Shown piece after piece: positions 1 through 64,000 of a stretch of 64,000 bases of DNA (positions are counted from its first letter, which is position 1; each line of letters opens with the position of its first letter). The translations under genes were made by a program, and so were the position numbers. The stretch comes from Paenibacillus sp. JDR-2 (GTDB lineage Bacteria > Bacillota > Bacilli > Paenibacillales > Paenibacillaceae), in contig NC_012914.1 in assembly GCF_000023585.1 (NCBI RefSeq), positions 6,207,501 through 6,271,500 of the forward strand, read 5' to 3'. Below the pieces are notes generated by a model that worked only from the letters and a program-made list of their open reading frames with translations, was not told the origin of the DNA and searched no databases.

Positions 1-802
1 CCGAAGCCAGCAGCGCTACCGCGGATGCGTAACCAACCTGCATGTTCTGGAACGCCTGCTTGAAAATTTCCATCTGCCAGGTGTTCGTCGCATGTCCCGG
101 TCCGCCGCCAGTCAGCTGATACACCTCCGTGAAAATGCCAAAGGTAACGCCAAACGCCAGAATAAGCGTCGTATACAGCGAAGGATAGAGCAGCGGAAGC
201 GTAATGCGCCAGAAACGCTGGCTGTCCTTCACGCCGTCAATCGCAGCTGCCTCATACACTTCCTTATCTATGCTTTCAAGGCCTGAAGTAATAATAAGCG
301 CGTAATAGCCCGTAAATTTCCATGCAAGAATCGCGCCTACCACGCAAAGCGCCGAGAACGGTGAACCAAGCCAGTTGATATCCAGCCCGATGCCGCGCAA
401 AGAGACGTTTACGGGGCTCGTATAGGAAAGCAAGCCTTTTACGATCAGAGCGCTAACGACGCCGGAACTCAGGTAAGGCAGGAAGAAGCCGATCAGGAAC
501 AGACTTTTGAACCGGTTCAGTCCGTGTACAAGCACTGCCACTGCCACCGCCAATACGGTAACGAGCGGAACAAAAATCATCATGAACTTATACGTATTCC
601 AAAAAGCCGCATGCACGCTTGAATCCTGCAAAGCGTCCATAAAGTTGGCGAAGCCAACGAAATTAAACGTCGGGGCGATCAAGTCCCAGTCCGTGATGGA
701 CAGGAAAAACGACCAGATCAGCGGTCCGAAAAAGAAGATTAAGGAATAGATGAGATAAGGGCTGGTAAATAACCAGCCCAACTTGTTATTGCGTTGGTCC
801 AT
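1..802 (-). CDS. Sugar ABC transporter permease (MalF/UgpA type), 3' end cut by window
   Basis: Inner-membrane permease of a carbohydrate ABC importer. The reverse strand reads from ATG at 802, preceded by GGGAGG, into MDQRNNKLGWLFTSPYLIYS and several hydrophobic segments. Near the cut end is the loop EAAAIDGVKDSQRFWRITLP, the EAA motif that contacts the ATPase in this family. About 267 codons are present of a usual 290-310, so only the last segment is missing beyond base 1. It starts 15 bases after the stop of the solute-binding protein gene, so the two are one operon. A second permease probably follows outside the window. The substrate is not evident from sequence. Confidence 0.9.
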   Translation of the reverse strand, partial: MDQRNNKLGWLFTSPYLIYSLIFFFGPLIWSFFLSITDWDLIAPTFNFVGFANFMDALQDSSVHAAFWNTYKFMMIFVPLVTVLAVAVAVLVHGLNRFKSLFLIGFFLPYLSSGVVSALIVKGLLSYTSPVNVSLRGIGLDINWLGSPFSALCVVGAILAWKFTGYYALIITSGLESIDKEVYEAAAIDGVKDSQRFWRITLPLLYPSLYTTLILAFGVTFGIFTEVYQLTGGGPGHATNTWQMEIFKQAFQNMQVGYASAVALLAS

Positions 803-817
803 GAATAGGAGCCTCCC

Positions 818-2152
818 TTACTTCAGGGCTTTTTCCAAAGCGGACTTCATCGCCGCCCAGCCCTCCGTCGGAGCGATTTCGCCTTTGACGACTTTATTGA
901 ATGCCTGCTCGCCGATAATCGTCTGCAGGTCGTTGTATTTGGCGTTGTCCATCGGCGGTACGGCATTTGGCACGTTATCCGCGTATGGCTTCAGCTGTGG
1001 TTTCGCGTCCAGAATCGCCTTAAACGATTCGTTCGTAGACAGGTCGTCGCGCGCCGGCGGCAGATTTGTCTGCTCGAACCACTTGGCGTCGTTCTTCGCG
1101 TCGCTGTACACCCATTTGATGAAATCAAGGGCTGCCTGCTGCTGTTCTTTCGTTGCGGAAGCGTAGATGACGAGTCCCTTCGTATCGGCAAACGTTTTGC
1201 TTTGCGCCGGATCAACGTCGTCCGGTACCGGCGGCATGCTGAGCGCGTACGTTTCGTTAAACTTCAGCTCCGGATATTTTTCTGCCCAGGTCGTAAATGT
1301 CCATGGTCCAACGTCGGTAAAGATACCCGTTCCGTTCTCGAACGGATCCGTCACCTGACGGGAAAGAAGACCGTTTTCCTTGCGCAGGTTGTCAACAAAG
1401 GTAAGCACTTCGGTTCCGGCTTTCTCGTCTCCGGTGAATTGATCGCCTTCAATGAACTTGTTGCCGTTCGAAGCCGCGTCATACAGCATGTAGAAGTCGA
1501 ACCAGCGCTTCCAGGCCGTAGGATCCGCGAGATCCGGTTTTGCCCATAGGAACTTCTTGTCTCCGTATTTCGCCTTCAGCTTCTTCGTCACTTCAAGAAC
1601 TTCGCTGTAAGTCTTAGGCGGCTCGTTATAGCCAAGCTCCTTCAGAACATCCAGGCGCCAGCCGAACAGCATCGGGTTGGAGTAGATCGGCAGCACGTAC
1701 TGATGGCCGTCGGCGAACTTCCATGGCTCGATCGTTTTGCTCATATTGCGTCCTTGAATAATATCGTTGTAGCCTTCCAGCGTATCGAGCGGTACCAGCG
1801 CCTTACTGTTGGACAGCTGAGCAGCGAAGCCGCGGTTAATGTTTTCGGAGATCGTTGGCGCGCTTTTCGCCGCGATGGCCGATTGAATGCTGGCCTCGGA
1901 CGTCGGCGATTCCTTGATGGCGCTGACGTTGATCTTCACCTTGTCGTTCGTTGCTTCGTAAGCCTTGGCGAGCTCCTGCCAATAAGCCTGCTGGGTCGGG
2001 TTAGGAGCCGCCCAAAACTCGATAGTCGTAACCTTGCCCGCGCCCGACGAGCTGTTTCCCGTCTGATTCTGGCCGCCTTGGCCTGTCGAGCAGGCACTCA
2101 GCATTCCAAGCGCCACAATAGTGGTAAGCAGAACCGGTGCTTTTTTCTTCAT
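818..2152 (-). CDS. Extracellular sugar-binding lipoprotein (family 1 solute-binding protein)
   Basis: Binds a sugar outside the membrane and delivers it to the permease encoded just downstream. The 444-residue product starts with a lipoprotein signal peptide: a charged MKKK, a hydrophobic stretch and the lipobox LSAC with Cys21, followed by a Gly/Asn/Ser-rich linker. The mature part has the usual SBP_bac_1 layout (IEFWAAPNPTQQAYWQELAK near the start). I chose ATG at 2152 because GGGAGG lies at a good distance; an in-frame upstream start at 2176 would put extra residues before the signal peptide. The LacI gene at 2514 is divergent and probably controls this operon. Ligand unknown. Confidence 0.9.
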   Translation of the reverse strand: MKKKAPVLLTTIVALGMLSACSTGQGGQNQTGNSSSGAGKVTTIEFWAAPNPTQQAYWQELAKAYEATNDKVKINVSAIKESPTSEASIQSAIAAKSAPTISENINRGFAAQLSNSKALVPLDTLEGYNDIIQGRNMSKTIEPWKFADGHQYVLPIYSNPMLFGWRLDVLKELGYNEPPKTYSEVLEVTKKLKAKYGDKKFLWAKPDLADPTAWKRWFDFYMLYDAASNGNKFIEGDQFTGDEKAGTEVLTFVDNLRKENGLLSRQVTDPFENGTGIFTDVGPWTFTTWAEKYPELKFNETYALSMPPVPDDVDPAQSKTFADTKGLVIYASATKEQQQAALDFIKWVYSDAKNDAKWFEQTNLPPARDDLSTNESFKAILDAKPQLKPYADNVPNAVPPMDNAKYNDLQTIIGEQAFNKVVKGEIAPTEGWAAMKSALEKALK

Positions 2153-2232
2153 GGAACAATGACCTCCCAAAAACATGATTTTATAATGACAAAATTAATT
2201 CCGTCATGTTGTATCGCATGACATAAAGTGAC

Positions 2233-2246
2233 TGGAAGCGTTTACG
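2233..2246. promoter_or_regulatory. cre-like / LacI-family operator candidate
   Basis: TGGAAGCGTTTACG fits the catabolite-response consensus TGWAANCGNTNWCA with two mismatches. It lies about 80 bases upstream of the binding-protein start. It could be bound by CcpA or by the neighbouring LacI-family protein, since both recognise CG-centred dyads. Confidence 0.4.
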
Positions 2247-2339
2247 ACCCTTATTATGCGCTGTCATTATTGTCTTGTCAAGTGATTATCGCAATAATCA
2301 TCTTCATAATAACATTACTATACACTTTACTAATTAGTT

Positions 2340-2353
2340 TTGTAACGTTACAA
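2340..2353. promoter_or_regulatory. Perfect CG-centred palindrome, probable LacI-family operator
   Basis: TTGTAACGTTACAA is a perfect 14-base palindrome with the central CG typical of LacI/GalR operators. It sits between the divergent binding-protein operon and the LacI gene, the expected place for autoregulation and sugar-dependent control. Confidence 0.5.
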
Positions 2354-2513
2354 TAGATGGTGAACTAACCGTTCCTCCTTCCTTTTTCCAATACCGGAAG
2401 TGTGGCTTGACACACTTTCGAGGAACGGGAACAATTAAAGAAAACGAGCCTTATTTTAGCGTTCCGCGCATAAGCGCAGCGCCGAAATCAAAGTCCCGAC
2501 GGAGGTTAACCTC

Positions 2514-3539
2514 GTGAACAGAAAAGTTACGATGCAGGATATTGCAGACAAGCTAAGCTTGTCCAAGAATTCCATATCTCAAGCGCTCACTGGCAAACCG
2601 GGCGTAAGCGATGAGACGCGCCGCTTGATTATGCAGACGGCTGACGACATGGGTTATGTATACAGCAAGCGGGTCGACCAGCCGGCATTGCTGCATTCGG
2701 CTCCGCGTACGATCGCCTTGATCGCTTCGAATTACGCATTCTCCATGAAAAGCTTCTTTGGCGATATTTATCTGAGCGTCGACAAAGAATTGAAACAAAG
2801 AGGCATCGAGCTCATTATCCAATCCATCAGCCCGGAAGATGCCGCTTCCCTTACGCTGCCGCCTTTTATTCAACAACGCGCGGTTGACGGCATCCTTATT
2901 TTGTCTCATATAACGACGCCTTATATCCAAGCGGTTCTCGACACCGGAATTCCTTCCGTGTTGATTGACCATCACCATCCGGACCTCGCTGCCGACTCCA
3001 TCCTTACTAACAACCGGTTCAGCGCGTACGAGGCCATCCGTCATTTGGCTAATTTAGGGCACAAGAAAATTGGTTACATGGGGAATATCCGCTTCTCGCC
3101 AAGCTATTACGAAAGGCTCGAGGGAATGCGGCTGGCTGCTTTCGAGCTTGGAATCGAGCTTAAGGAAGAGTGGCTTGTAACGACGGCGAAGGAGGAAAGC
3201 GGCGAAATCCGAAAGCTCCTGGAGGGAATAACCGAACTTCCGACCGCCTGGTTCTGCGTCAACGACGGATTTGGCTTTATGGTGAATTCGGCTTTGCAGC
3301 AGATGGGGCTGCGCGTCCCGGAGGATGTCTCGGTCGTTAGCTTTGACAACGGTTACTTGTCCAGATTAGCTACGCCGCCAATCACAACCGTAGATGTTGA
3401 TCTTCATCTGTACGCGCGCTGCGCCGTCGAGAAATTGATCAGCCGGCTTAACGATTCCGAGCAGCCTAAGACGGAGATCCTGTTGTCCACCAAGCTGCTC
3501 GTAAGAGGTTCTACCGGTCCGGCTTTGCAACGGGATTAA
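2514..3539 (+). CDS. LacI-family transcriptional regulator
   Basis: DNA-binding repressor of 341 residues. The N-terminal helix-turn-helix is MQDIADKLSLSKNSISQAL (residues 7-25), followed by a hinge and a periplasmic-binding-protein-like sensor domain ending in the typical PPITTVDVDLHLYARCAVEKL segment. The start is GTG at 2514 with GGAGG 8 bases upstream. It is divergent from the sugar importer operon, which suggests it regulates that operon and itself through the palindrome at 2340-2353. The inducer would be the transported sugar or a derivative, but that is inference. Confidence 0.9.
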   Translation: MNRKVTMQDIADKLSLSKNSISQALTGKPGVSDETRRLIMQTADDMGYVYSKRVDQPALLHSAPRTIALIASNYAFSMKSFFGDIYLSVDKELKQRGIELIIQSISPEDAASLTLPPFIQQRAVDGILILSHITTPYIQAVLDTGIPSVLIDHHHPDLAADSILTNNRFSAYEAIRHLANLGHKKIGYMGNIRFSPSYYERLEGMRLAAFELGIELKEEWLVTTAKEESGEIRKLLEGITELPTAWFCVNDGFGFMVNSALQQMGLRVPEDVSVVSFDNGYLSRLATPPITTVDVDLHLYARCAVEKLISRLNDSEQPKTEILLSTKLLVRGSTGPALQRD

Positions 3540-3561
3540 GCTCCACGCTAGCAATAGGCAC

Positions 3562-3596
3562 AAAAAAAAGCGGCCAGCATGTCTCATGCTCGGCCA
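3562..3596 (-). terminator. Rho-independent terminator after the 3636 gene
   Basis: Stem GGCC-A-GCATG / CATGC-T-CGGCC followed on the reverse strand by eight T. It closes the CYTH/NTPase operon and lies just past the LacI stop codon. Confidence 0.85.
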
Positions 3597-3635
3597 CTCT
3601 GTCATCCAAAATGCTTATGTACTCACTTGCATGTT

Positions 3636-4181
3636 CTAGAGCTGTTCCAGCGCCTCAAGCGTAAGCAGCATATGCTCGATCAGCTCGGGCAAATCATTCA
3701 TTTGCTCCTCGTCAATGCGGCGGTTGAAACGCAGCTCCACCGCGTTCTTATACACGGTGCCGCCCCCGCTATCGCTTCCGTATACGAAGCTAAGCGTCTG
3801 GGTGAGCGAGACCTCCGCCCCCCATTGCTCCCGTATGGCCGTTTGGATGCGCAGGCAATGCGTTTCCGCATCCAGAACAACCAGATGGAACAGCAAACGG
3901 AGGCTGCAGCCCGGCGGATCGCCTTCCTGCAGCTCCAGCAGCTCCGTCGCCAGGTCGCGGAGCGAGGTATCCAGCCGGATTTCGCCGATGATTCGCTTCT
4001 GCCGATCGCTGCCGGCTAATACGAATTGCAGGGCGAACTCGCGCCCCATCACCGCCATATCCAGACGGTCCACGCGGTTTACGACCCGGATCCGTTCGTC
4101 CAGGTTGTCCAGATCATACAGCTGATTTTCCAAGGCGACCTTCAAATTATCAAAGATTGTCGGGTCAAATAACATCGCCAT
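3636..4181 (-). CDS. Uncharacterised protein, third gene of CYTH/NTPase operon
   Basis: I do not recognise this 181-residue protein. It is soluble (no signal peptide or membrane segment) and looks mixed alpha/beta, with an acidic N-terminal part (NQLYDLDNLDERIRVVNRVD) and an amphipathic C-terminus LLTLEALEQL. The start at ATG 4181 has GGAGGGG 7 bases upstream; a second ATG follows two codons later. Its first codons overlap the end of the NTPase gene by 17 bases, so translation is likely coupled. It may act with the CYTH enzyme and NTPase on a phosphorylated small molecule, but nothing in its own sequence proves this. Confidence 0.75.
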   Translation of the reverse strand: MAMLFDPTIFDNLKVALENQLYDLDNLDERIRVVNRVDRLDMAVMGREFALQFVLAGSDRQKRIIGEIRLDTSLRDLATELLELQEGDPPGCSLRLLFHLVVLDAETHCLRIQTAIREQWGAEVSLTQTLSFVYGSDSGGGTVYKNAVELRFNRRIDEEQMNDLPELIEHMLLTLEALEQL

Positions 4182-4758
4182 ACACGAACCCCTCCAACCG
4201 TTCCAAAGCCGCTTCGTCAAAAGGACGCGAATTGTCGTAATACAGAACCGACGATTCCGGCAGCTCCCACGCAAGCGTTCTGCGCCCAAGCGAACGGGCG
4301 AAGGAATCCCAATGCACCAGCTTATATTGATCCGTCGCTAGCCCCCGATCCTCGATCCGGCTGTAATGCATATCTTCATCCTGCAAGTAGACCACAACCG
4401 CCTTCACATCAACATCGTCCAGGGAAGCGCCGGCCGAAGCCAGCTCCTTAACAATCCAGGACGGGTCGCTGATCTCCTTCGTAAACGGCCCGATGACGAA
4501 AGCATTCGTGCCAACGCCGACATTTTCGAGCGCGGCATCCATCGTAATCCGGTAGCCGAGATCGCGGCATAGCTTCTTATACGCTTCCGAATCGCGGTCA
4601 TTCGGGTCCAGCCCGGCTACCGTCATAATCTGTACGGCTGCTGGCCGCAGCATCGTATCCATATCGAATACCGCCGCGCCGCGCCTTTTGGCCAGCGCCT
4701 TGGCCAAAGTTGTTTTCCCCGCTCCCGCGCCGCCGACGAAAAATACAAGCTTTCGCAT
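4165..4758 (-). CDS. P-loop NTPase / kinase-like protein
   Basis: Cytosolic 197-residue nucleotide-binding protein. The N-terminus MRKLVFFVGGAGAGKTTLAK carries a Walker A motif (GGAGAGKTT, residues 9-17) followed by VFDMDTML, an Asp pair typical of small-molecule kinases of the AAA_33/zeta-toxin-like type. A later VVVYLQDED segment may be the Walker B-like strand. It lies 12 bases after the CYTH gene and overlaps the next gene. The substrate is unknown; the CYTH partner suggests nucleotide or polyphosphate chemistry, which is inference. Confidence 0.85.
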   Translation of the reverse strand: MRKLVFFVGGAGAGKTTLAKALAKRRGAAVFDMDTMLRPAAVQIMTVAGLDPNDRDSEAYKKLCRDLGYRITMDAALENVGVGTNAFVIGPFTKEISDPSWIVKELASAGASLDDVDVKAVVVYLQDEDMHYSRIEDRGLATDQYKLVHWDSFARSLGRRTLAWELPESSVLYYDNSRPFDEAALERLEGFVYGDVI

Positions 4759-4770
4759 GACTTCCGCCCC

Positions 4771-5259
4771 CTACTTCCGCTGCAGCTGCTTCCAGACGGT
4801 CTTGTTGCTGTATTCCTTCGAGCTGCTGATGTCTTGGCCGAACCATTCCGGCGCCTCGAACGAATGAGCGGCTTCCTCGGAATCGAACTCCACCTCAAGG
4901 ACGGTCAGCTGAATCTGGTCGTAAATATCGATCTCGATCTGAACGCCTTTCCATTCCGCCGTAATCCGGTTTTTCGTCAGGGCAACGGCGCCAAACGCCT
5001 TTACGACCTGCTCGTACAGCCCTTCGTTGATCTCATACTCTACTTCCTCGCGCTTAATGCCAAATCCCTTCTTGAACGTATGCGTGTATGCAACCTCTCC
5101 GTTATCCACATCCGTAATCCGGCGGACGCGCAGCTCCTGATCGGCCTCCAGCGCCAGATAAGTCTGCTCGATCCGCTGCTCCGAGCGTACCTGAATTCGG
5201 TCGCCTAACTGCTCGTAAGGTACGGCCAGCAAAAATTTGCGTTCGATCTCTAATGCCAT
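4771..5259 (-). CDS. CYTH domain protein (inorganic triphosphatase-like)
   Basis: CYTH proteins fold into a triphosphate tunnel and hydrolyse tripolyphosphate or thiamine triphosphate, or make cyclic AMP. This 162-residue protein begins MALEIERKFLL, containing the signature ExExK (EIERK). It then has ELRVRRI, YTHTFKKG and IEIDIYDQ segments with alternating charged residues that line the tunnel. The length fits a single-domain bacterial triphosphatase. GGGGGAG lies before the ATG. It is first in a three-gene operon with an NTPase and an unknown protein. Confidence 0.88.
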   Translation of the reverse strand: MALEIERKFLLAVPYEQLGDRIQVRSEQRIEQTYLALEADQELRVRRITDVDNGEVAYTHTFKKGFGIKREEVEYEINEGLYEQVVKAFGAVALTKNRITAEWKGVQIEIDIYDQIQLTVLEVEFDSEEAAHSFEAPEWFGQDISSSKEYSNKTVWKQLQRK

Positions 5260-5368
5260 AAACGGTTCTCCCCCATAAACAATGAATTTGCTTAATCATA
5301 TCACAAGGTGAAACAGTCTTCTCCATCTATATAAATCCTTAGAATTTAATCCGCCGCTTGGACGCGCC

Positions 5369-5398
5369 AAAAAACCGGGAGATGCCTCATCCCCCGGT
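5369..5398 (-). terminator. Terminator of speD
   Basis: CCGGG-A-GATG / CATC-CCCCGG hairpin followed on the reverse strand by six T, nine bases past the speD stop. Confidence 0.85.
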
Positions 5399-5406
5399 CC
5401 CTAACT

Positions 5407-6216
5407 TCATTTAATATTTTTCCCGTAAAAGATCTCGTACATCTCGTCTGTCAGACGCTCGGTAATTTCCTTCTGCTCGTCCATGCTCAGCTTATCCTTC
5501 GTGTAGCCGAACAGATAGTTATTGAGATCGAATTCCCGCAGCTTGCATTTAGTGTGAAAAATATTTTCCTGATAGACGTTGACGTCAATCATGTCGTATT
5601 GGTCGATAACCTCGTCCGGGATGTAATTCTGGATCGAATTGATATCGTGGTCGATAAACAGCTTGTTGCCGTTAATATCCCTCGTAAAACCCCGAACCCG
5701 GTAATCGATCGTCATAATGTCCGTATCAAAGGAATGAATCAAATAATTTAACGCCTTAAGCGGCGAAATCTCCCCGCAGGTTGCCACGTCGATATCGGCG
5801 CGGAACGTGCTGATCCCTTCGCTCGGATGATACTCGGGATACGTATGAACGGTAATATGGCTCTTGTCCAGCTGCAGTACCACATTGTCCGGGAGCGGAC
5901 CCGGCGACTCGTCAAACGTCGATTCGGTCGGCACCTCCACGATTGGCCCTTCCGAGACCAGAATCGTAACGCTGGCGCCTTGCGGGACGTAATCCTGCTT
6001 GGCAATGTTCAGGACATGCGCGCCGATAATGTCGGCAACCTGCTTCAATATTTTCGTCAGCCGGTCGGAATTGTACTGCTCGTCGATGTATTCGATGTAA
6101 GCTTCGCGTTCTTCCTTCGTCTTCGTATAACAGATATCGTACATATTGAAGCTGAGCGACTTCGTCAAATTGTTAAAACCATGCAGCGTAATCCGCTGCT
6201 CGGGCGTAAACTTCAC
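5407..6216 (-). CDS. speD: S-adenosylmethionine decarboxylase proenzyme (long, E. coli-type)
   Basis: Makes decarboxylated SAM, the aminopropyl donor for spermidine synthesis. The proenzyme cleaves itself to give a pyruvoyl group. The cleavage context [13 protein letters not shown] is present, with Ser119 becoming the pyruvoyl residue. The flanking blocks [26 protein letters not shown] and [14 protein letters not shown] match the gamma-proteobacterial-size class (about 265 residues) rather than the short Bacillus subtilis enzyme. I chose GTG at 6216, preceded by GGGGGG at 7 bases; an in-frame GTG at 6246 lacks a ribosome site. It is a single-gene unit with its own terminator. No spermidine synthase gene is adjacent. 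Confidence 0.93.
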
Positions 6217-6372
6217 CTTCAATCCCCCCGTTCCTAACTCTTCCACTACTATTACCCATTTTTCCGGGGCTGATTCAAATTATGGCAATAATCTCATGAG
6301 GAGGGCAGGTGCGGGATAAGCCTTTTATGGTATACTGCTTCAATAAAGAATTGCATTGGAGGCCCAGCAATC

Positions 6373-6585
6373 ATGAAAATTTACGTCGTTGTCTCGTTCA
6401 CGGAAGACGGAATGGAAAATGTATACGTCGGCGATGACCAGGAAAAGGTACAGTCGCTGAACCCGGAGGACTTCGAGCATAGCGATGCGCTGTTCGTCGA
6501 GATTTGGGAAGACGGCGAGAAGACCGACGAATACCGCGTTGGCTCGTACGAAGAAGACGAAGAAGACGAGGAACTCGAGAACTAA
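6373..6585 (+). CDS. Small acidic protein of unknown function
   Basis: A 70-residue soluble protein beginning MKIYVVVSFTEDGMENVYVG and ending in an unbroken acidic run, EEDEEDEELEN. GGAGG precedes the ATG at a good distance, and a bidirectional terminator follows 8 bases after the stop, so it is a real single-gene unit. The first 25 residues look like a beta hairpin. I do not recognise a family; the acidic tail could mediate binding to a basic partner. Confidence 0.75.
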   Translation: MKIYVVVSFTEDGMENVYVGDDQEKVQSLNPEDFEHSDALFVEIWEDGEKTDEYRVGSYEEDEEDEELEN

Positions 6586-6592
6586 TCGTTCA

Positions 6593-6647
6593 CAAAAAAA
6601 ACGGTCTCCGCGATGCCTGATGCAAGGCAAAGCGGTGACCGTTTTTA
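6593..6647. terminator. Bidirectional terminator
   Basis: ACGGTC-T-CCGC / GCGG-T-GACCGT arms with seven A before and five T after, serving both the small acidic gene and the convergent DUF779 gene. Confidence 0.8.
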
Positions 6648-6657
6648 GTTTTTTATT

Positions 6658-7029
6658 TTACAGCAAACCTAAGCTTCGCAGCTCCTCGGCGGTAAAGACG
6701 CGGGATCTCGTTAGAAATCGCAGTCCCTCCGGTCCTTCCAGCGAGAACATCCCGCCACGCCCGGGAACAACGTCGATGATCAGCTGCGTGTTTTTCCAAT
6801 AGTCGTATTGCGCCTTGGTCATATAAAACGGCGCGCCGCCAATCTCGCCAAGCCGCACATCCTGATCGCCGATCAGGAATTCGCCCAGCGGAAAGCACAT
6901 CGGCGAGCTGCCGTCGCAGCATCCGCCGGATTGATGGAACATAACGTCGCCATGCTTAGCCCGAAGCCGTCCGATCAGCTCAAGCGCGCTGCCTGTAGCA
7001 AGCACCTTAAGCACGGATTCCGCGGCCAT
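6658..7029 (-). CDS. DUF779 family protein
   Basis: A 123-residue protein of the DUF779 family, often encoded next to AldB/ExaC-type aldehyde dehydrogenases. It contains a cysteine-rich patch HQSGGCCDGSSPMC (near residues 32-45) that could bind a metal. It has no signal peptide. Its ATG is one base after the TGA of the dehydrogenase gene, so the two are co-translated. The biochemical role of the family is not established as far as I know; a helper or maturation role for the dehydrogenase is inferred from linkage alone. Confidence 0.85.
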   Translation of the reverse strand: MAAESVLKVLATGSALELIGRLRAKHGDVMFHQSGGCCDGSSPMCFPLGEFLIGDQDVRLGEIGGAPFYMTKAQYDYWKNTQLIIDVVPGRGGMFSLEGPEGLRFLTRSRVFTAEELRSLGLL

Positions 7030-7030
7030 A

Positions 7031-8551
7031 TCAGAAGAAGCCTAACGCATCGGGGCTGTAGCTGACGAGCAGGTTCTTCGTCTGCTGGTAATGAGACAGC
7101 ATCATCTTGTGGTTCTCGCGGCCAACGCCGGACATTTTGTAGCCGCCAAACGCCGCATGCGCCGGGTAAGCATGGTAGCAGTTGGTCCAGACGCGGCCCG
7201 CCTCGATCTGACGGCCCATCCGGAACGCCGCGTTGATATCCCGCGTCCATACGCCGGCTCCAAGCCCGTACAACGTATCATTGGCAATCGCCAGCGCTTC
7301 CTCCGGCGTGCTGAAGGTGGTAACGGCAACAACCGGCCCAAAGATCTCCTCTTGGAAAATCCGCATGCCGTTATTGCCGCGAAGCACGGTCGGCTGAATA
7401 TAGTAGCCCTGCGAAATATCGCCTTGGATAGCCGCGCGGCCTCCGCCAATCAGGCATTCGGCGCCTTCCTGGCGGCCGATGTCGATATAGCTCAAGATTT
7501 TCTCCATTTGCTCGGTGGATACCTGCGCCCCGATCATCGTATCCGTGTCGAGCGGATTACCCTGCTTGATGGATGCGACACGCCGCAGCGCCTTCTCCAT
7601 AAAGCTGTCGTAGATCGACTCCTGAATCAGCGCGCGGGACGGGCAAGTACACACTTCACCCTGATTCAGCGCAAACAGCGTAAAGCCCTCCAGCGCCTTG
7701 TCGAAAAAGGCATCATCCTTCGCCATAATATCCTCGAAGAAGATGTTTGGCGATTTGCCGCCAAGCTCAAGCGTTACCGGAATGAGATTTTGCGAGGCGT
7801 ACTGCATGATGAGGCGCCCGGTTGTGGTCTCGCCAGTGAAGGCAATCTTCGCGATCCGGTTGCTTGATGCAAGCGGCTTGCCCGCTTCCAGCCCAAAGCC
7901 GTTAACGATGTTAACAACGCCGGCAGGCAGCAAATCCTCGATCAACTCCATCAACACGCAGATTGAAGCCGGCGTCTGCTCCGCTGGCTTCAACACTACG
8001 CAGTTGCCTGCCGCCAGTGCCGGAGTGAGCTTCCACGTCGCCATCAGCAAAGGGAAGTTCCAAGGGATGATCTGGCCAACGACGCCAAGCGGCTCATGAT
8101 AATGGTAAGCGACCGTGTCGTTGTCGAGCTGGCTGAGCGAGCCCTCCTGCGCGCGGATGCAGCCGGCGAAATACCGGAAGTGATCGATCGCCAGCGGCAG
8201 ATCGGCTGCCAGACATTCGCGGATCGGCTTGCCGTTATCCCAGGTCTCGGCAACGGCGAGCGTCTCCAGATTGCTCTCGATCCGGTCGGCAATCCGGTTC
8301 AGAATGTTCGCGCGCTCCGTCGCGGAGGTCCGTCCCCAGGCGGCCTTTGCCGCATGCGCCGCGTCCAGCGCAAGCTCGATATCCTCCGATGTGGAACGGG
8401 CTACTTCGCAGAAGGCCGCGTTGTTCACGGGAGAAACATTTTCGAAATATTGGCCTTGCGTTGGCGGCGTCCAGCGGCCCCCTATGTAGTTCTCGTACCG
8501 TTTCTTAAACGTAATCTTCGAATCCTGCTTACCCGGCTCAGCGTAAATCAT
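7031..8551 (-). CDS. NAD-dependent aldehyde dehydrogenase (AldB/AcoD type)
   Basis: Oxidises aldehydes, probably acetaldehyde, to the acid. The 506-residue chain carries the nucleotide-binding segment [12 protein letters not shown], the general base Glu262 in [10 protein letters not shown], and the catalytic Cys301 in [11 protein letters not shown]. The neighbouring Cys303 and the downstream DUF779 gene are characteristic of the AldB/ExaC subgroup. GGAGATGG precedes the ATG. A cre-like site lies about 70 bases upstream, hinting at carbon catabolite control. Confidence 0.92.
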
Positions 8552-8619
8552 GGGCTAACCATCTCCTTTTCGAAAAGTAGCTTGCTAGCGTTATTGATAG
8601 ATTCCGACGCGCAGTTTCA

Positions 8620-8633
8620 CGAAAACGCTACCA
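8620..8633. promoter_or_regulatory. cre-like site upstream of aldehyde dehydrogenase
   Basis: CGAAAACGCTACCA matches the CcpA consensus TGWAANCGNTNWCA with two mismatches, 69-82 bases upstream of the dehydrogenase start. Suggestive only. Confidence 0.3.
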
Positions 8634-8681
8634 TAGTGATACAAGCTTATGCATGACAGGTTGATGGTAGAACGGAAGCTC

Positions 8682-8713
8682 AAAAAAGCCGGTCCCCTTG
8701 CGGGGCCGGCTTA
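8682..8713 (-). terminator. Terminator of htpG
   Basis: AAGCCGG-T-CCCC / GGGG-C-CGGCTT hairpin with a T run on the reverse strand, 26 bases after the htpG stop. Confidence 0.88.
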
Positions 8714-8738
8714 CTCTGTTGTTTACTGGACGAGACGA

Positions 8739-10619
8739 TTACAGCATGATTTTGCAAATATCGTTCGTAAACTGAACCGGATCCTGCACCGTCAAGCCTT
8801 CGATCAGAAGAGCTTGGTTGAACAGCAGGCTGGTATAGAGGCTCAGCTTTGTTTTATCGGTTGCGTAAGCATCCTTCAGCGCCTTGAACACGTCATGGTT
8901 CACGTTGATTTCCAGCACCTTGCTGGCTTTCACGTCCTGGCCGTTAGGCATCGCCTTAAGGACCTTCTCCATCTCAATCGTTACTTCGCCTTCGGAAGAC
9001 AGGCAGACCGGATGGGATTTAAGACGCTTCGAAGCTTTTACGCCCGTTACGCTGTCGCCAAGAACCTCTTGCATCGCCGCGAACAGATCCTTGTTGTCGT
9101 TAGCTTCTTCTTCGGTTTCTTTTTCCGCCTCGTCCGCTTCGATCCCAAGATCGCCGCTGGACACGTTTTTGAACGACTTGTCTTTGTACGTGCCAATCAT
9201 CTTGATCGCGAACTCGTCGATATCGTCGGTGAAGTAGAGCAGCTCATAGCCTTTGTCCGTTACGATCTCGGCTTGAGGCAGCTTCTCCAGACGTTCAATC
9301 GACTCGCCTGACGCGTAGTAGATGAACTTCTGGTCTTCCGGCATGCGGGATACGTATTCCTCAAGCGTAACTTGCTTCTTCTCCTTCGAGGAGTAGAACA
9401 AAAGCAGATCCTGCAAGGTATCCTTGTTCGCGCCATAGTCGTTGTACACGCCAAACTTCAGCTGACGGCCAAACGCCTTGTAGAAGCCTTCGTACTTCTC
9501 GCGTTCTTCTTTAAGCAGGCTTTGCAGCGTGCTTTTAATTTTGTTCTTGATGTTCTTCGCGATCAGCTGCAATTGACGGTCATGCTGCAGCAGCTCCCGG
9601 GAAATGTTCAGCGACAGATCCTCGGAATCGACCATCCCTTTCACGAAGCTGAAATAGTCCGGGAGAAGATCCGCGCATTTGTCCATAATGAGGACGCCGT
9701 TCGAGTAAAGCTCCAGGCCTTTTTCGAATTCTTTCGTGTAATAGTCAAAAGGCGTATTTTCCGGGATAAAGAGGATCGCGTTGTAGACAACGGCACCGTC
9801 AGCGCTGATATGAAGATGCTTCAGCGGCTTATCGAAGCCGTAACGCTTCTCGAAGTAGAAGTTGTCGTAGTCTTCCTGCGTCAGCTCGTTTTTGTTTTTG
9901 CGCCAGATCGGAACCATGCTGTTGATCGTTTGTTCCTCTTCGTATTCCTCGAACTCGCCTTCGCTGCCTTCTTTTGGACGCTGGCCCTTCACATCCATCT
10001 TGATCGGGTAACGGATAAAATCCGAGTACTTCTTAATGATCGATCTCAGGCGGTACTCTTCGAGGAACTCGTCGTAATTGTCGTCCTCGGTGTTAGGCTT
10101 GATCGTCATGATGATATCCGTGCCTATGCCCGCTTTGTCCGCAGTCGTAATCGAGTAGCCGTCAGCGCCTTCCGACTCCCACTTGAACGCTTCGTCCGAG
10201 CCCAGCGCGCGGCTGATTACCTCAACCTTGTCCGCCACCATAAACGCGGAATAGAAGCCCACGCCGAATTGGCCGATAATGTTGTGGCCGTCCTTCGCTT
10301 CGTTCTCTTTCTTGAACGCAAGCGAGCCGCTCTTCGCAATAACGCCAAGATTGTTTTCGAGCTCCTCTTGCGTCATGCCGATACCCGTATCCGAAAGGAT
10401 CAGCTTACGGTTATCCTTATCCACCGTTACCTTTATGTAATAGCTCTCTTTGTCGAATACCAGCTGGTCGTCCGTCAGTGCTTTGTAGTAGATTTTATCA
10501 ATCGCATCGCTGGCATTCGAGATAAGCTCTCTCAAGAAAATTTCGCGCTGCGTGTAAATGGAGTTGATCATCATCTCCAGCAGCCGTTTCGATTCCGCTT
10601 TGAACTGTTGCTTTTCCAT
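8739..10619 (-). CDS. htpG: Hsp90-family molecular chaperone HtpG
   Basis: Cytosolic ATP-dependent chaperone. The 626-residue chain has the full Hsp90 order: N-terminal GHKL ATPase domain ([13 protein letters not shown] near residue 35, [20 protein letters not shown]), middle domain ([13 protein letters not shown]) and C-terminal dimerisation domain. It lacks the eukaryotic MEEVD tail, as bacterial members do. GGAGAA precedes the ATG. The promoter overlaps a perfect CIRCE (10657-10683), so HrcA repression is likely. In Bacillus subtilis htpG is controlled outside the HrcA regulon. Confidence 0.96.
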
Positions 10620-10656
10620 TCGTGTGATGTTCTCCTTCCAATATCGTGAGTTTACG

Positions 10657-10683
10657 TTAGCACTCTCCGTGTTGGAGTGCTAA
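10657..10683. promoter_or_regulatory. CIRCE operator (HrcA binding site) of htpG
   Basis: TTAGCACTC - 9 bases - GAGTGCTAA, an exact match to the CIRCE consensus. It lies 38 bases upstream of the htpG start and just downstream of the -10 box, as for groESL and dnaK operons. Confidence 0.95.
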
Positions 10684-10696
10684 ACCTTGCCTTTAC

Positions 10697-10724
10697 TATA
10701 TAATATGGAGATTTTGGGTGTCAA
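10697..10724 (-). promoter_or_regulatory. htpG promoter
   Basis: Reverse strand: -35 TTGACA (10724-10719), 16-base spacer, -10 TATATA (10702-10697). The -35 box overlaps the TGA stop of the upstream serine hydrolase gene. CIRCE follows immediately downstream. Confidence 0.75.
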
Positions 10725-12202
10725 CCGGATATGGGAATTGAATGCGTATTTCGTATGCCTTTGGCGTTGAATTCAGGGATCGTTAACGAGACATTGATGC
10801 GGAACTGCAGCTCTATTGAGCTGTCGCCTTGGAAGTCCAGCGTGTACGTGACGATATACGGCGTTTCGATATAGTAGAGCGTGAGCTTTAATCGGCGGTT
10901 AGTTTCCCATGCGGAATAAGCGACAACCGTCTGCTCATGGCCGGCGAGGTCTTTCGTAAAGACGGACTTCGAATAGACCGGTTCGACAAAAGAATACGGC
11001 AGCCGCGTATTCCGCTTGTTGTCTTTGTAGATCAGCTGAAGCTCCATCGGCTGCCCGTTGCTTCCCTCGCCGAAAACGAGCTCCTGAAGCCCATGAGGGT
11101 TATCCGACAAGCTATATCTCCGGTTTGCCAGAGGGATGACGTCGCCCGGAATCGGCATTGAGGCCGGAATGTGAAGCCGGGACAGGCTGTAAAGCCGCTG
11201 CTGGAGCAGGTTTGATGCGGATGCTGACAACGGCAGCTTCTTGTTTTCCAAACGGTCAAAGATAAACTCGTAAATAAGGTCCAGCGTAACTTGCAGCTCG
11301 CGCATGCTGCCGAAGCTTGCCGTCATCGCAATGACCAGCTTCTCCTCCGGAGCCGCCAAGCACATTTGGCCAAAAGACCCGTCTCCCCGGTAACAGCCGC
11401 GGCGGCACAAATGGAACTGATAGCCGTAGCCTTGCATGGAGTCGATTTTCCCCGCATTGGCTATGCGGTTATCGCTTTGCTCGGTGGTCGCAAGCTCCAA
11501 ATATCGCTCCGAGACGATTCTATTACCCTCGTAAACTCCTCTATTCAAGAGCATTAGGCCAAACTTCGCAACACTCTCCGTCGTCAGGCTTAGCCCCATT
11601 CCTCCCGCCGTAATGCCAAGAGGGCAAGTCTCCCAGACCGGATTTGGTATACCGAGAGGCTCGAATAAGGTTGGCATCAGGAAATCGACAAGCGACTGCC
11701 CCGTCACCCGTTCTATTATGGCCGACAACATATAAGCGGAATGCGTGCTGTACAAATAATAAGTTCCCGGCTCCAGCGCTGCTTCCTGCGCGAGGAACGC
11801 TGCTGCCCAATCCTGCTCCGCGGCAACGGCGGAGTATATATTGTAGTCATGGCCCGCGGTCATGGAGAGCAGATGGCGAATGGTCATTCGGGCCAGATTA
11901 GGCGATACGATGCCCGGCAGCTTGTCCGGGAAAAACGAGATGACGGAATCATTGAGATCAAGCAGACCTTGATCCCAGGCGATGCCTACGGCAATCGACG
12001 TGAAGCTTTTGCTTAAGGAATACAGCAGCTGAGGCGTATCCTTCCGGTAAGGCTCCCGCCAATACTCTGCCGTTATTTTTCCGTCCTGCAGAAGCAGGAA
12101 GCTGTTGACCTGCATATCTCGCTGCTCGATTTGAGCAAACAGCTCAATCAACGCCTGCGTAGACAAGCCGTGATTTTCCGGGAAATCATAGAACAAAGAC
12201 AA
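10721..12202 (-). CDS. Beta-lactamase-fold serine hydrolase (class C-like)
   Basis: A 493-residue protein of the AmpC/EstB-like superfamily (esterases, peptidases). The catalytic SxxK is SLSK at residues 62-65 and a YSTHSAY motif around residue 151 corresponds to the YxN tyrosine. No signal peptide is visible, so it is probably cytoplasmic. After about residue 320 there is an extra domain predicted rich in beta strand. The start is TTG at 12202, preceded by GGGAGG at 7 bases. It is divergent from catalase. Substrate unknown; it is unlikely to be a true beta-lactamase. Confidence 0.85.
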   Translation of the reverse strand: MSLFYDFPENHGLSTQALIELFAQIEQRDMQVNSFLLLQDGKITAEYWREPYRKDTPQLLYSLSKSFTSIAVGIAWDQGLLDLNDSVISFFPDKLPGIVSPNLARMTIRHLLSMTAGHDYNIYSAVAAEQDWAAAFLAQEAALEPGTYYLYSTHSAYMLSAIIERVTGQSLVDFLMPTLFEPLGIPNPVWETCPLGITAGGMGLSLTTESVAKFGLMLLNRGVYEGNRIVSERYLELATTEQSDNRIANAGKIDSMQGYGYQFHLCRRGCYRGDGSFGQMCLAAPEEKLVIAMTASFGSMRELQVTLDLIYEFIFDRLENKKLPLSASASNLLQQRLYSLSRLHIPASMPIPGDVIPLANRRYSLSDNPHGLQELVFGEGSNGQPMELQLIYKDNKRNTRLPYSFVEPVYSKSVFTKDLAGHEQTVVAYSAWETNRRLKLTLYYIETPYIVTYTLDFQGDSSIELQFRINVSLTIPEFNAKGIRNTHSIPISG

Positions 12203-12303
12203 ATTATTGCCTCCCTATTCCTTCTCCTTTTTCTAGCTGACAGTAATGTAAGAAGTAGACTTATTGAAATCCGCTAACCCCATTATATAGATATAAACGA
12301 TAG

Positions 12304-12318
12304 CTATATCAAGTATAG
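12304..12318. promoter_or_regulatory. CTAT-N7-ATAG dyad upstream of catalase
   Basis: CTAT ATCAAGT ATAG, 100 bases upstream of the katA start in the divergent region with the serine hydrolase. It is the first member of a recurring intergenic motif at 16643, 20605 and 20671. The downstream sequence also resembles 16657-16676 (ATAGATAGA-C/T-C-C/G-ATATTGAT). Confidence 0.5.
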
Positions 12319-12417
12319 ATAGACCCATATTGATGGAAGCGCAAAATGGATAATAAGATGTTTCTAACACCACGCCATTATTAGGTTGTGCTAAGTTAAC
12401 ATATTGGAGGCATTCAA

Positions 12418-13875
12418 GTGGAATTCAAAAAAGGCCAATTAACGACAAGCTGGGGAGCTCCTGTGGGAGATAACCAGAATTCGATGACTGCCGGCTCCCG
12501 GGGTCCAACGCTTATTCAAGACGTTCATCTTCTCGAGAAGCTTGCCCACTTCAATCGCGAACGAGTTCCTGAACGCGTCGTGCATGCGAAAGGCGCCGGC
12601 GCGCACGGGTATTTCGAAGTCACCCATGACGTAACTTCCTATACAAAAGCCGGTTTTTTGTCCAAGGTTGGCAAACGTACGCCCGTGTTTGTACGCTTCT
12701 CCACGGTTGCAGGCGAACTCGGCTCCGCGGATACCGTCCGCGACCCTCGCGGCTTTGCCGTCAAATTTTACACCGAAGAAGGGAACTATGATTTGGTAGG
12801 AAACAACACCCCTGTCTTCTTCATTCGGGACGCCATTAAATTTCCCGATTTCATCCATACTCAGAAAAGACATCCTCAAACTCATCTGAAGAATCCAAAC
12901 GCCGTATGGGATTTCTGGTCTTTGTCTCCGGAGTCCTTGCACCAAGTATCCATCTTGATGTCAGACCGCGGGATCCCCGCTACGCTCCGTCATATGCATG
13001 GCTACGGCAGCCACACGTTCAAATGGGTTAATGCGGATGGACGAGGGGTTTGGGTGAAATATCATTTCAGAACGGAACAAGGTGTCAAAAACCTGGATGT
13101 TGAGCTAGCTGCCAAGCTGGCCGGCGATAACCCCGATTATCATACTGAGGATCTGTATAATGCCATAGATCAAGCAAACTTCCCATCCTGGAAGCTGTAT
13201 GTTCAAATGATGCCGCTCGAGGATGCGAATACCTATCGTTTCGACCCGTTTGACGTAACAAAAGTCTGGTCGCAAAAAGACTACCCTCTTATCGAGGTTG
13301 GACGCATGGTGCTTGATCGTAATCCGGACAATTATTTTGCCGAGGTGGAACAAGCGGCTTTTTCTCCCGGAGCATTCGTACCGGGTATTGAAGCTTCTCC
13401 GGATAAAATGCTTCAAGGACGTTTGTTCGCCTATGCCGATGCGCATCGCTATCGGGTTGGCACAAATCATAACACGCTTCCTATTAATAAGCCTGTTGTT
13501 GAAGTGAATAATAACCAGCGCGACGGTCAGATGCGTTATGATCGCAATGGAGGGAATTCCGTTTATTATGAACCGAACAGCTGCGGAGGAGCGACCGAAT
13601 CCGCAATTTCCAGAACAACCTCGTTTGAAGTATCCGGTTCAGCGGGCAGTGCCCCTCATGACAATAATGACCATTACACGCAGCCTGGCGACCTGTACCG
13701 GTTGCTTAGTACGGAAGAGCGCAGGCGCTTGATAAATAACATTGTTAACGCAATGAAACCGGTTGAGAAGGATGAAATCAAACAACGTCAAATCGCCCAT
13801 TTTTATAAAGCCGATCCCGAATGGGGAAATGCGGTTGCCGAGGGGCTAGGTTTAAAAATTGCGGAGCCGGCTTAA
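12418..13875 (+). CDS. katA: Monofunctional haem catalase
   Basis: Destroys hydrogen peroxide in the cytoplasm. The 485-residue small-subunit catalase has the distal His56 ([11 protein letters not shown]), Asn129 ([14 protein letters not shown]) and the haem-ligand Tyr339 in [15 protein letters not shown] at 12418 is preceded by GGAGG. A strong terminator follows. The CTAT-N7-ATAG dyad 100 bases upstream links it to the neighbouring stress genes. Confidence 0.95.
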
Positions 13876-13895
13876 TCCATTACCTCATTAAACAA

Positions 13896-13944
13896 AGAGC
13901 AGTTACTCGAAAGCTAGTAATAGCCCGAGTAACTGCTCTTTTTT
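13896..13944 (+). terminator. Terminator of katA
   Basis: AGAGCAGTTACTCG / CGAGTAACTGCTCT arms of 14 bp followed by TTTTTT. Confidence 0.92.
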
Positions 13945-13968
13945 GCGTTATAAAATGCTCAGATTAAA

Positions 13969-14967
13969 TTATTCAGCAACAAGAAAAGCAGCAACCTCGG
14001 CTAGCCGGGAAGCATAACCCCACTCGTTATCGTACCAAGCAGCTATGGATAATAGCCCGCCCTGCACTTGCGTCAATGGCAGATCGATAATAGAGGAATG
14101 AGAATCCCCTACGATACGGGAAGAAGCCCATTCGCCTTCCAATACGTCTAAAACTCCCTTAAGTTCCCCTTCACTAGCGGCCAGACGGAACATGTCATTA
14201 ATCTCTTGAGCGGAGCATGCTTTCTCGGTTATCAAATTAAGCTCCGCAATGCTGCCGGTGCGAGTTGGGATTCGGTAGGCCTTGCCCGTAATTTGGAGAT
14301 CGTTCCAAATAAACTTGAGTGCTTTAGCCGCTCCCGAGGATGAAGGAATGATATTTTCCGCTGCCGCCCAGGAGTCCCGGCGGTCCTTCATAGGCTGATC
14401 CGTTAAGGATTGCGTATTGGTATAAGAATGAACCGTGGAGAATAAGCCGTATTTAATGCCGTAATTTTCTTTAACCAATTTCACTACGGGTGCCAGCGCA
14501 TTGGTTGTACAGCTGGCCATGCTAATAATTTTATGCTTATCCGGATCAAAGCTGTCGAGATTAATTCCTTTAAGCAGAACAGCGTCGCAGTCTTCGAGAC
14601 TTTTGCTTGGCCCGCTGACAAGCACTCGCTTGGCGCCGCGATCGAGGTGCATTTGCGCAACGGGTCTGGTCACGGCGCGTCCCGTGCAGTCAATGACCAG
14701 CTCAACGCCTAGTTCTCCCCAATTAGGCACTTCGCTGGACGAATTCATATAGCGGATTTCACGTCCGCCTATGATGATCGCTCCTTCGCGGCCGAGAACC
14801 TCTTCATGCCAACGTTTATAATTCGTATCCACCTCAAAAAGCGCCGCAAGCACGGACTCTTCTTTTATATCAGAGATCGAATACGGTACAAAAAGCTTCT
14901 CCTGAAGCGCTACTCTAAGTAATTGCCGACCGATGCGTCCGAATCCGAAAATTGCGATCTTACTCAT
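13969..14967 (-). CDS. Type I glyceraldehyde-3-phosphate dehydrogenase paralogue
   Basis: A 332-residue GAPDH-family dehydrogenase. It has the NAD-binding GFGRIGRQ near the N-terminus and the catalytic Cys153 in MASCTTNALAP. The usual CTTNCLAP is CTTNALAP here, so the second cysteine is replaced by Ala. SWAAAENIIPSSSGAAKA and WYDNEWGYASR are conserved. It diverges noticeably from housekeeping GapA and is not near glycolytic genes. It lies 33 bases after the ring-cleaving dioxygenase, in one operon. It may be a stress-linked or alternative-substrate GAPDH (GapB or erythrose-4-phosphate type). Confidence 0.85.
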   Translation of the reverse strand: MSKIAIFGFGRIGRQLLRVALQEKLFVPYSISDIKEESVLAALFEVDTNYKRWHEEVLGREGAIIIGGREIRYMNSSSEVPNWGELGVELVIDCTGRAVTRPVAQMHLDRGAKRVLVSGPSKSLEDCDAVLLKGINLDSFDPDKHKIISMASCTTNALAPVVKLVKENYGIKYGLFSTVHSYTNTQSLTDQPMKDRRDSWAAAENIIPSSSGAAKALKFIWNDLQITGKAYRIPTRTGSIAELNLITEKACSAQEINDMFRLAASEGELKGVLDVLEGEWASSRIVGDSHSSIIDLPLTQVQGGLLSIAAWYDNEWGYASRLAEVAAFLVAE

Positions 14968-15000
14968 GGTATCCTCCCCTTATCATGAAGAAAAATAGGT

Positions 15001-15945
15001 TCATTCTTTAATTGATTCGAGCTCCTGCACTTGAATAGGGGGCAGGTTCTTTTCAATTTCCGCACGGCTGTTTTCAAACCACAATGGCAGCATTAATGCC
15101 TCTCCAAGATGATCCTCATGCTCATCATTCGCGAAACCTGGAGGATCTGTCGCGATTTCAAATAAAATGCCGCCATGTTCGCGAAAATAGATAGCATGAA
15201 AATACTGTCGGTCAATAACCGGTGTAGGATGGAATCCGCTGCTTTCCACATGGCTTCTCCAAGCATCATGCTCTTCGAAATTCTTGGCTCTCCAAGCGAT
15301 ATGGTGAACCATGCCTGCACCGGGGATTCCGGCTTCCATCGGCTCCGCATTCACGTCGATAAGATTGCCTAGCTCCCCCTCTGCCTTATAGCGAATAAAG
15401 CCGCCCTCTAGTCCTACCTTTTCAAGACCTAAAACGTCCTCAAGAACCTTCATCGTGTCTATGGATGCCGTGCTGTATAGCACCGCCCCCCCGAATCCTT
15501 TAATAGCCTTATCCGTAGGAATACCTCCGAATGACCAAGTATTGAGAGCTCCGTCTTCTCTTTCAACAATCTCTAACCGCAGACCGTCGAGATCTGAAAA
15601 TTCGATATAGTTTTCGGAAAAGCGGGTGCTTTCCTTGAAGGAAATATCAAACGCTGCGAGACGCGCTCTCCAAAATTCAAGTGCGCCTAGCGGTACTACG
15701 TATGTTGTTGTACCTACTTGTCCTCCGCCAATTCTGCCCTTATGAGAAAATTCGTACGGGAAGAACGTGATAATGGTTCCGGGGCTGCCTTTTTCATTGC
15801 CGAAGTACAAATGGTAAACTTCGGGCGCGTCAAAGTTAATCGTTTTTTTCACAAGACGAAGCCCTAGGACCCCAGCATAAAAATCTACGTTTCTCTGCGC
15901 ATCCTTCACGAAACAAGTGATGTGATGGATGCCTGCCGTTTTCAT
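15001..15945 (-). CDS. Ring-cleaving dioxygenase, VOC family (MhqA/MhqO-like)
   Basis: Putative Fe-dependent extradiol dioxygenase that detoxifies hydroquinones or catechols. It has two VOC repeats: the first with IHHITCFVKDAQRNVDFYAG (metal His near residue 8), the second with GMVHHIAWRA and, later, REHGGILFEIATDP supplying His and Glu ligands. Length is 314 residues, as for Bacillus MhqA/MhqO. I chose ATG 15945 (GGGGAA 7 bases upstream); earlier in-frame ATGs at 15960 and 15996 add residues not seen in the family. A CTAT-N6-ATAG site lies 120 bases upstream. Confidence 0.88.
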   Translation of the reverse strand: MKTAGIHHITCFVKDAQRNVDFYAGVLGLRLVKKTINFDAPEVYHLYFGNEKGSPGTIITFFPYEFSHKGRIGGGQVGTTTYVVPLGALEFWRARLAAFDISFKESTRFSENYIEFSDLDGLRLEIVEREDGALNTWSFGGIPTDKAIKGFGGAVLYSTASIDTMKVLEDVLGLEKVGLEGGFIRYKAEGELGNLIDVNAEPMEAGIPGAGMVHHIAWRAKNFEEHDAWRSHVESSGFHPTPVIDRQYFHAIYFREHGGILFEIATDPPGFANDEHEDHLGEALMLPLWFENSRAEIEKNLPPIQVQELESIKE

Positions 15946-16063
15946 TGTGATATTCCCCATTTCTCCCAAACTCCTTCTGTTAGGTTTATCGATCATGCTA
16001 GTAACAGAACATACTATCAATAAATCATAGAGAAAAGAGTTCCCGCAAACCATTCCGTTTTCT

Positions 16064-16077
16064 CTATATCGGCATAG
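16064..16077. promoter_or_regulatory. CTAT-N6-ATAG dyad upstream of dioxygenase operon
   Basis: CTAT ATCGGC ATAG, a one-base-shorter variant of the 12304/16643/20605/20671 dyads. On the reverse strand it is followed by AGAAAAC, like the site before XapX. Confidence 0.35.
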
Positions 16078-16107
16078 CGAATTTACTATATCTTCGGCCC
16101 CAATAAC

Positions 16108-16548
16108 CTAGCCTAAAAATGATTTCAACATCCATACGTGCTTCTCGAGCGAGTAATGAATGGCTAGAAGCATATCTCCGGTCGTCTCATCGTCCTCATG
16201 ATTAGCGAGACTCATACCTTCTTTAAGCTCATTAACAATCGTTTCAAAATCAGCCGTAATCGTACGAACCATCTCCACGGCGCTCTCATTACCCGCTGCA
16301 TCCTTAACCGTTGCGATTTCGAGAACTCCATGCAAAGTCGCTACGGGGCTGCCGCCCAATGCCAGCAGCCGCTCGGCAAGATTGTCCACATGCAGCGCGG
16401 CTTCCGTGTATAGTTCTTCAAACTTTAGATGCAAAGTGAAGAACTGCGGACCTTTAACATACCAATGATAGTTATGGAGTTTGGTAAACAGAAGACTCCA
16501 GTTCGCTATCTGAGTGTTTAACGCGGCCATAAGTTTTTTAGACATCAT
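16108..16548 (-). CDS. dps: Dps-family ferritin-like protein
   Basis: Forms a 12-subunit iron-storing cage that protects DNA from peroxide. The 146-residue protein has the Dps ferroxidase signature: NWSLLFTKLHNYHWYVKGPQ gives the His ligands, followed by FTLHLKFEELYTEAALHVDNLAERLLALGG split over residues 38-67 with Asp and Glu ligands. AAGGAG precedes two consecutive ATGs. It diverges from a membrane protein gene, sharing an intergenic region with a CTAT-N7-ATAG dyad. Confidence 0.93.
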   Translation of the reverse strand: MMSKKLMAALNTQIANWSLLFTKLHNYHWYVKGPQFFTLHLKFEELYTEAALHVDNLAERLLALGGSPVATLHGVLEIATVKDAAGNESAVEMVRTITADFETIVNELKEGMSLANHEDDETTGDMLLAIHYSLEKHVWMLKSFLG

Positions 16549-16642
16549 AAAACTCCTTTACAATTTAGCATTAAATTCCAGAAGCCAATATAACACAGGC
16601 ATAAACTTTATGTATATGCAGATTTCTTATTATAAGAAAATG

Positions 16643-16657
16643 CTATACGAGACATAG
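16643..16657. promoter_or_regulatory. CTAT-N7-ATAG dyad between dps and membrane-protein operon
   Basis: CTAT ACGAGAC ATAG. It is 72 bases upstream of the 16729 gene and 95 upstream of dps. A second near-palindrome, TTTCTTATTATAAGAAA (16623-16639), lies beside it. Confidence 0.5.
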
Positions 16658-16728
16658 ATAGATCGATATTGATTGGGTGAACCTCTGTTTATACGATTAT
16701 GTTACATAAAATATAAAGGAGAATTCGA

Positions 16729-17121
16729 ATGGGAGTACGTTTTTTAAAAATGGCTGTTATCTACATTGTTCTCGGTATTGGCATTGGAATTTACATGGGT
16801 ACAACTTTAAACTTTGCGTTAACTAGCGTTCACGCCCATGCCAATCTTTTCGGATGGGCAACCTTGGCCCTTTGCGGATTTACCTATCTGCGTTTTCCCA
16901 AGGCCGCAGAGTCCCCGCTGGCTAAATGGCACTTCTGGCTGCAGGGTACAGGCTTGCCAATCATGTTGATTTCCCTATCCTTTATGGCAAACGGTTATGA
17001 TCAAGAGTGGCTATCGACTATAAAGCGTATAGGCGAATCCGTTGCCGGAGTCGGAATTCTTGTTTTTGCCGTCAACGTATTTATGCATGTTAAGGAAACC
17101 GAGAGGGAGGAACACATTTGA
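16729..17121 (+). CDS. Four-helix membrane protein with HAHAN motif (COX1-like small protein)
   Basis: A 130-residue integral membrane protein with about four hydrophobic segments (residues 8-26, 35-55, 70-88, 103-120). It has the motif SVHAHANLFGWATLALCGF, seen in small proteins often annotated as cytochrome-oxidase-subunit-I-like; the His pair could bind haem or metal. It is too short to be an oxidase. GGAG lies upstream of the ATG. Its TGA overlaps the TTG start of the MFS gene, so the two are translationally coupled. Function unknown. Confidence 0.8.
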   Translation: MGVRFLKMAVIYIVLGIGIGIYMGTTLNFALTSVHAHANLFGWATLALCGFTYLRFPKAAESPLAKWHFWLQGTGLPIMLISLSFMANGYDQEWLSTIKRIGESVAGVGILVFAVNVFMHVKETEREEHI

Positions 17122-18353
17122 TTAACAGCGTAAAGCCTATTAAACCGCATTATCATTTAACGACTCTAATTTTATTCTGGTGCTCATTGATTGTCGTCTC
17201 CGCTTTATATTTAACGATACCTCTGCTCTCCGTATTCGAAGATGTATTCCAGGTGTCATCTTCCGGTGCGGCTTGGGCGGGAAGCGCCTTTTCTTTTGCT
17301 TTTGCGGGCGGAGGACTCCTGTTTGGGGGGCTTTCCGATCGTTACGGACGAAAAAAAATGATGATTGCCGGGTTATGCCTGCTCATGGCATCAACCCCTT
17401 TTATAGGAACCGTTCACGAGTTTCATTGGCTTATTGTTTTAAGGGTTATACAAGGATTGGCAGCATCCATGTTTCCGCCTGCCGTGTTAGCCTACGCTAT
17501 GGAGATGTTCCCGGCTAACAAAAAGGTAACGATCCTCGGGTTTATTAGCACCGCCTTTTTAATGGCCAGTATCGTTGGACAGATCTATAGCAGCACCGTC
17601 GAGATGGCAATAGGCTGGGAAAATGTATTTTATATCCTCGGCATCGTGTATTTCGTTTCGTTGTTTTTAATTGCATTAGGTATACCGAAAGATATAACGC
17701 AGAAGCCGGAAGGCAATTTTTTCTCTCCTTTAAAGCGCATTGGCGGTATCTTCAAGAAAAAAAACCTGCCCTTCTGTTACATCGTTTCCTCGACTCTCTT
17801 TATTTCGCTCGTCGGTTTTTTCTCTACGCTTGGAAGTTATCTAAGCAGCTCTCACTTCGGTCTGAGCCACCAGGAAATCCTATGGGTTCGCGCTGCCGGT
17901 ATCATCGGTATGTTCATATCTCCGTTTGACGGAAAGCTTGTTACTAGGTTTGGCGTTAAAAATGTTCTATGGTGCGGTTTAATTATGGCCGGTATTGGTC
18001 TAGGTTTGGTTGGCGTCTCGGAGAACCTCGCATTATTAATCCCGACGAGTATTATATTTACTGCCGGCATTGCGATGGCCCTTCCCGCCCTAATATCCTT
18101 AATAGGCACTTTAGCCGGAGAGCTAAGAGCCAGCGCTCTGTCCTTTCATATGTTTATGCTTTTCATCGGCGCCTCGCTTGGCCCTATCATCTCCATTTAT
18201 TTAATCGATACCCAAGGTCATAGGTCTACTTTCGAGGTGTTAGCCGGATTGCTTCTGATCAGTACGGTTGTCCCGCTCTTTATTCGCTTAGAGAAAAAGG
18301 AAATTAACTCCCAGACCAATCCGCATAACCAAACTAACGTTAAGTATCATTGA
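17118..18353 (+). CDS. MFS transporter, 12-helix drug/metabolite efflux type
   Basis: A 411-residue major-facilitator protein with about 12 hydrophobic segments. The MFS signature between helices 2 and 3 reads GGLSDRYGRKKMM. The start is TTG at 17118, overlapping the previous stop (TTGA). It lies in the stress-gene block after a shared dyad, so it may export a toxic compound. The substrate cannot be read from sequence. A 19-bp-arm inverted repeat follows. Confidence 0.88.
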   Translation: MINSVKPIKPHYHLTTLILFWCSLIVVSALYLTIPLLSVFEDVFQVSSSGAAWAGSAFSFAFAGGGLLFGGLSDRYGRKKMMIAGLCLLMASTPFIGTVHEFHWLIVLRVIQGLAASMFPPAVLAYAMEMFPANKKVTILGFISTAFLMASIVGQIYSSTVEMAIGWENVFYILGIVYFVSLFLIALGIPKDITQKPEGNFFSPLKRIGGIFKKKNLPFCYIVSSTLFISLVGFFSTLGSYLSSSHFGLSHQEILWVRAAGIIGMFISPFDGKLVTRFGVKNVLWCGLIMAGIGLGLVGVSENLALLIPTSIIFTAGIAMALPALISLIGTLAGELRASALSFHMFMLFIGASLGPIISIYLIDTQGHRSTFEVLAGLLLISTVVPLFIRLEKKEINSQTNPHNQTNVKYH

Positions 18354-18373
18354 GAGATTTAATGAACCAACAA

Positions 18374-18413
18374 AAATGCTCCCCATACAGTGTCCACTGT
18401 ATGGGGAGCATTT
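18374..18413. terminator. Long perfect hairpin between convergent genes
   Basis: Perfect 19-base arms (starting AAATGCTCCCC) around a 2-base loop, ending in TTT/AAA. It probably ends transcription from the MFS gene and from the convergent amidohydrolase. Confidence 0.75.
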
Positions 18414-18475
18414 GCTTTCAATTAAGCACGCGGAGCGCTTTCAAATTGACCTTTGCGAGTCAAATCGCAGAAAGG

Positions 18476-20305
18476 TTAGAATACAAAGCAATCGAGGTCG
18501 CAGAAGCCGCTGCCGTGATGATGGTTGCATTTATGATGAAGATGGACCTGTTTAGGGGCATGAATGCCCGATCCGCCTCCATATTCCGGTTCCTTGTAAT
18601 AACCGCCAAATACATTATGCGGAGACCAGTCCGGACTAGCTTTTGGAGCCGGAGGCGACAAAGACTCAAACTCCTTCGTGCCGTAGACAATTTTGCCTCC
18701 TACAACCGTGAAGACCGATTCTATTTTTTTAATGGCTTCTTCGGAGACAAGCAAGAAATTATCGGAAAGAAGCGAAAAATCAGCATAATGACCCTCTTTG
18801 ATTTGTCCTTTTACGTCCTCCTCTTTGGAGAACCATGCATTCCCCGACGTATACATGCGGAGCGCTTCATGCCTTTCTACGCGGTTGGATTCAGGGTAAA
18901 GGCTTAGCCCGCCCAAAGTCTTGCCCGTTACCAGCCAGTACAGGGCAACCCACGGATTATAACTTGCCACCCTGGTCGCATCCGTCCCTACGCCAACACG
19001 CAATCCGTGCTTAAGCATCTTGGTGATCGGAGGAGCATTTTCCGCCGCTTCGGCCCCGTATCTTTCGACGAAATACTCGCCTTGAAAAGCCATTCGGCTT
19101 TGAACGGCGATCGAACCGCCTAATTCCACTACCCGCTCCAAATCCTTCTCTTTGATGGTTTCGGCATGATCGAGAATCCAGCGTAGGTCTTTGAACGGCA
19201 CCTCTTTATTCACGCGCTCGAATACATCAAGAAAACGGGAGATAGACTCTCCGTACGTTGCATGAAGACGAAACGGCCATCGTTGTTCCACGAGATGCCG
19301 GGAGACATCGAATAGTTCATCTTCAAGTACGGCAGGCAGCTCCGGACGAGGTTCTACGAAATCTTCAAAGTCTGCCGCGCTGTAAACCAGCATTTCACCC
19401 GCACCGTTATGGCGATAGTAGGAGCTGCCCGTGTACGGCTGCGAAGAAGCGGTCCATGCTTTGAAATCACTCAATTCATTCTTGGGATTCTGCGTGAATA
19501 AATTATACGCCGTGCGAACCGTAATCTCTTCGCGTTTATCAAGCTCATCGAATACCTGATAGTCATCGGGATAGTTCTGAAAACCGCCGCCGGCGTCAAT
19601 CACGCTCGTCACTCCGAATCGATTCAGTTCCCTCATGAAGAGTCGGGTTGAATTCAATTGGTCCTCATAGGAAAGCTTGGGCCCTTTAGCTAACGTCGCA
19701 TACAAAATAGTGGCATTCGGCCTGGCGATGAGCATTCCCGTAGGATTGCCCTTGCTATCCCTTTGGATTTCTCCGCCCGGTGGATTTGGCGTATCCTTTG
19801 TATATCCGATTACTCGCAAGGCGGCTTTATTCAGAAAAGCTTGACGGTAAAGATTGAGAATAAACACGGGGGTGTCCGGGGCAATTCGATTGATTTCATC
19901 CAGAGTCGGCATCCGGCGTTCAATAAATTGAAACTCCGTCCAGCCGCCAACAACACGGACCCAATGAGGAGCCGGCGTACGGTCAACCTGCTTCTTCAAC
20001 ATGCGCAATGCATCCGCTACGGATGGCACCCCATCCCAACGAAGTTCAAGGTTATAGTTGAGACCGCCGCGAATGAGATGAATATGGGAGTCGTTTAAGC
20101 CCGGTATTAACATACGTTTGTTGGCGTTAACAACCTTCGTGGATGATCCGGCATATTTCATGATTTCGGCATCATCCCCTACAGCCAGGAATTGGCCGTC
20201 CTTCACTGCAACTGCCGTTGCCGTAGGATTTGAATCGTCCATCGTTACAATATTGGCATTATGAATGACCAAACTGGCTTCACAATCTATCGTTTTCTTA
20301 GACAT
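18476..20305 (-). CDS. YtcJ-type amidohydrolase with His/Cys-rich tail
   Basis: Metal-dependent hydrolase of 609 residues. LNDSHIHLIRGG is the HxH metal motif; RWILDHAETI and LRVGVGTDATRV supply further His and Asp ligands. The YtcJ subgroup has unknown natural substrates. The C-terminal 28 residues are unusual: seven His and three Cys, including HLHHKCNHHH and FCDLDCF, a probable metal-binding tail. ATG 20305 with GGGAGAA is chosen over an earlier in-frame start at 20326. It lies 25 bases after the XapX gene in one operon. Confidence 0.87.
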   Translation of the reverse strand: MSKKTIDCEASLVIHNANIVTMDDSNPTATAVAVKDGQFLAVGDDAEIMKYAGSSTKVVNANKRMLIPGLNDSHIHLIRGGLNYNLELRWDGVPSVADALRMLKKQVDRTPAPHWVRVVGGWTEFQFIERRMPTLDEINRIAPDTPVFILNLYRQAFLNKAALRVIGYTKDTPNPPGGEIQRDSKGNPTGMLIARPNATILYATLAKGPKLSYEDQLNSTRLFMRELNRFGVTSVIDAGGGFQNYPDDYQVFDELDKREEITVRTAYNLFTQNPKNELSDFKAWTASSQPYTGSSYYRHNGAGEMLVYSAADFEDFVEPRPELPAVLEDELFDVSRHLVEQRWPFRLHATYGESISRFLDVFERVNKEVPFKDLRWILDHAETIKEKDLERVVELGGSIAVQSRMAFQGEYFVERYGAEAAENAPPITKMLKHGLRVGVGTDATRVASYNPWVALYWLVTGKTLGGLSLYPESNRVERHEALRMYTSGNAWFSKEEDVKGQIKEGHYADFSLLSDNFLLVSEEAIKKIESVFTVVGGKIVYGTKEFESLSPPAPKASPDWSPHNVFGGYYKEPEYGGGSGIHAPKQVHLHHKCNHHHGSGFCDLDCFVF

Positions 20306-20330
20306 GATTCCGTTCTCCCTCTCCATTATT

Positions 20331-20516
20331 TTATTTGCTGTGTAACAAATGTTGGATCCAAGGTATCAACCGCTGGCCCAAAAACATACCGGCGAGACCA
20401 AGCAGCCCTAAAAAAGGCGGTGCCGGCGAAGGGATCTTAAGCGATTGAAAAACAATGCCAATTACGATACCTGCAGCTAGAGCCAGTACCATAGACCCCA
20501 TACTCATTTCTCCCAT
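20331..20516 (-). CDS. XapX-domain small membrane protein
   Basis: A 61-residue protein with two hydrophobic helices (residues 7-25 and 32-50) joined by KIPSPAPP, the hallmark of XapX proteins, followed by a glycine-rich second helix. GGAGGG precedes the ATG by 8 bases. XapX proteins are commonly encoded beside amidohydrolases or isochorismatase-like hydrolases, as here (amidohydrolase downstream, YcaC-like hydrolase divergent). Their biochemical role is not known to me. Confidence 0.88.
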   Translation of the reverse strand: MGEMSMGSMVLALAAGIVIGIVFQSLKIPSPAPPFLGLLGLAGMFLGQRLIPWIQHLLHSK

Positions 20517-20604
20517 ATTTATTCCCTCCTTTTTCAGCTTCTTGCTAGATGCGTTCTATTCATAAGTCTAAAAGTCAACATTTTTACTAGCAATAAGGCT
20601 TTCT

Positions 20605-20619
20605 CTATAACAACCATAG
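20605..20619. promoter_or_regulatory. CTAT-N7-ATAG dyad upstream of XapX operon
   Basis: CTAT AACAACC ATAG, 89 bases upstream of the XapX start. On the reverse strand CTATGGTTGTTATAGAGAAA resembles CTATGCCGATATAGAGAAAA at the dioxygenase promoter. Confidence 0.5.
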
Positions 20620-20670
20620 GAATTATTTATGCAAATACTTTATAGAACTATTGATATATATAGTTTTTAT

Positions 20671-20685
20671 CTATGAAATATATAG
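20671..20685. promoter_or_regulatory. CTAT-N7-ATAG dyad upstream of YcaC-like hydrolase
   Basis: CTAT GAAATAT ATAG, followed by AAAA, 113 bases upstream of the 20798 start. A related longer dyad, AACTAT-N8-ATAGTT, lies at 20646-20665. Confidence 0.5.
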
Positions 20686-20797
20686 AAAACTGAAGATTGT
20701 TTGCGTAGTTGCATTTCAATAGACTGAGTACATGCAGCGCGATTTCCAATTTATTGGGACTGTTGTAATTATATTCGGAAAAGGTAGGGATCTTGGT

Positions 20798-21436
20798 ATG
20801 TTTAACGGGAAGACGGATTTACTTACGGCTGATAATTCTGCAATCATTCTTGTAGACCACCAGCCTCAAATGCTCTTTGGCGTTCAAAGCGCCGACCGCC
20901 AGACCATCATTAACAATACGGTTGGATTGGCCAAGACAGCCAAAGTTTTTAACGCACCTGTCATTCTTACGACTGTAGCAGCGGAATCATTTTCAGGCCC
21001 GCTTCATCCGCAAATTCAAGAGGTATTCCCGGATCATAAGCCGATTGACCGAACAACCATGAACTCCTGGGAAGACGAAAACTTCTTGGCAGCGGTGAAG
21101 AAAACCGGCCGTAAAAAGCTGATTATCGCAGCGCTTTGGACGGAGGTTTGTCTGGCTTTCCCTACAATTGCAGCAATCAAAGACGGATATGAAGTATACA
21201 TTGTAACGGATGCTTCCGGCGGGACAACGACGGAAGCGCACGATATGTCCATTCAACGCATGATACAAGCAGGAGCAATTCCGGTAACCTGGCTGTCTGT
21301 TCTGCTTGAATACCAACGCGATTGGGCGCGCCAAGAAACCTATGACGCCGTTCTGTCGGTCGCTAAGGAACACAGCGGGGCTTACGGCGCGGGGCTTGTT
21401 TATGCCCAAGCGATGTTTGGCGGCCACGGGGGATAG
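20798..21436 (+). CDS. Isochorismatase-superfamily hydrolase (YcaC-like)
   Basis: Cysteine hydrolase of 212 residues. The family triad is visible in part: Asp20 in IILVDHQPQM and Cys118 in LWTEVCLAFP, the same position as in E. coli YcaC. The C-terminal half has the VTDASGGTTTEAHD segment. I chose ATG 20798 (AGGTAGGG upstream); a start at 20732 adds residues with no family match. It is followed 82 bases later by an alpha/beta hydrolase, probably one transcript. The substrate is unknown. Confidence 0.88.
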   Translation: MFNGKTDLLTADNSAIILVDHQPQMLFGVQSADRQTIINNTVGLAKTAKVFNAPVILTTVAAESFSGPLHPQIQEVFPDHKPIDRTTMNSWEDENFLAAVKKTGRKKLIIAALWTEVCLAFPTIAAIKDGYEVYIVTDASGGTTTEAHDMSIQRMIQAGAIPVTWLSVLLEYQRDWARQETYDAVLSVAKEHSGAYGAGLVYAQAMFGGHGG

Positions 21437-21518
21437 ATTAATTTCCATTTCCAAATGGAACGGGCTTAATGCGAGTGGAAGATAGAGAAACGAATATCAG
21501 AGGAGTGAAGGTTGAAGC

Positions 21519-22358
21519 ATGGCTAAATTAACAGTCGGAACAGAAAACGGACAACCCATTGAATTGTATTTTGAAGATCTTGGCGCAGGAAAACCTGTGA
21601 TTTTAATCCATGGCTGGCCACTGAGCGGACGCTCGTGGGAAAATCAAGTTCCGGCGCTTATCGAAGCGGGTTACCGCGTGATTACCTATGATCGCCGCGG
21701 ATTCGGACAATCTTCCCAACCTTGGAACGGCTACGATTATGATACGTTTGCAGCCGATCTCCATAAATTAATTGAGCATCTGGACCTTAAGGATGTAACG
21801 CTGGTCGGGTTTTCGATGGGCGGCGGAGAGGTTGCCCGTTATGTTGGCGCTTACGGAACAAGCCGTGTCAAAAGAGCCGTGCTCGCCGCAGCGGTTCCGC
21901 CGTTCTTTTATAAATCTGACGAGCATCCGGAAGGCGGTCTGGATGAAGCCACCATTCAGAGCTTCCATGACGGTTTGAAGAAAGACCGAGTCGCCTTCCT
22001 TGACGGCTTCACTCATAATTTCTTTAAAGCTGGGGATAGAACCGATCTCGTGAGCGAGTCTTTCCGTGCTTACAACGTTGATATTGCTTCGTTTGCTTCG
22101 CCAAAGGGGACGCTGGATTGCACGGATGCCTTCGGCCGGACGGATTTCCGCGGCGATTTGGCTAAATTTGATATCCCATTGCTCGTTATCCATGGCGATT
22201 CCGATGCGATCGTGCCGCTTGAGGTAAGCGGTCAGCTTTCGCACGAAGCGGTTGCGGGCAGTCAACTCGTCGTAATTGAAGGCGGACCGCATGGTTTGAA
22301 CGCGACCCATTCCGAAGAATTCAATACCGCTTTGATTCACTTCCTTAATACCAAATAA
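21519..22358 (+). CDS. Alpha/beta hydrolase (non-haem haloperoxidase/esterase type)
   Basis: A 279-residue serine hydrolase. The nucleophile is Ser99 in VGFSMGGGE, the oxyanion region is LIHGWPLSGRSW, Asp lies in VIHGDSDAIVP and His in GGPHGLN. This pattern matches cofactor-free haloperoxidases and arylesterases, which hydrolyse esters or perhydrolyse acids. GGAG precedes the ATG. It probably forms an operon with the YcaC-like hydrolase. Confidence 0.9.
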   Translation: MAKLTVGTENGQPIELYFEDLGAGKPVILIHGWPLSGRSWENQVPALIEAGYRVITYDRRGFGQSSQPWNGYDYDTFAADLHKLIEHLDLKDVTLVGFSMGGGEVARYVGAYGTSRVKRAVLAAAVPPFFYKSDEHPEGGLDEATIQSFHDGLKKDRVAFLDGFTHNFFKAGDRTDLVSESFRAYNVDIASFASPKGTLDCTDAFGRTDFRGDLAKFDIPLLVIHGDSDAIVPLEVSGQLSHEAVAGSQLVVIEGGPHGLNATHSEEFNTALIHFLNTK

Positions 22359-22360
22359 AT

Positions 22361-22416
22361 AAAAAGATGACCCATAAGAAGGATGTTTTTGAGAACAATA
22401 CCCTCTTGTGGGTCAT
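22361..22416 (-). terminator. Terminator between alpha/beta hydrolase and YesN genes
   Basis: ATGACCCATAAGAAGG / CCCTCTTGTGGGTCAT arms. The T run lies on the reverse strand, so it mainly serves the yesN-like gene, but the hairpin can stop both. Confidence 0.7.
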
Positions 22417-22424
22417 TCGTATAG

Positions 22425-23987
22425 TTATGCTTGGCTTCCAAACAGTCTTCGCTGACTTCGGAATTCCAGCGCCGTGATGCCTTCGGTATCTTTAAATATT
22501 CTCGTAAAATGCTTCACATTCTCGAAGCCAACCTGATCGCTGATTTCGTATACCTTCAAATCGGAATGCACCAGAAGTTCCTTTGCCTTGTCCAGCCTTA
22601 ACCGGCGAACATAGTTCGAGAAACTCTCGCCGCTATATTCCTGGAAGGCATAGCTGAAATACGAGTAATTGAGCGAGAAATGGTTGGACACGACTGCCAT
22701 GTTCAAATCGTCGGCATAATGCGTCTGCAAGTAATTAAGAACCTTTTGCATCGTATTTTGTTCCGTTGGCGCTTGTACTCTCCGATTTTGGATGAACCGA
22801 TCAAGACTATCGATAAGCTGCTCGACGGCTGTATAATAATCTCCGAAATGATCGAAGTTCCCGATGTGACCAACTTGGGCATACGTCCTTAATTGATCGA
22901 GCACCTTATATCCGTAGATGCTGAACAGCTTATCAAACAGCTCTTCGTTGAACAGCTGGCTAATCCGCTCCAGATACCCAATCTCACAGCTGCTAATAAT
23001 GCGGACATCGAGGATTTGATTAAGAAGCTGTTTGATCTCATCGCCTCTACCCATCCCAAGGAGATTCAATATTCGCTGAATCAACTCAACAGGTACGGCA
23101 TGCTTCTCATTGCGTTCACTTAAAATGGTATTGTCCAGCACATCGCGTTCCGAAAGCAGAATACCGTACTTCAAGGTTTGCTTCGCTTGGCTGTATGCCC
23201 ACCTTATCTGCTCGATCCCTTGAACGGAATCGCTCGTTGCAATTCTCAGCTGCGACCCATATACATGCAGCCTCCATTGTTCCGCCAACCGGCAGAACAG
23301 TACAGAATCGCGCGCGAGCATAATCGTCCCGCCTTTTCCATCACGCGTGAGCAGCCACTCCGTCTGACCTTGTAACAGCTCCGCAATTTGATTCCTGAAA
23401 GTAGCAACATCCGTACTGCCAGCCTGTGATCCTCCATCGCGCCGCATAATCAAGCCCAACGCATATCCTGCATCCAGCCACTTTAAGCCAGCCTGCTTAA
23501 GCTTGTTTGGTGTCAACGCATCGCCTGCATCCATCTGGGTCAAATGCAGGGTAACCAGCTCGGCAGCAAAAAGGCTGACATTTTCGCCCGCCTTGTCTGC
23601 TTGCTCTTCTCTTACCCTTATATCCAGAATCAACCGCTCCATGACGGCAAACAACTCTTCCCGAACGACCGGCTTTACGAGATAATCCTTCACAGCATAG
23701 CGGATCCCTTTCTGCGCGTATGCGAAGTCATTATAGCCCGACAGCAATACAACCTCGGGTTTGACCTGGTGATCCTGCAGCTGCTCTAGCAGTTCGATCC
23801 CATCCATAATGGGCATTCGAATATCGGTTATCAAAATATCAGCAGGCTCCTGGCCAAGAAGCTCCAGCGCCTCTTGTCCATTCTCGGCAAATCGGTAGTT
23901 GAACCGATCAGGAAACTGCCTCTCAATTACCGATTGCAGGCCCCTCCGGATGATTTTCTCGTCGTCGACGATCAGCAACCTAATCAT
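22425..23987 (-). CDS. YesN-type response regulator with AraC DNA-binding domain
   Basis: A 520-residue regulator. The receiver domain has the phosphoacceptor Asp55 in ILITDIRMPIMDG and the conserved Lys in DYLVKPV. A long middle region follows, then a C-terminal AraC double helix-turn-helix (YFSYAFQEYSGESFSNYVRR and the IFKDTEG segment). It overlaps the kinase gene by 8 bases with GGAGG inside that gene, so it is co-translated. Such pairs usually sense an oligosaccharide or its binding protein and activate an adjacent transporter. Here only a binding protein is adjacent. Confidence 0.92.
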   Translation of the reverse strand: MIRLLIVDDEKIIRRGLQSVIERQFPDRFNYRFAENGQEALELLGQEPADILITDIRMPIMDGIELLEQLQDHQVKPEVVLLSGYNDFAYAQKGIRYAVKDYLVKPVVREELFAVMERLILDIRVREEQADKAGENVSLFAAELVTLHLTQMDAGDALTPNKLKQAGLKWLDAGYALGLIMRRDGGSQAGSTDVATFRNQIAELLQGQTEWLLTRDGKGGTIMLARDSVLFCRLAEQWRLHVYGSQLRIATSDSVQGIEQIRWAYSQAKQTLKYGILLSERDVLDNTILSERNEKHAVPVELIQRILNLLGMGRGDEIKQLLNQILDVRIISSCEIGYLERISQLFNEELFDKLFSIYGYKVLDQLRTYAQVGHIGNFDHFGDYYTAVEQLIDSLDRFIQNRRVQAPTEQNTMQKVLNYLQTHYADDLNMAVVSNHFSLNYSYFSYAFQEYSGESFSNYVRRLRLDKAKELLVHSDLKVYEISDQVGFENVKHFTRIFKDTEGITALEFRSQRRLFGSQA

Positions 23988-25893
23988 CGATGTCCACTCC
24001 TCCTCCCGTGAGTCTATACGGCAACGTCATGATTATGCGTGTATAGCTTCCTTCCTGACTTTCGATCCGAATCCCGTATTCCGGCCCGTAACTCATCACC
24101 AAGCGCTGGTCTACATTACGCAGACCGATTCCGTTGCTGTCCTGGTTATCCTTCCGAACAACCAATTGCCGGACATCCTGGTAAGCGGACTCTTCCATTC
24201 GCAGCATTTGATTCAATAAATTCAGCATCCCTTCCGGTATGCCGCAACCGCTGTCCGTGATCTCTATGACACAAGCGTGGCCACGCCTGTCGGCAGAGAT
24301 TGCAACGACAAGATTTCCGTCGCTGGAATGCATGCGGCTCATCCCATGCTTGATTGCATTCTCGACTACGGGCTGGAGTGACATTTTGAGCGTTTCCTGC
24401 TTAAGGCATTCCTGTGCAATCGACAACCGGAGATCAAGTCGTCCATCATAACGGATATTCATGACGGATATATAATGCTGAACCTGCTTAATCTCGTCAC
24501 TGAGCATGACATGATCCTGTTTCCATTCCATGGAATACCTCATCATTCCGCCTAGCGATGTCATGATGTCCGATATAAGGTACTGCCCTTCAATCTCCGC
24601 CAGCATCTTGACATTTTCCAGCGTATTGTAAAGGAAGTGGGAATCTATCTGATTTTTCAGCGCCTTAAGCTCAGCTTCTTTACCCGCCGCATGCCTAGCT
24701 GCCTGCTCTTGGATGAGCTCGTTAATCTTCAGAATAAGCTCGCGGTAATGAAAGCCAAGCTCCCCCACCTCATCGCTGCCGGTAATTGGCGGCAGCTCGA
24801 CGTTGAAGTTACCGCTTCTTACCTGTTGCATCGATTCTCTTAACACCTTAAGCCTGCGCAAAATAAACGCTTGCATGGAGTAAGACAGCACAACGAGAAA
24901 TGCCACCAGTAACGAAATGAGCACAAGATAACGAACTCTCGAATGATTAATGCCCTCCATCGTGTCCGCGAGACTAACCATATTGACCAAGTGCAAGTCG
25001 ATTGACGGAATATAGGTCTGAAAGGCCAAGTAGGACTGCCCGCTTACCTTGAATTTAACCGTCTCGTAATCTGTATTACTCGTCAGCTTTACCCTGTTCA
25101 TTAATTGCTCCGCGCTATGCTGCGCGAACACAGGTGAAGCCTCCAAGCTGTATACCTGTCCGTTCCTTGCTATTACGATCAGTTGGGAGTTATTGTCCTG
25201 CACGCTGCTGAATGTTTGAGAAAAGAAATCTGATAGCTGCATGGATATTTCTAGAATCCCGTTATGCGCTCTGTTGTCCGCATATTTGAATTCCTGCAAA
25301 TACGTCATAAAGGGCTCATTGGGCTGTGGTTCGGAAGGCACGCCGGTGAGGACGACGTCCTCCTGTATCTCCCACAACGGCAAACCGCTCCGCTTCACTA
25401 CTTCATCATGCCAAGGCTTATCTTCAATACGCGATTCCTGTAGAATGACTGGCCAAATCTCATTCACGTAAAGGTTGTCCGTGAACAGCCGGACATTCGC
25501 AATTCGTGGATTGTTAAACAGAAAGTATTGAAAGTTATTGACTACGTCTTTCTTAATGTGAAGAACATGCGCCGCATCCTGAATTTGTTCAATTTGCAGA
25601 TAATTGTTCATTTCCCGATTGGATAACGCAAGCTGACCGGTCCATTCCATCAGCTCCATATTATTCTCGATGTTTATCTTCTCGATGGCGAGCACATTCT
25701 CGTTGTTCTTCGTCAATTCTTCCATCGCCTTGGCGGACTCTTCATTTAGCGTATACCAGGAGAATAGAATAACAGGTATGAAGATGACGAACACAAATGA
25801 CAGAATCAGTTTGACTTGAAGCGAAAGTTTTAACGTGAATGCACGTATCCCCATTAACCAGCGTATTGCCGCAAATCCCATCTCCAGTTTCAC
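23980..25893 (-). CDS. YesM-type sensor histidine kinase
   Basis: Membrane kinase of 637 residues. There are transmembrane helices at about 27-48 and 321-343 around an extracellular sensing domain, then a HAMP region, then a His_kinase domain with phosphoacceptor His419 in NQIDSHFLYNTLENVK and a GHKL ATPase domain (VENAIKHG, DSGCGIPEG, GIGLRNV). This is the LytS/YesM class, with the phosphorylated His outside a standard H-box. The start is GTG at 25893 with GAGGAA 11 bases upstream. It lies 24 bases after the binding-protein gene. Confidence 0.92.
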   Translation of the reverse strand: MKLEMGFAAIRWLMGIRAFTLKLSLQVKLILSFVFVIFIPVILFSWYTLNEESAKAMEELTKNNENVLAIEKINIENNMELMEWTGQLALSNREMNNYLQIEQIQDAAHVLHIKKDVVNNFQYFLFNNPRIANVRLFTDNLYVNEIWPVILQESRIEDKPWHDEVVKRSGLPLWEIQEDVVLTGVPSEPQPNEPFMTYLQEFKYADNRAHNGILEISMQLSDFFSQTFSSVQDNNSQLIVIARNGQVYSLEASPVFAQHSAEQLMNRVKLTSNTDYETVKFKVSGQSYLAFQTYIPSIDLHLVNMVSLADTMEGINHSRVRYLVLISLLVAFLVVLSYSMQAFILRRLKVLRESMQQVRSGNFNVELPPITGSDEVGELGFHYRELILKINELIQEQAARHAAGKEAELKALKNQIDSHFLYNTLENVKMLAEIEGQYLISDIMTSLGGMMRYSMEWKQDHVMLSDEIKQVQHYISVMNIRYDGRLDLRLSIAQECLKQETLKMSLQPVVENAIKHGMSRMHSSDGNLVVAISADRRGHACVIEITDSGCGIPEGMLNLLNQMLRMEESAYQDVRQLVVRKDNQDSNGIGLRNVDQRLVMSYGPEYGIRIESQEGSYTRIIMTLPYRLTGGGVDIDD

Positions 25894-25917
25894 ATCCTGC
25901 TGCTTCCTCTAAAAGAT

Positions 25918-27618
25918 CTATTGCTTGAACGACGACTTCAGCTTCTCTATATTCCGTTCGTAGGCTGCTTGCCGGCTAGCTGCAATCTCTTCGTACTCGG
26001 GATCCTTGGTAATGGTGTTCAAGAATTCGGTAAACAGTTGATCGAATTCAGCATCCGACCCCGACATCAGCAGCTTCGGCAGCGTCTCGGCCCAGAGCCG
26101 CGTTTGTTCGCCTTCCGCGATACCTTCCTTCGTCGTCGGGTCTGGATCCAGACTGTCGAACTCGGCCATGCTGATCGTCTTGCCTCTCGTCCAATCGGCA
26201 ATTTGTTTGGCAGGCTCAGCATCCATCCCCGTCATCCATGCTAGATTCATGTTTGTATCCATCAGCATCCAATACATATAAGAAGCGCCATATTTTTTAT
26301 CGAACGCTTGGCGGTTGGTATTGAGCAGATTCATCGCCGCTGGCAAGAACTGATCCTTGCCGTCTATCGTGTCGTAGGTAACGCCCTTCTCTCCTAAGTA
26401 CAGATCCTTGTTCCCCTCTTCGCTGAGCAAATAACTGAGGAAGGCCATTGCCCGCTTTTTATCCTTGACGTTCTTGGAGATGAGCGTCACCGTCCATCCG
26501 GAGATGCCGTTGCCTGCAAGCGTTGGCGCATCATGTGCGTCATTCGCAGGACCATCAATCGCGATATATACTTTATTGGGGTCCTTCTGGTATAACATTT
26601 GGTTAATCTCTGTAAAATCAGACCATTGATAAAGCATGGCAAAATAGCGGCCCTGCGATATTTTTTCATCCTTTTCCAGCCGCTTTTCGTCAATATAAAC
26701 ATCCGTCGGCATAAGCCCGTCCTCATTTGCTTGACGAAACACCTTCAACCATTTCAAATAGGTTGGATCGCTGCGACGATCATACAGCTTGCCGTTTTTC
26801 TGCTTCGGGATCGCTAGGAAATTCTGAAGATACTCGTCCAGCGAATAGTTTCCGGTTTCCGTAAATTCATGAAGGCCAATCGGAATGAGCGGCTGGCCGT
26901 CCACCTCAGGAAACTTCTCCTTCGCAGCCTTTAGCGCTCCGAGAAACCCTTCGGGCGTGCTCATATCCGGCTTGCCAAGCGCTTCATACAAGTCTTTCCT
27001 GACTACGAAGGTCTGATTAGAGGTGAAGAGCTGACCGTATTTTTGATAATCGGCAGGGGATGAGGATGCATTCGGGTAACCGTACACATTGCCGTTAGAC
27101 TGTGTGTACCAACTAAGCTTTGCGGGATCTGCGACCTTAAAAAAATAAGGATCATATTCATCCGCTAGCTCATTTAATGGAAGCACCATATCTCCATTGA
27201 TCATCTTCTGAACGGCATCCTCGTACCAGCCTAGCGTAATGAAATCAGGGAGCGATCTAGCCGACATCATCGTATTAAGCTTCTCGCCGGCGTCGCCGGC
27301 GGGCACGATAAAGTTCAAGCTGACGCCCGTCTTTTTCGTTATATAATCGGAAACGGCGTTTCCTCCCCACTTGCTGGTGAACCAATCAAAATTGATATAC
27401 CAATCAAACGTAATCGGTGTCGTGTCCAGTTTCCAGGCAGGCTCATCCGTAGAAATCTTCTTATGAGAAGCATCTGCCTCCAGTGAATTGGCGTTCGAAT
27501 TCGTAGGATCTTCAGCAATGCCATTGCCCGAATTGCCAGTGTTAACGGAACAAGCCGCTAACGCCCAACACATCATCAGAACTAGTAATACCATTGCTGA
27601 TTTAAGCATCTTACCCAT
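25918..27618 (-). CDS. LplA-like extracellular solute-binding lipoprotein without adjacent permeases
   Basis: A 566-residue binding protein of the large LplA/oligosaccharide class. It has a signal peptide with lipobox LAAC (Cys23), then a Ser/Asn-rich linker, then the ligand-binding fold (FDWYINFDWFTSKWGG). It is first in an operon with the YesM/YesN pair. Unlike typical arrangements, no LplB/LplC permease genes flank it. It may feed a permease encoded elsewhere or act as the ligand sensor for the kinase. GGAGAG precedes the ATG. Confidence 0.9.
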   Translation of the reverse strand: MGKMLKSAMVLLVLMMCWALAACSVNTGNSGNGIAEDPTNSNANSLEADASHKKISTDEPAWKLDTTPITFDWYINFDWFTSKWGGNAVSDYITKKTGVSLNFIVPAGDAGEKLNTMMSARSLPDFITLGWYEDAVQKMINGDMVLPLNELADEYDPYFFKVADPAKLSWYTQSNGNVYGYPNASSSPADYQKYGQLFTSNQTFVVRKDLYEALGKPDMSTPEGFLGALKAAKEKFPEVDGQPLIPIGLHEFTETGNYSLDEYLQNFLAIPKQKNGKLYDRRSDPTYLKWLKVFRQANEDGLMPTDVYIDEKRLEKDEKISQGRYFAMLYQWSDFTEINQMLYQKDPNKVYIAIDGPANDAHDAPTLAGNGISGWTVTLISKNVKDKKRAMAFLSYLLSEEGNKDLYLGEKGVTYDTIDGKDQFLPAAMNLLNTNRQAFDKKYGASYMYWMLMDTNMNLAWMTGMDAEPAKQIADWTRGKTISMAEFDSLDPDPTTKEGIAEGEQTRLWAETLPKLLMSGSDAEFDQLFTEFLNTITKDPEYEEIAASRQAAYERNIEKLKSSFKQ

Positions 27619-27816
27619 TCACTACTCTCCTTTGTCTACATAGCAATTAACTAATTTAGCTCATTATTGTAATATAATACCATAAATTAGTAGGGTGATG
27701 CTGTTCATCAGCCTCTATTTTAGAGCTAGTATAAAGGTTATTGCTGGCAAATGAAAGAGATTGCATTCCTATTCAGGGCTACTATTTTTCAGGCTTCGTC
27801 TATTCCAACGTCGAAT

Positions 27817-27857
27817 AAGCGAGCACAACAAGGAAATATTTCTTCCTTGGCTCGCTT
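27817..27857. terminator. Hairpin downstream of LysR pair
   Basis: AAGCGAGC / GCTCGCTT outer arms with inner CAAGGAA / TTCCTTG in the 273-base gap 27619-27891. No strong T run, so termination is plausible rather than certain. I see no gene in the gap. Confidence 0.5.
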
Positions 27858-27891
27858 TGATTATATATGATTAATAATTCGCTTTATTTGA

Positions 27892-28752
27892 TTATTGTTG
27901 AAAGAACTCAATACATTTCTGTACGGAAGGATTATTGTAATGATACTTTTTAAAAACAAGCTTTATCTCGCGAAGAGGCGTTGGACTTACAAGACGAATC
28001 ATTTTCAATTCTTGTCCAGGGAAGCCTTCAATTATAGAGGCAGGTAAAATAGCTACCCCCATCTTTTGCAGTACCATGGAAAGAAGAATTTCCGTAGAGG
28101 TTGACTCAAACATGGATAGCAGGTTTTCGGAAATCTTAACACTGGATGCGTGAATATAATCGGTCAAACGCATATCCCCAACAAATAAGGAAGATTCTAA
28201 ATCCTCCAGCTCATGAAAAGAAATACTGGTTCGATCCGCCCATGGATGATCCTTATAAACGATCAACGCTTGTTCTTCTTTATATAGATGCAGGATATGA
28301 ATTTCTTTGTTTGGATTATAATGATCGGTAACGCCAATATCGATACTGTCATTCAATAATTGCTGTGTCGTATTCTCCGCACTGGCAAATTTCAATGTAA
28401 TGTCAGGATGCTGATCATGAAATTCCCGAAAACGGGATGTTAATCTAAAAAAGTTCGTGGGCGAAATGCCTATCGAAAGTTTATTAACCCGAGCGTAACG
28501 CAACTCGTAGGTTTCTTTCTTTGATTCTTCAATGAGCCTCATGACGGAAAGAGCTTTTTCATATAAAATTTCCCCGTCAGCCGTAATCTTTACCCCTCTG
28601 CCAAATCTCTCAAACAAAGGCGCTCCAACTTCCAATTCCAAAAAACGAATCTGTTGACTTAAAGTAGGTTGAGAAATCAATAAAACATCCGCAGCCTTAG
28701 TAAAGCTGCCTTCTTTGCAAATTTGAATAAAACACTCTAATTGCCTGAACAC
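27892..28752 (-). CDS. LysR-family regulator (second of a tandem pair)
   Basis: A 286-residue LysR protein. The N-terminal winged helix begins MFRQLECFIQICKEGSFTKA, with QPTLSQQIRFLE as the recognition region, then an inducer-binding domain. GTG at 28752 uses GAGGTG that lies inside the end of the preceding LysR gene; the coding regions overlap by 16 bases. The two proteins are clear paralogues. No divergent target gene lies beside them. The region is more AT-rich than its neighbours, which may mean acquisition. Confidence 0.9.
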   Translation of the reverse strand: MFRQLECFIQICKEGSFTKAADVLLISQPTLSQQIRFLELEVGAPLFERFGRGVKITADGEILYEKALSVMRLIEESKKETYELRYARVNKLSIGISPTNFFRLTSRFREFHDQHPDITLKFASAENTTQQLLNDSIDIGVTDHYNPNKEIHILHLYKEEQALIVYKDHPWADRTSISFHELEDLESSLFVGDMRLTDYIHASSVKISENLLSMFESTSTEILLSMVLQKMGVAILPASIIEGFPGQELKMIRLVSPTPLREIKLVFKKYHYNNPSVQKCIEFFQQ

Positions 28753-29636
28753 AAAAGATTCACCTCATCCTCTCTTACATAGGAATCCATCTCTTGAATG
28801 AATAATCGCGCAGTGGATTTCATATTAGCGGATTTAAGGTATAACAGAGATATATCCCAATATGGAATATGCCCTTCCAATTTGACAATACGCAAAGAAT
28901 CATCCCTTATACTTTCGAGCAAAGATGTTGGTATAAGAGCCGCTCCAAGTCCATGACGAATCCAATGTAGCAGTACCGAGGTGGAGGATGTTTCTATAAT
29001 CGACTTCAATGTAAACCCGTAAGAGAAACAATACCTATCAATTAACGATTTGTTCTGTTCTCGGAACATGATCGAATTCATTTGCTTCAAGGATTGGAAA
29101 GGAATTGACGTTTGATCGGCCAAAGAATGATCGGAGTGAACCAATAGCGCCATTTCTTGTCTATACAAATGAGTCGAAATCACCGAATCGTCGGAAACCG
29201 GATAGGCCGTTATTCCAAAGTCTACTCTTTGCTCCATAACTTTTTTCTCGGCATTCTCTATATCCATAATTCTTAATAGAATATTCGGGTGCTTCTGGTG
29301 AAACTTCATGAAGAAAGGAGCTAGATATTCAAGCTCAGCAGGACAACAGCCAATAGCAATCGTTTCTCCGAATCTATCGTTGCGGCCATCTATTTCATTA
29401 CGCGCTTCTTCAAGAAGATTCATAATAGCATTGCCCTTATTCAAAAGAATTTTTCCGGCTTCCGTTATTTCAACCCCTCTACTTACCCGATCGAACAATT
29501 GAATATTGTACTCACCCTCCAAAACCCGAATTTGCTGACTTAGCGTAGGCTGAGTCACGCCTAATTCTTCTTTCGCTTTTGTGAAGCTTCCTGATTTGCA
29601 AACCTGAATAAAGTATTCAAGCTGGCGCAATTCCAC
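28737..29636 (-). CDS. LysR-family regulator (first of a tandem pair)
   Basis: A 299-residue LysR regulator beginning at GTG 29636 (MELRQLEYFIQVCKSGSFTK when read with Met), with GGAGG 7 bases upstream. An in-frame start at 29702 would add 22 residues before the conserved helix-turn-helix and is rejected. GVTQPTLSQQIRVLE is the recognition region; the C-terminal co-inducer domain has GCCPAELEYLAPF. It is followed by an overlapping paralogue, probably a duplication that could make heteromers. Confidence 0.9.
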   Translation of the reverse strand: MELRQLEYFIQVCKSGSFTKAKEELGVTQPTLSQQIRVLEGEYNIQLFDRVSRGVEITEAGKILLNKGNAIMNLLEEARNEIDGRNDRFGETIAIGCCPAELEYLAPFFMKFHQKHPNILLRIMDIENAEKKVMEQRVDFGITAYPVSDDSVISTHLYRQEMALLVHSDHSLADQTSIPFQSLKQMNSIMFREQNKSLIDRYCFSYGFTLKSIIETSSTSVLLHWIRHGLGAALIPTSLLESIRDDSLRIVKLEGHIPYWDISLLYLKSANMKSTARLFIQEMDSYVREDEVNLLCSGN

Positions 29637-29813
29637 GGCGTATTCCTCCTTAGTCCATTCAGATTCGCTCCATGCATGGTTGCCTTCCGAGCTATCCTTC
29701 ATTCATGTTTTTCAGCTCCAACCCCTCATTAAACATTATATGAAAGAACCAGTCCTGTAATATATCCGCTAGATTTCAGGTTAAGGTTGCTGGATTTTAG
29801 GGTTGGTCCCGCA

Positions 29814-29843
29814 AAAGAAAAAGCCACTCCGCAAGAGTGGCTT
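29814..29843 (-). terminator. Terminator of MATE gene
   Basis: AAGCCACTC / GAGTGGCTT hairpin with a T-rich tail on the reverse strand. Confidence 0.85.
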
Positions 29844-29850
29844 CCTTAAT

Positions 29851-31227
29851 CTAGTTCATTCCAACCGTCTGCACCGCGGATGCAGACTCCCCCTGCTGCC
29901 GAGGCAGCTTGCGGCGTCGGATCCAGCGCGTCCCAACAAGAATGGCGCGGAACAGTTCATCTAGCAGCAGGCCAGCCAATACCCCCATAATGCCCATATC
30001 GAGCACTACGCCAAACACATAGGCCCCGCCTGTTGCGAAGATCCACATGCCCAGCATGCTGCTCATGGCCACAAACTTTGCTTCGCCAATCGCCGTTAGG
30101 GACTGGATGAAGGAATACGTCCATGTCCGCATCGGCTGCCAAATCATGCACCAGAAGAACAAAGGCAGCAGGATGCCGGTTATCTTTTGGTCCGACGTAA
30201 ACCAGCCGATTGTTGTATGCCCAAAAGCATACAGCAGCACGGCCAGCGTAAAGGTTGGCACCATGCCGATCATGGCAGCGCGGTACGGAGCCCGGTAGAC
30301 ATCGTCATACTTTCTCCCGCCGTACAGCTGACCGCATTGAATCTGGACGGCCATTCCGATGGAATTGCCGATCAGCCAGGGCAGCTGCTGGATAATATTG
30401 AAGTAGGAGAATGCCGCCAGCTGCGCCGCCCCCATCGATGAGACGATTGCCAGCGTGACAATCTGCGAATACCCCCAGGACGCTGCATTTCCCAGGTTCG
30501 GCAGGCCAATGCCAACCATCTCCTTGAGCAGCGGACGGTCAAACCCGCGCCAGTCGCTCCGCTCAAACGGGCTTGGGAAAGAGCGAAGCAGGAGCCATAC
30601 GCCCACCGCGCACGCAAGCAACCGGCTGATGATCGTCGAGATGCCTATCCCCTCTATCCCCATCTGCGGGAAGCCCAACTCGCCAAAGATAAACACATAG
30701 TTCAGCAGCACGTGAACCACGTTCATTCCGATTGCGATCATCATCGGCCCGCGCGTATTGCCGGTGTTCCGGATCATCACGGTCAGCATCATATTAAGCT
30801 CCGTCAAGAGAGAGCAGCCGCCGATAAAGGCCATATAAGTGGTCGCCTGCGGCACCACTTCGGCAGGCGTCCCCATTAGACGCACGATAGTTCCCGAGCC
30901 AAAAGCAAACAGCAGGCTAACCAGGACTCCGCCAATCAGCCCGACTTTAATCGCCATCGCCGCGGCGCGTCTCGCCGTATGGGGATCGCCCGCTCCCCAT
31001 CTGCGCGCGATTACGATCCCTGCCCCGCCGTTAATAAGCACAAAGATTGTAAGCAGGGAACGCATCACCTGATTGGATACGCCTACCGCAGATACCGCAT
31101 TATCTCCCAAACGGCTGACCATCAGGGAATCAACGGTGCCCATCAGAAACTGTAAAATCAACTCGATAGCGATAGGCCATGCGAGCGTGTATAAAGAAAT
31201 GGATCTGTCTGTTTTTACCTGAGCCAT
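29851..31227 (-). CDS. MATE-family multidrug efflux transporter
   Basis: A 458-residue cation-coupled exporter with about 12 hydrophobic helices in two repeats: GTVDSLMVSRLGDNAVSAVG near residue 30 and IVIARRWGAGD are typical of the first half. GGGAGG precedes the ATG. It is divergent from the AraC-cupin operon, whose regulator may control it. Export of a drug, dye or secondary metabolite is likely but unspecified. Confidence 0.92.
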   Translation of the reverse strand: MAQVKTDRSISLYTLAWPIAIELILQFLMGTVDSLMVSRLGDNAVSAVGVSNQVMRSLLTIFVLINGGAGIVIARRWGAGDPHTARRAAAMAIKVGLIGGVLVSLLFAFGSGTIVRLMGTPAEVVPQATTYMAFIGGCSLLTELNMMLTVMIRNTGNTRGPMMIAIGMNVVHVLLNYVFIFGELGFPQMGIEGIGISTIISRLLACAVGVWLLLRSFPSPFERSDWRGFDRPLLKEMVGIGLPNLGNAASWGYSQIVTLAIVSSMGAAQLAAFSYFNIIQQLPWLIGNSIGMAVQIQCGQLYGGRKYDDVYRAPYRAAMIGMVPTFTLAVLLYAFGHTTIGWFTSDQKITGILLPLFFWCMIWQPMRTWTYSFIQSLTAIGEAKFVAMSSMLGMWIFATGGAYVFGVVLDMGIMGVLAGLLLDELFRAILVGTRWIRRRKLPRQQGESASAVQTVGMN

Positions 31228-31403
31228 CGCTTCCCGTACCTCCCAGTTTTATTTAATCCATTTTGCTCCAACTATCCGATATCCACTGGGGCGTTTATGT
31301 GTGATAACATTAACCAATATAGAACGTTCACGGGTTAATGTCTTAATGCTTCTTGTTGTTTATTATTCCGATCTTGCTAATCTGATGGCTGGAGGCAGCA
31401 CCT

Positions 31404-32279
31404 ATGCGAAGTGATTTATGGGAAAATACCGTTATGACCGATCCGGCTCTGCCGATCAATGTGTTCCATCCGACCTTTGGTATCGGATGCTCCCTGCCTC
31501 TCCACTGGCATGAGCATTTCGAGCTGATCTACGTCGAAAGCGGCGAGGTTCTCTACACGATTGGCGGACAGCCGTTCCCTACCAAACCGGGCGACATGCT
31601 GTTCGTCAACAGCGGCGAGCTTCATTCGGCAGCCTCGCTTAACCCGAACGAGCCTTTTACGGTATACGCGCTTGTGTTTAATCCATCCATACTAGGCCTG
31701 AAGGAACCGCATATTGTTGATCTGGTCGCTCCTTACACGAACGGCATGTCCATGATCGCGAGCCGCATTGAACAGACAGATTCGCTGTACCCGCTGCTGA
31801 AGCAGACAACGCTGCGGCTAGCCGGAGAATTCGAGCAGAAGCCCCGCGGCTATGAGCTAGCTGTCCGTTCCTACTGCCAGCTGCTCTTCACCTGGCTGAG
31901 CCGGGAATTTACCGTCATGCAGCGCAGCGACACCGAGATGAACGCGTTCCGCGCGAGGACCAACCGGTTCAAGGAGCTGCTCACCCGTCTGGAATCCGAC
32001 GTGGCCGAGCGCGTAACCGTCGAACAGGCAGCCTCTTTTGTCCATATGAGCCCGTATCATTTCTGCCGCATGTTCAAGAAGATAACCGGCCAGACCTTCG
32101 TGCAATACATGAATCTTAACCGCATTAACAGAGCCGAATATTTACTGAAAAACACCGCCATGAGCGTCACGGACATCGCAGCCGAGATCGGCTGCAGCAG
32201 CATTAACAGCTTCTCGAAGCTATTTCGACAGCTGCGGGGCGTCTCGCCGCGCGACCTTAGAAAGGGGCAGACAATATGA
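31404..32279 (+). CDS. AraC-family regulator with N-terminal cupin
   Basis: A 291-residue regulator. The N-terminal cupin sensor has LPLHWHEHFELIYVESGE with its His cluster; the C-terminal AraC domain has VTVEQAASFVHMSPYHFCRM and SVTDIAAEIGCSSINSFSKL. GGAGG precedes ATG 31404. Its last four bases overlap the cupin gene start (ATGA), so the two are co-translated. It diverges from the MATE pump, a likely target. Confidence 0.9.
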   Translation: MRSDLWENTVMTDPALPINVFHPTFGIGCSLPLHWHEHFELIYVESGEVLYTIGGQPFPTKPGDMLFVNSGELHSAASLNPNEPFTVYALVFNPSILGLKEPHIVDLVAPYTNGMSMIASRIEQTDSLYPLLKQTTLRLAGEFEQKPRGYELAVRSYCQLLFTWLSREFTVMQRSDTEMNAFRARTNRFKELLTRLESDVAERVTVEQAASFVHMSPYHFCRMFKKITGQTFVQYMNLNRINRAEYLLKNTAMSVTDIAAEIGCSSINSFSKLFRQLRGVSPRDLRKGQTI

Positions 32280-32689
32280 AAAAAGTAACCGCTTTCCCAT
32301 TAGCGGGACATTTGCTGTCAACAACGGGAGGCAATCTGGTTATGGCCGAGTGGACGGCAGAGGGCTGCACTGAAGGGGCGGAGCCTATGAAAATCGCTCC
32401 GCTGCACATTCATCGCGAGGATGATGAGGCATGGTACGTACTGGAAGGAACTCTTGCCTTCCGGATTGACGACCAGACGGTGGAGGCGAACGCAGGCGAC
32501 GCCGTTATGGTGCCCCGGGGAGCCGCCCATACGTACTGGAATCCAAAGGCCGAGTCCGCACGTTACCTTCTAATCATGACGGTCCGGATCAGCGAATTGA
32601 TTGAAGCCATCCACGCCGCCCCGGATCGCAGCCCGGAAGGGCTGCGAAGGCTATTTGAAAAGTATGAAACCGAATTCATAGGATGGTAA
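32276..32689 (+). CDS. Single-domain cupin protein
   Basis: A 137-residue cupin. The first motif, APLHIHREDDEAWYVLEGTL, holds the two His and Glu metal ligands; the second, GDAVMVPRGAAHTYWN, holds the third His. It could be a small isomerase or dioxygenase or a ligand sensor. It is translationally coupled to the AraC regulator and followed by a strong terminator. Confidence 0.85.
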   Translation: MKKVTAFPLAGHLLSTTGGNLVMAEWTAEGCTEGAEPMKIAPLHIHREDDEAWYVLEGTLAFRIDDQTVEANAGDAVMVPRGAAHTYWNPKAESARYLLIMTVRISELIEAIHAAPDRSPEGLRRLFEKYETEFIGW

Positions 32690-32722
32690 CGGTTTATAAA
32701 GAGACAAGAAAGAGTTGTTTGA

Positions 32723-32762
32723 GCACGAAAAAGCAGACGGGTTCCCGCCTGCTTTTTCGTGC
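32723..32762 (+). terminator. Terminator of AraC-cupin operon
   Basis: Long hairpin with GCACGAAAAAGCAG / CTGCTTTTTCGTGC arms and an inner CGGG/CCCG pairing. Confidence 0.8.
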
Positions 32763-32821
32763 TGTCCTTATCAATGCTCTTCCGCCAAGCCAATATTCAC
32801 TGGCCCCCGCGCTTGCCGCAT

Positions 32822-33511
32822 CTAGTTTACGTAACGTTTGAAATGACTCGTTCTGCGAACAAGCCTGCAGTGCGACATATAGAGGCGCGTGCTTTTCTTT
32901 TGCGTGTGGCTTTTGTAATCCCTTCTCCTAATACAGACGTAATGCCGCTTCGATAAGGAATACACGCGAAAGCCTCTGCGGATGCACCGCCCGACCCAGC
33001 CGGAATCCGAGCCGACCTTTTTGAATTCGGGAAACGGGACGCGCTTCCAGACCGACTTCCGAAAGACCAGCGTGCCGCCCTTGATGCTGCGCGAGTACTT
33101 CTTTTCTCCGCCCCTGCGGAAAACCATCAGTGAGCGATAGGCCTCGAAATAAATGTAGGAGGTATGTTTGCCTACGATAGACGCCTTGCCGCTCTTGATG
33201 GCACGCGCGGCTTCCCGCAAAAATTTGGGCCCGTAATAATCGTCATCGTCAAACTTGGCGATGATGCCGCCCTCGGCCATATTGATGGCGTAATTCAGGC
33301 ATTTGCCAAGCTTGTATTTCTGGGGGAGCTGAATAACCCTTACTTCGTTCTCCGGGTATTGGTTTGCCCGCTCCTGATATTGTTCGATATCCATCTTGTC
33401 GTCATTCAAGACGATAATCATTTGTTTGTCCTTCCAAACCTGCCGATCGTAATTATCGAATACATTATCGATGAATTGGGATCTCATCGTACACGCGATT
33501 ACGGTGATCAT
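32822..33511 (-). CDS. GT2-like glycosyltransferase
   Basis: A 229-residue cytosolic enzyme of the GT-A fold. It starts MITVIACTMRSQFIDNVFDN and has the nucleotide-sugar-binding acidic motif AKFDDDDYYGPKF, followed by a GGTLVFRKSVW strand. The C-terminal 50 residues are very basic (RRRDYKSHTQKKS), possibly for membrane or polymer contact. ATG 33511 overlaps the stop of the preceding glycosyltransferase gene (33513); in-frame starts up to 33616 only extend into that gene. Acceptor and sugar unknown. Confidence 0.85.
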   Translation of the reverse strand: MITVIACTMRSQFIDNVFDNYDRQVWKDKQMIIVLNDDKMDIEQYQERANQYPENEVRVIQLPQKYKLGKCLNYAINMAEGGIIAKFDDDDYYGPKFLREAARAIKSGKASIVGKHTSYIYFEAYRSLMVFRRGGEKKYSRSIKGGTLVFRKSVWKRVPFPEFKKVGSDSGWVGRCIRRGFRVYSLSKRHYVCIRRRDYKSHTQKKSTRLYMSHCRLVRRTSHFKRYVN

Positions 33512-33512
33512 C

Positions 33513-34541
33513 TTACTTATCATCTCCATTCGGCGCAGCCAGCAGCTTGGCCTCGCGCCGGTTCCATAATGTATTTTTTTTGATTTTGTACAATTTTCCG
33601 TCGATGATTTTCTCATACAAACTTAAGAAGCGATCCGTCATGATTAAATCGGAATAGCGGCTTCTGGCGTAACGTCTGCATTCGCTGGCTTTGGGCAGCC
33701 TCTTCTTGCGGTATTTAATCTTCATCGCCATTTCGGATGTCGTTTTGCATAAGAGCTGAGGCATTCCTTTAAGCACCTCGGCAACGCCGCCTTTGTTGAA
33801 GCCTAGTACGGGCGTGCCGCTGGCCAGCGATTCAATGAGGACCAGTCCGAAAGGTTCATCCCATGTCGACGTGAACAGGACGCAGCTTGCGTTGGCGAGC
33901 AGCTCGCGTTTGCGGTCTCCGCCGACGGGGCCGATATAGCTGATTTTACTGCCGAGATGAGGTTTGATTTTAGCATTGAAATAAGCCTTGTCGTTCAGCG
34001 TGCCGGCAATAATGAGCCGCATACCCGTTTTTTTGGCAACTTTAATGGCAAGGTGTACACCTTTTTCCTTAATTAATCTTCCCATGAAGAGCAGATAGTT
34101 TTGCTTGTCTTTCGTGTAGGTGTAATCCTCCATGCGGATGCCGTTATGGACGGCATAGCCCTTTCGTTTCCCGTATTTGCGGAGAATGAATTTGCTGACG
34201 TATACCCGAAGCTGCACGTCTCCCTTGATCCCTTTGGAATGGGAGTTGCTTATAGTCGGAATAGGCGGATTCGCTTTCGCAACGATGCCGTAATGATCGT
34301 GTATGATATCCACGTCGGGCGGAAGGTTTTTAATAATAAAGTCCAGCTGCTTTTTCGGATCATCCGACTCGTATTCGAACGTTTGGGTCGCATTCGAGGT
34401 TGATCCTTTCTTGGCAAACAGAAACACTTCATGCCCCCGGTTGACCAACTCTTCCGTTAAATAATGCACGTCGCGCTGCGTGCCCCCGTAATCCTTCGGA
34501 GGTACAGGAATCGTATTCGTCGATATTTGAGCAATTCTCAA
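33513..34541 (-). CDS. GT4-family glycosyltransferase
   Basis: A 342-residue GT-B enzyme. The N-terminal motif KDYGGTQRDVHYLTEELVNRG is the acceptor-side glycine loop, and the C-terminal EX7E motif is EPFGLVLIESLASGTPVLGF. It transfers a sugar from a nucleotide donor to a polysaccharide or glycolipid. It is the first gene of a two-gene transferase operon divergent from a nucleotidyltransferase and UDP-glucose dehydrogenase, so the four probably act in one cell-surface polymer. Confidence 0.9.
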   Translation of the reverse strand: MRIAQISTNTIPVPPKDYGGTQRDVHYLTEELVNRGHEVFLFAKKGSTSNATQTFEYESDDPKKQLDFIIKNLPPDVDIIHDHYGIVAKANPPIPTISNSHSKGIKGDVQLRVYVSKFILRKYGKRKGYAVHNGIRMEDYTYTKDKQNYLLFMGRLIKEKGVHLAIKVAKKTGMRLIIAGTLNDKAYFNAKIKPHLGSKISYIGPVGGDRKRELLANASCVLFTSTWDEPFGLVLIESLASGTPVLGFNKGGVAEVLKGMPQLLCKTTSEMAMKIKYRKKRLPKASECRRYARSRYSDLIMTDRFLSLYEKIIDGKLYKIKKNTLWNRREAKLLAAPNGDDK

Positions 34542-34732
34542 ATGTCTCTCAACTCCTTAGGTCCAATCTTCCCATAGGCATTCCTTGTAGGATATGAATG
34601 GACTCCTGCGCAGGGCACGGCGCTTGCACCATTATCAGCCACCTACTTTATACCGCGTACAGTATACGCCCATACCAAGTGTAAGCCTTTTTAATAGAAT
34701 AGTAGAAGTTGATAGAAAGAGGTGAGAAGCTG

Positions 34733-35725
34733 TTGAAGGGATTGATTCTCTGTGCGGGGAAAGGAAGCCGTTTATATCCGTTTACCAAAAATCGGCCGAA
34801 GACGCTTATACCCGTTACAAATACGCCCCTGTTGCAATTATCAATCATGAAGTTAATGGAGCTTGGAATAGATCGTATCGGCATCGTCATCCATCCATCC
34901 CAAGAAGCCGACATTCGCGCGCAATTCGGCGAGGGAGAGGCGTTTGGCATTTCGATTACGTACATTTATCAGCATGCACCGAAAGGAATCGCGAACGCGC
35001 TCAAAAATGCGGAATATTATTTATCGGGCGAACCGTTCCTGCTTCTTCTGGGAGATAATCTGATTTCCGCTCCGTTATCCGATCTGAAGTACGATGTCGA
35101 GCATGGCGGTGTACAAGCGTCCTTATTGCTTGCGGAAGTTGCGGACCCGCAGGATTACGGCATCGCGGAGATCCAGGATTCGCGAATCATAGGTCTGGAA
35201 GAAAAACCGGTACATCCGAAGTCGAATTTAGCGGTTATAGGGGGTTACGCGTTTACGAAGGAGATCTTTGGAGCCGTGAACAAAATTACACCCTCTAAGC
35301 GTGGCGAGTACGAAATAACGGATGCGATTCAGTGGTTGATCGAGCAGCGTTACGACGTCGCTTACCGCGTGACCGACCAATTGAACATCGACGTGGGCAC
35401 GAAGGATCGATGGCTGCTGGCCAATCGAAAACTGCTGGAAGCCGAAGCCCTGCAGAAACGGGTTCACGACTCCGTCCAGATGGAGCGCTGCACAATCGTA
35501 GAGCCGGTATCGATTGATAAGGACTGCGTGCTGAAGGATTGCCGGATTGGCCCTTACGTTTCGGTGGGTGCGGGATCCAGACTGGAAAATTGCCAAATCG
35601 AGAGCAGCATTATTTTGAATGGAGTTCATATGAAAGATCTCCCGTTCCCTATTAAAAATGTTATTATCGGCGAACATTCCATTGTCGCCGGGGGACTGAT
35701 GGATAAAGAGGTGAAGGAGCCTTGA
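34733..35725 (+). CDS. Sugar-1-phosphate nucleotidyltransferase (RmlA/StrD-like)
   Basis: A 330-residue nucleotidyltransferase that activates a sugar phosphate. The signature LILCAGKGSRLYPFTKNRPK is at the N-terminus, with LLLLGDNLIS as the metal-binding Asp region. The C-terminal 80 residues form hexapeptide-repeat turns (CVLKDCRIGPYVSVGAGSRL). The long form resembles antibiotic-type dTDP-glucose synthases more than RmlA. TTG 34733 is preceded by AGAGGTGA at 7 bases. Its stop overlaps the start of the next gene (TTGA). Confidence 0.88.
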   Translation: MKGLILCAGKGSRLYPFTKNRPKTLIPVTNTPLLQLSIMKLMELGIDRIGIVIHPSQEADIRAQFGEGEAFGISITYIYQHAPKGIANALKNAEYYLSGEPFLLLLGDNLISAPLSDLKYDVEHGGVQASLLLAEVADPQDYGIAEIQDSRIIGLEEKPVHPKSNLAVIGGYAFTKEIFGAVNKITPSKRGEYEITDAIQWLIEQRYDVAYRVTDQLNIDVGTKDRWLLANRKLLEAEALQKRVHDSVQMERCTIVEPVSIDKDCVLKDCRIGPYVSVGAGSRLENCQIESSIILNGVHMKDLPFPIKNVIIGEHSIVAGGLMDKEVKEP

Positions 35726-37017
35726 AAATTCTGATTATCGGCACGGGCTATGTTGGAGCCACGACCGCAATGGTTTTTGCCGAGATCGGCTGGCAGGTAA
35801 CCGGACTGGATATCGATGCTGGCAAAATCGAACGGTTAAAGAAGGGACAACTGCATTTTCACGAGCCCGGCCTTGAAGGCCTGATTGCCAAGCATGTGCA
35901 AAGCGGCCGTTTGCGGTTTACGACTAATAAAGAAACCGCCATTAAAGAGCACGACGTTATTTTCCTTTGCGTAGGAACGCCATCGCTGCCGGATGGAAGC
36001 GCAGACCTGCGCTACGTTGGGCAAGCCGCCGAGGATATCGGGCGTTTGATGAATGGCTATAAACTTATTGTCACTAAAAGCACCGTACCGGTCGGAACGC
36101 AAGAGCTGATTAAGAAGTGGATAGAAGCAGCGCAGCAAACGGCCTATCCCTTCGACGTCGCTTCCAATCCCGAATTTCTGAGGGAAGGCAAGGCCGTCGA
36201 AGACGCTTTGCGGCCCGACCGCATCGTAATCGGTACCGATAGCCAGCGGGCAACGGAGCAGCTTAAGAAGCTGTATTGGTCTTTTGCCTGCCCTTGGATT
36301 TTAACGACGCCAAGAACCGCGGAGCTTATCAAATATGCATCCAATTCGTTTCTCGCAACGAAAATATCGTATATGAACGAGCTTGCGAGACTTTGCGACG
36401 AGCTGGAGGTCAACGTAAAGGAGATTGCAGAAGGAATGGGCCTTGATCCCCGGATTGGGCCAAGCTTCCTGCAAGCCGGCCTGGGGTACGGAGGTTCCTG
36501 TTTTCCCAAGGATGTCTCGGAACTCGTTACGACTTCGGGAAAGCATCACGTAAATCTTCGTATCTTGGAGGGAGTCATAGAAGTCAATCGCACGCAGCAC
36601 GCTTATTTACTCGACAAGGCGCGGTCGCGCCTTAGCGGATTTACGGACAAAACGGTTGCGGTACTGGGGCTGGCATTCAAGCCGGATACGGACGATATTC
36701 GGGAAGCGCCTGCTTTACGGATCATCGATCAATTGTTACTCGAGCAGGCCAACGTGCAGTTGTATGATCCCATTGCGTCTTTACCGGCTCATGCTTCCTA
36801 CAAGGCGGTTAAGGCCTGTTCCTCAGCCGAAGAAGCCTTGAGAGGCGCGGATGCGATTATCCTATGCACGGAATGGCCCGAATTCGGACAGCTCGATTGG
36901 AAGAAAGCGAAGAAGCTTCTCGGGCAGCCGAACTTCTTTGACGGACGCAATATGACGGACGCTAAACGGCTGCGCGCTCTCGGGTATTATTACAAAGGCA
37001 TCGGCAGCGGTTATTGA
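35722..37017 (+). CDS. UDP-glucose 6-dehydrogenase
   Basis: Oxidises UDP-glucose to UDP-glucuronate with NAD. The 431-residue chain has the N-terminal Rossmann motif GTGYVGATTA, the LREG segment (SNPEFLREGKAVED), and the catalytic Cys260 in GLGYGGSCFPKD; the C-terminal domain has LAFKPDTDDIREAPA. TTG start with GGAG, overlapping the nucleotidyltransferase stop. Similar to TuaD/Ugd enzymes for acidic polysaccharides such as teichuronic acid. Confidence 0.93.
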   Translation: MKILIIGTGYVGATTAMVFAEIGWQVTGLDIDAGKIERLKKGQLHFHEPGLEGLIAKHVQSGRLRFTTNKETAIKEHDVIFLCVGTPSLPDGSADLRYVGQAAEDIGRLMNGYKLIVTKSTVPVGTQELIKKWIEAAQQTAYPFDVASNPEFLREGKAVEDALRPDRIVIGTDSQRATEQLKKLYWSFACPWILTTPRTAELIKYASNSFLATKISYMNELARLCDELEVNVKEIAEGMGLDPRIGPSFLQAGLGYGGSCFPKDVSELVTTSGKHHVNLRILEGVIEVNRTQHAYLLDKARSRLSGFTDKTVAVLGLAFKPDTDDIREAPALRIIDQLLLEQANVQLYDPIASLPAHASYKAVKACSSAEEALRGADAIILCTEWPEFGQLDWKKAKKLLGQPNFFDGRNMTDAKRLRALGYYYKGIGSGY

Positions 37018-37039
37018 TTCGTTTTTTCAGATAAAGAAA

Positions 37040-37074
37040 GGCTGGCCTCCAAGTCCAATGACTTGAGGCCAGCC
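37040..37074. terminator. Terminator after UDP-glucose dehydrogenase
   Basis: AGGCTGGCCTC / GAGGCCAGCCT hairpin between convergent genes; serves both strands. Confidence 0.8.
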
Positions 37075-37088
37075 TGCTATTTTACGTC

Positions 37089-38168
37089 CTAAATAATTTC
37101 GAGATCGTCAATTCCCGGCATTGGCGGATGAGCCGCATGCGGCTCCAGCTGATACCAGTACGCGACGGATGCGATGTCGTCCTGAAGCGGCAGATAACGC
37201 CCATGCGAACGCCAGCCAAGCGCTTGGATCGTTACCCTCAGATCATCCTCGAAGCGGATCGGATCCATCACATGGAACCGGTACATGCCAAAGCGCTGAT
37301 TCGCCTTGTACAAGCCGTCAGCCTTAATCGCCTGATGCATCCCGAGGAATGGCGTGGAATACGTCACATACTGCCCGTTCATGTCCCAGTTCCAGGCACC
37401 GCCGAAGTAATCCTCCGTCCCCGTGCTGCAGATCGTCGGATATTCCTTGTCTCCGTCCATGTAGAACTTAACCTCTCCCTCGCCCCACCAGTTGTTGCTG
37501 TTCACCTGCCAGGCGAGATAGGTACCGACGTAATGCCCTTTACCTTTAATGCCGTCAACAATCGTATGGACATCCTTGTACGGGACCGGATTGCTGCGGC
37601 GCCACTGAGCGTGGAAATACGCCATATCGTCCGGAACGTCCGTCAGCGTGTAGTTGATCTGATAATACAAGACCGTCGATTCATGCGACAGATTCTGCAT
37701 GACGATCCGCGCCTTTTTACGGAAAGGCATTTCCCAATAGCTGTTAAAGCCGCCCGCCGGATTAACCGAAATCGGAAGCGAGTTCACAAGCGCGCGTTCG
37801 CCCCAGCCGTTGCAGAAGAAATCTCCGACCGGCACGTACACGGAAGGCTCCTCTTCCTCATCCCAATAAATTTTGAAGATTAACGATCTTACAACCTGAT
37901 GCGAGCAGGTCAGCCAAATATTTTGGATGACGCCCGGCCCGTCGATAACCCCCATCGTAAACTCCTGATGACCCGCGATGCTGACCGAAGGGGATACCTT
38001 CCAGCCAACGCCTAGGTCACGGGCGGCTTGAGCTCCCGTCCCGTCCGATGCCATGGCGCCTTTGCCCTTCTCGCCCGTAAAGTTTTCCGGGGAAATCGAT
38101 CTCGATACCGCATTCGAAATTCTCGCCAAATTGCCAAGTCCCATACCTAATCCGTTAAAAGCGTTCAT
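37089..38168 (-). CDS. DUF2961 / GH172-family glycosidase
   Basis: A 359-residue protein of the DUF2961 family, classified as GH172; characterised members act on fructofuranose or arabinofuranose linkages. Key segments: GVIQNIWLTC near residue 77, YWDEEEEPSVYVPVGDFFCN, and CSTGTEDYFGGAWNW, whose Glu is a candidate catalytic residue. No signal peptide, so intracellular. It lies 56 bases after the GH2 gene in one operon. The actual sugar is not evident. Confidence 0.88.
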   Translation of the reverse strand: MNAFNGLGMGLGNLARISNAVSRSISPENFTGEKGKGAMASDGTGAQAARDLGVGWKVSPSVSIAGHQEFTMGVIDGPGVIQNIWLTCSHQVVRSLIFKIYWDEEEEPSVYVPVGDFFCNGWGERALVNSLPISVNPAGGFNSYWEMPFRKKARIVMQNLSHESTVLYYQINYTLTDVPDDMAYFHAQWRRSNPVPYKDVHTIVDGIKGKGHYVGTYLAWQVNSNNWWGEGEVKFYMDGDKEYPTICSTGTEDYFGGAWNWDMNGQYVTYSTPFLGMHQAIKADGLYKANQRFGMYRFHVMDPIRFEDDLRVTIQALGWRSHGRYLPLQDDIASVAYWYQLEPHAAHPPMPGIDDLEII

Positions 38169-38224
38169 GTAATTGAGTAGCCTCCCAGGATATAAATTGC
38201 AGGTGGTCTTGCCCGCTTACGCCC

Positions 38225-40633
38225 TTACGCGTTTACGGCTTCCGTGACGTCGATTGCCTTGATCGTTACCTTGGAGGCTTGGAGTCCCTCCGCCGCTGCC
38301 GTGACAACAATGTCCCCGGCTTCGGTTGTTGCTCTTACATAAGCGAGAAGCTTGCCGCGATGGGCTTTGCGAACCCGCGAGCTGAACGGCTCCAGATCCT
38401 GAATATCGCCATTTTCCATCCCGATAATTTCACCCGGACCTTCTATCGTCAGAGCAATCGGATGCTCGGCTAGATATACGGGACGACCCTCGCCATCCGT
38501 AATCTGAATCTCGATATGCGCAAGATCCAGTCCGTCGGCCTGAAGCCCGGCAGTGTCCGCATGCAGCTGCAGCGAAGCAGCCTCGGTTACCGTGTTTAGG
38601 ACGCAGGAATACGACTCGCCATCTTTTCCTTTCGCCACCGCTTCCAAGGTTCCTTCTGCATAAGCCGTCTCCCAAGTCAGGTACAGCTCCGGCGCATCCG
38701 CCAGCTTCTTCACGCCAAGCGACCGGCCGTTCAGGAGCAGCTCCACCTCTTCGCAGTTCGTATGGCAGCTCACTTTTAGCTGGTCTCCCGCTTCCCAATT
38801 CCAATGCGGTACGCCGCCGGTCCATCTTCTCGAGCCCTTCTCGGAATCCTCCGCCTTGATTGCGGCAAGGAAAACAACCGGCTTGTCGCTCCATAAGCTT
38901 TGGCGGTAATAATAGCTTGTTTTCTTGAAGCCCGCCGTGTCCATGAATCCGGCTCCGGCTACGCGCACCGGCCAGCCTTTGGCCTCGCCCAAATAATCGA
39001 TGCCGGTCCAGATGAACTGCCCGCTGATCGCATCGTTATCCCGAACCGCCAGCCAAGCCTGCAGGCTTGAGCCGTTTTCGCTGCCGTAGGTTACCCGGTC
39101 CGGGAATTTCCGGAGATCCTCCTCGTACAGATGCTCCTTGTAGTTGTAGCCGACAATGTCGAGCGCTTCCGCGTAACCGGTCAGGTTGGACAGCTCCGGG
39201 AAAGCAAGCGCAGCCGTTACCGGCCTTGTCGCATCGCATTCCTTGACCGCTTTCGCAAGCTTTCTGGCGATAACCGCAAGACGCTCCGCATTGGGCTTAT
39301 TCGGATCGTATTGACGCTCCGCCGCCGGTTTGTTGGCATCGTTGTTACCGGTCATCGTTTCGAAATAAGGATGGCAATACGGGTCATTCGGATAGTCCAC
39401 TTCATTGCCGATACTCCACATAATGATCGACGGATGGTTGCGGTCGCGAAGCACCATTTCCTTCAAGTCGATCTCTCCCCATTGCGGGAAATCCTCGTAA
39501 TAGCCGAAATGCTTCGGCGGATACACGTTATGACCCGTCGACCATTTGTTCTTCACGCCTTCCCATTCGTCAAACGCCTCGTCAATAACGAGGAAGCCCA
39601 TTTGATCGCATAGATCCAGCAGATTGGAGGCCGGCGGATTATGGCTCATCCGGATCGCGTTGCAGCCCAATTCCTTCAGCGTTTCAAGCCTCCGGACCCA
39701 GACTTTGGCCGGAACGGCAGCGCCTAGAGCGCCTGCGTCGTGATGCACGCATACGCCTTTCATTTTCATATTCACGCCATTAAGGAAGAAGCCGTTCGCC
39801 GCATCGAATTCGAACCAGCGGATACCGGCCGGCGTCTCGACATGATCAACAAGCTCGCCATCCCGCAGGATCTCCGTTCTTACCGTATAAAGATAAGGAC
39901 TGTCCGGCGACCAAAGCTTTGGATTTGCAACAATCAGCGTTTGCTCCGTTTCTTTCGAGGAGTCGCCCGGCACGGACATGCTGCTATGCACCGTCTGCAC
40001 CACTTGCCCCGCTTGATCCAGAAGAGTGTTCTTTATTTCTACCAGCTCTTCCTTGGCTGAACCGTTCGCCACTTTCACATTAACCGCTACCTCGGCCTGC
40101 TCTTGCGATACGACGGGCGTTGTCACAAACACGCCGTACGTATCGATATGAACCTGATCGGTAACCGTCACGTATACATCCCTGTAAATGCCCGATCCGG
40201 TAAACCATCTGGAATCCGCGATATCCTTATGGTCAACCTTTACCGAAATGATCGTTTCCTGATCTCCAAACGAGACGAAATCCGTTATATCATAAGTAAA
40301 AGAGCTATAACCGTACGGCCGTTTTCCGATATAATAACTGTTGCACCATACTTGCGAATTGTTGTAAACGCCTTCAAAAGTGATGTAAACGCGCTTGCCT
40401 TGAAGATTCGAAGGGAGAGTTACCGCTTTTCTGTACCAGCCGATCCCGCCCGGCAGATAGCCTGTTCCGCTGGAATGCTCCTCCGAGAACGGCTCTTCCA
40501 CCGACCAGTCGTGAGGAAGAGTAACCTGACGCCAATCGGAATCGTCTAAACCTTTATACCAGGCACGAGGCTCATCGCCTCTGTGAAATTTCCAATTCAA
40601 ATTAATATTGTTAATGATACGTACCTTATTCAT
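38225..40633 (-). CDS. Glycoside hydrolase family 2 (beta-galactosidase-like)
   Basis: An 802-residue intracellular glycosidase. It has an N-terminal jelly-roll domain (GGIGWYRKAVTLP), an immunoglobulin-like domain, a TIM barrel with acid/base Glu411 in MWSIGNEVDYPND and nucleophile Glu519 in TYGSENGSS, then a DUF4982-like and an Ig-like C-terminal part. This layout matches Bacteroides/Paenibacillus-type GH2 enzymes rather than LacZ. AAGGGG precedes the ATG. It is co-transcribed with the GH172 gene and divergent from an AraC regulator. Confidence 0.92.
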   Translation of the reverse strand: MNKVRIINNINLNWKFHRGDEPRAWYKGLDDSDWRQVTLPHDWSVEEPFSEEHSSGTGYLPGGIGWYRKAVTLPSNLQGKRVYITFEGVYNNSQVWCNSYYIGKRPYGYSSFTYDITDFVSFGDQETIISVKVDHKDIADSRWFTGSGIYRDVYVTVTDQVHIDTYGVFVTTPVVSQEQAEVAVNVKVANGSAKEELVEIKNTLLDQAGQVVQTVHSSMSVPGDSSKETEQTLIVANPKLWSPDSPYLYTVRTEILRDGELVDHVETPAGIRWFEFDAANGFFLNGVNMKMKGVCVHHDAGALGAAVPAKVWVRRLETLKELGCNAIRMSHNPPASNLLDLCDQMGFLVIDEAFDEWEGVKNKWSTGHNVYPPKHFGYYEDFPQWGEIDLKEMVLRDRNHPSIIMWSIGNEVDYPNDPYCHPYFETMTGNNDANKPAAERQYDPNKPNAERLAVIARKLAKAVKECDATRPVTAALAFPELSNLTGYAEALDIVGYNYKEHLYEEDLRKFPDRVTYGSENGSSLQAWLAVRDNDAISGQFIWTGIDYLGEAKGWPVRVAGAGFMDTAGFKKTSYYYRQSLWSDKPVVFLAAIKAEDSEKGSRRWTGGVPHWNWEAGDQLKVSCHTNCEEVELLLNGRSLGVKKLADAPELYLTWETAYAEGTLEAVAKGKDGESYSCVLNTVTEAASLQLHADTAGLQADGLDLAHIEIQITDGEGRPVYLAEHPIALTIEGPGEIIGMENGDIQDLEPFSSRVRKAHRGKLLAYVRATTEAGDIVVTAAAEGLQASKVTIKAIDVTEAVNA

Positions 40634-40703
40634 CTGCTTTCCCCTTTCGCATACCCTTAATTGCGATTCACCTAGATTATAGAGCTATAATAGGGAATAT
40701 AGA

Positions 40704-41606
40704 ATGAATCAAATTGCTGTAAACATACACAAAATTGTTGTTCCGGGAGTGACGCTTGTGATCAGTATATCCGGTGATGCCCACAGCTGGCAGGAGCGCG
40801 GAATTGAAGATAAAGAGCAATTTCTGGCCGTTAATTGGTGCGGCTACCAAAGGCTCCAGACAAGAAGCCTGTCACGCAATCGCGAGCATGGGCGGGTAGA
40901 TTTTCAACTGATCTATATAACGGGCGGCAAAGGGCGCTTTCGATTCCATAACGAGACGATCGAGGTTCCAAGCGGCAGTCTGGTCGTCTACACGCCGGGG
41001 CAGCCGCAGCATTACAGCTATCAAGCCGAGGATGGCACGGAGGTCTATTGGATTCATTTTACCGGGTACAGCGCTTACGATTACCTGCAGCAATTCGGCC
41101 TGCTGACGCAGCCCGTTCATACAGTAGGGATAATAGACGACGTAACCGCCTTGTTCAAAAAAATTATCCAGGAGCTGAACAGCCACCGTCCGCTGGGCAG
41201 TCATATGGTTAACGCTTATTTGCTCGAGATGCTTACGCTGCTTGGCAGAAGGCTGCAAACGGCGGAAGAACCGGGAGCGCAGGGACGGCATCCCGATATT
41301 AATCAGATGATTGCTTTTATCCATGAAAAATACAGTGAAAGCCTCAGCATCTCCGACCTGGCAGGCGAATGCTCCTTGAGCGTATTCCGCTTTATTCACA
41401 AGTTCAAGGAAGTGACCGGCATGACGCCAATGAAATATATTACCGAGATTCGGATAAACGAAGCAAAAAAGCTGCTGTCCGAGTCCTCGCTTCATGTGAA
41501 GGAGGTCGCAGCGGTTGTAGGCTATGATAACCCGCTGTACTTCAGCCGGATATTCCGCAGCACCGTAGGCATTCCGCCAAGCGAATACAAGAAGCAATTC
41601 CAATGA
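40704..41606 (+). CDS. AraC-family regulator of GH2/GH172 operon
   Basis: A 300-residue AraC regulator. The N-terminal cupin-like sensor reads DFQLIYITGGKGRFRFHNET; the C-terminal helix-turn-helix pair has LSISDLAGECSLSVFRFIHK and LHVKEVAAVVGYDNPLYFSR. ATG 40704 has only a weak AGGGA and sits just behind a TATAAT (40685-40690). An internal GTG at 40758 with GGGAGTG is a good alternative start (282 residues). It is divergent from the GH2 gene and very likely regulates it. Confidence 0.87.
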   Translation: MNQIAVNIHKIVVPGVTLVISISGDAHSWQERGIEDKEQFLAVNWCGYQRLQTRSLSRNREHGRVDFQLIYITGGKGRFRFHNETIEVPSGSLVVYTPGQPQHYSYQAEDGTEVYWIHFTGYSAYDYLQQFGLLTQPVHTVGIIDDVTALFKKIIQELNSHRPLGSHMVNAYLLEMLTLLGRRLQTAEEPGAQGRHPDINQMIAFIHEKYSESLSISDLAGECSLSVFRFIHKFKEVTGMTPMKYITEIRINEAKKLLSESSLHVKEVAAVVGYDNPLYFSRIFRSTVGIPPSEYKKQFQ

Positions 41607-41620
41607 GGGAATCGGCATGA

Positions 41621-41651
41621 AAAAGCCCTGCTCCGGGAACAGGAACAGGGC
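41621..41651. terminator. Terminator between AraC and VOC genes
   Basis: GCCCTG-C-TCC / GGA-A-CAGGGC hairpin with five T on the reverse strand for the VOC gene. Confidence 0.7.
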
Positions 41652-41656
41652 GGACA

Positions 41657-42337
41657 TTATTCTATGGCCGAGCGCGAGATGATGATCTCGTACGGATAGC
41701 CGGGAATTACGGATCTCCGTTCTTGCGATCCCGCTATCGTGATGATAAACGGAGCAACCTCCGCTTGAGTCTGCGTCGGAAACCAGGACCGATCCAGCGA
41801 GGCTACGATAAACAGGCCATGCTCATCTCCAACGGGTTGGAAATCCGTGCCGTTGCCGCGCCACGGATCAAGGCCCAGCTCCTCCCGGCAATACCGAACA
41901 ACCTCCGGCACGTCTTCTACCGGCATGCCCAGCTCGCTGATACCTAGTACATCCTGAATGGAGAACGTTCCCTCCGCTTGGCTGGCAAGGTTATGCCGTG
42001 CGATAAATTCAACGATATTGCCCGCGGCATCGTAGAAATAACAGGCATGAGCGTTCCAATCTTCAAAGCGGAAAATCTCCTCCTGCCCGTCGCTAAGCGT
42101 CCGGGTTCGTTCACGCACAAAGCGAACCGCCGATTCCAGCTTATTCTCTTCAATATTAAAGGCAAAATGATAGACCTTGCTTTCATTAGCCTGCTTAAAG
42201 GTTAATCGCGTGTGCCCGGCCATTACGGTGAAGGAGTCATCTGCTTCCTCTATTAATGGCATGCCCAGCAACCCGGTATAAAAGCTCTTTTGCTCCGGTA
42301 ATTTCTGCGTATATAGCTCTAACCGTTGGATGATCAT
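41657..42337 (-). CDS. VOC-family (glyoxalase/dioxygenase-like) protein
   Basis: A 226-residue protein with an N-terminal VOC repeat (ELYTQKLPEQKSFYTGLLG, DWNAHACYFYDAAGNIVEFI) and a degenerate second half (EHGLFIVASLDRSW). The NIVEFI Glu and NAHACYF His fit metal ligands. ATG 42337 with AAGGAGAG is chosen over an in-frame start at 42382. Function may be detoxification, resistance or an isomerase; the sequence does not decide. Confidence 0.8.
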   Translation of the reverse strand: MIIQRLELYTQKLPEQKSFYTGLLGMPLIEEADDSFTVMAGHTRLTFKQANESKVYHFAFNIEENKLESAVRFVRERTRTLSDGQEEIFRFEDWNAHACYFYDAAGNIVEFIARHNLASQAEGTFSIQDVLGISELGMPVEDVPEVVRYCREELGLDPWRGNGTDFQPVGDEHGLFIVASLDRSWFPTQTQAEVAPFIITIAGSQERRSVIPGYPYEIIISRSAIE

Positions 42338-42425
42338 TCGACTCTCTCCTTCCATACTCATCACAAGTTGGTCTTCTGTCAATTAAGTAGACACTTATTT
42401 ATGAAACTTGGAGCTGCTGGTAGAC

Positions 42426-42553
42426 TGTATGAAATGCAGTATAATGCGGCCAAAATGAGCCAAAGCCGCTGATCCGTTGTATTTTTTACAGTATATTTCC
42501 CCTTATTGGGCACTTTCTATCGGTTTGGTGGCATATATCCTGCATAATGTACA
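42426..42553. repeat. Degenerate intergenic repeat, three units
   Basis: The 305-base gap 42338-42642 has no gene. It contains three 20-base units sharing TGTA(T/C)-N7-CAG(T/G)ATA: 42426-42445, 42478-42497 (forward) and 42534-42553 (inverted). The layout resembles the units at 47209-47389, with a different consensus. A hairpin follows at 42579. Confidence 0.45.
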
Positions 42554-42578
42554 ACATATCTCTACTTCATTAGCTAAT

Positions 42579-42619
42579 GGTGTTCCCTATGTTGTATTTC
42601 ATACAACGTAGGGAACACC
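42579..42619. repeat. Long hairpin, 19-base arms
   Basis: GGTGTTCCCTATGTTGTAT, 3-base loop, then its complement with one mismatch. No T run follows on either strand, so it is more likely part of a repeat element than a simple terminator, though it could end the 42643 gene. Confidence 0.55.
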
Positions 42620-42642
42620 ACGGGGCGATAAGTCTTCCCTTC

Positions 42643-43263
42643 CTACTCCCGTTCGTATTTCACCAGGTTAAATCCTTCAAATTTCAGCGTTAGCCCGCCG
42701 TCAAGATCCCCAAGCTGCTCCACGGGAATAAAGGCGCTGTTTCTGCCGTTCCCGTCATTAATCGGAAGCTTGATGCCGTTATCGGCATAATAGTCCGGCA
42801 TAAACAAAACGGTGCTGAAGGAATGATCGTCATTAAAGATAGCATCGGTCACAAAGCTGCCTTTGCTGTACAGATAAGTAGGGTCAAACTTTAACTCGAT
42901 ATAAATATTATCCGAATTCTGGGGCGGGTTGTACCACGCAACCGTCTCCAAGTAGATCTTCGTATGATTGCGGTTATAGATAAGCTTGTGCAGCCGGAAC
43001 ACCTCGCCTTGCTTCTTCGGCATATAGGCCGGATCAATCCGGAAATCCAGCTTCACCGACTGCTGCTGCCCCGTAATCCGGTAGCCGTTCCGCGCAAATA
43101 TATGATCCTCGATGGCAGCCTGGGAATATCTCTCCTGAAGCATCGCGTGTACCGTTAGCAGCAATGGCGTCAGCATAAAAGCGATCAGCAAGGCTGCAAG
43201 GCTTTTGACGGTAAAGATCCGTTCAAGCGAATAACCGCGTATGCGAATGTTCACCTTCCTCAT
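42643..43263 (-). CDS. Membrane-anchored protein of unknown function
   Basis: A 206-residue protein with one N-terminal hydrophobic helix (residues 21-41) and a probable extracytoplasmic domain with Tyr-rich strands (YIELKFDPTYLYSKGSF). No family recognised. GGAGG lies only 2 bases before ATG 43263; a GTG three codons downstream (43254) may be the true start. It stands alone between the VOC gene and alpha-galactosidase and shows no signature of a glycosidase. Confidence 0.7.
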   Translation of the reverse strand: MRKVNIRIRGYSLERIFTVKSLAALLIAFMLTPLLLTVHAMLQERYSQAAIEDHIFARNGYRITGQQQSVKLDFRIDPAYMPKKQGEVFRLHKLIYNRNHTKIYLETVAWYNPPQNSDNIYIELKFDPTYLYSKGSFVTDAIFNDDHSFSTVLFMPDYYADNGIKLPINDGNGRNSAFIPVEQLGDLDGGLTLKFEGFNLVKYERE

Positions 43264-43356
43264 AACCTCCTTCGGCTCTTATTCTCTTCCTTCTATTGTA
43301 CTCGAGCATTGGCCTCTAAATATGCATGCTAGTAAAATTTAACCTTTCTTATAGAA

Positions 43357-43386
43357 CAAGGTGAAACGGCTTCGCCGTCCTTAGGC
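43357..43386. repeat. 30-base intergenic repeat, copy 1
   Basis: CAAGGTGAAAC followed by the small hairpin ACGGC-TTC-GCCGT and CCTTAGGC. An exact 30-base copy occurs at 59373-59402, 16 kb away, each next to a terminator. Confidence 0.8.
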
Positions 43387-43426
43387 AAAAAAATCCTGAA
43401 AGGACTTTCGTCCCTTCAGGATTTTG
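43387..43426 (-). terminator. Terminator of alpha-galactosidase
   Basis: ATCCTGAA-A-GGAC / GTCC-C-TTCAGGAT hairpin with a T run on the reverse strand. Confidence 0.88.
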
Positions 43427-43431
43427 ATCAT

Positions 43432-45624
43432 TTATTTTACCGCGCGGAAGCGGAATACCTTGCTCGAATAATCGCCATGGAACAGAGGTGCCTGAATGCC
43501 GGCATGCATCAGCTCGTCGCCGCCAAATGCGCCTTCTTCTCCGTCGAGTACATAGTCGAAGTTCGGATCAAGCCCTTTCAGGCGGAGGCGGTCCAGCTTC
43601 TGATTAGCCTCTTGAAGAACGGACACGTAAACGACAAACGCTTCGCTCTTGTCTTTGGAGACAAACATCCAAGCCGTTTCATTGCCCTCAAACGGGCTAA
43701 GCAGACGGTAGAAGTCGCCGAATTGCACCAAAGGACGAACCTCTTTGTACAGGGCAACCTGCTTCTTCACGGCTTCTTTTTCTTCTTCCGTAAACACGGT
43801 GAGGTCCAGCTCATAGCCGAAGTTGCCCGACAAAGCTACGTTGCCGCGAGTTTCAAGGGAGGCTTTACGGCCAACCTGATGGTTCGGAATCGCCGATACA
43901 TGGGCGCCCATCGTGCTGATCGGATAAACGATGCTTGTGCCGTACTGGATTTTCAGACGGGATACCGCATCGGTGTTATCGCTGGTCCAGGTTTGCGGCA
44001 TGTAGTACAGCATGCCCGGATCGAAACGTCCGCCGCCGCCCGAGCAGCTCTCGAACAGAATATGAGGGAACGATGTCGTAATCGTCTCGAGCACTTCATA
44101 CAGTCCCAGCATGTAGCGGTGAGCCGTCTCGCGCTGGCGGTCAGCCGGCAGGAGAGCGGAACCGATCTCCGTCATGTTGCGGTTCATGTCCCATTTCACG
44201 TAAGTGATTGGCGCGCTCGACAGGATATCCGATACGGTCTTCACGATGTAGTCTCTAACATCCTGACGGGAGAAGTCCAGAATGAGTTGATTGCGGCCTT
44301 GCGATCTGCGGCGGCCTTCCACATGGAGGCACCAGTCCGGATGCGCCTTGTACAGCTCGCTCTCCGGCGAGATCATCTCCGGCTCAAACCACAGGCCAAA
44401 CTGCATATCCAGGCGTTTTACCCGCGCAACCAGATCCTCGAGTCCGTTCGGCAGCTTGTTACGGTCAACAAACCAGTCGCCAAGCGATGTTGTGTCCGCG
44501 TTCCGTTTGCCGAACCAGCCGTCGTCGAGAACAAACATTTCGATGCCAAGCTCTTTGCCCGCTGTAGCGATCGCTCCGATTTTGTCCGCGTTGAAGTTGA
44601 AGTACGTCGCTTCCCAGTTGTTGACGAGAATTGGACGGGTCTTGTCGCGGAACTCCCCGCGAACCAGTCTTGTGCGATAAAGCTCGTGGTAAATGCGGGA
44701 CATGCCGCCAAGTCCGTCAGGCGAGAACACCATAACCGCTTCCGGCGTTTGGAACTGCGCTCCGGCTTCCAGCTTCCAGTTGAAGTCGAATGGATTAATG
44801 CCGATAAACAAACGAGACGAATGGTATTGATCGACTTCAACACCCGCAATAAAGCTGCCGCTGTACACAAGGTTAACGCCGTAAACATCGCCATGATCCT
44901 CGGTTGCGCCTTCGCTGAGCAAGGCGAGGAACGGATTTTGCATATGGCTGGAGGAACCGCGGCGGCTCTCGACGGATTGCATGCCTGGCTCAAGCTTCCG
45001 CTTGTGCACGTAACGCTCGCGCGCCCATGCGCCGGACAATTGCAGCATTTCGAAACGGTCATGGACAAAATCAACGCTCATGCTAAGCGCGCGCTGCAGA
45101 TCCAGCGTCATCTCGCCGCTATTAACGAATTTCACGGAACGCGTAATCGCGTCAAGATCCTCGAATACGGTATAGGACAATACCGCCGTAAGACCGGTCA
45201 GGTCATCCTTCAGAGTCAGCTCAAGCGTCTGTGCTTCCGAGTCCGACTCGACATAAACAGCCGGCAGGCCTTCGAGCTTCTTCTTCCCGCTGTAGATTTC
45301 ATGGGATTGATAAGTCAATTCCAGAATCGTCGAGCCGTTAGGCAGCTTCACTTGGTAGGCCGGCGAACGGAAATCGGTTGCTCCATAGGAAGGATATTCC
45401 TGCGGCAAAGCATCGAGCGACAGATCCAGCTGGTTTTGGTCCGGATTCGGGCTGAACGAAGCTCTTTCTTTGATTTGGAGAAGACGGTTAAGCTGCAGGC
45501 CTCTTACCTTCTTGCCCCAATAAATGTGAGCGGGATAACCCTGCTTCAAAATTTGAAACGCGTAGCTTGTGTTCTTGGATTGCAGATGAAATACGCGGGA
45601 TTCCTGATCGAAAATAATAGCCAT
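43432..45624 (-). CDS. Alpha-galactosidase, glycoside hydrolase family 36
   Basis: Hydrolyses alpha-1,6-galactosides such as melibiose and raffinose inside the cell. The 730-residue protein has nucleophile Asp479 in YVKWDMNRNMTE and acid/base Asp548 in TWTSDNTDA, positions nearly the same as in Geobacillus AgaA/AgaB, plus the substrate-binding CSGGGGRFDPG. The start is ATG 45624 (GAGGAGG upstream); an earlier in-frame start at 45642 is less likely. The LacI gene ends 40 bases upstream and is co-transcribed. Confidence 0.93.
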   Translation of the reverse strand: MAIIFDQESRVFHLQSKNTSYAFQILKQGYPAHIYWGKKVRGLQLNRLLQIKERASFSPNPDQNQLDLSLDALPQEYPSYGATDFRSPAYQVKLPNGSTILELTYQSHEIYSGKKKLEGLPAVYVESDSEAQTLELTLKDDLTGLTAVLSYTVFEDLDAITRSVKFVNSGEMTLDLQRALSMSVDFVHDRFEMLQLSGAWARERYVHKRKLEPGMQSVESRRGSSSHMQNPFLALLSEGATEDHGDVYGVNLVYSGSFIAGVEVDQYHSSRLFIGINPFDFNWKLEAGAQFQTPEAVMVFSPDGLGGMSRIYHELYRTRLVRGEFRDKTRPILVNNWEATYFNFNADKIGAIATAGKELGIEMFVLDDGWFGKRNADTTSLGDWFVDRNKLPNGLEDLVARVKRLDMQFGLWFEPEMISPESELYKAHPDWCLHVEGRRRSQGRNQLILDFSRQDVRDYIVKTVSDILSSAPITYVKWDMNRNMTEIGSALLPADRQRETAHRYMLGLYEVLETITTSFPHILFESCSGGGGRFDPGMLYYMPQTWTSDNTDAVSRLKIQYGTSIVYPISTMGAHVSAIPNHQVGRKASLETRGNVALSGNFGYELDLTVFTEEEKEAVKKQVALYKEVRPLVQFGDFYRLLSPFEGNETAWMFVSKDKSEAFVVYVSVLQEANQKLDRLRLKGLDPNFDYVLDGEEGAFGGDELMHAGIQAPLFHGDYSSKVFRFRAVK

Positions 45625-45664
45625 TGTTGTGTTCCTCCTCATATTCTCATAATGTAATAAAAAA

Positions 45665-46747
<1,083 letters not shown>

Positions 46748-46768
46748 CAAATAGCCTCTGAACAAACA

Positions 46769-46823
46769 AGAGCGAAGCTTGCGGGATGCCCAAGCGGCAA
46801 TCGCAGACTTCGCTCTATTTTTG
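46769..46823. terminator. Hairpin between truncated gene and LacI promoter
   Basis: AGAGCGAAG-CT-TGCG / CGCA-GA-CTTCGCTCT arms around an 18-base loop. The T run is on the forward strand; on the reverse strand it is weaker. Confidence 0.5.
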
Positions 46824-46830
46824 CTTGGGA

Positions 46831-47214
46831 CTAATATTGCCCCCGCTCTTTATACTGCTCGGAAAGGGCCAGGGCGCTATCGTAATCGGTCGCGGGAGCC
46901 AGGATTTGGAGGTCTTTGCCTTGGCCTGACGCTGCCCCCACTGGTTCGAAAAGGAGCAGCTTCAAGCTTTCAAACTCGCCTGTTTTCCAGATTGAACTGA
47001 ACTGTAAAATTCCCTGTAAAGCTTTGATTTCGGAACAGCTTCCGGTGAAGCTTCCCTTCGTGATCGTTGTTTTATCAACCGTGGAAGGATCTCTAGGACG
47101 GAACTCCACAGCAGGATAAGTACGATTTATCTTCTTCGGGAAGTCATATTTCCATACGAGTAATCCAGCAAGAGCGAATCCAATAAATAGTGCAATACCG
47201 GTTTTATATTGGAT
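46831..47214 (-). pseudogene. 5'-truncated gene for a one-helix membrane protein
   Basis: The frame is open from 47214 and encodes a hydrophobic helix (ALFIGFALAGLLVWKYDF) followed by about 95 soluble residues (TTITKGSFTGSCSEIKALQG, ending YKERGQY). The helix precedes the only start codon (GTG 47109, no good ribosome site), so that start would remove the membrane anchor. No start codon exists between the helix and the stop at 47215-47217. That stop lies inside the first intergenic repeat unit (47209-47228), so the 5' end seems lost or replaced by repeat sequence. Family unknown. Confidence 0.45.
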
Positions 47215-47389
47215 TCACTACAGTAAAAAGAGTCTAGAATGAACTGGCCCCTTAGCTACGTTGGATTGGCTCCAGTAAAATCACGGTAGTTAAGCGAAAA
47301 GTACTGAAAACGAGCCTATTTTCCTGCATAGATTCCAACGTAGCAGTATTCCTGAGCGAAATCGGCATCTTTTACTGCATGAACTCCAA
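47209..47389. repeat. Intergenic repeat cluster, four 20-base units, two orientations
   Basis: Forward units TTGGATTCACTACAGTAAAA (47209-47228) and TTGGATTGGCTCCAGTAAAA (47261-47280). Inverted units at 47319-47338 (reads TTGGAATCTATGCAGGAAAA) and 47370-47389 (reads TTGGAGTTCATGCAGTAAAA). Three are preceded by TACG. The gap 47215-47427 otherwise holds no gene. No transposase, cas gene or regular spacing. Confidence 0.7.
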
Positions 47390-47427
47390 CGTAACCCGCA
47401 CTGCGCTAGCACCAATACTGAACCGGA

Positions 47428-48105
47428 CTAATGCTCCACTAAACGCCCTTCCTCCAGATACAAAACACGGTCGCATAACGGAAGAACCCGTTCATCGTGG
47501 GTAACCATAATAGCGGCCTTGCCCTGCTCCTTAGCCTCGCCCGCAATCATGCGCACAACATCCATCCCGCGGCTTGCGTCGAGGCTGGCCGTTGGTTCGT
47601 CCGCAAGCAACACGGCTGGATCATTCATCAGCGCTCTGGCGATTGCAACGCGCTGGCGTTCTCCCCCGGACAGCTTCTCCGGATAGGCGCTGCGGCGATG
47701 GGTCAAGCCTAGCTTCTGAAGCAGCTCCCTCGCCCTGACCGTTGCCTTCGATTTGTCCATGCCTCCCTGCTTCGCCACGAACAACAGCTGCTCTTCCACT
47801 TTCAAATACGGGATCAGATTGGCGCTTTGAAAAATAAACCCAAGCTTATGAAGCCTCATGTCCGACAGCTCCTGATGAGCTTTGCCGATGACCGATTGTC
47901 CGTCAACGAGTACCTCGCCGCTTGTTGGCTCGAGAAGCGCTCCCGCAATGGAAAGGAACGTGCTTTTCCCGGAGCCTGACGGCCCCATTACGGCAACAAG
48001 CTCGCCTTCCGCAACGTTTAAATTCAGATTATCCAGGACTAAACGCTGCGTGCCGCCATCCTCGAACGAATGCGTAATATTTTGCAAAACGATCCGTTGT
48101 CTCAT
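47428..48105 (-). CDS. hrtA: Haem-efflux ABC transporter ATP-binding protein (HrtA-like)
   Basis: A 225-residue ATPase that powers export by the HrtB-like permease. Walker A is MGPSGSGKSTFLS, the signature LSGGERQRVAIARAL, Walker B VLLADEPTASLD. ATG 48105 (GGGAGG upstream) overlaps the permease stop as ATGA. The assignment as haem efflux rests on the HrtB-like partner and the HssRS-like pair upstream. Gene order is hssR-hssS-hrtB-hrtA on one strand. Confidence 0.85.
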   Translation of the reverse strand: MRQRIVLQNITHSFEDGGTQRLVLDNLNLNVAEGELVAVMGPSGSGKSTFLSIAGALLEPTSGEVLVDGQSVIGKAHQELSDMRLHKLGFIFQSANLIPYLKVEEQLLFVAKQGGMDKSKATVRARELLQKLGLTHRRSAYPEKLSGGERQRVAIARALMNDPAVLLADEPTASLDASRGMDVVRMIAGEAKEQGKAAIMVTHDERVLPLCDRVLYLEEGRLVEH

Positions 48106-49214
48106 GCTGCCGTCCTCCCTATCGCATCCAAGGCGTTTATTCTGCTCACTTTCCATACGGATAGCAAGGAGCCTGCCAGCGACATGGCCATAAAAGCGCC
48201 GCTTGTAAGAGCAAGCGTAGAGGCGGGAAGCTGAAACGGCATGCCGCTAGGCAATACCGATTCCAACGCTTGAACCAGAAGCACGCTGATGGTCAAGCTT
48301 CCCAGGCATAAGAGCAGCACTTGCAAAGCCACGCTTCCGGCAAGGTAAGAGGCGCGTGTACCGATAGCCTTCAGGATACCGAATTGGCTGCTCTTCTGAA
48401 TCGTAATGACATAAAAAAATACCGCCAGGACAAACGCCGAAATGACAAACAGGAACACAATCATCATCATTAGCGAACCCTGCTCTTCCTTATAGCCGGG
48501 TATTGCCGAGACAGCCTCCGATTTCGTCACGACCTCGTTATCCGGCAAGGCTTCGGCAAGGCGCTCGGCCTGCTGCTTGCTGGCCTTAACCGCAATGGCG
48601 CTGTAGGTTGTGTCGGTTGGCATCCCGCTCCTAGCCGCCGCCACCTGCTGAAGCTGCTGCCAGTCATGCTCGCTTAGAAATACGGCGGGGGAATGACTGA
48701 ACGATTCCCGGCTAACAAAGCCGCCAACCGTCCATTTCATGCCGGAAGCCTGATCAACAAGCGTTGAACCGATGCGAACTCCCGAATCCTTTAACTTGCT
48801 GTCGACAAGCACGGAACCGACACCGGCCTCTGTAAGTGCACTCCCCTCAACTACTGGCGGCGTAAGCCAGCCTTCAGGCTCCACGGCAAGCAATGTCACA
48901 TCAAGCTTATTCCCTTCCAGGGTTACGGTAGTCATCCGGACGCCAAGCGGCTGCGCGTTTTTCTCGCCGGCGATCGACTTGGCCCGTTCCAGAGCCTCCA
49001 CTCCAACCTGAGAGCGGGTAAACCGATGATTGGAATCCTTCTCCATTACAAAATGCGTAGCGTCCATATTTTCTATCGATGCCGCGTTGTCGTAAGCGAG
49101 TCCCCGCGCAAGTCCCGTAACGAACAGGACCAGAAAAGAGACCAGCAGCATAATCGTTGCGATAAGCGTATAGCGGACTTTAGCAAACCTCATTTCCCGT
49201 ATAGCCAAATACAT
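48102..49214 (-). CDS. hrtB: Haem-efflux ABC transporter permease (HrtB-like)
   Basis: A 370-residue FtsX/MacB-fold permease with an N-terminal helix (residues 12-35), a large extracytoplasmic domain and three C-terminal helices. It resembles staphylococcal HrtB at both ends: MYLAIREMRFAKVRYTLI at the start, VFFYVITIQKSSQFGILKAI in the first C-terminal helix. Such permeases export toxic haem. GGGAGG precedes ATG 49214. An HssR-type direct repeat lies 40-59 bases upstream. Confidence 0.87.
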   Translation of the reverse strand: MYLAIREMRFAKVRYTLIATIMLLVSFLVLFVTGLARGLAYDNAASIENMDATHFVMEKDSNHRFTRSQVGVEALERAKSIAGEKNAQPLGVRMTTVTLEGNKLDVTLLAVEPEGWLTPPVVEGSALTEAGVGSVLVDSKLKDSGVRIGSTLVDQASGMKWTVGGFVSRESFSHSPAVFLSEHDWQQLQQVAAARSGMPTDTTYSAIAVKASKQQAERLAEALPDNEVVTKSEAVSAIPGYKEEQGSLMMMIVFLFVISAFVLAVFFYVITIQKSSQFGILKAIGTRASYLAGSVALQVLLLCLGSLTISVLLVQALESVLPSGMPFQLPASTLALTSGAFMAMSLAGSLLSVWKVSRINALDAIGRTAA

Positions 49215-49253
49215 GTTGCTTCCCTCCCTTTGATGGCTCAAGTGTAGGAAGCG

Positions 49254-49273
49254 AAAATGAACGGCGCGTGAAC
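49254..49273 (-). promoter_or_regulatory. HssR-type direct repeat before hrtB
   Basis: Reverse strand GTTCACGCG-CC-GTTCATTTT: two GTTCA half-sites with an 11-base period, as in the staphylococcal HssR site GTTCATATT-N2-GTTCATATT. It lies in the 65-base gap between hssS and hrtB, so hrtBA probably have their own haem-induced promoter. Confidence 0.75.
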
Positions 49274-49279
49274 GAATCA

Positions 49280-50659
49280 TTACAAATCGGGAAGGCTGAC
49301 TGTAATACGAGTGCCCGCTCCGGGCGAGCTTTCGACTTCGATGCGCCCACCGTGCAGCTGCACGATCTTTTTCACGATAGCGAGTCCAAGGCCAGTCCGC
49401 CCCGAAGTCCGCTCGCGGGCACGGTCAACCCGGTAAAAACGGTCAAACAGAAAAGGAATATGCTCAGGCGGGATTCCCTCCCCCGTATCCGAGACTACGA
49501 TAACGATATCGGACAACGTCTTTTCCGCGAGCACCTCAATGCTTCTCCCGGGCGGAATATAGTTGATGGCATTGCCAAGCAGATTCATCCACACCTGCTG
49601 CAGCAGCACCTCATCGCCATAAATCGCAATGGAGTCGGGAACGGACAGCTTAAGCAGCAAATCCTTCTCCTCCAGCTGCCACTGCAGAACCTGCACGGCT
49701 TGGCGAATATGTTTATAGAGGGAAAAATGCTTTTTATTTAAAGCCTCTTCGCCTTGCTCGAGCGAAGAAAGAAGCAGCAGTTGCTTGCTGAGGATAGAGA
49801 GATGGCGGCTTTCCGCTTCAATAATATCCGCATAATGCTTGCGTTCCTCGCTTGGAAGCTCTTGCTCCCTTAGCACGGCGGCAAACCCCTGAATCGAGGT
49901 AAGCGGCGATTGAATTTCATGCGACACATTCGAAACGAACTGCTGGCGGGTCTGATCGACGCGCTCGAGCTCCTTGCTCATGGTCATGAAATGCTCGGCA
50001 AGCTGGCCGATCTCATCGCGTCTTCTCGTTGGCAGGCGAAGGTTGTAATTGCCTTGCGCGATACGCTTGGTCGCCTCCGATAGTCTTGTGATCGGCTTGA
50101 CCAAATAGCGGGTACTGATCAGGAACAAGAGAATACTGATTATTACCGTATACAAACCGACCAGGGCAAAAAAGGTGCGAAGCTCGCCAAACTGCAAAAG
50201 AACGTCCGGCCGCATGAACAAGGCATAGCTTTTCCCCGAAGACTGCACAAGCACGCCTACCGTATTGCTTAACCGGTTATCGAAAAACCCGGTAATAAAC
50301 GGCTTGTTCGGGAACTGCGCCACTCCGTGGTACACTTCTCCGCCGAGCACGAGCGCTACGGCCTGTTGATCCAGATCCTGCTCGCGAAAGCTCCGGCCGT
50401 AAAAATGCGTTTCTCCTTGACCGTCCGTCACGTAAATCTCGTAACCAAGCGAAGCCGCATTTTGCAAATAACGCTCCATCCCGGCAGGCTCCGTCTCGAT
50501 AAAGCTCTCCATCTGCTGGGCAATCCCCACCAGCTTCTCATCGTTGAAAGACTTCAGCTTCATATGGTAATACAGGTTGGAAACCAGAAATCCGATTATG
50601 CTGCTGACCAGTATCACTGCCGCGGTGATCAGAAATACCCGGAAGTACAGAGATTTCAT
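49280..50659 (-). CDS. hssS: Haem-responsive sensor histidine kinase (HssS-like)
   Basis: A 459-residue membrane kinase. It has helices at about 7-29 and 163-182 around an extracytoplasmic domain with HFYGRSFRE, FITGFFDN and ALFMRPD, motifs shared with HssS. HAMP follows, then phosphoacceptor His247 in NVSHEIQSPLTS and the ATPase domain (NLLGNAINYIPPG, DTGEGIPPEHIPFLFDRFYR). ATGA overlap with hssR. It senses haem stress by analogy with staphylococci. Confidence 0.88.
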   Translation of the reverse strand: MKSLYFRVFLITAAVILVSSIIGFLVSNLYYHMKLKSFNDEKLVGIAQQMESFIETEPAGMERYLQNAASLGYEIYVTDGQGETHFYGRSFREQDLDQQAVALVLGGEVYHGVAQFPNKPFITGFFDNRLSNTVGVLVQSSGKSYALFMRPDVLLQFGELRTFFALVGLYTVIISILLFLISTRYLVKPITRLSEATKRIAQGNYNLRLPTRRRDEIGQLAEHFMTMSKELERVDQTRQQFVSNVSHEIQSPLTSIQGFAAVLREQELPSEERKHYADIIEAESRHLSILSKQLLLLSSLEQGEEALNKKHFSLYKHIRQAVQVLQWQLEEKDLLLKLSVPDSIAIYGDEVLLQQVWMNLLGNAINYIPPGRSIEVLAEKTLSDIVIVVSDTGEGIPPEHIPFLFDRFYRVDRARERTSGRTGLGLAIVKKIVQLHGGRIEVESSPGAGTRITVSLPDL

Positions 50660-51333
50660 TTTCCCTTCACCTCAACCTTGTACCCGATCCCCCGTACCGT
50701 CTGGATCGTAAAATCTTCGGCGTAATCGGCAAAGCGCTGGCGGAGCCGCTTAATATGCACGTCTACGGTCCGGTCATCCCCTTCGAAATCTGCCGCCCAC
50801 ACGAGTCGAATCAGCTCCTCGCGGGAAAACAGCCGTCCCGGGTATTGAGCAAGCTGGGCGAGAAGCTCGAATTCTTTCATCGGCAGCAGAAGAACCGATT
50901 GGCCGTCGGTGACCTCTACGTTTTTGCGGTCAATCGTAATGCGGTTCATGCGGATCAGATCATGGGATACCTGATTATAACGGCGGAACAACGCTTTAAC
51001 CCGAAACAGCAGCTCCTCCGGTTCAAAAGGCTTGGTCACGTAATCATCGGTTCCCCTCAGATAACCCTGCTCTTTATCCGACAGCTGATCTTTAGCCGTC
51101 AGCATGATAATCGGGATATCATAACGCTCCCGGATGTACTCGCATAGCTCAAATCCGTCTATCCGCGGCATCATTACATCAATAATGGCCAGATTTATCG
51201 GCGCGCGCTGCATGACCTCCACCGCCTCGGCCCCGTCTTGCGCTTCATACACCTGATAGCCTTCGCGGGTCATCACGAAACGGACAAGCGCTCTAATATT
51301 CGGATCGTCGTCAGCCAGGAGCAAATGATACAT
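50656..51333 (-). CDS. hssR: Haem-responsive response regulator (HssR-like), OmpR family
   Basis: A 225-residue regulator. The receiver has Asp52 in IIDVMMPRIDG and Lys in YVTKPFEPEEL; the winged-helix output domain has GRLFSREELIRLVWAADFEG and RTVDVHIKRLRQRF. Its closest resemblance is to HssR (YDIPIIMLTAKDQLSDKE). ATG 51333 has AGGAGG 8 bases upstream; an in-frame start at 51399 is rejected. The direct repeat before hrtB is its likely target. Confidence 0.88.
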   Translation of the reverse strand: MYHLLLADDDPNIRALVRFVMTREGYQVYEAQDGAEAVEVMQRAPINLAIIDVMMPRIDGFELCEYIRERYDIPIIMLTAKDQLSDKEQGYLRGTDDYVTKPFEPEELLFRVKALFRRYNQVSHDLIRMNRITIDRKNVEVTDGQSVLLLPMKEFELLAQLAQYPGRLFSREELIRLVWAADFEGDDRTVDVHIKRLRQRFADYAEDFTIQTVRGIGYKVEVKGK

Positions 51334-51428
51334 CCTAGCAACCTCCTGTCCTATTCCAGTATTTTTCGTTGATAGCATAGCATAATACCGGACAAACACA
51401 AACAGGACCTGGCTTCAACCGGCCAAGC

Positions 51429-51467
51429 AAAAAAAAGTCCCAGGGCATCAAGGATCCCCTGGGACTT
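51429..51467 (-). terminator. Terminator of the sulfonate-type operon
   Basis: AAGTCCCAGGG / CCCCTGGGACTT hairpin with eight T on the reverse strand, 16 bases after the last ferredoxin gene. Confidence 0.92.
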
Positions 51468-51483
51468 GCTCTAATCCTTTTAT

Positions 51484-51873
51484 TCAGTTCGTTTGACTTC
51501 CGCCCCGAACGACTTCCGATACGCCTTGCGGACGGACCGTACGGGGAGGCAGGATCCGGTCGATAAACGGCGTTGTGTCGATGGCCGCAATCCTCGTGCG
51601 TCCCGGTCCCCAGCCGATAATGGCTCGCCAGCTGCCGAGCACGCCTTGCCCGGCCAGCTCCTGCTCGTTCACTTCCACGGTCTGCTCGGCATAGGGCGAG
51701 ACATACAGCGCATCCGCCGGGCAATAAACTTCGCAAATAAAGCAGGTCTGGCAGTCGCTTTGCCGCGCAATGACGGGGATGCCGTCCTCGCCTTTATCGA
51801 AAACATTGGTCGGGCATACCTTAACGCAGATGCTGCAGGAAATGCACCGTTCCTCGCTGACTAATTCAATCAT
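51484..51873 (-). CDS. 2[4Fe-4S] ferredoxin, second copy
   Basis: A 129-residue ferredoxin with two cluster motifs, CISCSICVKVCP and CQTCFICEVYCP, that each bind one [4Fe-4S]. A C-terminal extension (GWGPGRTRIAAIDTTPF) is partly shared with the 55441 paralogue. It overlaps the flavoprotein gene (ATGA), so the two are made together and probably form a complex like AprAB, passing electrons to or from FAD. Last gene of the operon. Confidence 0.9.
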   Translation of the reverse strand: MIELVSEERCISCSICVKVCPTNVFDKGEDGIPVIARQSDCQTCFICEVYCPADALYVSPYAEQTVEVNEQELAGQGVLGSWRAIIGWGPGRTRIAAIDTTPFIDRILPPRTVRPQGVSEVVRGGSQTN

Positions 51874-53504
51874 CCGGCCTGCACCTCCCCGGAAGCAGCC
51901 GCTGCCCCGGTTGGTACAACGTCACTCCCCGAACTCGGTACCTTCTCCGCCCGGACACGGATCTCTTCGAGTCCCGAGACGAGCAGCCGGTACTGCTGCT
52001 CTTCGTCCTGACCGGGATATTCCGCCAGCACATGCAGGCCGCCGCTCCGGGATTCCTTCCGCGACAACGCTGCCGTATACATCCAACGGGCAGTTGCCGC
52101 CATCGCCGCGGTCTCGCGGGCGCGCACCTGTTCCAGCATGGATTGCGGCGCTAGATCATTCACCCGCTTCCATACCTCATCCAGCTGACGCAAAGCCAGC
52201 TTCAGCCCCCGTTCGCTGCGGAAATAATTAATGTCGAGCGGAAGAACCTGACTTTGTATATCCTTGATCAGCTCCTGCGAAGACACTGCGGAAGAAGCCG
52301 GCACCGTGCCAAGCCCGTAGCGCCCGGCTGGCTTCAAGTCGCGTTCCGCCGCGCTGCTCCGGTGAGACAAAGCATAAGCGGCAGCGCCTTTGCCCGCCCA
52401 GGTTCCCGAGCAGATCGCCCACGATGCGTTAAAGGCGCCTCCGCCGGATGCCGAACCGGTAATACGCTCGCGTGTTGCCGCATCCCCTGCGGCGAACAAT
52501 CCTCCTACCGTTGTGCTGCAATCATCGCCTACAATCCGGATGCCGCCCGTCCCTCTTACGGTCCCTTCATAACGCAGCGTGAGCGGGAAGGGCTCGGTAA
52601 ACACGTCAATCCCCGCGCGGTCATACGGCAGGAAAAAGATCGCATGGGATTTTCGTAAGATGGCCTGCTTCTCCGGAGTATCCGCTTTGTTCATAATCGC
52701 ATACACGGGTCCCTTGAGCAGAGCCTCCGCCAGAAAATCTCCCTGGCGCCCCGCAATAATCTCTTGGCCGGCATGATCGTAATAAGTTGCCCATCCAAGC
52801 AGTCTTGAGCGGGTATTGGAGCCGAAAGCCGGAGAAGGAGCATACTTGCGGGTAAATTCCATCCCCGACAGCTCTACGCCAAGCTCGCCTGCCATTAAGT
52901 AACCGTCGCCGGTCAATACATTGCAGCCTAGTCCATTGCTCAGAAAAGCGCAGCCGCCCGTTGCGATAACAACGGCATTCGCGCGCACCTCCCAGGTCTG
53001 GTTATCCTGCCGGGACACGCCGCGAGCGCCGCCTACGCCAAACTCATCAACCAGCAGCTCAAGAGCCGGCGACTGGTCGAGCACTTTGACCCCGGCACGC
53101 TTTACGACCTTGCGCATAATCGACATATATTCGGGACCGTGAAGATGATCGCGCATCGGAGTGCCGTTCTCGTCGCGGACGAACGGATAGCCCCACTGCT
53201 CGATCAGCTCCATGTTGGTATACACTTGGTCAAGCACCCGGTGAATCCATGCCGGCTCCGCCAAATACCCGCCCTGCTTCATCCGCTCATCCACGGCGCG
53301 CTTTCTCATTTCTTCGTCAGGCGGCAAATAAAGCAGATTCGTGCCTCCCGGAGCCGTTGCGCCGCTGCTGCCAAGGAAGCCCTTGTCTGCCAGTACGACC
53401 TTGGCGCCGTTAGTGGCCGCGCTCCAAGCCGCCCAAGCTCCGGCAGGACCGCCGCCAATCACAAGCACATCCGCGGTCAGCCGCCGCTCTGCCGAATGAC
53501 TCAT
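51870..53504 (-). CDS. FAD-dependent oxidoreductase, AprA/fumarate-reductase fold, second copy
   Basis: A 544-residue flavoprotein. The N-terminal dinucleotide motif is DVLVIGGGPAGAWAAWSA, then GFLGSSGATAPGG (no histidine at the position used for covalent FAD in SdhA), then a capping domain, then RGTGGIRI and GLFAAGDAATRERI near the C-terminal FAD site. It is clearly paralogous to the 55770 product: HGPEYMSIMRKVVKRAGVK versus QGPEYMRLMRKLVKKAGVK. ATGA overlaps with both neighbours. Substrate unknown; an organosulfur compound is inferred from context. Confidence 0.88.
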   Translation of the reverse strand: MSHSAERRLTADVLVIGGGPAGAWAAWSAATNGAKVVLADKGFLGSSGATAPGGTNLLYLPPDEEMRKRAVDERMKQGGYLAEPAWIHRVLDQVYTNMELIEQWGYPFVRDENGTPMRDHLHGPEYMSIMRKVVKRAGVKVLDQSPALELLVDEFGVGGARGVSRQDNQTWEVRANAVVIATGGCAFLSNGLGCNVLTGDGYLMAGELGVELSGMEFTRKYAPSPAFGSNTRSRLLGWATYYDHAGQEIIAGRQGDFLAEALLKGPVYAIMNKADTPEKQAILRKSHAIFFLPYDRAGIDVFTEPFPLTLRYEGTVRGTGGIRIVGDDCSTTVGGLFAAGDAATRERITGSASGGGAFNASWAICSGTWAGKGAAAYALSHRSSAAERDLKPAGRYGLGTVPASSAVSSQELIKDIQSQVLPLDINYFRSERGLKLALRQLDEVWKRVNDLAPQSMLEQVRARETAAMAATARWMYTAALSRKESRSGGLHVLAEYPGQDEEQQYRLLVSGLEEIRVRAEKVPSSGSDVVPTGAAAASGEVQAG

Positions 53505-54298
53505 TTCAGCTTCTCCGCAAAAAAGCTGATCGTAGCTTGCAGCGCCGTTTGCAGCTGCGCGTTTGCCCCTCCATACGGATGTACCGTATTAAAGGTATGG
53601 TCGGCTCCTTGCACCAGCACATATTGCTGATGCGGAGCTTCTTCTTGGAAGTAGCGCAGCTGCTCCAGCAGCGGCTCCCGATCCAGGTCTCCCTGCACAA
53701 TCAAGGCTGGAAGCTGCAGACCGGTAAAAGCTTCGCGTATGTTAAATCGCGCTTCATTCCTCTGCCAATCCTCCTGGACCGTCAGATCCAGCAGGCTGAC
53801 GGTTTCGCCGGCCGGCAGCTGGCGGGATGGAGGAGGTCCTCCGTTCCACACTGCCAATGCGGCTATTTGTTCCGGCTTCTCGCCGGCAGTCAGGATGCTG
53901 CTTCCCCCTGCTCTGCTGTGCCCAAGCAGCCCGACCTTTGCCCGGTCAGCCGCTTGAGCCTGCGGCAAATCGCCGTTCAATACCGCGCGAAGCACCGTCT
54001 CCAAATCGTCAAGCTCCTGGGAGAAGGTTGCTGCGGCCGCGATCGAAGCTTCCTCCAAGCCATCTTCCCTGGCAGCAATACGCGAGAAATTGTAGCTGAC
54101 CGCATAGAAGCCCTCTTCCGCCAAACGGCTCGTCACATCCGGCCAGAATGCCCAATCCTTATACCCTCTAAAGCCATGACTTACGATAATAACCGGATGC
54201 GGCTTGCCGTCATCCAAGATTTTCACTTCGCCCTGCAAACGGATGCCCTTGCTCGAATACAACGTAAAGGACTGGACGGTCAGCGTATCTTTTCCCAT
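53501..54298 (-). CDS. Alpha/beta hydrolase (dienelactone-hydrolase-like)
   Basis: A 265-residue cytosolic serine hydrolase: nucleophile Ser128 in LLGHSRAGGSS, Asp in IVQGDLDREPL, His in VQGADHTF. HGFRGYKDWAFW is the oxyanion loop. ATG 54298 with AGGAGAGG is chosen over an in-frame start at 54343. Its stop overlaps the second flavoprotein start. It may release a product from an ester-type sulfur compound, but this is only inferred from the operon. Confidence 0.87.
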   Translation of the reverse strand: MGKDTLTVQSFTLYSSKGIRLQGEVKILDDGKPHPVIIVSHGFRGYKDWAFWPDVTSRLAEEGFYAVSYNFSRIAAREDGLEEASIAAAATFSQELDDLETVLRAVLNGDLPQAQAADRAKVGLLGHSRAGGSSILTAGEKPEQIAALAVWNGGPPPSRQLPAGETVSLLDLTVQEDWQRNEARFNIREAFTGLQLPALIVQGDLDREPLLEQLRYFQEEAPHQQYVLVQGADHTFNTVHPYGGANAQLQTALQATISFFAEKLK

Positions 54299-54327
54299 AA
54301 CAATTCCTCTCCTATCCGATCTATCGT

Positions 54328-55401
54328 TTACTTCACTTCCCAATCCTCGATCTTGTAATCCTTCTTCGCCAGCCCTTCCTCGACAAGGAAGTCCTTCGTC
54401 CCCGTAATCCGGGTAATTCCTTCCGCCGGGAACGGCTCTTCCGTAATGTAGCTGATCGGGCTGATCTTCTTCGCCAGCTCAACCGTTGTCTTGTTCAGAT
54501 CGGCGATGAACTGATAATACTCGTCCTCATGCTGCTTCAAATCCTCGATGGCCTTCTGGCGCGCTTCATTCCACACCTTCGGGAAATCCGGGAACTTCTC
54601 CAGGTAGCTCTCCGAGACAACCGTTACGCTTGTTCCGTGCAGCTCGGGATGCCTGGTGGAATCGTCGATCAACGTATAACCCTGCGCCAACTGCTTCTCC
54701 GCGTTAAAACCGGAGTTCGTCATCGCGTCCACATCGCCCCGGGCAAGCGCCGCCTGACCGTCGGGAGCAAGCATATGGACCAGCTTATAGTCCTTTACCC
54801 CTGCCTGCTTCAGCAGACCAACAACGTAACGGTGCATGTAGGAGCCTTTTTGAATCGCAATCGTCTTGCCCTTCAGCTCTTCGACCGTCTTTGGTCCGTT
54901 AGGACCCGAGATTAAATAGCCGACATTCGTTATGTTCGTTTGATTGATCAGTCTTGTCTTCGCTCCGGAAGCTGCCGCAATAATCGCAGGCGTGTCCCCC
55001 AAGCCGCCAAAATCAAGCCGTCCGCTGATCAGCGATTCCGTCTGGTCCGGACCGTTCGGGAAGCCCGTCAGCTTCACTTCTTCGATGCCGTATTTTTTCA
55101 GTTCCGCTTGAATGATGCCTTTATAAAAGCCCCAGCCCTCCGCTCCGCCGGGAAGATTCTTATCATTGCTTCCGATGTAACCGTAGTTGAGAACGGCCGG
55201 AACCTTGCTGTTCTTGTCCGCGGCGGCTGCCGTCTCCGTGCCCGTTGATGCGCTGGCGCCGGCATTGGCGCTGTCCTTCGCGTTCCCATTCGAGCTATTG
55301 TTAGCTCCGCATGCCTGCAGCCATGCCGTTGCCATAATCAGCACCGCGATCAGCGCTAGTCTAACCGGCCCGCGTAATCCTCTTTGTTTTTCTCTGCTCA
55401 T
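54328..55401 (-). CDS. SsuA/TauA-like sulfonate-binding lipoprotein
   Basis: A 357-residue solute-binding protein of the nitrate/sulfonate/taurine class. Signal peptide with lipobox LQAC (Cys31), then an Asn/Ala/Ser-rich linker, then YGYIGSNDKNL and GRLDFGGLGDTPAIIAAASG, the ligand-loop signature of SsuA-type proteins. It is the only binding protein of the operon and must serve the two permeases encoded upstream. The ligand is not provable from sequence. Confidence 0.9.
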   Translation of the reverse strand: MSREKQRGLRGPVRLALIAVLIMATAWLQACGANNSSNGNAKDSANAGASASTGTETAAAADKNSKVPAVLNYGYIGSNDKNLPGGAEGWGFYKGIIQAELKKYGIEEVKLTGFPNGPDQTESLISGRLDFGGLGDTPAIIAAASGAKTRLINQTNITNVGYLISGPNGPKTVEELKGKTIAIQKGSYMHRYVVGLLKQAGVKDYKLVHMLAPDGQAALARGDVDAMTNSGFNAEKQLAQGYTLIDDSTRHPELHGTSVTVVSESYLEKFPDFPKVWNEARQKAIEDLKQHEDEYYQFIADLNKTTVELAKKISPISYITEEPFPAEGITRITGTKDFLVEEGLAKKDYKIEDWEVK

Positions 55402-55440
55402 ATCAAACAGACCCCTCTCGGCAGTTAAGTAATGTGTTGG

Positions 55441-55773
55441 TTAAAATTTTGCGTACTGGGATAACCGGTACATATAGTCATGCGAAGCGACAGGCGTCCT
55501 GCCTTTGCCCCAGCCGACCTTTTCCCGGTATCCTCCAAGCAAGCCTTGCTGCTCGGCTTCCTCTTCCGAAATGCCGATAACCTGCTCCGAATCCGGCGCA
55601 ACGTACAACGCGTCAACCGGGCAGTACAGCTCGCACATAAAGCAGGTCTGGCAGTCGTCCTGCCTGGCGATGACGGGAATCCCGTCATCGCCCCGGTCGA
55701 ATACGTTCGTTGGGCATACCGATACGCATTGATTGCAGGACACGCACCGGCTCTCGCTGACAACCTCAATCAT
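55441..55773 (-). CDS. 2[4Fe-4S] ferredoxin, first copy
   Basis: A 110-residue ferredoxin with CVSCNQCVSVCP and CQTCFMCELYCP cluster motifs, overlapping the first flavoprotein gene (ATGA). The first 90 residues align with the 51484 paralogue (IEVVSESRCVSC versus IELVSEERCISC). The C-terminus is shorter. Confidence 0.9.
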   Translation of the reverse strand: MIEVVSESRCVSCNQCVSVCPTNVFDRGDDGIPVIARQDDCQTCFMCELYCPVDALYVAPDSEQVIGISEEEAEQQGLLGGYREKVGWGKGRTPVASHDYMYRLSQYAKF

Positions 55774-57389
55774 GGTGCAACAACCTCCTTCTCGGTACGC
55801 GCTTCTTCATTGACGGCTTCCGGTTTCACCCACACTTGATCCAATCCGCCGCTGATAAGCCGGTAATGCTGGCCGGCATCCTGCGTTGGGAAGTCTTCGC
55901 GCTTGTGCATGCCGCGGGTCTCCGTCCGGGCAAGCGCGGAATTGTACATCCATCTTGCGGTTGCGGTCATCGCTTGCGCTTCGCGTGCCTTCACCCCGCC
56001 TGCCGAACGCTCCACCGCCTGATTCCGCTGCTCCTTCCACAGTCCGTCAAGCCGCTGCAGCGAACCCTTCAGCCCTTGCTCGGTTCGGAACAAGTTGCGG
56101 TCGTACGGCGCTACCTCCTCCTGCACGGCACGGACAATCTCCTCCGTCTTGGAAGAAGACGCTGCAGCCGAACTCGTAATAACGGAAGTGGAAGCACTTT
56201 GCAGCTTGCGGCCCGCCGCATGCTCGCCAAGCTTTTTCGCATACGCGGCCGCGCCTTCTCCGGCAAAAGAACCGGAGGACATCGCCCATGCCGCGTTATG
56301 ACTGCCGCCGCCGGTAAAACCGCCGCAGATCAGCTCGCGTGTTGCCGCATCGCCAGCCGCATAGAGGCCAGGCACCGAAGTGGCGCAGGTCTCGTCGGTA
56401 ATGCGGATACCGCCTGTTCCGCGGACGGTGCCTTCCAGCCTCAGCGTTACCGGGAATAAATCGCTGAACGGATCAATTCCGCGGCGGTCGAACGGCAGGA
56501 AGAAGTTCGTCTGGTTCACCCGCAGCAGCGGCTTGATCTCTTCCGGAGCAAGATCCAGCTTTGCGTACACCTGGCGGCCTTCCAGCAGCTTGCGGGCAAT
56601 AATGGAGCGTCCGCGCTTCGAGCCTGCTCCCTCTACCGGCGTTCCGTCCTCATAATAGAAGGAAGCGTAGGAGTAGTAGGCGGTTTTCGTAACCGAAGAA
56701 AAAGTCGGACTAATCGCATACGCGTTCGAGAATTCCATGCCCGACAGCTGAGCGCCAGTCTCCGCCGCAAGCAAGTAACCGTCACCGGTCAGCACGTTGC
56801 AGCCAAGCGCCTTGCTTAAGAAGGCGCAGCCGCCGGTTGCGATCACAACGGCTCCGGCATGCACCGTCCAGGCATCGCCGGTTTGCGTTTGCACGCCGGA
56901 TGCGCCTCCAACGCCGTGTTCGTCCACAAGCAGCTCGAGGGCGGGACTATGATCCAAAATTTTGACTCCCGCCTTCTTCACCAGCTTGCGCATCAGGCGC
57001 ATATATTCGGGACCTTGAAGTCCCCGCTTGTGAAGCTCGCCGTCATCATCCTTCGGAAAAGGATATCCGGCATGGCCAAGCCGGTTCATATTCTCGTACG
57101 TCCGGTCAAGCACCCGGTCCATCCAGCGGTGCTCGGCAAGCCGGCCGCCCATTTCGTAACGGCTGGCCTTTGCTTCCTCGCGCAGCCGATCCTCCGGCTT
57201 CACATACCAGACGCCGGTGCCCGAAGGTGCCGTCGCTCCGCTTGAGCCGCAATATCCTTTGTCTGCCAGAATAACCTTGGCGCCTTGCGAAGCCGCCGTG
57301 ATGGCCGCCCACGTCCCCGCGGGCCCGCCTCCGATAACAAGAACATCCGCTTGCAATTGAATTGCACCGTTTGGCATGAATATCGACAT
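55770..57389 (-). CDS. FAD-dependent oxidoreductase, AprA/fumarate-reductase fold, first copy
   Basis: A 539-residue flavoprotein with DVLVIGGGPAGTWAAITAA, GYCGSSGATAPSG and the C-terminal GLYAAGDAATRELICGG. Lacks the flavin-linking histidine of SdhA, as AprA does. Makes an overlapping pair with the 55441 ferredoxin. Resembles adenylylsulfate reductase alpha subunits in partner type and in lacking covalent FAD, but this is not proof of that activity. GAGGGGG precedes ATG 57389. Confidence 0.88.
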   Translation of the reverse strand: MSIFMPNGAIQLQADVLVIGGGPAGTWAAITAASQGAKVILADKGYCGSSGATAPSGTGVWYVKPEDRLREEAKASRYEMGGRLAEHRWMDRVLDRTYENMNRLGHAGYPFPKDDDGELHKRGLQGPEYMRLMRKLVKKAGVKILDHSPALELLVDEHGVGGASGVQTQTGDAWTVHAGAVVIATGGCAFLSKALGCNVLTGDGYLLAAETGAQLSGMEFSNAYAISPTFSSVTKTAYYSYASFYYEDGTPVEGAGSKRGRSIIARKLLEGRQVYAKLDLAPEEIKPLLRVNQTNFFLPFDRRGIDPFSDLFPVTLRLEGTVRGTGGIRITDETCATSVPGLYAAGDAATRELICGGFTGGGSHNAAWAMSSGSFAGEGAAAYAKKLGEHAAGRKLQSASTSVITSSAAASSSKTEEIVRAVQEEVAPYDRNLFRTEQGLKGSLQRLDGLWKEQRNQAVERSAGGVKAREAQAMTATARWMYNSALARTETRGMHKREDFPTQDAGQHYRLISGGLDQVWVKPEAVNEEARTEKEVVAP

Positions 57390-57486
57390 TTCGTTTTTCC
57401 CCCTCGAATAATTAATTGAATATTTCGACTATTGTCGAGTAAAACAGCCGCTCCGGCGAGAACAGCTCGGGAATGCCGTTCAAGCA

Positions 57487-58377
57487 TTAGCCCTTATAGC
57501 TGTCGCGCCAGTTCAGCCAGCGAATCTCAACGCTCTTCATGATGGAATCAATCAGCTTGCCGATTACCGCGAATATAATAATGCCAACGAAAATAACGGA
57601 GGTTTCCGAGTTCTGTTTGGCCTCATTGATAAGGAAGCCAATACCGGACCGGGAGCCGATCAGCTCCGCTACGACAAGCCCAATCCAGGATACCGCAAGC
57701 GAGATTCGCACACCGATCAGAATATCGGGAAGCGCAGCCGGAAGGATCAGCCGGGTCAGCCGCTTGAGCGGACTGAAGCCCAGAATGCGCGATACTTCAA
57801 ACAGCTTATTGTCCACATTGCGGATGCCTAGGAACGTGTTGATATAAAGGGGGAAAAACGAGCCGGATACGATAATGGCGATTTTGGACGTTTCCCCGAA
57901 ACCAAACCACAGGATAATAAGCGGAGCAATGGCGAGATGCGGGACAAGCCGTAACACTTGGAGGCTTGGATCAAGCAGGTATTGAGCTTTCCGGAACAGC
58001 CCTGTCAGTAATCCGAACAGAAGTCCCGCCGCCCCTCCGATCAGAAAACCCAGACCGGCCCGCCCCATGCTGACGAGCAGATGATGAAGGAGATTTTCCG
58101 AGGTGGCCAGCGTCCCGAATGCTTGAAGAATCGAGGCCGGCGACGGCATAAACATAGGCGAGATATACCCGGCCGAAGCGGCGATCTGCCACAATACAAG
58201 AAGCACGGCCGGAATAGCCGCCCCTATGGCAATGTCTTTCAGGATGGCTGCCGCAAGCTTGGTTGACCAACGCCGCTTACGCTTTGCAGTTCCTTTTCCC
58301 GCGGCCCTCTCCCCTCCGGCTAACCCCGCTTCCGGTGCCGCTTGAGGAGATACAACCGCTTCGAGTGAATTGCTCAT
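57487..58377 (-). CDS. SsuC/TauC-like ABC permease, second copy
   Basis: A 296-residue permease with about six helices. The EAA-like loop reads RLILPAALPDILIGVRISLA, and LIGSRSGIGFLINEAKQ is typical for sulfonate/nitrate permeases. It has a longer basic N-terminal leader (KGTAKRKRRWSTK) than its paralogue. It lies 18 bases after the first permease gene. The two could form a heterodimer; most family members are homodimers. Confidence 0.9.
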   Translation of the reverse strand: MSNSLEAVVSPQAAPEAGLAGGERAAGKGTAKRKRRWSTKLAAAILKDIAIGAAIPAVLLVLWQIAASAGYISPMFMPSPASILQAFGTLATSENLLHHLLVSMGRAGLGFLIGGAAGLLFGLLTGLFRKAQYLLDPSLQVLRLVPHLAIAPLIILWFGFGETSKIAIIVSGSFFPLYINTFLGIRNVDNKLFEVSRILGFSPLKRLTRLILPAALPDILIGVRISLAVSWIGLVVAELIGSRSGIGFLINEAKQNSETSVIFVGIIIFAVIGKLIDSIMKSVEIRWLNWRDSYKG

Positions 58378-58395
58378 GATTTCCTTGCCTCCCTT

Positions 58396-59193
58396 CTAGC
58401 CGTTGTAACGGTCCTTCCATCTGAGCAGCCGGCGCTCGATCAAGGCGAGCAGCGTGTCTGTGAACAGCCCAAGAACGGCGAAGATAAAGATTCCTACGAA
58501 GACCACCGGCGTATCCGCAAACTGCCTGGCATCCGACATCATGTAACCGATCCCGGAGGTTGAGGCAATCAGCTCCGCAACAACCAGGCCAAGCCAGGAT
58601 AACCCGATCGACAAGCGTGCTCCCAGAATAATATTCGGCAGAGCCGCCGGCAGGATCAGCCTTGTGATCTGCTTCAAGCGGCTAAAGCCCAGCACTCTGG
58701 CTACTTCGAACAGCTTGTTGTCCACATTGCGGATTCCGAGGAACGTATTGATGTACAGCGGGAAAAAGGCGCTTTTGGCAATCAGCAGCACTTTCGATTC
58801 CTCGCCGATGCCGAACCATAAAATAAACAATGGCACAACGGCAAGGCTTGGGATCATCCGGATCATCTGAATCGTGGGATCAAGCAGCTTTTCCGTCCGT
58901 CGGAACAAGCCAACCGCAATGCCGAACAGCAAGGCCAGCGAGCCTCCAAGCGCAAAACCCAGCAAAACCCTCGTCACGCTGATCTGGATATTCGACCATA
59001 GGTCGCCTGACGATGCCAGGGAGACTCCGGCCTCCACAATCGCATAAGGAGTCGGGAACAGCAGCTCCGATATATAGCCGTAATGCCCAAGCACCTGCCA
59101 TAAGACCAGCAGCGTTACCGGAAATACAAGAGCCAGCCCCGTTAACGTCAGCTTGCCCGGCGTTCTCCCCGCTGCCGCAGTTTGACTGCTCAT
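58396..59193 (-). CDS. SsuC/TauC-like ABC permease, first copy, first operon gene
   Basis: A 265-residue permease with about six helices; RLILPAALPNIILGARLSIG is the EAA-like loop. Clearly paralogous to the next gene: FPLYINTFLGIRNVDNKLFE occurs in both. ATG 59193 has GGTGAT at 5 bases; an in-frame GTG at 59205 behind GGGGAA is an alternative. No ATP-binding gene occurs in the operon, so the importer must use an ATPase from elsewhere. Confidence 0.88.
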   Translation of the reverse strand: MSSQTAAAGRTPGKLTLTGLALVFPVTLLVLWQVLGHYGYISELLFPTPYAIVEAGVSLASSGDLWSNIQISVTRVLLGFALGGSLALLFGIAVGLFRRTEKLLDPTIQMIRMIPSLAVVPLFILWFGIGEESKVLLIAKSAFFPLYINTFLGIRNVDNKLFEVARVLGFSRLKQITRLILPAALPNIILGARLSIGLSWLGLVVAELIASTSGIGYMMSDARQFADTPVVFVGIFIFAVLGLFTDTLLALIERRLLRWKDRYNG

Positions 59194-59216
59194 CGTTATC
59201 ACCACTTTCCCCTAAA

Positions 59217-59257
59217 ATAAAAAAGAGGCATCCTCATATAAAATAAGAGAATGCCTC
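59217..59257 (-). terminator. Leader terminator / attenuator before the sulfonate-type operon
   Basis: GAGGCAT-C-CTC / GAG-A-ATGCCTC hairpin, six T on the reverse strand, ending just 24 bases before the first start codon and about 60 bases after the predicted transcription start. A terminator placed inside a leader suggests attenuation. No T-box or SAM-riboswitch signature was found before it, though a small hairpin CCGTT-CT-AACGG precedes it. Confidence 0.6.
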
Positions 59258-59288
59258 CGTTAGAACGGTGGACGTTTTTATTAAATTC

Positions 59289-59308
59289 GTTAATTCCCAT
59301 TGATTAAC
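59289..59308. promoter_or_regulatory. Dyad over the start site of the sulfonate-type operon (CymR-like half-site)
   Basis: Reverse strand GTTAATC-AATGG-GAATTAAC. It contains GGAATT, the conserved core of CymR sites in sulfur-regulated Bacillota operons, and lies at about +3 to +22. The left half fits CymR poorly, so the binding protein is uncertain. Confidence 0.45.
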
Positions 59309-59317
59309 TGTGGTATA

Positions 59318-59346
59318 AGAGTAGCATGGGGATTTTACAGTGTCAA
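59318..59346 (-). promoter_or_regulatory. Promoter of the sulfonate-type operon
   Basis: Reverse strand -35 TTGACA (59346-59341), 17-base spacer, -10 TACTCT (59323-59318). Good -35, moderate -10. Confidence 0.6.
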
Positions 59347-59372
59347 TACATCACGGAAAATTCCTTAAAACG

Positions 59373-59402
59373 CAAGGTGAAACGGCTTCGCCGTCCTTAG
59401 GC
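59373..59402. repeat. 30-base intergenic repeat, copy 2
   Basis: Exact copy of 43357-43386, including the ACGGC-TTC-GCCGT mini-hairpin. Lies between the sulfonate operon promoter and the terminator of the DHA2 pump gene. Confidence 0.8.
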
Positions 59403-59431
59403 GGGAGAGCGAGTTTCACTTCGGAGAATTC

Positions 59432-59470
59432 AAAAAAAAGCATCACGGCCTTAATGGCCATGATGCTTTT
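59432..59470 (-). terminator. Terminator of DHA2 pump gene
   Basis: AAGCATCA-C-GGCC / GGCC-A-TGATGC hairpin with eight T on the reverse strand. Confidence 0.9.
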
Positions 59471-59473
59471 TCA

Positions 59474-60925
59474 TTAAGCTGCAGCTGCAGCGTTTTTGGA
59501 GCGTTTCGCTTGTTTGCGGATGATAAGAGTGAACGGAATCGCGATAACCGCGATGTAAGTCGCAATCGTAAAGACGTCATTGACGCTAAGCGTAAAGGCA
59601 AACAGCGGAATGATTTTGGCGTTTTCCGTACCGGCTTGGGTCAGATCCGACACATGCGTAATGGTATGGGAAGCCAGCAGCGAGGTGAACAAGGCGATTG
59701 CAAAGGAGCCGCCTACGTTACGCACCCAGTTGGTTACCGAGGATGCATGCCCTACCATTTGCGGCGGAATTTCTTCCATGCCGGCCGTGCTTGTTGCCGC
59801 AGCGGCAAACGATACGCCAAGGTTACGGACCGCCATCCAGAAAATCACGTAAAAATGCGAGCTGTCCGTATGGAGATGAGTCATCTCGTAGCTGCCGAAA
59901 ATAATAAGCACCAGTCCGCCGATCGTCATCCATTTCGCGCCAACGCGCGGATACAGCTTGCCGGCGATCGGCATAGCCAGCGCCATGACAAGAGACGAAG
60001 GAAGCAGAATAAGCCCCGTGTCCATCGGCGTAATTTGCTGCACGTTTTGCAGGAATAACGGAACAAGCAAGGTGCCCGAATACAAGCTGATCGTAATAAT
60101 CGTGTTGGCTACCAGCGTAATCGAGAAGCGGTAGTTGCCGAATACTCTCAGGTTAAGCAATGGATTCTGCGTTCTAAGCTCATGCCAGATAAAGAGCACC
60201 AGCATAACCGCTCCCAGACCAAACAGGCCTAGCACTTTCGCGGAATCCCAGCCCCATTGCCGCCCTTCGCTCAGGGCAAGCAGCAGCGCTACGCTGCTGA
60301 GCACAACGGTAGTAAGGCCAAGCTTATCCAGAACCTTAGCCGTTCCGATTCTAACATCCGGAATCATCGCGATAATAAACAGGATCGCCACGATGCCGAT
60401 AGGCACGTTCATAAAGAAAATCCAGCGCCAGTCGAACTGCTGAATGAGCCAGCCGCTGAGCGTAGGGCCAAATGCCGGCGCAAGCATGCCGGACAAACCC
60501 CAGATGCTAACGGCAAACGGCTGTTTTTCCTTCGGAATGATCTGAAAAATAATGGTCATGGTCGCAGGCATGACAAGCCCCGTAAAGATGCCCTGGATAA
60601 TCCGGAAAGCAATCAGCGAACCGGCATTCCAAGAAAAGCCGCACAATAAGGAGAAAATAACAAACCCGATCATGGCATATAGATAGACGTTCTTGTAGCC
60701 GAATTTTTCCCCCAAATAACCCGACAACGGCGCGATCGTCCCCAAGGAAAGCATAAAGCCCGTTAAGGTCCACTGCACCGTGCTCAGGTCCGAGTGGAAA
60801 TCCTGCATAAAGATCGTAAGCGCGACATTAATGGTGCTGATCCCGAGAATGCTCAGGAAGGCGCCAAAAAATATGGCAATCATAATCGGCCAGAACCGGA
60901 CATTCTGGCTGGATGATGTATTCAT
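59474..60925 (-). CDS. DHA2-family MFS drug exporter (EmrB/QacA type, 14 helices)
   Basis: A 483-residue exporter with about 14 hydrophobic segments. LSGYLGEKFGYKNVYLYAMI is the helix 2-3 motif, and GPTLSGWLIQQFDWRWIFFM is the DHA2 motif C region. GGAGAAG precedes the ATG. It is divergent from a TetR gene with a palindrome between them, the usual arrangement for a drug-induced pump. Confidence 0.92.
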   Translation of the reverse strand: MNTSSSQNVRFWPIMIAIFFGAFLSILGISTINVALTIFMQDFHSDLSTVQWTLTGFMLSLGTIAPLSGYLGEKFGYKNVYLYAMIGFVIFSLLCGFSWNAGSLIAFRIIQGIFTGLVMPATMTIIFQIIPKEKQPFAVSIWGLSGMLAPAFGPTLSGWLIQQFDWRWIFFMNVPIGIVAILFIIAMIPDVRIGTAKVLDKLGLTTVVLSSVALLLALSEGRQWGWDSAKVLGLFGLGAVMLVLFIWHELRTQNPLLNLRVFGNYRFSITLVANTIITISLYSGTLLVPLFLQNVQQITPMDTGLILLPSSLVMALAMPIAGKLYPRVGAKWMTIGGLVLIIFGSYEMTHLHTDSSHFYVIFWMAVRNLGVSFAAAATSTAGMEEIPPQMVGHASSVTNWVRNVGGSFAIALFTSLLASHTITHVSDLTQAGTENAKIIPLFAFTLSVNDVFTIATYIAVIAIPFTLIIRKQAKRSKNAAAAA

Positions 60926-61000
60926 TTGTTCCTCTTCTCCTATCTCTTATGGCCGGATGGCCTACTGTAGAAATGATCATACTGCAAAAAGTAGCCAAAG

Positions 61001-61027
61001 TAAACTCATTTACATAAAATTAGTTTA
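61001..61027. promoter_or_regulatory. TetR operator candidate between pump and regulator
   Basis: TAAACT-C-ATTT, 5 bases, AAAT-T-AGTTTA: 11-base arms with one mismatch in the 178-base divergent gap, 75 bases from the pump start and 76 from the TetR start. Confidence 0.6.
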
Positions 61028-61103
61028 GTTTGACTATTTGGTTCATTTCATTATCCGGCATAATCGTGTATACTCTTACATAGGAAGAGAGGTTGGAACC
61101 TTT

Positions 61104-61790
61104 ATGGATACAACGGGTGAAACGCAAAACTGCCGATATACCGATGAAACGACTAAAAACAAATATGTCGCCAAGCTGTTGCATCCCATAAAGTCAAACG
61201 GCTTTCAGGGACTTCGCATGGATGACATCGCCAAAGCGATGGATCTGTCCAAAGCGACATTATATAAATACTTTCCTTCCCGCGACGAGATCATTGAGCG
61301 GCTGACAGCCCTTTATATCAAATATGTAGTTTGCGATGAAGCAAAGCTGATGGAAGGAAGCCCCGAGGCTTATATCAAGGGCTTCCAGTCCACCTTCTCG
61401 CAGACGCTTATTATTGCGAACTACGGTACGGAGCCCTTTTTCCAGGATTTGCGCGAAATCTATCCGCAGTTGCTGGCCTCGATCGAAGTATCGATCAGTG
61501 ACCGCAACGGCCGGCTGCGGGCGTTCTACGAGCGGGGAATGGCCGAAGGGTATATGAACGATTTGAATGCGATGCTTATTATCCTGCAAGACGAGCTCAT
61601 GTTCCAGAAGCTGCTCGATCCGCATTATTTGATGAGACACAACCTCACGCTTCGGGGCGCCATCTGGGACTACTACCAGATCAAGAAGCAGCAGCTGTTC
61701 AAGCCTGGCGTGCTCGCCCAGATTAACGATGAAGCGATGTCGGAAAAGGTGGATTCCCTGGTTCGGAAAATCACGTACGGCGTATCTTAA
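61104..61790 (+). CDS. TetR/AcrR-family repressor of DHA2 pump
   Basis: A 228-residue regulator. The helix-turn-helix reads GLRMDDIAKAMDLSKATLYK, followed by YFPSRDEIIERL; the ligand-binding C-domain is all helical. ATG 61104 has GAGAGG about 12 bases upstream; an earlier in-frame ATG at 61038 is less likely because it lies close to the operator and adds residues absent in the family. Likely represses the divergent pump and itself. Confidence 0.88.
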   Translation: MDTTGETQNCRYTDETTKNKYVAKLLHPIKSNGFQGLRMDDIAKAMDLSKATLYKYFPSRDEIIERLTALYIKYVVCDEAKLMEGSPEAYIKGFQSTFSQTLIIANYGTEPFFQDLREIYPQLLASIEVSISDRNGRLRAFYERGMAEGYMNDLNAMLIILQDELMFQKLLDPHYLMRHNLTLRGAIWDYYQIKKQQLFKPGVLAQINDEAMSEKVDSLVRKITYGVS

Positions 61791-61802
61791 TCAGAAAAGA
61801 AT

Positions 61803-61842
61803 AAAGGCAGCTAACGGGTTCGTCACCCGGCAGCTGCCTTTT
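61803..61842. terminator. Bidirectional terminator between TetR and sdpI
   Basis: AAAGGCAGCT / AGCTGCCTTTT arms with an inner CGGG/CCCG; A and T runs on both sides. Confidence 0.85.
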
Positions 61843-61855
61843 CGTTTGCCCTTAT

Positions 61856-62536
61856 TTACGATTTCTTTTTCGCACCCGCATACAAGAGATACGAGTACAG
61901 ATACGGGATAACGACGCTTAGTACCATACTTGCGATTAGAACCGCAATCAGCCACTTGGCTGATAACAGGCATGCTCCCAATAGCATCAGAATCCCCGCA
62001 ACTACCCATAATCTTCCGCCCAGCCGATGCGTGCTGCGCCAGTTATTCTCATCCGTGATCGTCCACGGCGTCCGGATCCCCATAAAGAAATTGCTGCGAA
62101 GCTGTCCCATCCGGTTGCCAATGATCATCCACATAATGCCGAGGCCGCCAAACACGATATTGACAAACGGCAGATCGTAATCGAGATTTTGCAGAATCAT
62201 CAGCACAAACACCCCGTGGATAAACAAGCTGATCGTCCACCGCATCAACGTGTAATACTCGCTGAACCGGGCATAGTTCTGACGGCGCGGATCGACATTT
62301 CGGACGACCGATAGAAAGACGGGCAGCGCGATTCCGATACCCGCGTACAAGAGCCACATGCCCGATTTGGCCATTGTGCCGTCCTGCTCGCCTTTGACAT
62401 TGTAGTGGCTTCCAACGACATCCGGAAGACGATGGTTAAACACGAGAATTACGATTCCAAAAATAACCGCATTAACGATGAGCAAAATCCAGTCTTGCCT
62501 GCCCCAACGTGTGGTCTGATTCGTTGTTTCGTTCAT
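61856..62536 (-). CDS. sdpI: SdpI-family immunity/membrane protein
   Basis: A 226-residue membrane protein with about six helices. The N-terminal DUF1648 part has HRLPDVVGSHYNVKGEQDGT; the SdpI part has FFMGIRTPWTITDENNWRST. In Bacillus subtilis SdpI gives immunity to the SDP cannibalism toxin and relays its presence to SdpR. It lies 8 bases after the sdpR-like gene. No sdpABC toxin genes are present here, so it could protect against toxins made by others. Confidence 0.87.
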   Translation of the reverse strand: MNETTNQTTRWGRQDWILLIVNAVIFGIVILVFNHRLPDVVGSHYNVKGEQDGTMAKSGMWLLYAGIGIALPVFLSVVRNVDPRRQNYARFSEYYTLMRWTISLFIHGVFVLMILQNLDYDLPFVNIVFGGLGIMWMIIGNRMGQLRSNFFMGIRTPWTITDENNWRSTHRLGGRLWVVAGILMLLGACLLSAKWLIAVLIASMVLSVVIPYLYSYLLYAGAKKKS

Positions 62537-62544
62537 CTTGACGT

Positions 62545-62811
62545 TCAGTCCCCTTTCGTTCCGAGTATGCCGAGGAACCAGCCCATTGCTTCCTGCACAA
62601 CGGTCATGTTCAGTGAGTACACCCGGTTTTGTCCCTGTCGTTCTTCAGTCACTAGCTTGGCTTGCTTCAGCAAATTCAAATGATGGGAAATGCTTGGCTT
62701 GGAAATATTAAAATGGTCGGCGATTTGTCCGGCGGACAGATCCTGTTCCCTCAGCATTTGAAGGATCTGCCGTCTTGTCGGATCCGACAACGCCTTAAAA
62801 GCATCATTCAA
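62545..62811 (-). CDS. sdpR: ArsR-family repressor (SdpR-like)
   Basis: An 88-residue winged-helix repressor beginning MNDAFKALSDPTRRQILQML, with SAGQIADHFNISKPSISHHL as the recognition helix. It has no cysteine metal site (no ELCVCDL), fitting SdpR rather than metal sensors. The start is TTG at 62811, with GGAGTGA 8 bases upstream. A 15-bp-arm palindrome lies 27 bases upstream, so autorepression is likely. Confidence 0.88.
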   Translation of the reverse strand: MNDAFKALSDPTRRQILQMLREQDLSAGQIADHFNISKPSISHHLNLLKQAKLVTEERQGQNRVYSLNMTVVQEAMGWFLGILGTKGD

Positions 62812-62837
62812 GATTGACTCACTCCTTCCGAAGCAAC

Positions 62838-62873
62838 TATTCGATATTTAGATAATATTCTAAATATCGAATA
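62838..62873. promoter_or_regulatory. Palindromic operator of sdpRI, 15-base arms
   Basis: TATTCGATATTTAGA, 6 bases TAATAT, then the exact complement TCTAAATATCGAATA. It lies directly upstream of the sdpR start. Such long AT-rich dyads are typical of ArsR-family operators. Confidence 0.8.
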
Positions 62874-62931
62874 AAAGCAAGCATGCATACGCCTTTTTTC
62901 AAGAAAATCTGCATGAAATCAATCGAAAACG

Positions 62932-62962
62932 AAAAAACAGCCTGCCGCAGCGGCAGGCTGTT
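62932..62962 (-). terminator. Terminator of the 62976 TetR gene
   Basis: ACAGCCTGCCGC / GCGGCAGGCTGT perfect arms with one loop base and six T on the reverse strand. Confidence 0.9.
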
Positions 62963-62975
62963 TACTATCCCCTAT

Positions 62976-63668
62976 TTAACGCGCCGTCTCCTGTTCTTTA
63001 ATCACCTGCTCGATTCCCGACAGAATCAGCTTCAAGCCGAACTCAAACGCTCCATCAGTCCCCATCAGCTCGAACAGCCCGTTCTTGAACATCCTCCGGA
63101 ACAGTCCCGCATCCGTCTCGCTCATCGAGTCGAGAAGATCCATCATCTCCCCGCTTGGCATCTCTCCCTGCTCCATAAGAATAGCGGTGACATTGCGCTG
63201 ATGCTCGTAATCATCCAGAACGAAGTAGAAAACATAGTTCATAACCGTAAGAATAGCTTGTAGTTTCTGCTCTTGGTCAAGCGGCGTCGATTCCACGCAT
63301 AGCAGCATACGGTTGGTGAACCGGATGATGTCCGGTTCGTGGGGAAGCGTCATCATCATAAGCTGCGTAGAACAAGGGTATCTTCGGAGCACAATGCGTA
63401 CCGTTACCGCAAGCCCCGCGAGCTGCCCCTTCCAGTCACCGTCAGAGTGAAATTCCTCCAATATAATCTTCGATACCTGGTTGGCCAGTCGCTGATAAAG
63501 ATTCTGCTTGCTCTTGAAATACCAGTATAGAGAAGGAGCCTGAATACCTAGCCGGTCGGCTAGTCGTCTCATGCTGAACTTCTCCATGCCCTCTTCCCCA
63601 AGAAGCTCCCACGAGGCTTCCAAAATCTTATCCTCCGAAATCTGAGGCTGCTTCTGCTTCTTATTCAT
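62976..63668 (-). CDS. TetR-family repressor divergent from MATE pump
   Basis: A 230-residue TetR protein. Helix-turn-helix: FSMRRLADRLGIQAPSLYWY, then FKSKQNLYQRLA; a TetR_C-like helical ligand domain follows. The WYFKSK form is close to tetracycline-type repressors. The divergent region to the MATE gene has three TCTAACA-type sites that it likely binds. Confidence 0.88.
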   Translation of the reverse strand: MNKKQKQPQISEDKILEASWELLGEEGMEKFSMRRLADRLGIQAPSLYWYFKSKQNLYQRLANQVSKIILEEFHSDGDWKGQLAGLAVTVRIVLRRYPCSTQLMMMTLPHEPDIIRFTNRMLLCVESTPLDQEQKLQAILTVMNYVFYFVLDDYEHQRNVTAILMEQGEMPSGEMMDLLDSMSETDAGLFRRMFKNGLFELMGTDGAFEFGLKLILSGIEQVIKEQETAR

Positions 63669-63685
63669 TCGTATCCGCCCTTTTA

Positions 63686-63768
63686 TCTAACAGTGTAAGT
63701 TTGTTCTTTACAGGTTAATAAGTTCATGATATCATCTAACACTGTAAGGTTCAATCTAACACCGTTAG
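63686..63768. promoter_or_regulatory. Three TetR-type operator sites
   Basis: TCTAACAGTGTAAG (63686-63699), TCTAACACTGTAAG (63735-63748) and TCTAACACCGTTAG (63755-63768). The last is a palindrome TCTAAC-ACC-GTTAG(A). They fill the gap between the divergent TetR and MATE genes; the last two are 20 bases apart, two helix turns. Confidence 0.75.
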
Positions 63769-63802
63769 ACAAACACAACACATATAGAAAGAAGTGATCC
63801 AG

Positions 63803-64000
63803 ATGGATGCGCAAAACCTCCATTACTTTGAAAAAGCACCGGTTGCGAAAGCCGTAGCTCACTTCGCCGTACCGATGATGCTGGGCACGTCGATGAGTGT
63901 CATCTATTCCATCTTGAATGCCTATTTCCTCGGTACGCTAAACAATACCGCCATGTTAACCGCACTCGCGTTAACCTTGCCGTTATTCGCGGTTATTATG
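63803..64000 (+). CDS. MATE-family efflux transporter, 3' end cut by window
   Basis: Starts at ATG 63803: MDAQNLHYFEKAPVAKAVAH, then the hydrophobic first helices with MMLGTSMSVIYSILNAYFLG, the typical MATE N-terminal repeat. Only 66 codons are inside the window. It has AAGAAGTGA upstream as a ribosome site. It is a separate MATE paralogue from the 29851 gene and is probably repressed by the divergent TetR through the sites at 63686-63768. Confidence 0.82.
   Translation, partial: MDAQNLHYFEKAPVAKAVAHFAVPMMLGTSMSVIYSILNAYFLGTLNNTAMLTALALTLPLFAVIM

Follow-up and report, generated by a model that had tools for sequence, protein, structure and literature searches.

The closest described relative of the locus considered here is the asf arylsulfonate system, whose proteins AsfA and AsfB are placed, in the cited passages, on the replicon CHR2 of C. 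metallidurans (PMC2864759, PMC4267179). The initial annotation of this DNA had known of no characterised pathway with its gene set, a statement that the cited passages on asf now replace. In its cited part, the published model describes AsfAB as an electron transfer system and has asf complement ssu (PMC4267179). The gene asfA is used as a soil marker of aromatic-sulfonate use, for which the cited passages name Proteobacteria and Actinobacteria (PMC9694294, PMC4267179).

The window, a stretch of 64,000 nucleotides from Paenibacillus sp. JDR-2 (contig NC_012914.1, positions 6,207,501 to 6,271,500), carries an operon of eight genes on its minus strand, all of them within 51484-59205. In the order of transcription, they encode two SsuC-like permeases, A (58396..59205) and B (57487..58377), an AsfA-type flavoprotein of lineage 1 (55770..57389) with an AsfB-type 2[4Fe-4S] ferredoxin (55441..55773), an SsuA/NMT1-like substrate-binding lipoprotein with an LQAC lipobox (54328..55401), an alpha/beta hydrolase of the dienelactone hydrolase type (53501..54343), and an AsfA-type flavoprotein of lineage 2 (51870..53504) with a second AsfB-type ferredoxin (51484..51873). 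This composition had been proposed before and was recovered by domain matches; the overlap of each flavoprotein gene with its own ferredoxin gene as ATGA is likewise found at both joins. The intergenic gaps amount to 18, 97, -4, 39, -16, -4 and -4 bases. The TTG start of the hydrolase at 54343 is uncertain, an ATG being available 15 codons inside, and a relative of this enzyme is found in 13 of 80 related loci. The genes flanking the operon code for an MFS efflux protein and for a paired response regulator and histidine kinase, and the same operon recurs among the Paenibacillaceae. A nitroreductase gene is present in 19 of the 80 loci. It was considered as a missing part of the operon and set aside, as the JDR-2 genome has no close homologue (best match 33% over 75 residues).

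The terminator assigned to the end of the operon (51429..51467, minus strand) folds strongly (z -3.76), though it is absent from a simple terminator scan. The proposed promoter (59318..59346, minus strand) holds up in part: its -35 box is a perfect and conserved TTGACA (59341-59346), but the -10 box, TACTCT, placed after a 17-nt spacer and preceded by TG, matches the consensus at three of six positions and does not appear in the promoter scan listing. This promoter stretch is conserved across the window and five close loci.

The kinship of the two flavoproteins with AsfA follows from comparison with the replicon CHR2. Lineage 1 is 59.1% identical to the homologue encoded there over 98% of its length, and lineage 2 is 49.0% identical over 95%; lineage 1 matches the replicon at one place and lineage 2 at two. 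This homologue is taken as Rmet_4334/5 from the replicon and the single lineage-1 match on it, not from a locus tag. On sequence grounds, both flavoproteins belong to AsfA, the name being drawn from one replicon-level match and from no tested protein. A ferredoxin gene adjoins the flavoprotein gene in all 80 related loci, and each ferredoxin of the window has eight cysteines in two CxxCxxCxxxC motifs. The homology of the two modules, noted at the outset, is borne out by 52.5% identity between the flavoproteins over 520 residues and 64.6% between the ferredoxins. In the tree, the flavoproteins appear as two old AsfA lineages in separate clades, with 23 fixed differences between them. Both the age of the lineages and the fixed differences make a different specificity of the two AsfAB modules plausible. 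Lineage 2 groups with proteins of Sphingobium and P. methylovorus (support 94/99); the Pseudonocardia and R. etli proteins fall outside this group.

The transport genes are related to those of the ssu family without reaching its model thresholds. The permeases, rightly described as paralogous, are 55.6% identical and score 236 and 245 bits against an NCBIfam SsuC cut-off of 347, and the lipoprotein scores 119 bits against an SsuA cut-off of 163.5. The operon indeed encodes no ATPase, but this absence is specific to the clade: ssuB is the usual first gene elsewhere, in 46 of 57 two-permease loci, and is gone in the clade of the window. A single ATPase gene of the window, at 47428-48156, matches the SsuB panel query with 36% identity, and it adjoins an FtsX-type permease gene. 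Two related ssuB genes of the same genome lie within other sulfur operons, tau and dmo. As a relocated cognate, the dmo-operon ssuB was rejected as sister of the ssuB in the operon at locus L011 (AU p 0.0001); the tau-operon gene was not rejected (AU p 0.09), yet it groups apart from the L011 ssuB. Similarity suggests that an SsuB ATPase may be shared from the tau or the dmo operon.

Taken together, the operon can be read with moderate confidence as an Asf-type operon for sulfur starvation, with direct catalysis by AsfA, a shared ATPase and a leader switch. The initial proposal of organosulfur uptake and opening by two related modules stands in its sulfur-scavenging part, which is supported by the AsfAB homology, the contexts in other bacteria and the shared leader element, but the AprAB-like label is too narrow. 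To our knowledge, the chemistry of AsfAB is not yet settled. The SsuA-like lipoprotein would bind organic sulfonates or related organosulfur acids, and the permease pair would import them, driven by an SsuB-type ATPase that JDR-2 encodes in its tau or its dmo operon. Low-potential electrons may then pass from AsfB to the FAD in AsfA, and AsfA would act directly on the substrate, opening the C-S bond and freeing sulfite for the synthesis of cysteine. Each of the two AsfAB pairs probably serves different substrates, those of lineage 1 presumably being aromatic sulfonates.

A less probable reading, which nevertheless deserves serious weight, takes AsfAB as a redox feeder only: it would accept low-potential electrons and use them to reduce flavin, or an oxygenase, on behalf of sulfur monooxygenases of the luciferase type whose genes lie elsewhere in the genome, and these would cut the C-S bond. 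The published electron transfer model points this way. So do monooxygenase genes, which overlap asfA on two plasmids of Sphingobium and lie near AsfAB in Paracoccus methylovorus, Pseudonocardia, R. etli and 14 Paenibacillus loci; the arrangements in Sphingobium, P. methylovorus, Pseudonocardia and R. etli are a better fit to electron supply. The grouping of lineage 2 with its Sphingobium and P. methylovorus counterparts, eight SsuD model matches in the JDR-2 genome, all below the cut-off, and the occurrence of the leader element before dmoA-type genes in relatives also favour the feeder role. Direct catalysis is favoured by the fold and the many fixed polar residues, which argue for an enzyme acting on a substrate, and by the content of the loci: the window operon holds no oxygenase, and by two queries 62 of the 80 loci are without one. 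Four loci match the first oxygenase/SfnB panel; in 14 further ones, all from a single Paenibacillus branch, the opposite strand carries a monooxygenase gene of the luciferase type at a distance of 2.9-6.2 kb. No SsuD over the cut-off is encoded in the JDR-2 genome. A dependence of AsfA on SsuD was considered across 51 genomes and discarded (SsuD in 8 of 16 with AsfA and 14 of 35 without; Fisher p 0.55).

Between the promoter and the first gene lies a terminator-like hairpin that had been overlooked in the initial annotation. This strong leader terminator (59219..59256, minus strand; z -4.83) directly precedes the first gene. Its stem begins with AGGC, it ends in a U run, and at its start it overlaps with a weak antiterminator-like hairpin (59253..59273, minus strand) of the form GUC-NA-CCGU-tetraloop-ACGG-A-GRC, and covariation is found in both. 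Across 49 leaders, 93.3% of the cells of the small hairpin are paired, with a covariation score of 0.495 against 0.236 in shuffled alignments; for the terminator and the small hairpin together, the values are 0.614 and 0.260. The pairs 19-29, 20-28 and 21-26 of the small hairpin show 10, 14 and 12 two-sided changes. The R1 model of the element matches the window leader at 59216-59285 (E 3.2e-14), this leader being itself a training sequence of R1.

Known leader types do not account for the element. Rfam gives no match at gathering score in the window or in 20 sources chosen because most of them hold the element, and SAM-I, T-box and the other Rfam families were set aside on this basis; below threshold, the highest-scoring family over the leader is sok, with 18.5 of 59 bits. 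A leader peptide with cysteine codons was also discarded, as the ATG frame of the window leader has no Cys codons; its ATG is ATA in five aligned relatives. Hexaloops of the ANTAR type, which follow an A1/G4 pattern, were not seen in the leader by eye. For a CAT-RBD protein as a candidate reader, the genome gave one CAT_RBD match, for which no link to the leader was seen. No description of the element was found in the open-licence literature searched, including PMC11109978, PMC5670726 and PMC8632094.

The distribution of the element follows sulfur genes. R1 has 95 matches across the 80 loci, 87 of them at most 400 nt upstream of panel genes, and 80 precede ssuB, permease, asfA or asfB genes; in 16 loci there is no match at E up to 0.01. 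Within the order, 59 out of 119 genomes have a match. It is also found, with weaker scores, upstream of the tau and dmo operons of JDR-2, and in relatives upstream of metY, cysT, ssuA and dmoA-type genes. Among 30 loci without a panel match, 10 have the element before genes that are not known to be linked to sulfur, and one match in the JDR-2 genome precedes an AraC regulator. The element is somewhat likelier than not an undescribed antitermination RNA that controls an order-wide sulfur-scavenging regulon, with the window leader as its founding example. In the proposed consensus, GUC-NA-CCRN-NNNN-NYGG-A-GRY, the 3′ arm of the hairpin would double as the 5′ arm of the intrinsic terminator, and the proposed regulon would comprise asf, ssu, tau, dmo, metY, cysT, cysK-like and other genes, often with several copies per genome. 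We infer that the default state is off, the leader folding into the terminator, and that under sulfur shortage a factor, most likely an RNA-binding protein, would stabilise the short overlapping hairpin and let the polymerase read through.

It is unlikely that these hairpins do no more than end the transcription of upstream genes, as ordinary terminators joined by chance to a small hairpin and without a part in regulation. Much of the R1 score does come from the terminator, and in the JDR-2 genome all matches that score below the top two, which are tau/asf-like, resemble plain terminators in sequence, 2500608 (E 7.5e-4) among them. Against this, the small hairpin covaries on its own and pairs through its flank with the arm of the terminator, the placement before panel genes compares with 9.7% of random places lying up to 400 nt before one, and the element occurs twice in several operons, before ssuB and before asfA1.

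The flavoproteins had been called AprA-type, a label drawn too narrowly: among solved structures, profile and fold comparisons place FrdA/SdhA, NadB and the methanogen PAPS reductase closest to them and AprA at a greater distance (a family missing from the VIA-align listing is not thereby excluded). The initial annotation named housekeeping fumarate reductases as a finding that would count against it; the idea that the flavoproteins are these or true APS reductases has shared superfamily membership in its favour and is highly improbable, given NCBIfam scores far below the cut-offs (sdhA/frdA, 96.8 and 122.0 against 567.3 bits; the APS reductase model NF005331, 78.3 and 77.4 against 557; TIGR02061, 54.5 against 641.75 for lineage 2, lineage 1 not being among its best 25 matches), a profile alignment in which the FrdA stretch HGANRLG is not kept, the absence from the alignment of the covalent-FAD histidine motif, as claimed earlier, and the SsuA/B/C-type ABC uptake genes that adjoin most copies.

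A large Paenibacillus/Cohnella branch, with many loci carrying two lineages in one operon, widens the range of asfA. In a Gram-positive host that lacks SsuD, the two parts of the published system come apart, and the leader element, if confirmed, would provide a new sulfur-gene switch and a handle on an RNA-binding regulator.

The asf clusters of P. putida S-313 and C. metallidurans CH34 share with the window operon the flavoprotein with its overlapping 2[4Fe-4S] ferredoxin, the SsuA-type binding protein, the ABC permeases and the sulfur role, and lineage 1 is 59-60% identical to the one close homologue on CHR2 of CH34. The window operon adds two AsfAB lineages together, the alpha/beta hydrolase and the leader terminator; it has no ssuB and no adjacent LysR gene such as asfR next to asfAB, and its genome has no SsuD over the cut-off. 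SsuABCDE and TauABCD resemble it in the SsuA-like lipoprotein and SsuC-like permeases, but here there are two permeases, no ATPase, SsuD or TauD, and NCBIfam matches below the cut-offs. The alpha subunit of the Methanothermococcus PAPS reductase (8a8o) is, like AsfA, an FAD protein of sulfur metabolism and matches end-to-end by profile, at about 20% identity to the window flavoproteins; AprAB likewise has an FAD protein of sulfur metabolism from the AsfA superfamily. In the RAT antiterminators of the LicT/SacT/BglG type, a short imperfect hairpin overlaps a terminator arm and excludes the terminator. The leader hairpin overlaps its terminator arm in the same manner, but the element differs from the RAT layout in sequence and loop arrangement, and it stands before sulfur genes.

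The operon spans 59205 to 51484 of the minus strand; all eight genes of the initial annotation are present there, with the domain types it names. These encode two SsuC-like permeases (permA and permB), the flavoprotein AsfA1 (FAD_binding_2/Succ_DH_flav_C domains) paired with a 2[4Fe-4S] ferredoxin, a substrate-binding lipoprotein (SsuA/NMT1-like), an alpha/beta hydrolase, and the second such flavoprotein with its ferredoxin, AsfA2/AsfB2. The joins are tight, with intergenic gaps, in order, of 18, 97, -4, 39, -16, -4 and -4, and a strong terminator (51429-51467) stands 3′ of the last gene. Directly behind it, on the same strand, 47428-51399 holds genes for a response regulator, a histidine kinase, an FtsX-type permease and an ABC ATPase. 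The host genome is a single contig of 7.18 Mb (99.99% complete), and the nearest named relatives by flavoprotein, among the matches listed, are Paenibacillus glycanilyticus NBRC 16618 and Paenibacillus sp. BK033 (98%).

Scanning genome contigs yielded at least 576 confirmed relatives among at least 595 stretches, of which the best 80 loci were kept and compared by blastp with a protein panel, dropping SsuB below 40% identity, hydrolase below 35% and anything scoring no more than 80 bits. The common order is ssuB-permA-permB-asfA1-asfB1-ssuA-(hydrolase)-asfA2-asfB2, with asfA2-asfB2 sometimes ahead of asfA1. AsfA1 occurs in 80/80 loci by construction; its ferredoxin gene is likewise found in 80/80, the SsuA-like gene in 69/80, ssuB in 57/80, asfA2/asfB2 in 33/80, a nitroreductase gene in 19/80 and the hydrolase gene in 13/80. 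Two permeases are encoded in 57/80 loci, and ssuB is present in 46 of these 57. The absence of an ATPase noted initially thus holds for this operon, but not as a trait of the operon type. Among the 11 two-permease loci lacking ssuB are the window's five nearest relatives (L007, L008, L009, L010 and L069), in which an EmrB-type MFS gene occupies the place of ssuB. Because ssuB is usual elsewhere and replaced in these relatives, the missing ATPase is read as a probable loss in this clade. The window's own genome carries two ssuB genes, each 68% identical to an ssuB from a related operon; one shares its operon with TauD, the other is accompanied by two permease genes and a luciferase-type monooxygenase gene. 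The window's operon likely shares an SsuB from one of its own genome's other operons.

The surprise of the analysis is the leader, which goes beyond a gene set of a known kind. The promoter (59318-59346) is followed, ahead of permA, by a terminator-like hairpin (z -4.83), which is kept in five close loci, and the same layout recurs in many leaders of the remaining loci. The 49 leaders compared were picked by a pattern fixing C.AC[CT], AG[AG] and a T run, so that these columns are invariant by construction while other stem positions were free. Taken together, the stems of the small hairpin and the terminator are paired in 95.6% of cells, with covariation of 0.614 vs 0.260 in shuffled alignments. 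An alternative pairing, joining the 5′ flank (GUC) to the opening bases of the terminator arm (GRY), reaches 93.3% (covariation 0.495 vs 0.236), and its further pair types do not exceed the shuffles (304/500). Its two outer pairs are present in 36/49 and 43/49 leaders, and in 20/29 and 22/29 elements outside asf operons. The small hairpin and the terminator are mutually exclusive, and the terminator is the stabler in 49/49 leaders (median -14.3 vs -4.9 kcal/mol). The element has no Rfam match at the gathering score, and it is probably an undescribed, putative antitermination element of a sulfur regulon.

The distribution of the element was followed with R1, a model trained on the 49 leaders, which gave 123 matches at E ≤0.5 over 97 sources. 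At E ≤0.01 the 80 loci, which supplied 48 of the 49 leaders used in training, contain 95 matches in 64 loci; 87 of the 95 lie up to 400 nt 5′ of a panel gene (9.7% for random places), and 80 of those 87 precede ssuB, permA, asfA or asfB. The 16/80 loci without a match at this threshold include four of the six Cohnella loci and every one of the five from cyanobacteria. In three Cohnella asf operons without the element (L024, L032, L038), TAATTCCTA...TAGGAATT stands before permA, which we take to resemble CymR boxes, and a related half site occurs near 59300 in the window. Within the own genome the asf leader, itself a training sequence, scores best (E 1.3e-13), followed in sulfur operons by matches before the tau binding-protein gene (E 0.04) and tau ssuB (E 0.045); the element before dmo ssuB (E 3.3) is convincing only by place and sequence, and one match at E 7.5e-4 lacks the core sequence. 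Two further matches with the core precede an AraC gene and an SLH-domain-protein operon. The former (G000:C1:1426712-1426785, L168; 40.7 bits) is a good element before AraC regulator and sugar-type-looking ABC transporter genes, with no evident sulfur link; the latter (G000:C1:6908500-6914500, L169) precedes an operon with genes for a 263-aa protein that matches no Pfam family, an SLH-domain protein of 1023 aa and, by eye, a CcdA-like protein. Proteins 3′ of the element in L189, L191, L194 and L195 resemble, by eye, those of the L169 operon. Among AsfA-less genomes of the genus, 31/35 have matches at E ≤0.01, and in 30 loci from such genomes, which themselves supplied part of the panel, a panel gene lies downstream in 20 and elsewhere in the locus in five. 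Six of ten scanned downstream products there reached the NCBIfam cut-off (NtaA/DmoA monooxygenase, homocysteine synthase, CysT, SsuA, NADPH nitroreductase and amidohydrolase). Order-wide, at E ≤1e-4, the element occurs in 59/119 genomes (own included) and 17/35 genera; among the best-scoring 29 further loci a panel gene lies downstream in 27 and elsewhere in eight.

The two flavoprotein/ferredoxin modules are related, as first described, but separate clades in trees and 23 fixed differences argue for an old pairing of two kinds and against local duplication. In a careful tree of 33 AsfA-type sequences, Paenibacillus AsfA2 groups with proteins of S. meliloti, Roseateles, P. methylovorus, two Sphingobium and one Nostoc plasmid (support 94/99, just under the star threshold); AsfA1 and the C. 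metallidurans protein fall elsewhere, and the deeper forks lack resolution. A FastTree of 118 rows places the 33 AsfA2 rows in one clade (98), and the 23 positions are those fixed differently between 77 AsfA1 and 33 AsfA2 rows, a comparison leaving out cyanobacterial and C. metallidurans loci.

Some asf loci have unusual neighbours. On two Sphingobium plasmids (L136:6652-9997 and L141:6649-9823) a luciferase-type monooxygenase gene overlaps an AsfA gene that falls on the AsfA2 side in the tree, making these plasmids a natural system in which to test partners of AsfAB. In one Paenibacillus branch (L020, L027, L034, L036, L043, L046, L050-L053, L057, L061-L063) such a gene lies 2.9-6.2 kb away from asfA on the opposite strand. 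Clusters of four asfA-type genes, with ferredoxins, occur within about 16 kb in L142 (genome G027), accompanied by three SBP_bac_1 lipoproteins and a nitroreductase, and in L143 (G001), where one copy was matched with an internal stop and another only in part. A PALP-family (cysK-like) gene and a redoxin gene lie near asfA in L145, L059 and L066, each with its own leader match, some weak, in L059 and L145.

On CHR2 of C. metallidurans CH34, AsfA1 matches a single place (59.1% over 98%) and AsfA2 two places (best 49.0%). The genome paper PMC2864759 locates asfRAB on this replicon, with AsfA/AsfB as Rmet_4334/5. According to the review PMC4267179, Asf is a reductase/ferredoxin system, and asfA mutants of P. 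putida S-313 lose the use of aromatic sulfonates and keep that of aliphatic ones. Because of this homology and these descriptions, both pairs are filed as putative members of the AsfAB family. Classing the operon as an asfRABC cluster was rejected, since no LysR gene adjoins it. The initial annotation knew of no characterised pathway with this gene set; that claim falls, since the asf/ssu kind is already known and AsfA1 is at 59.1% to the CHR2 protein, and the puzzle is explained by the gene set being a variant of this same known kind.
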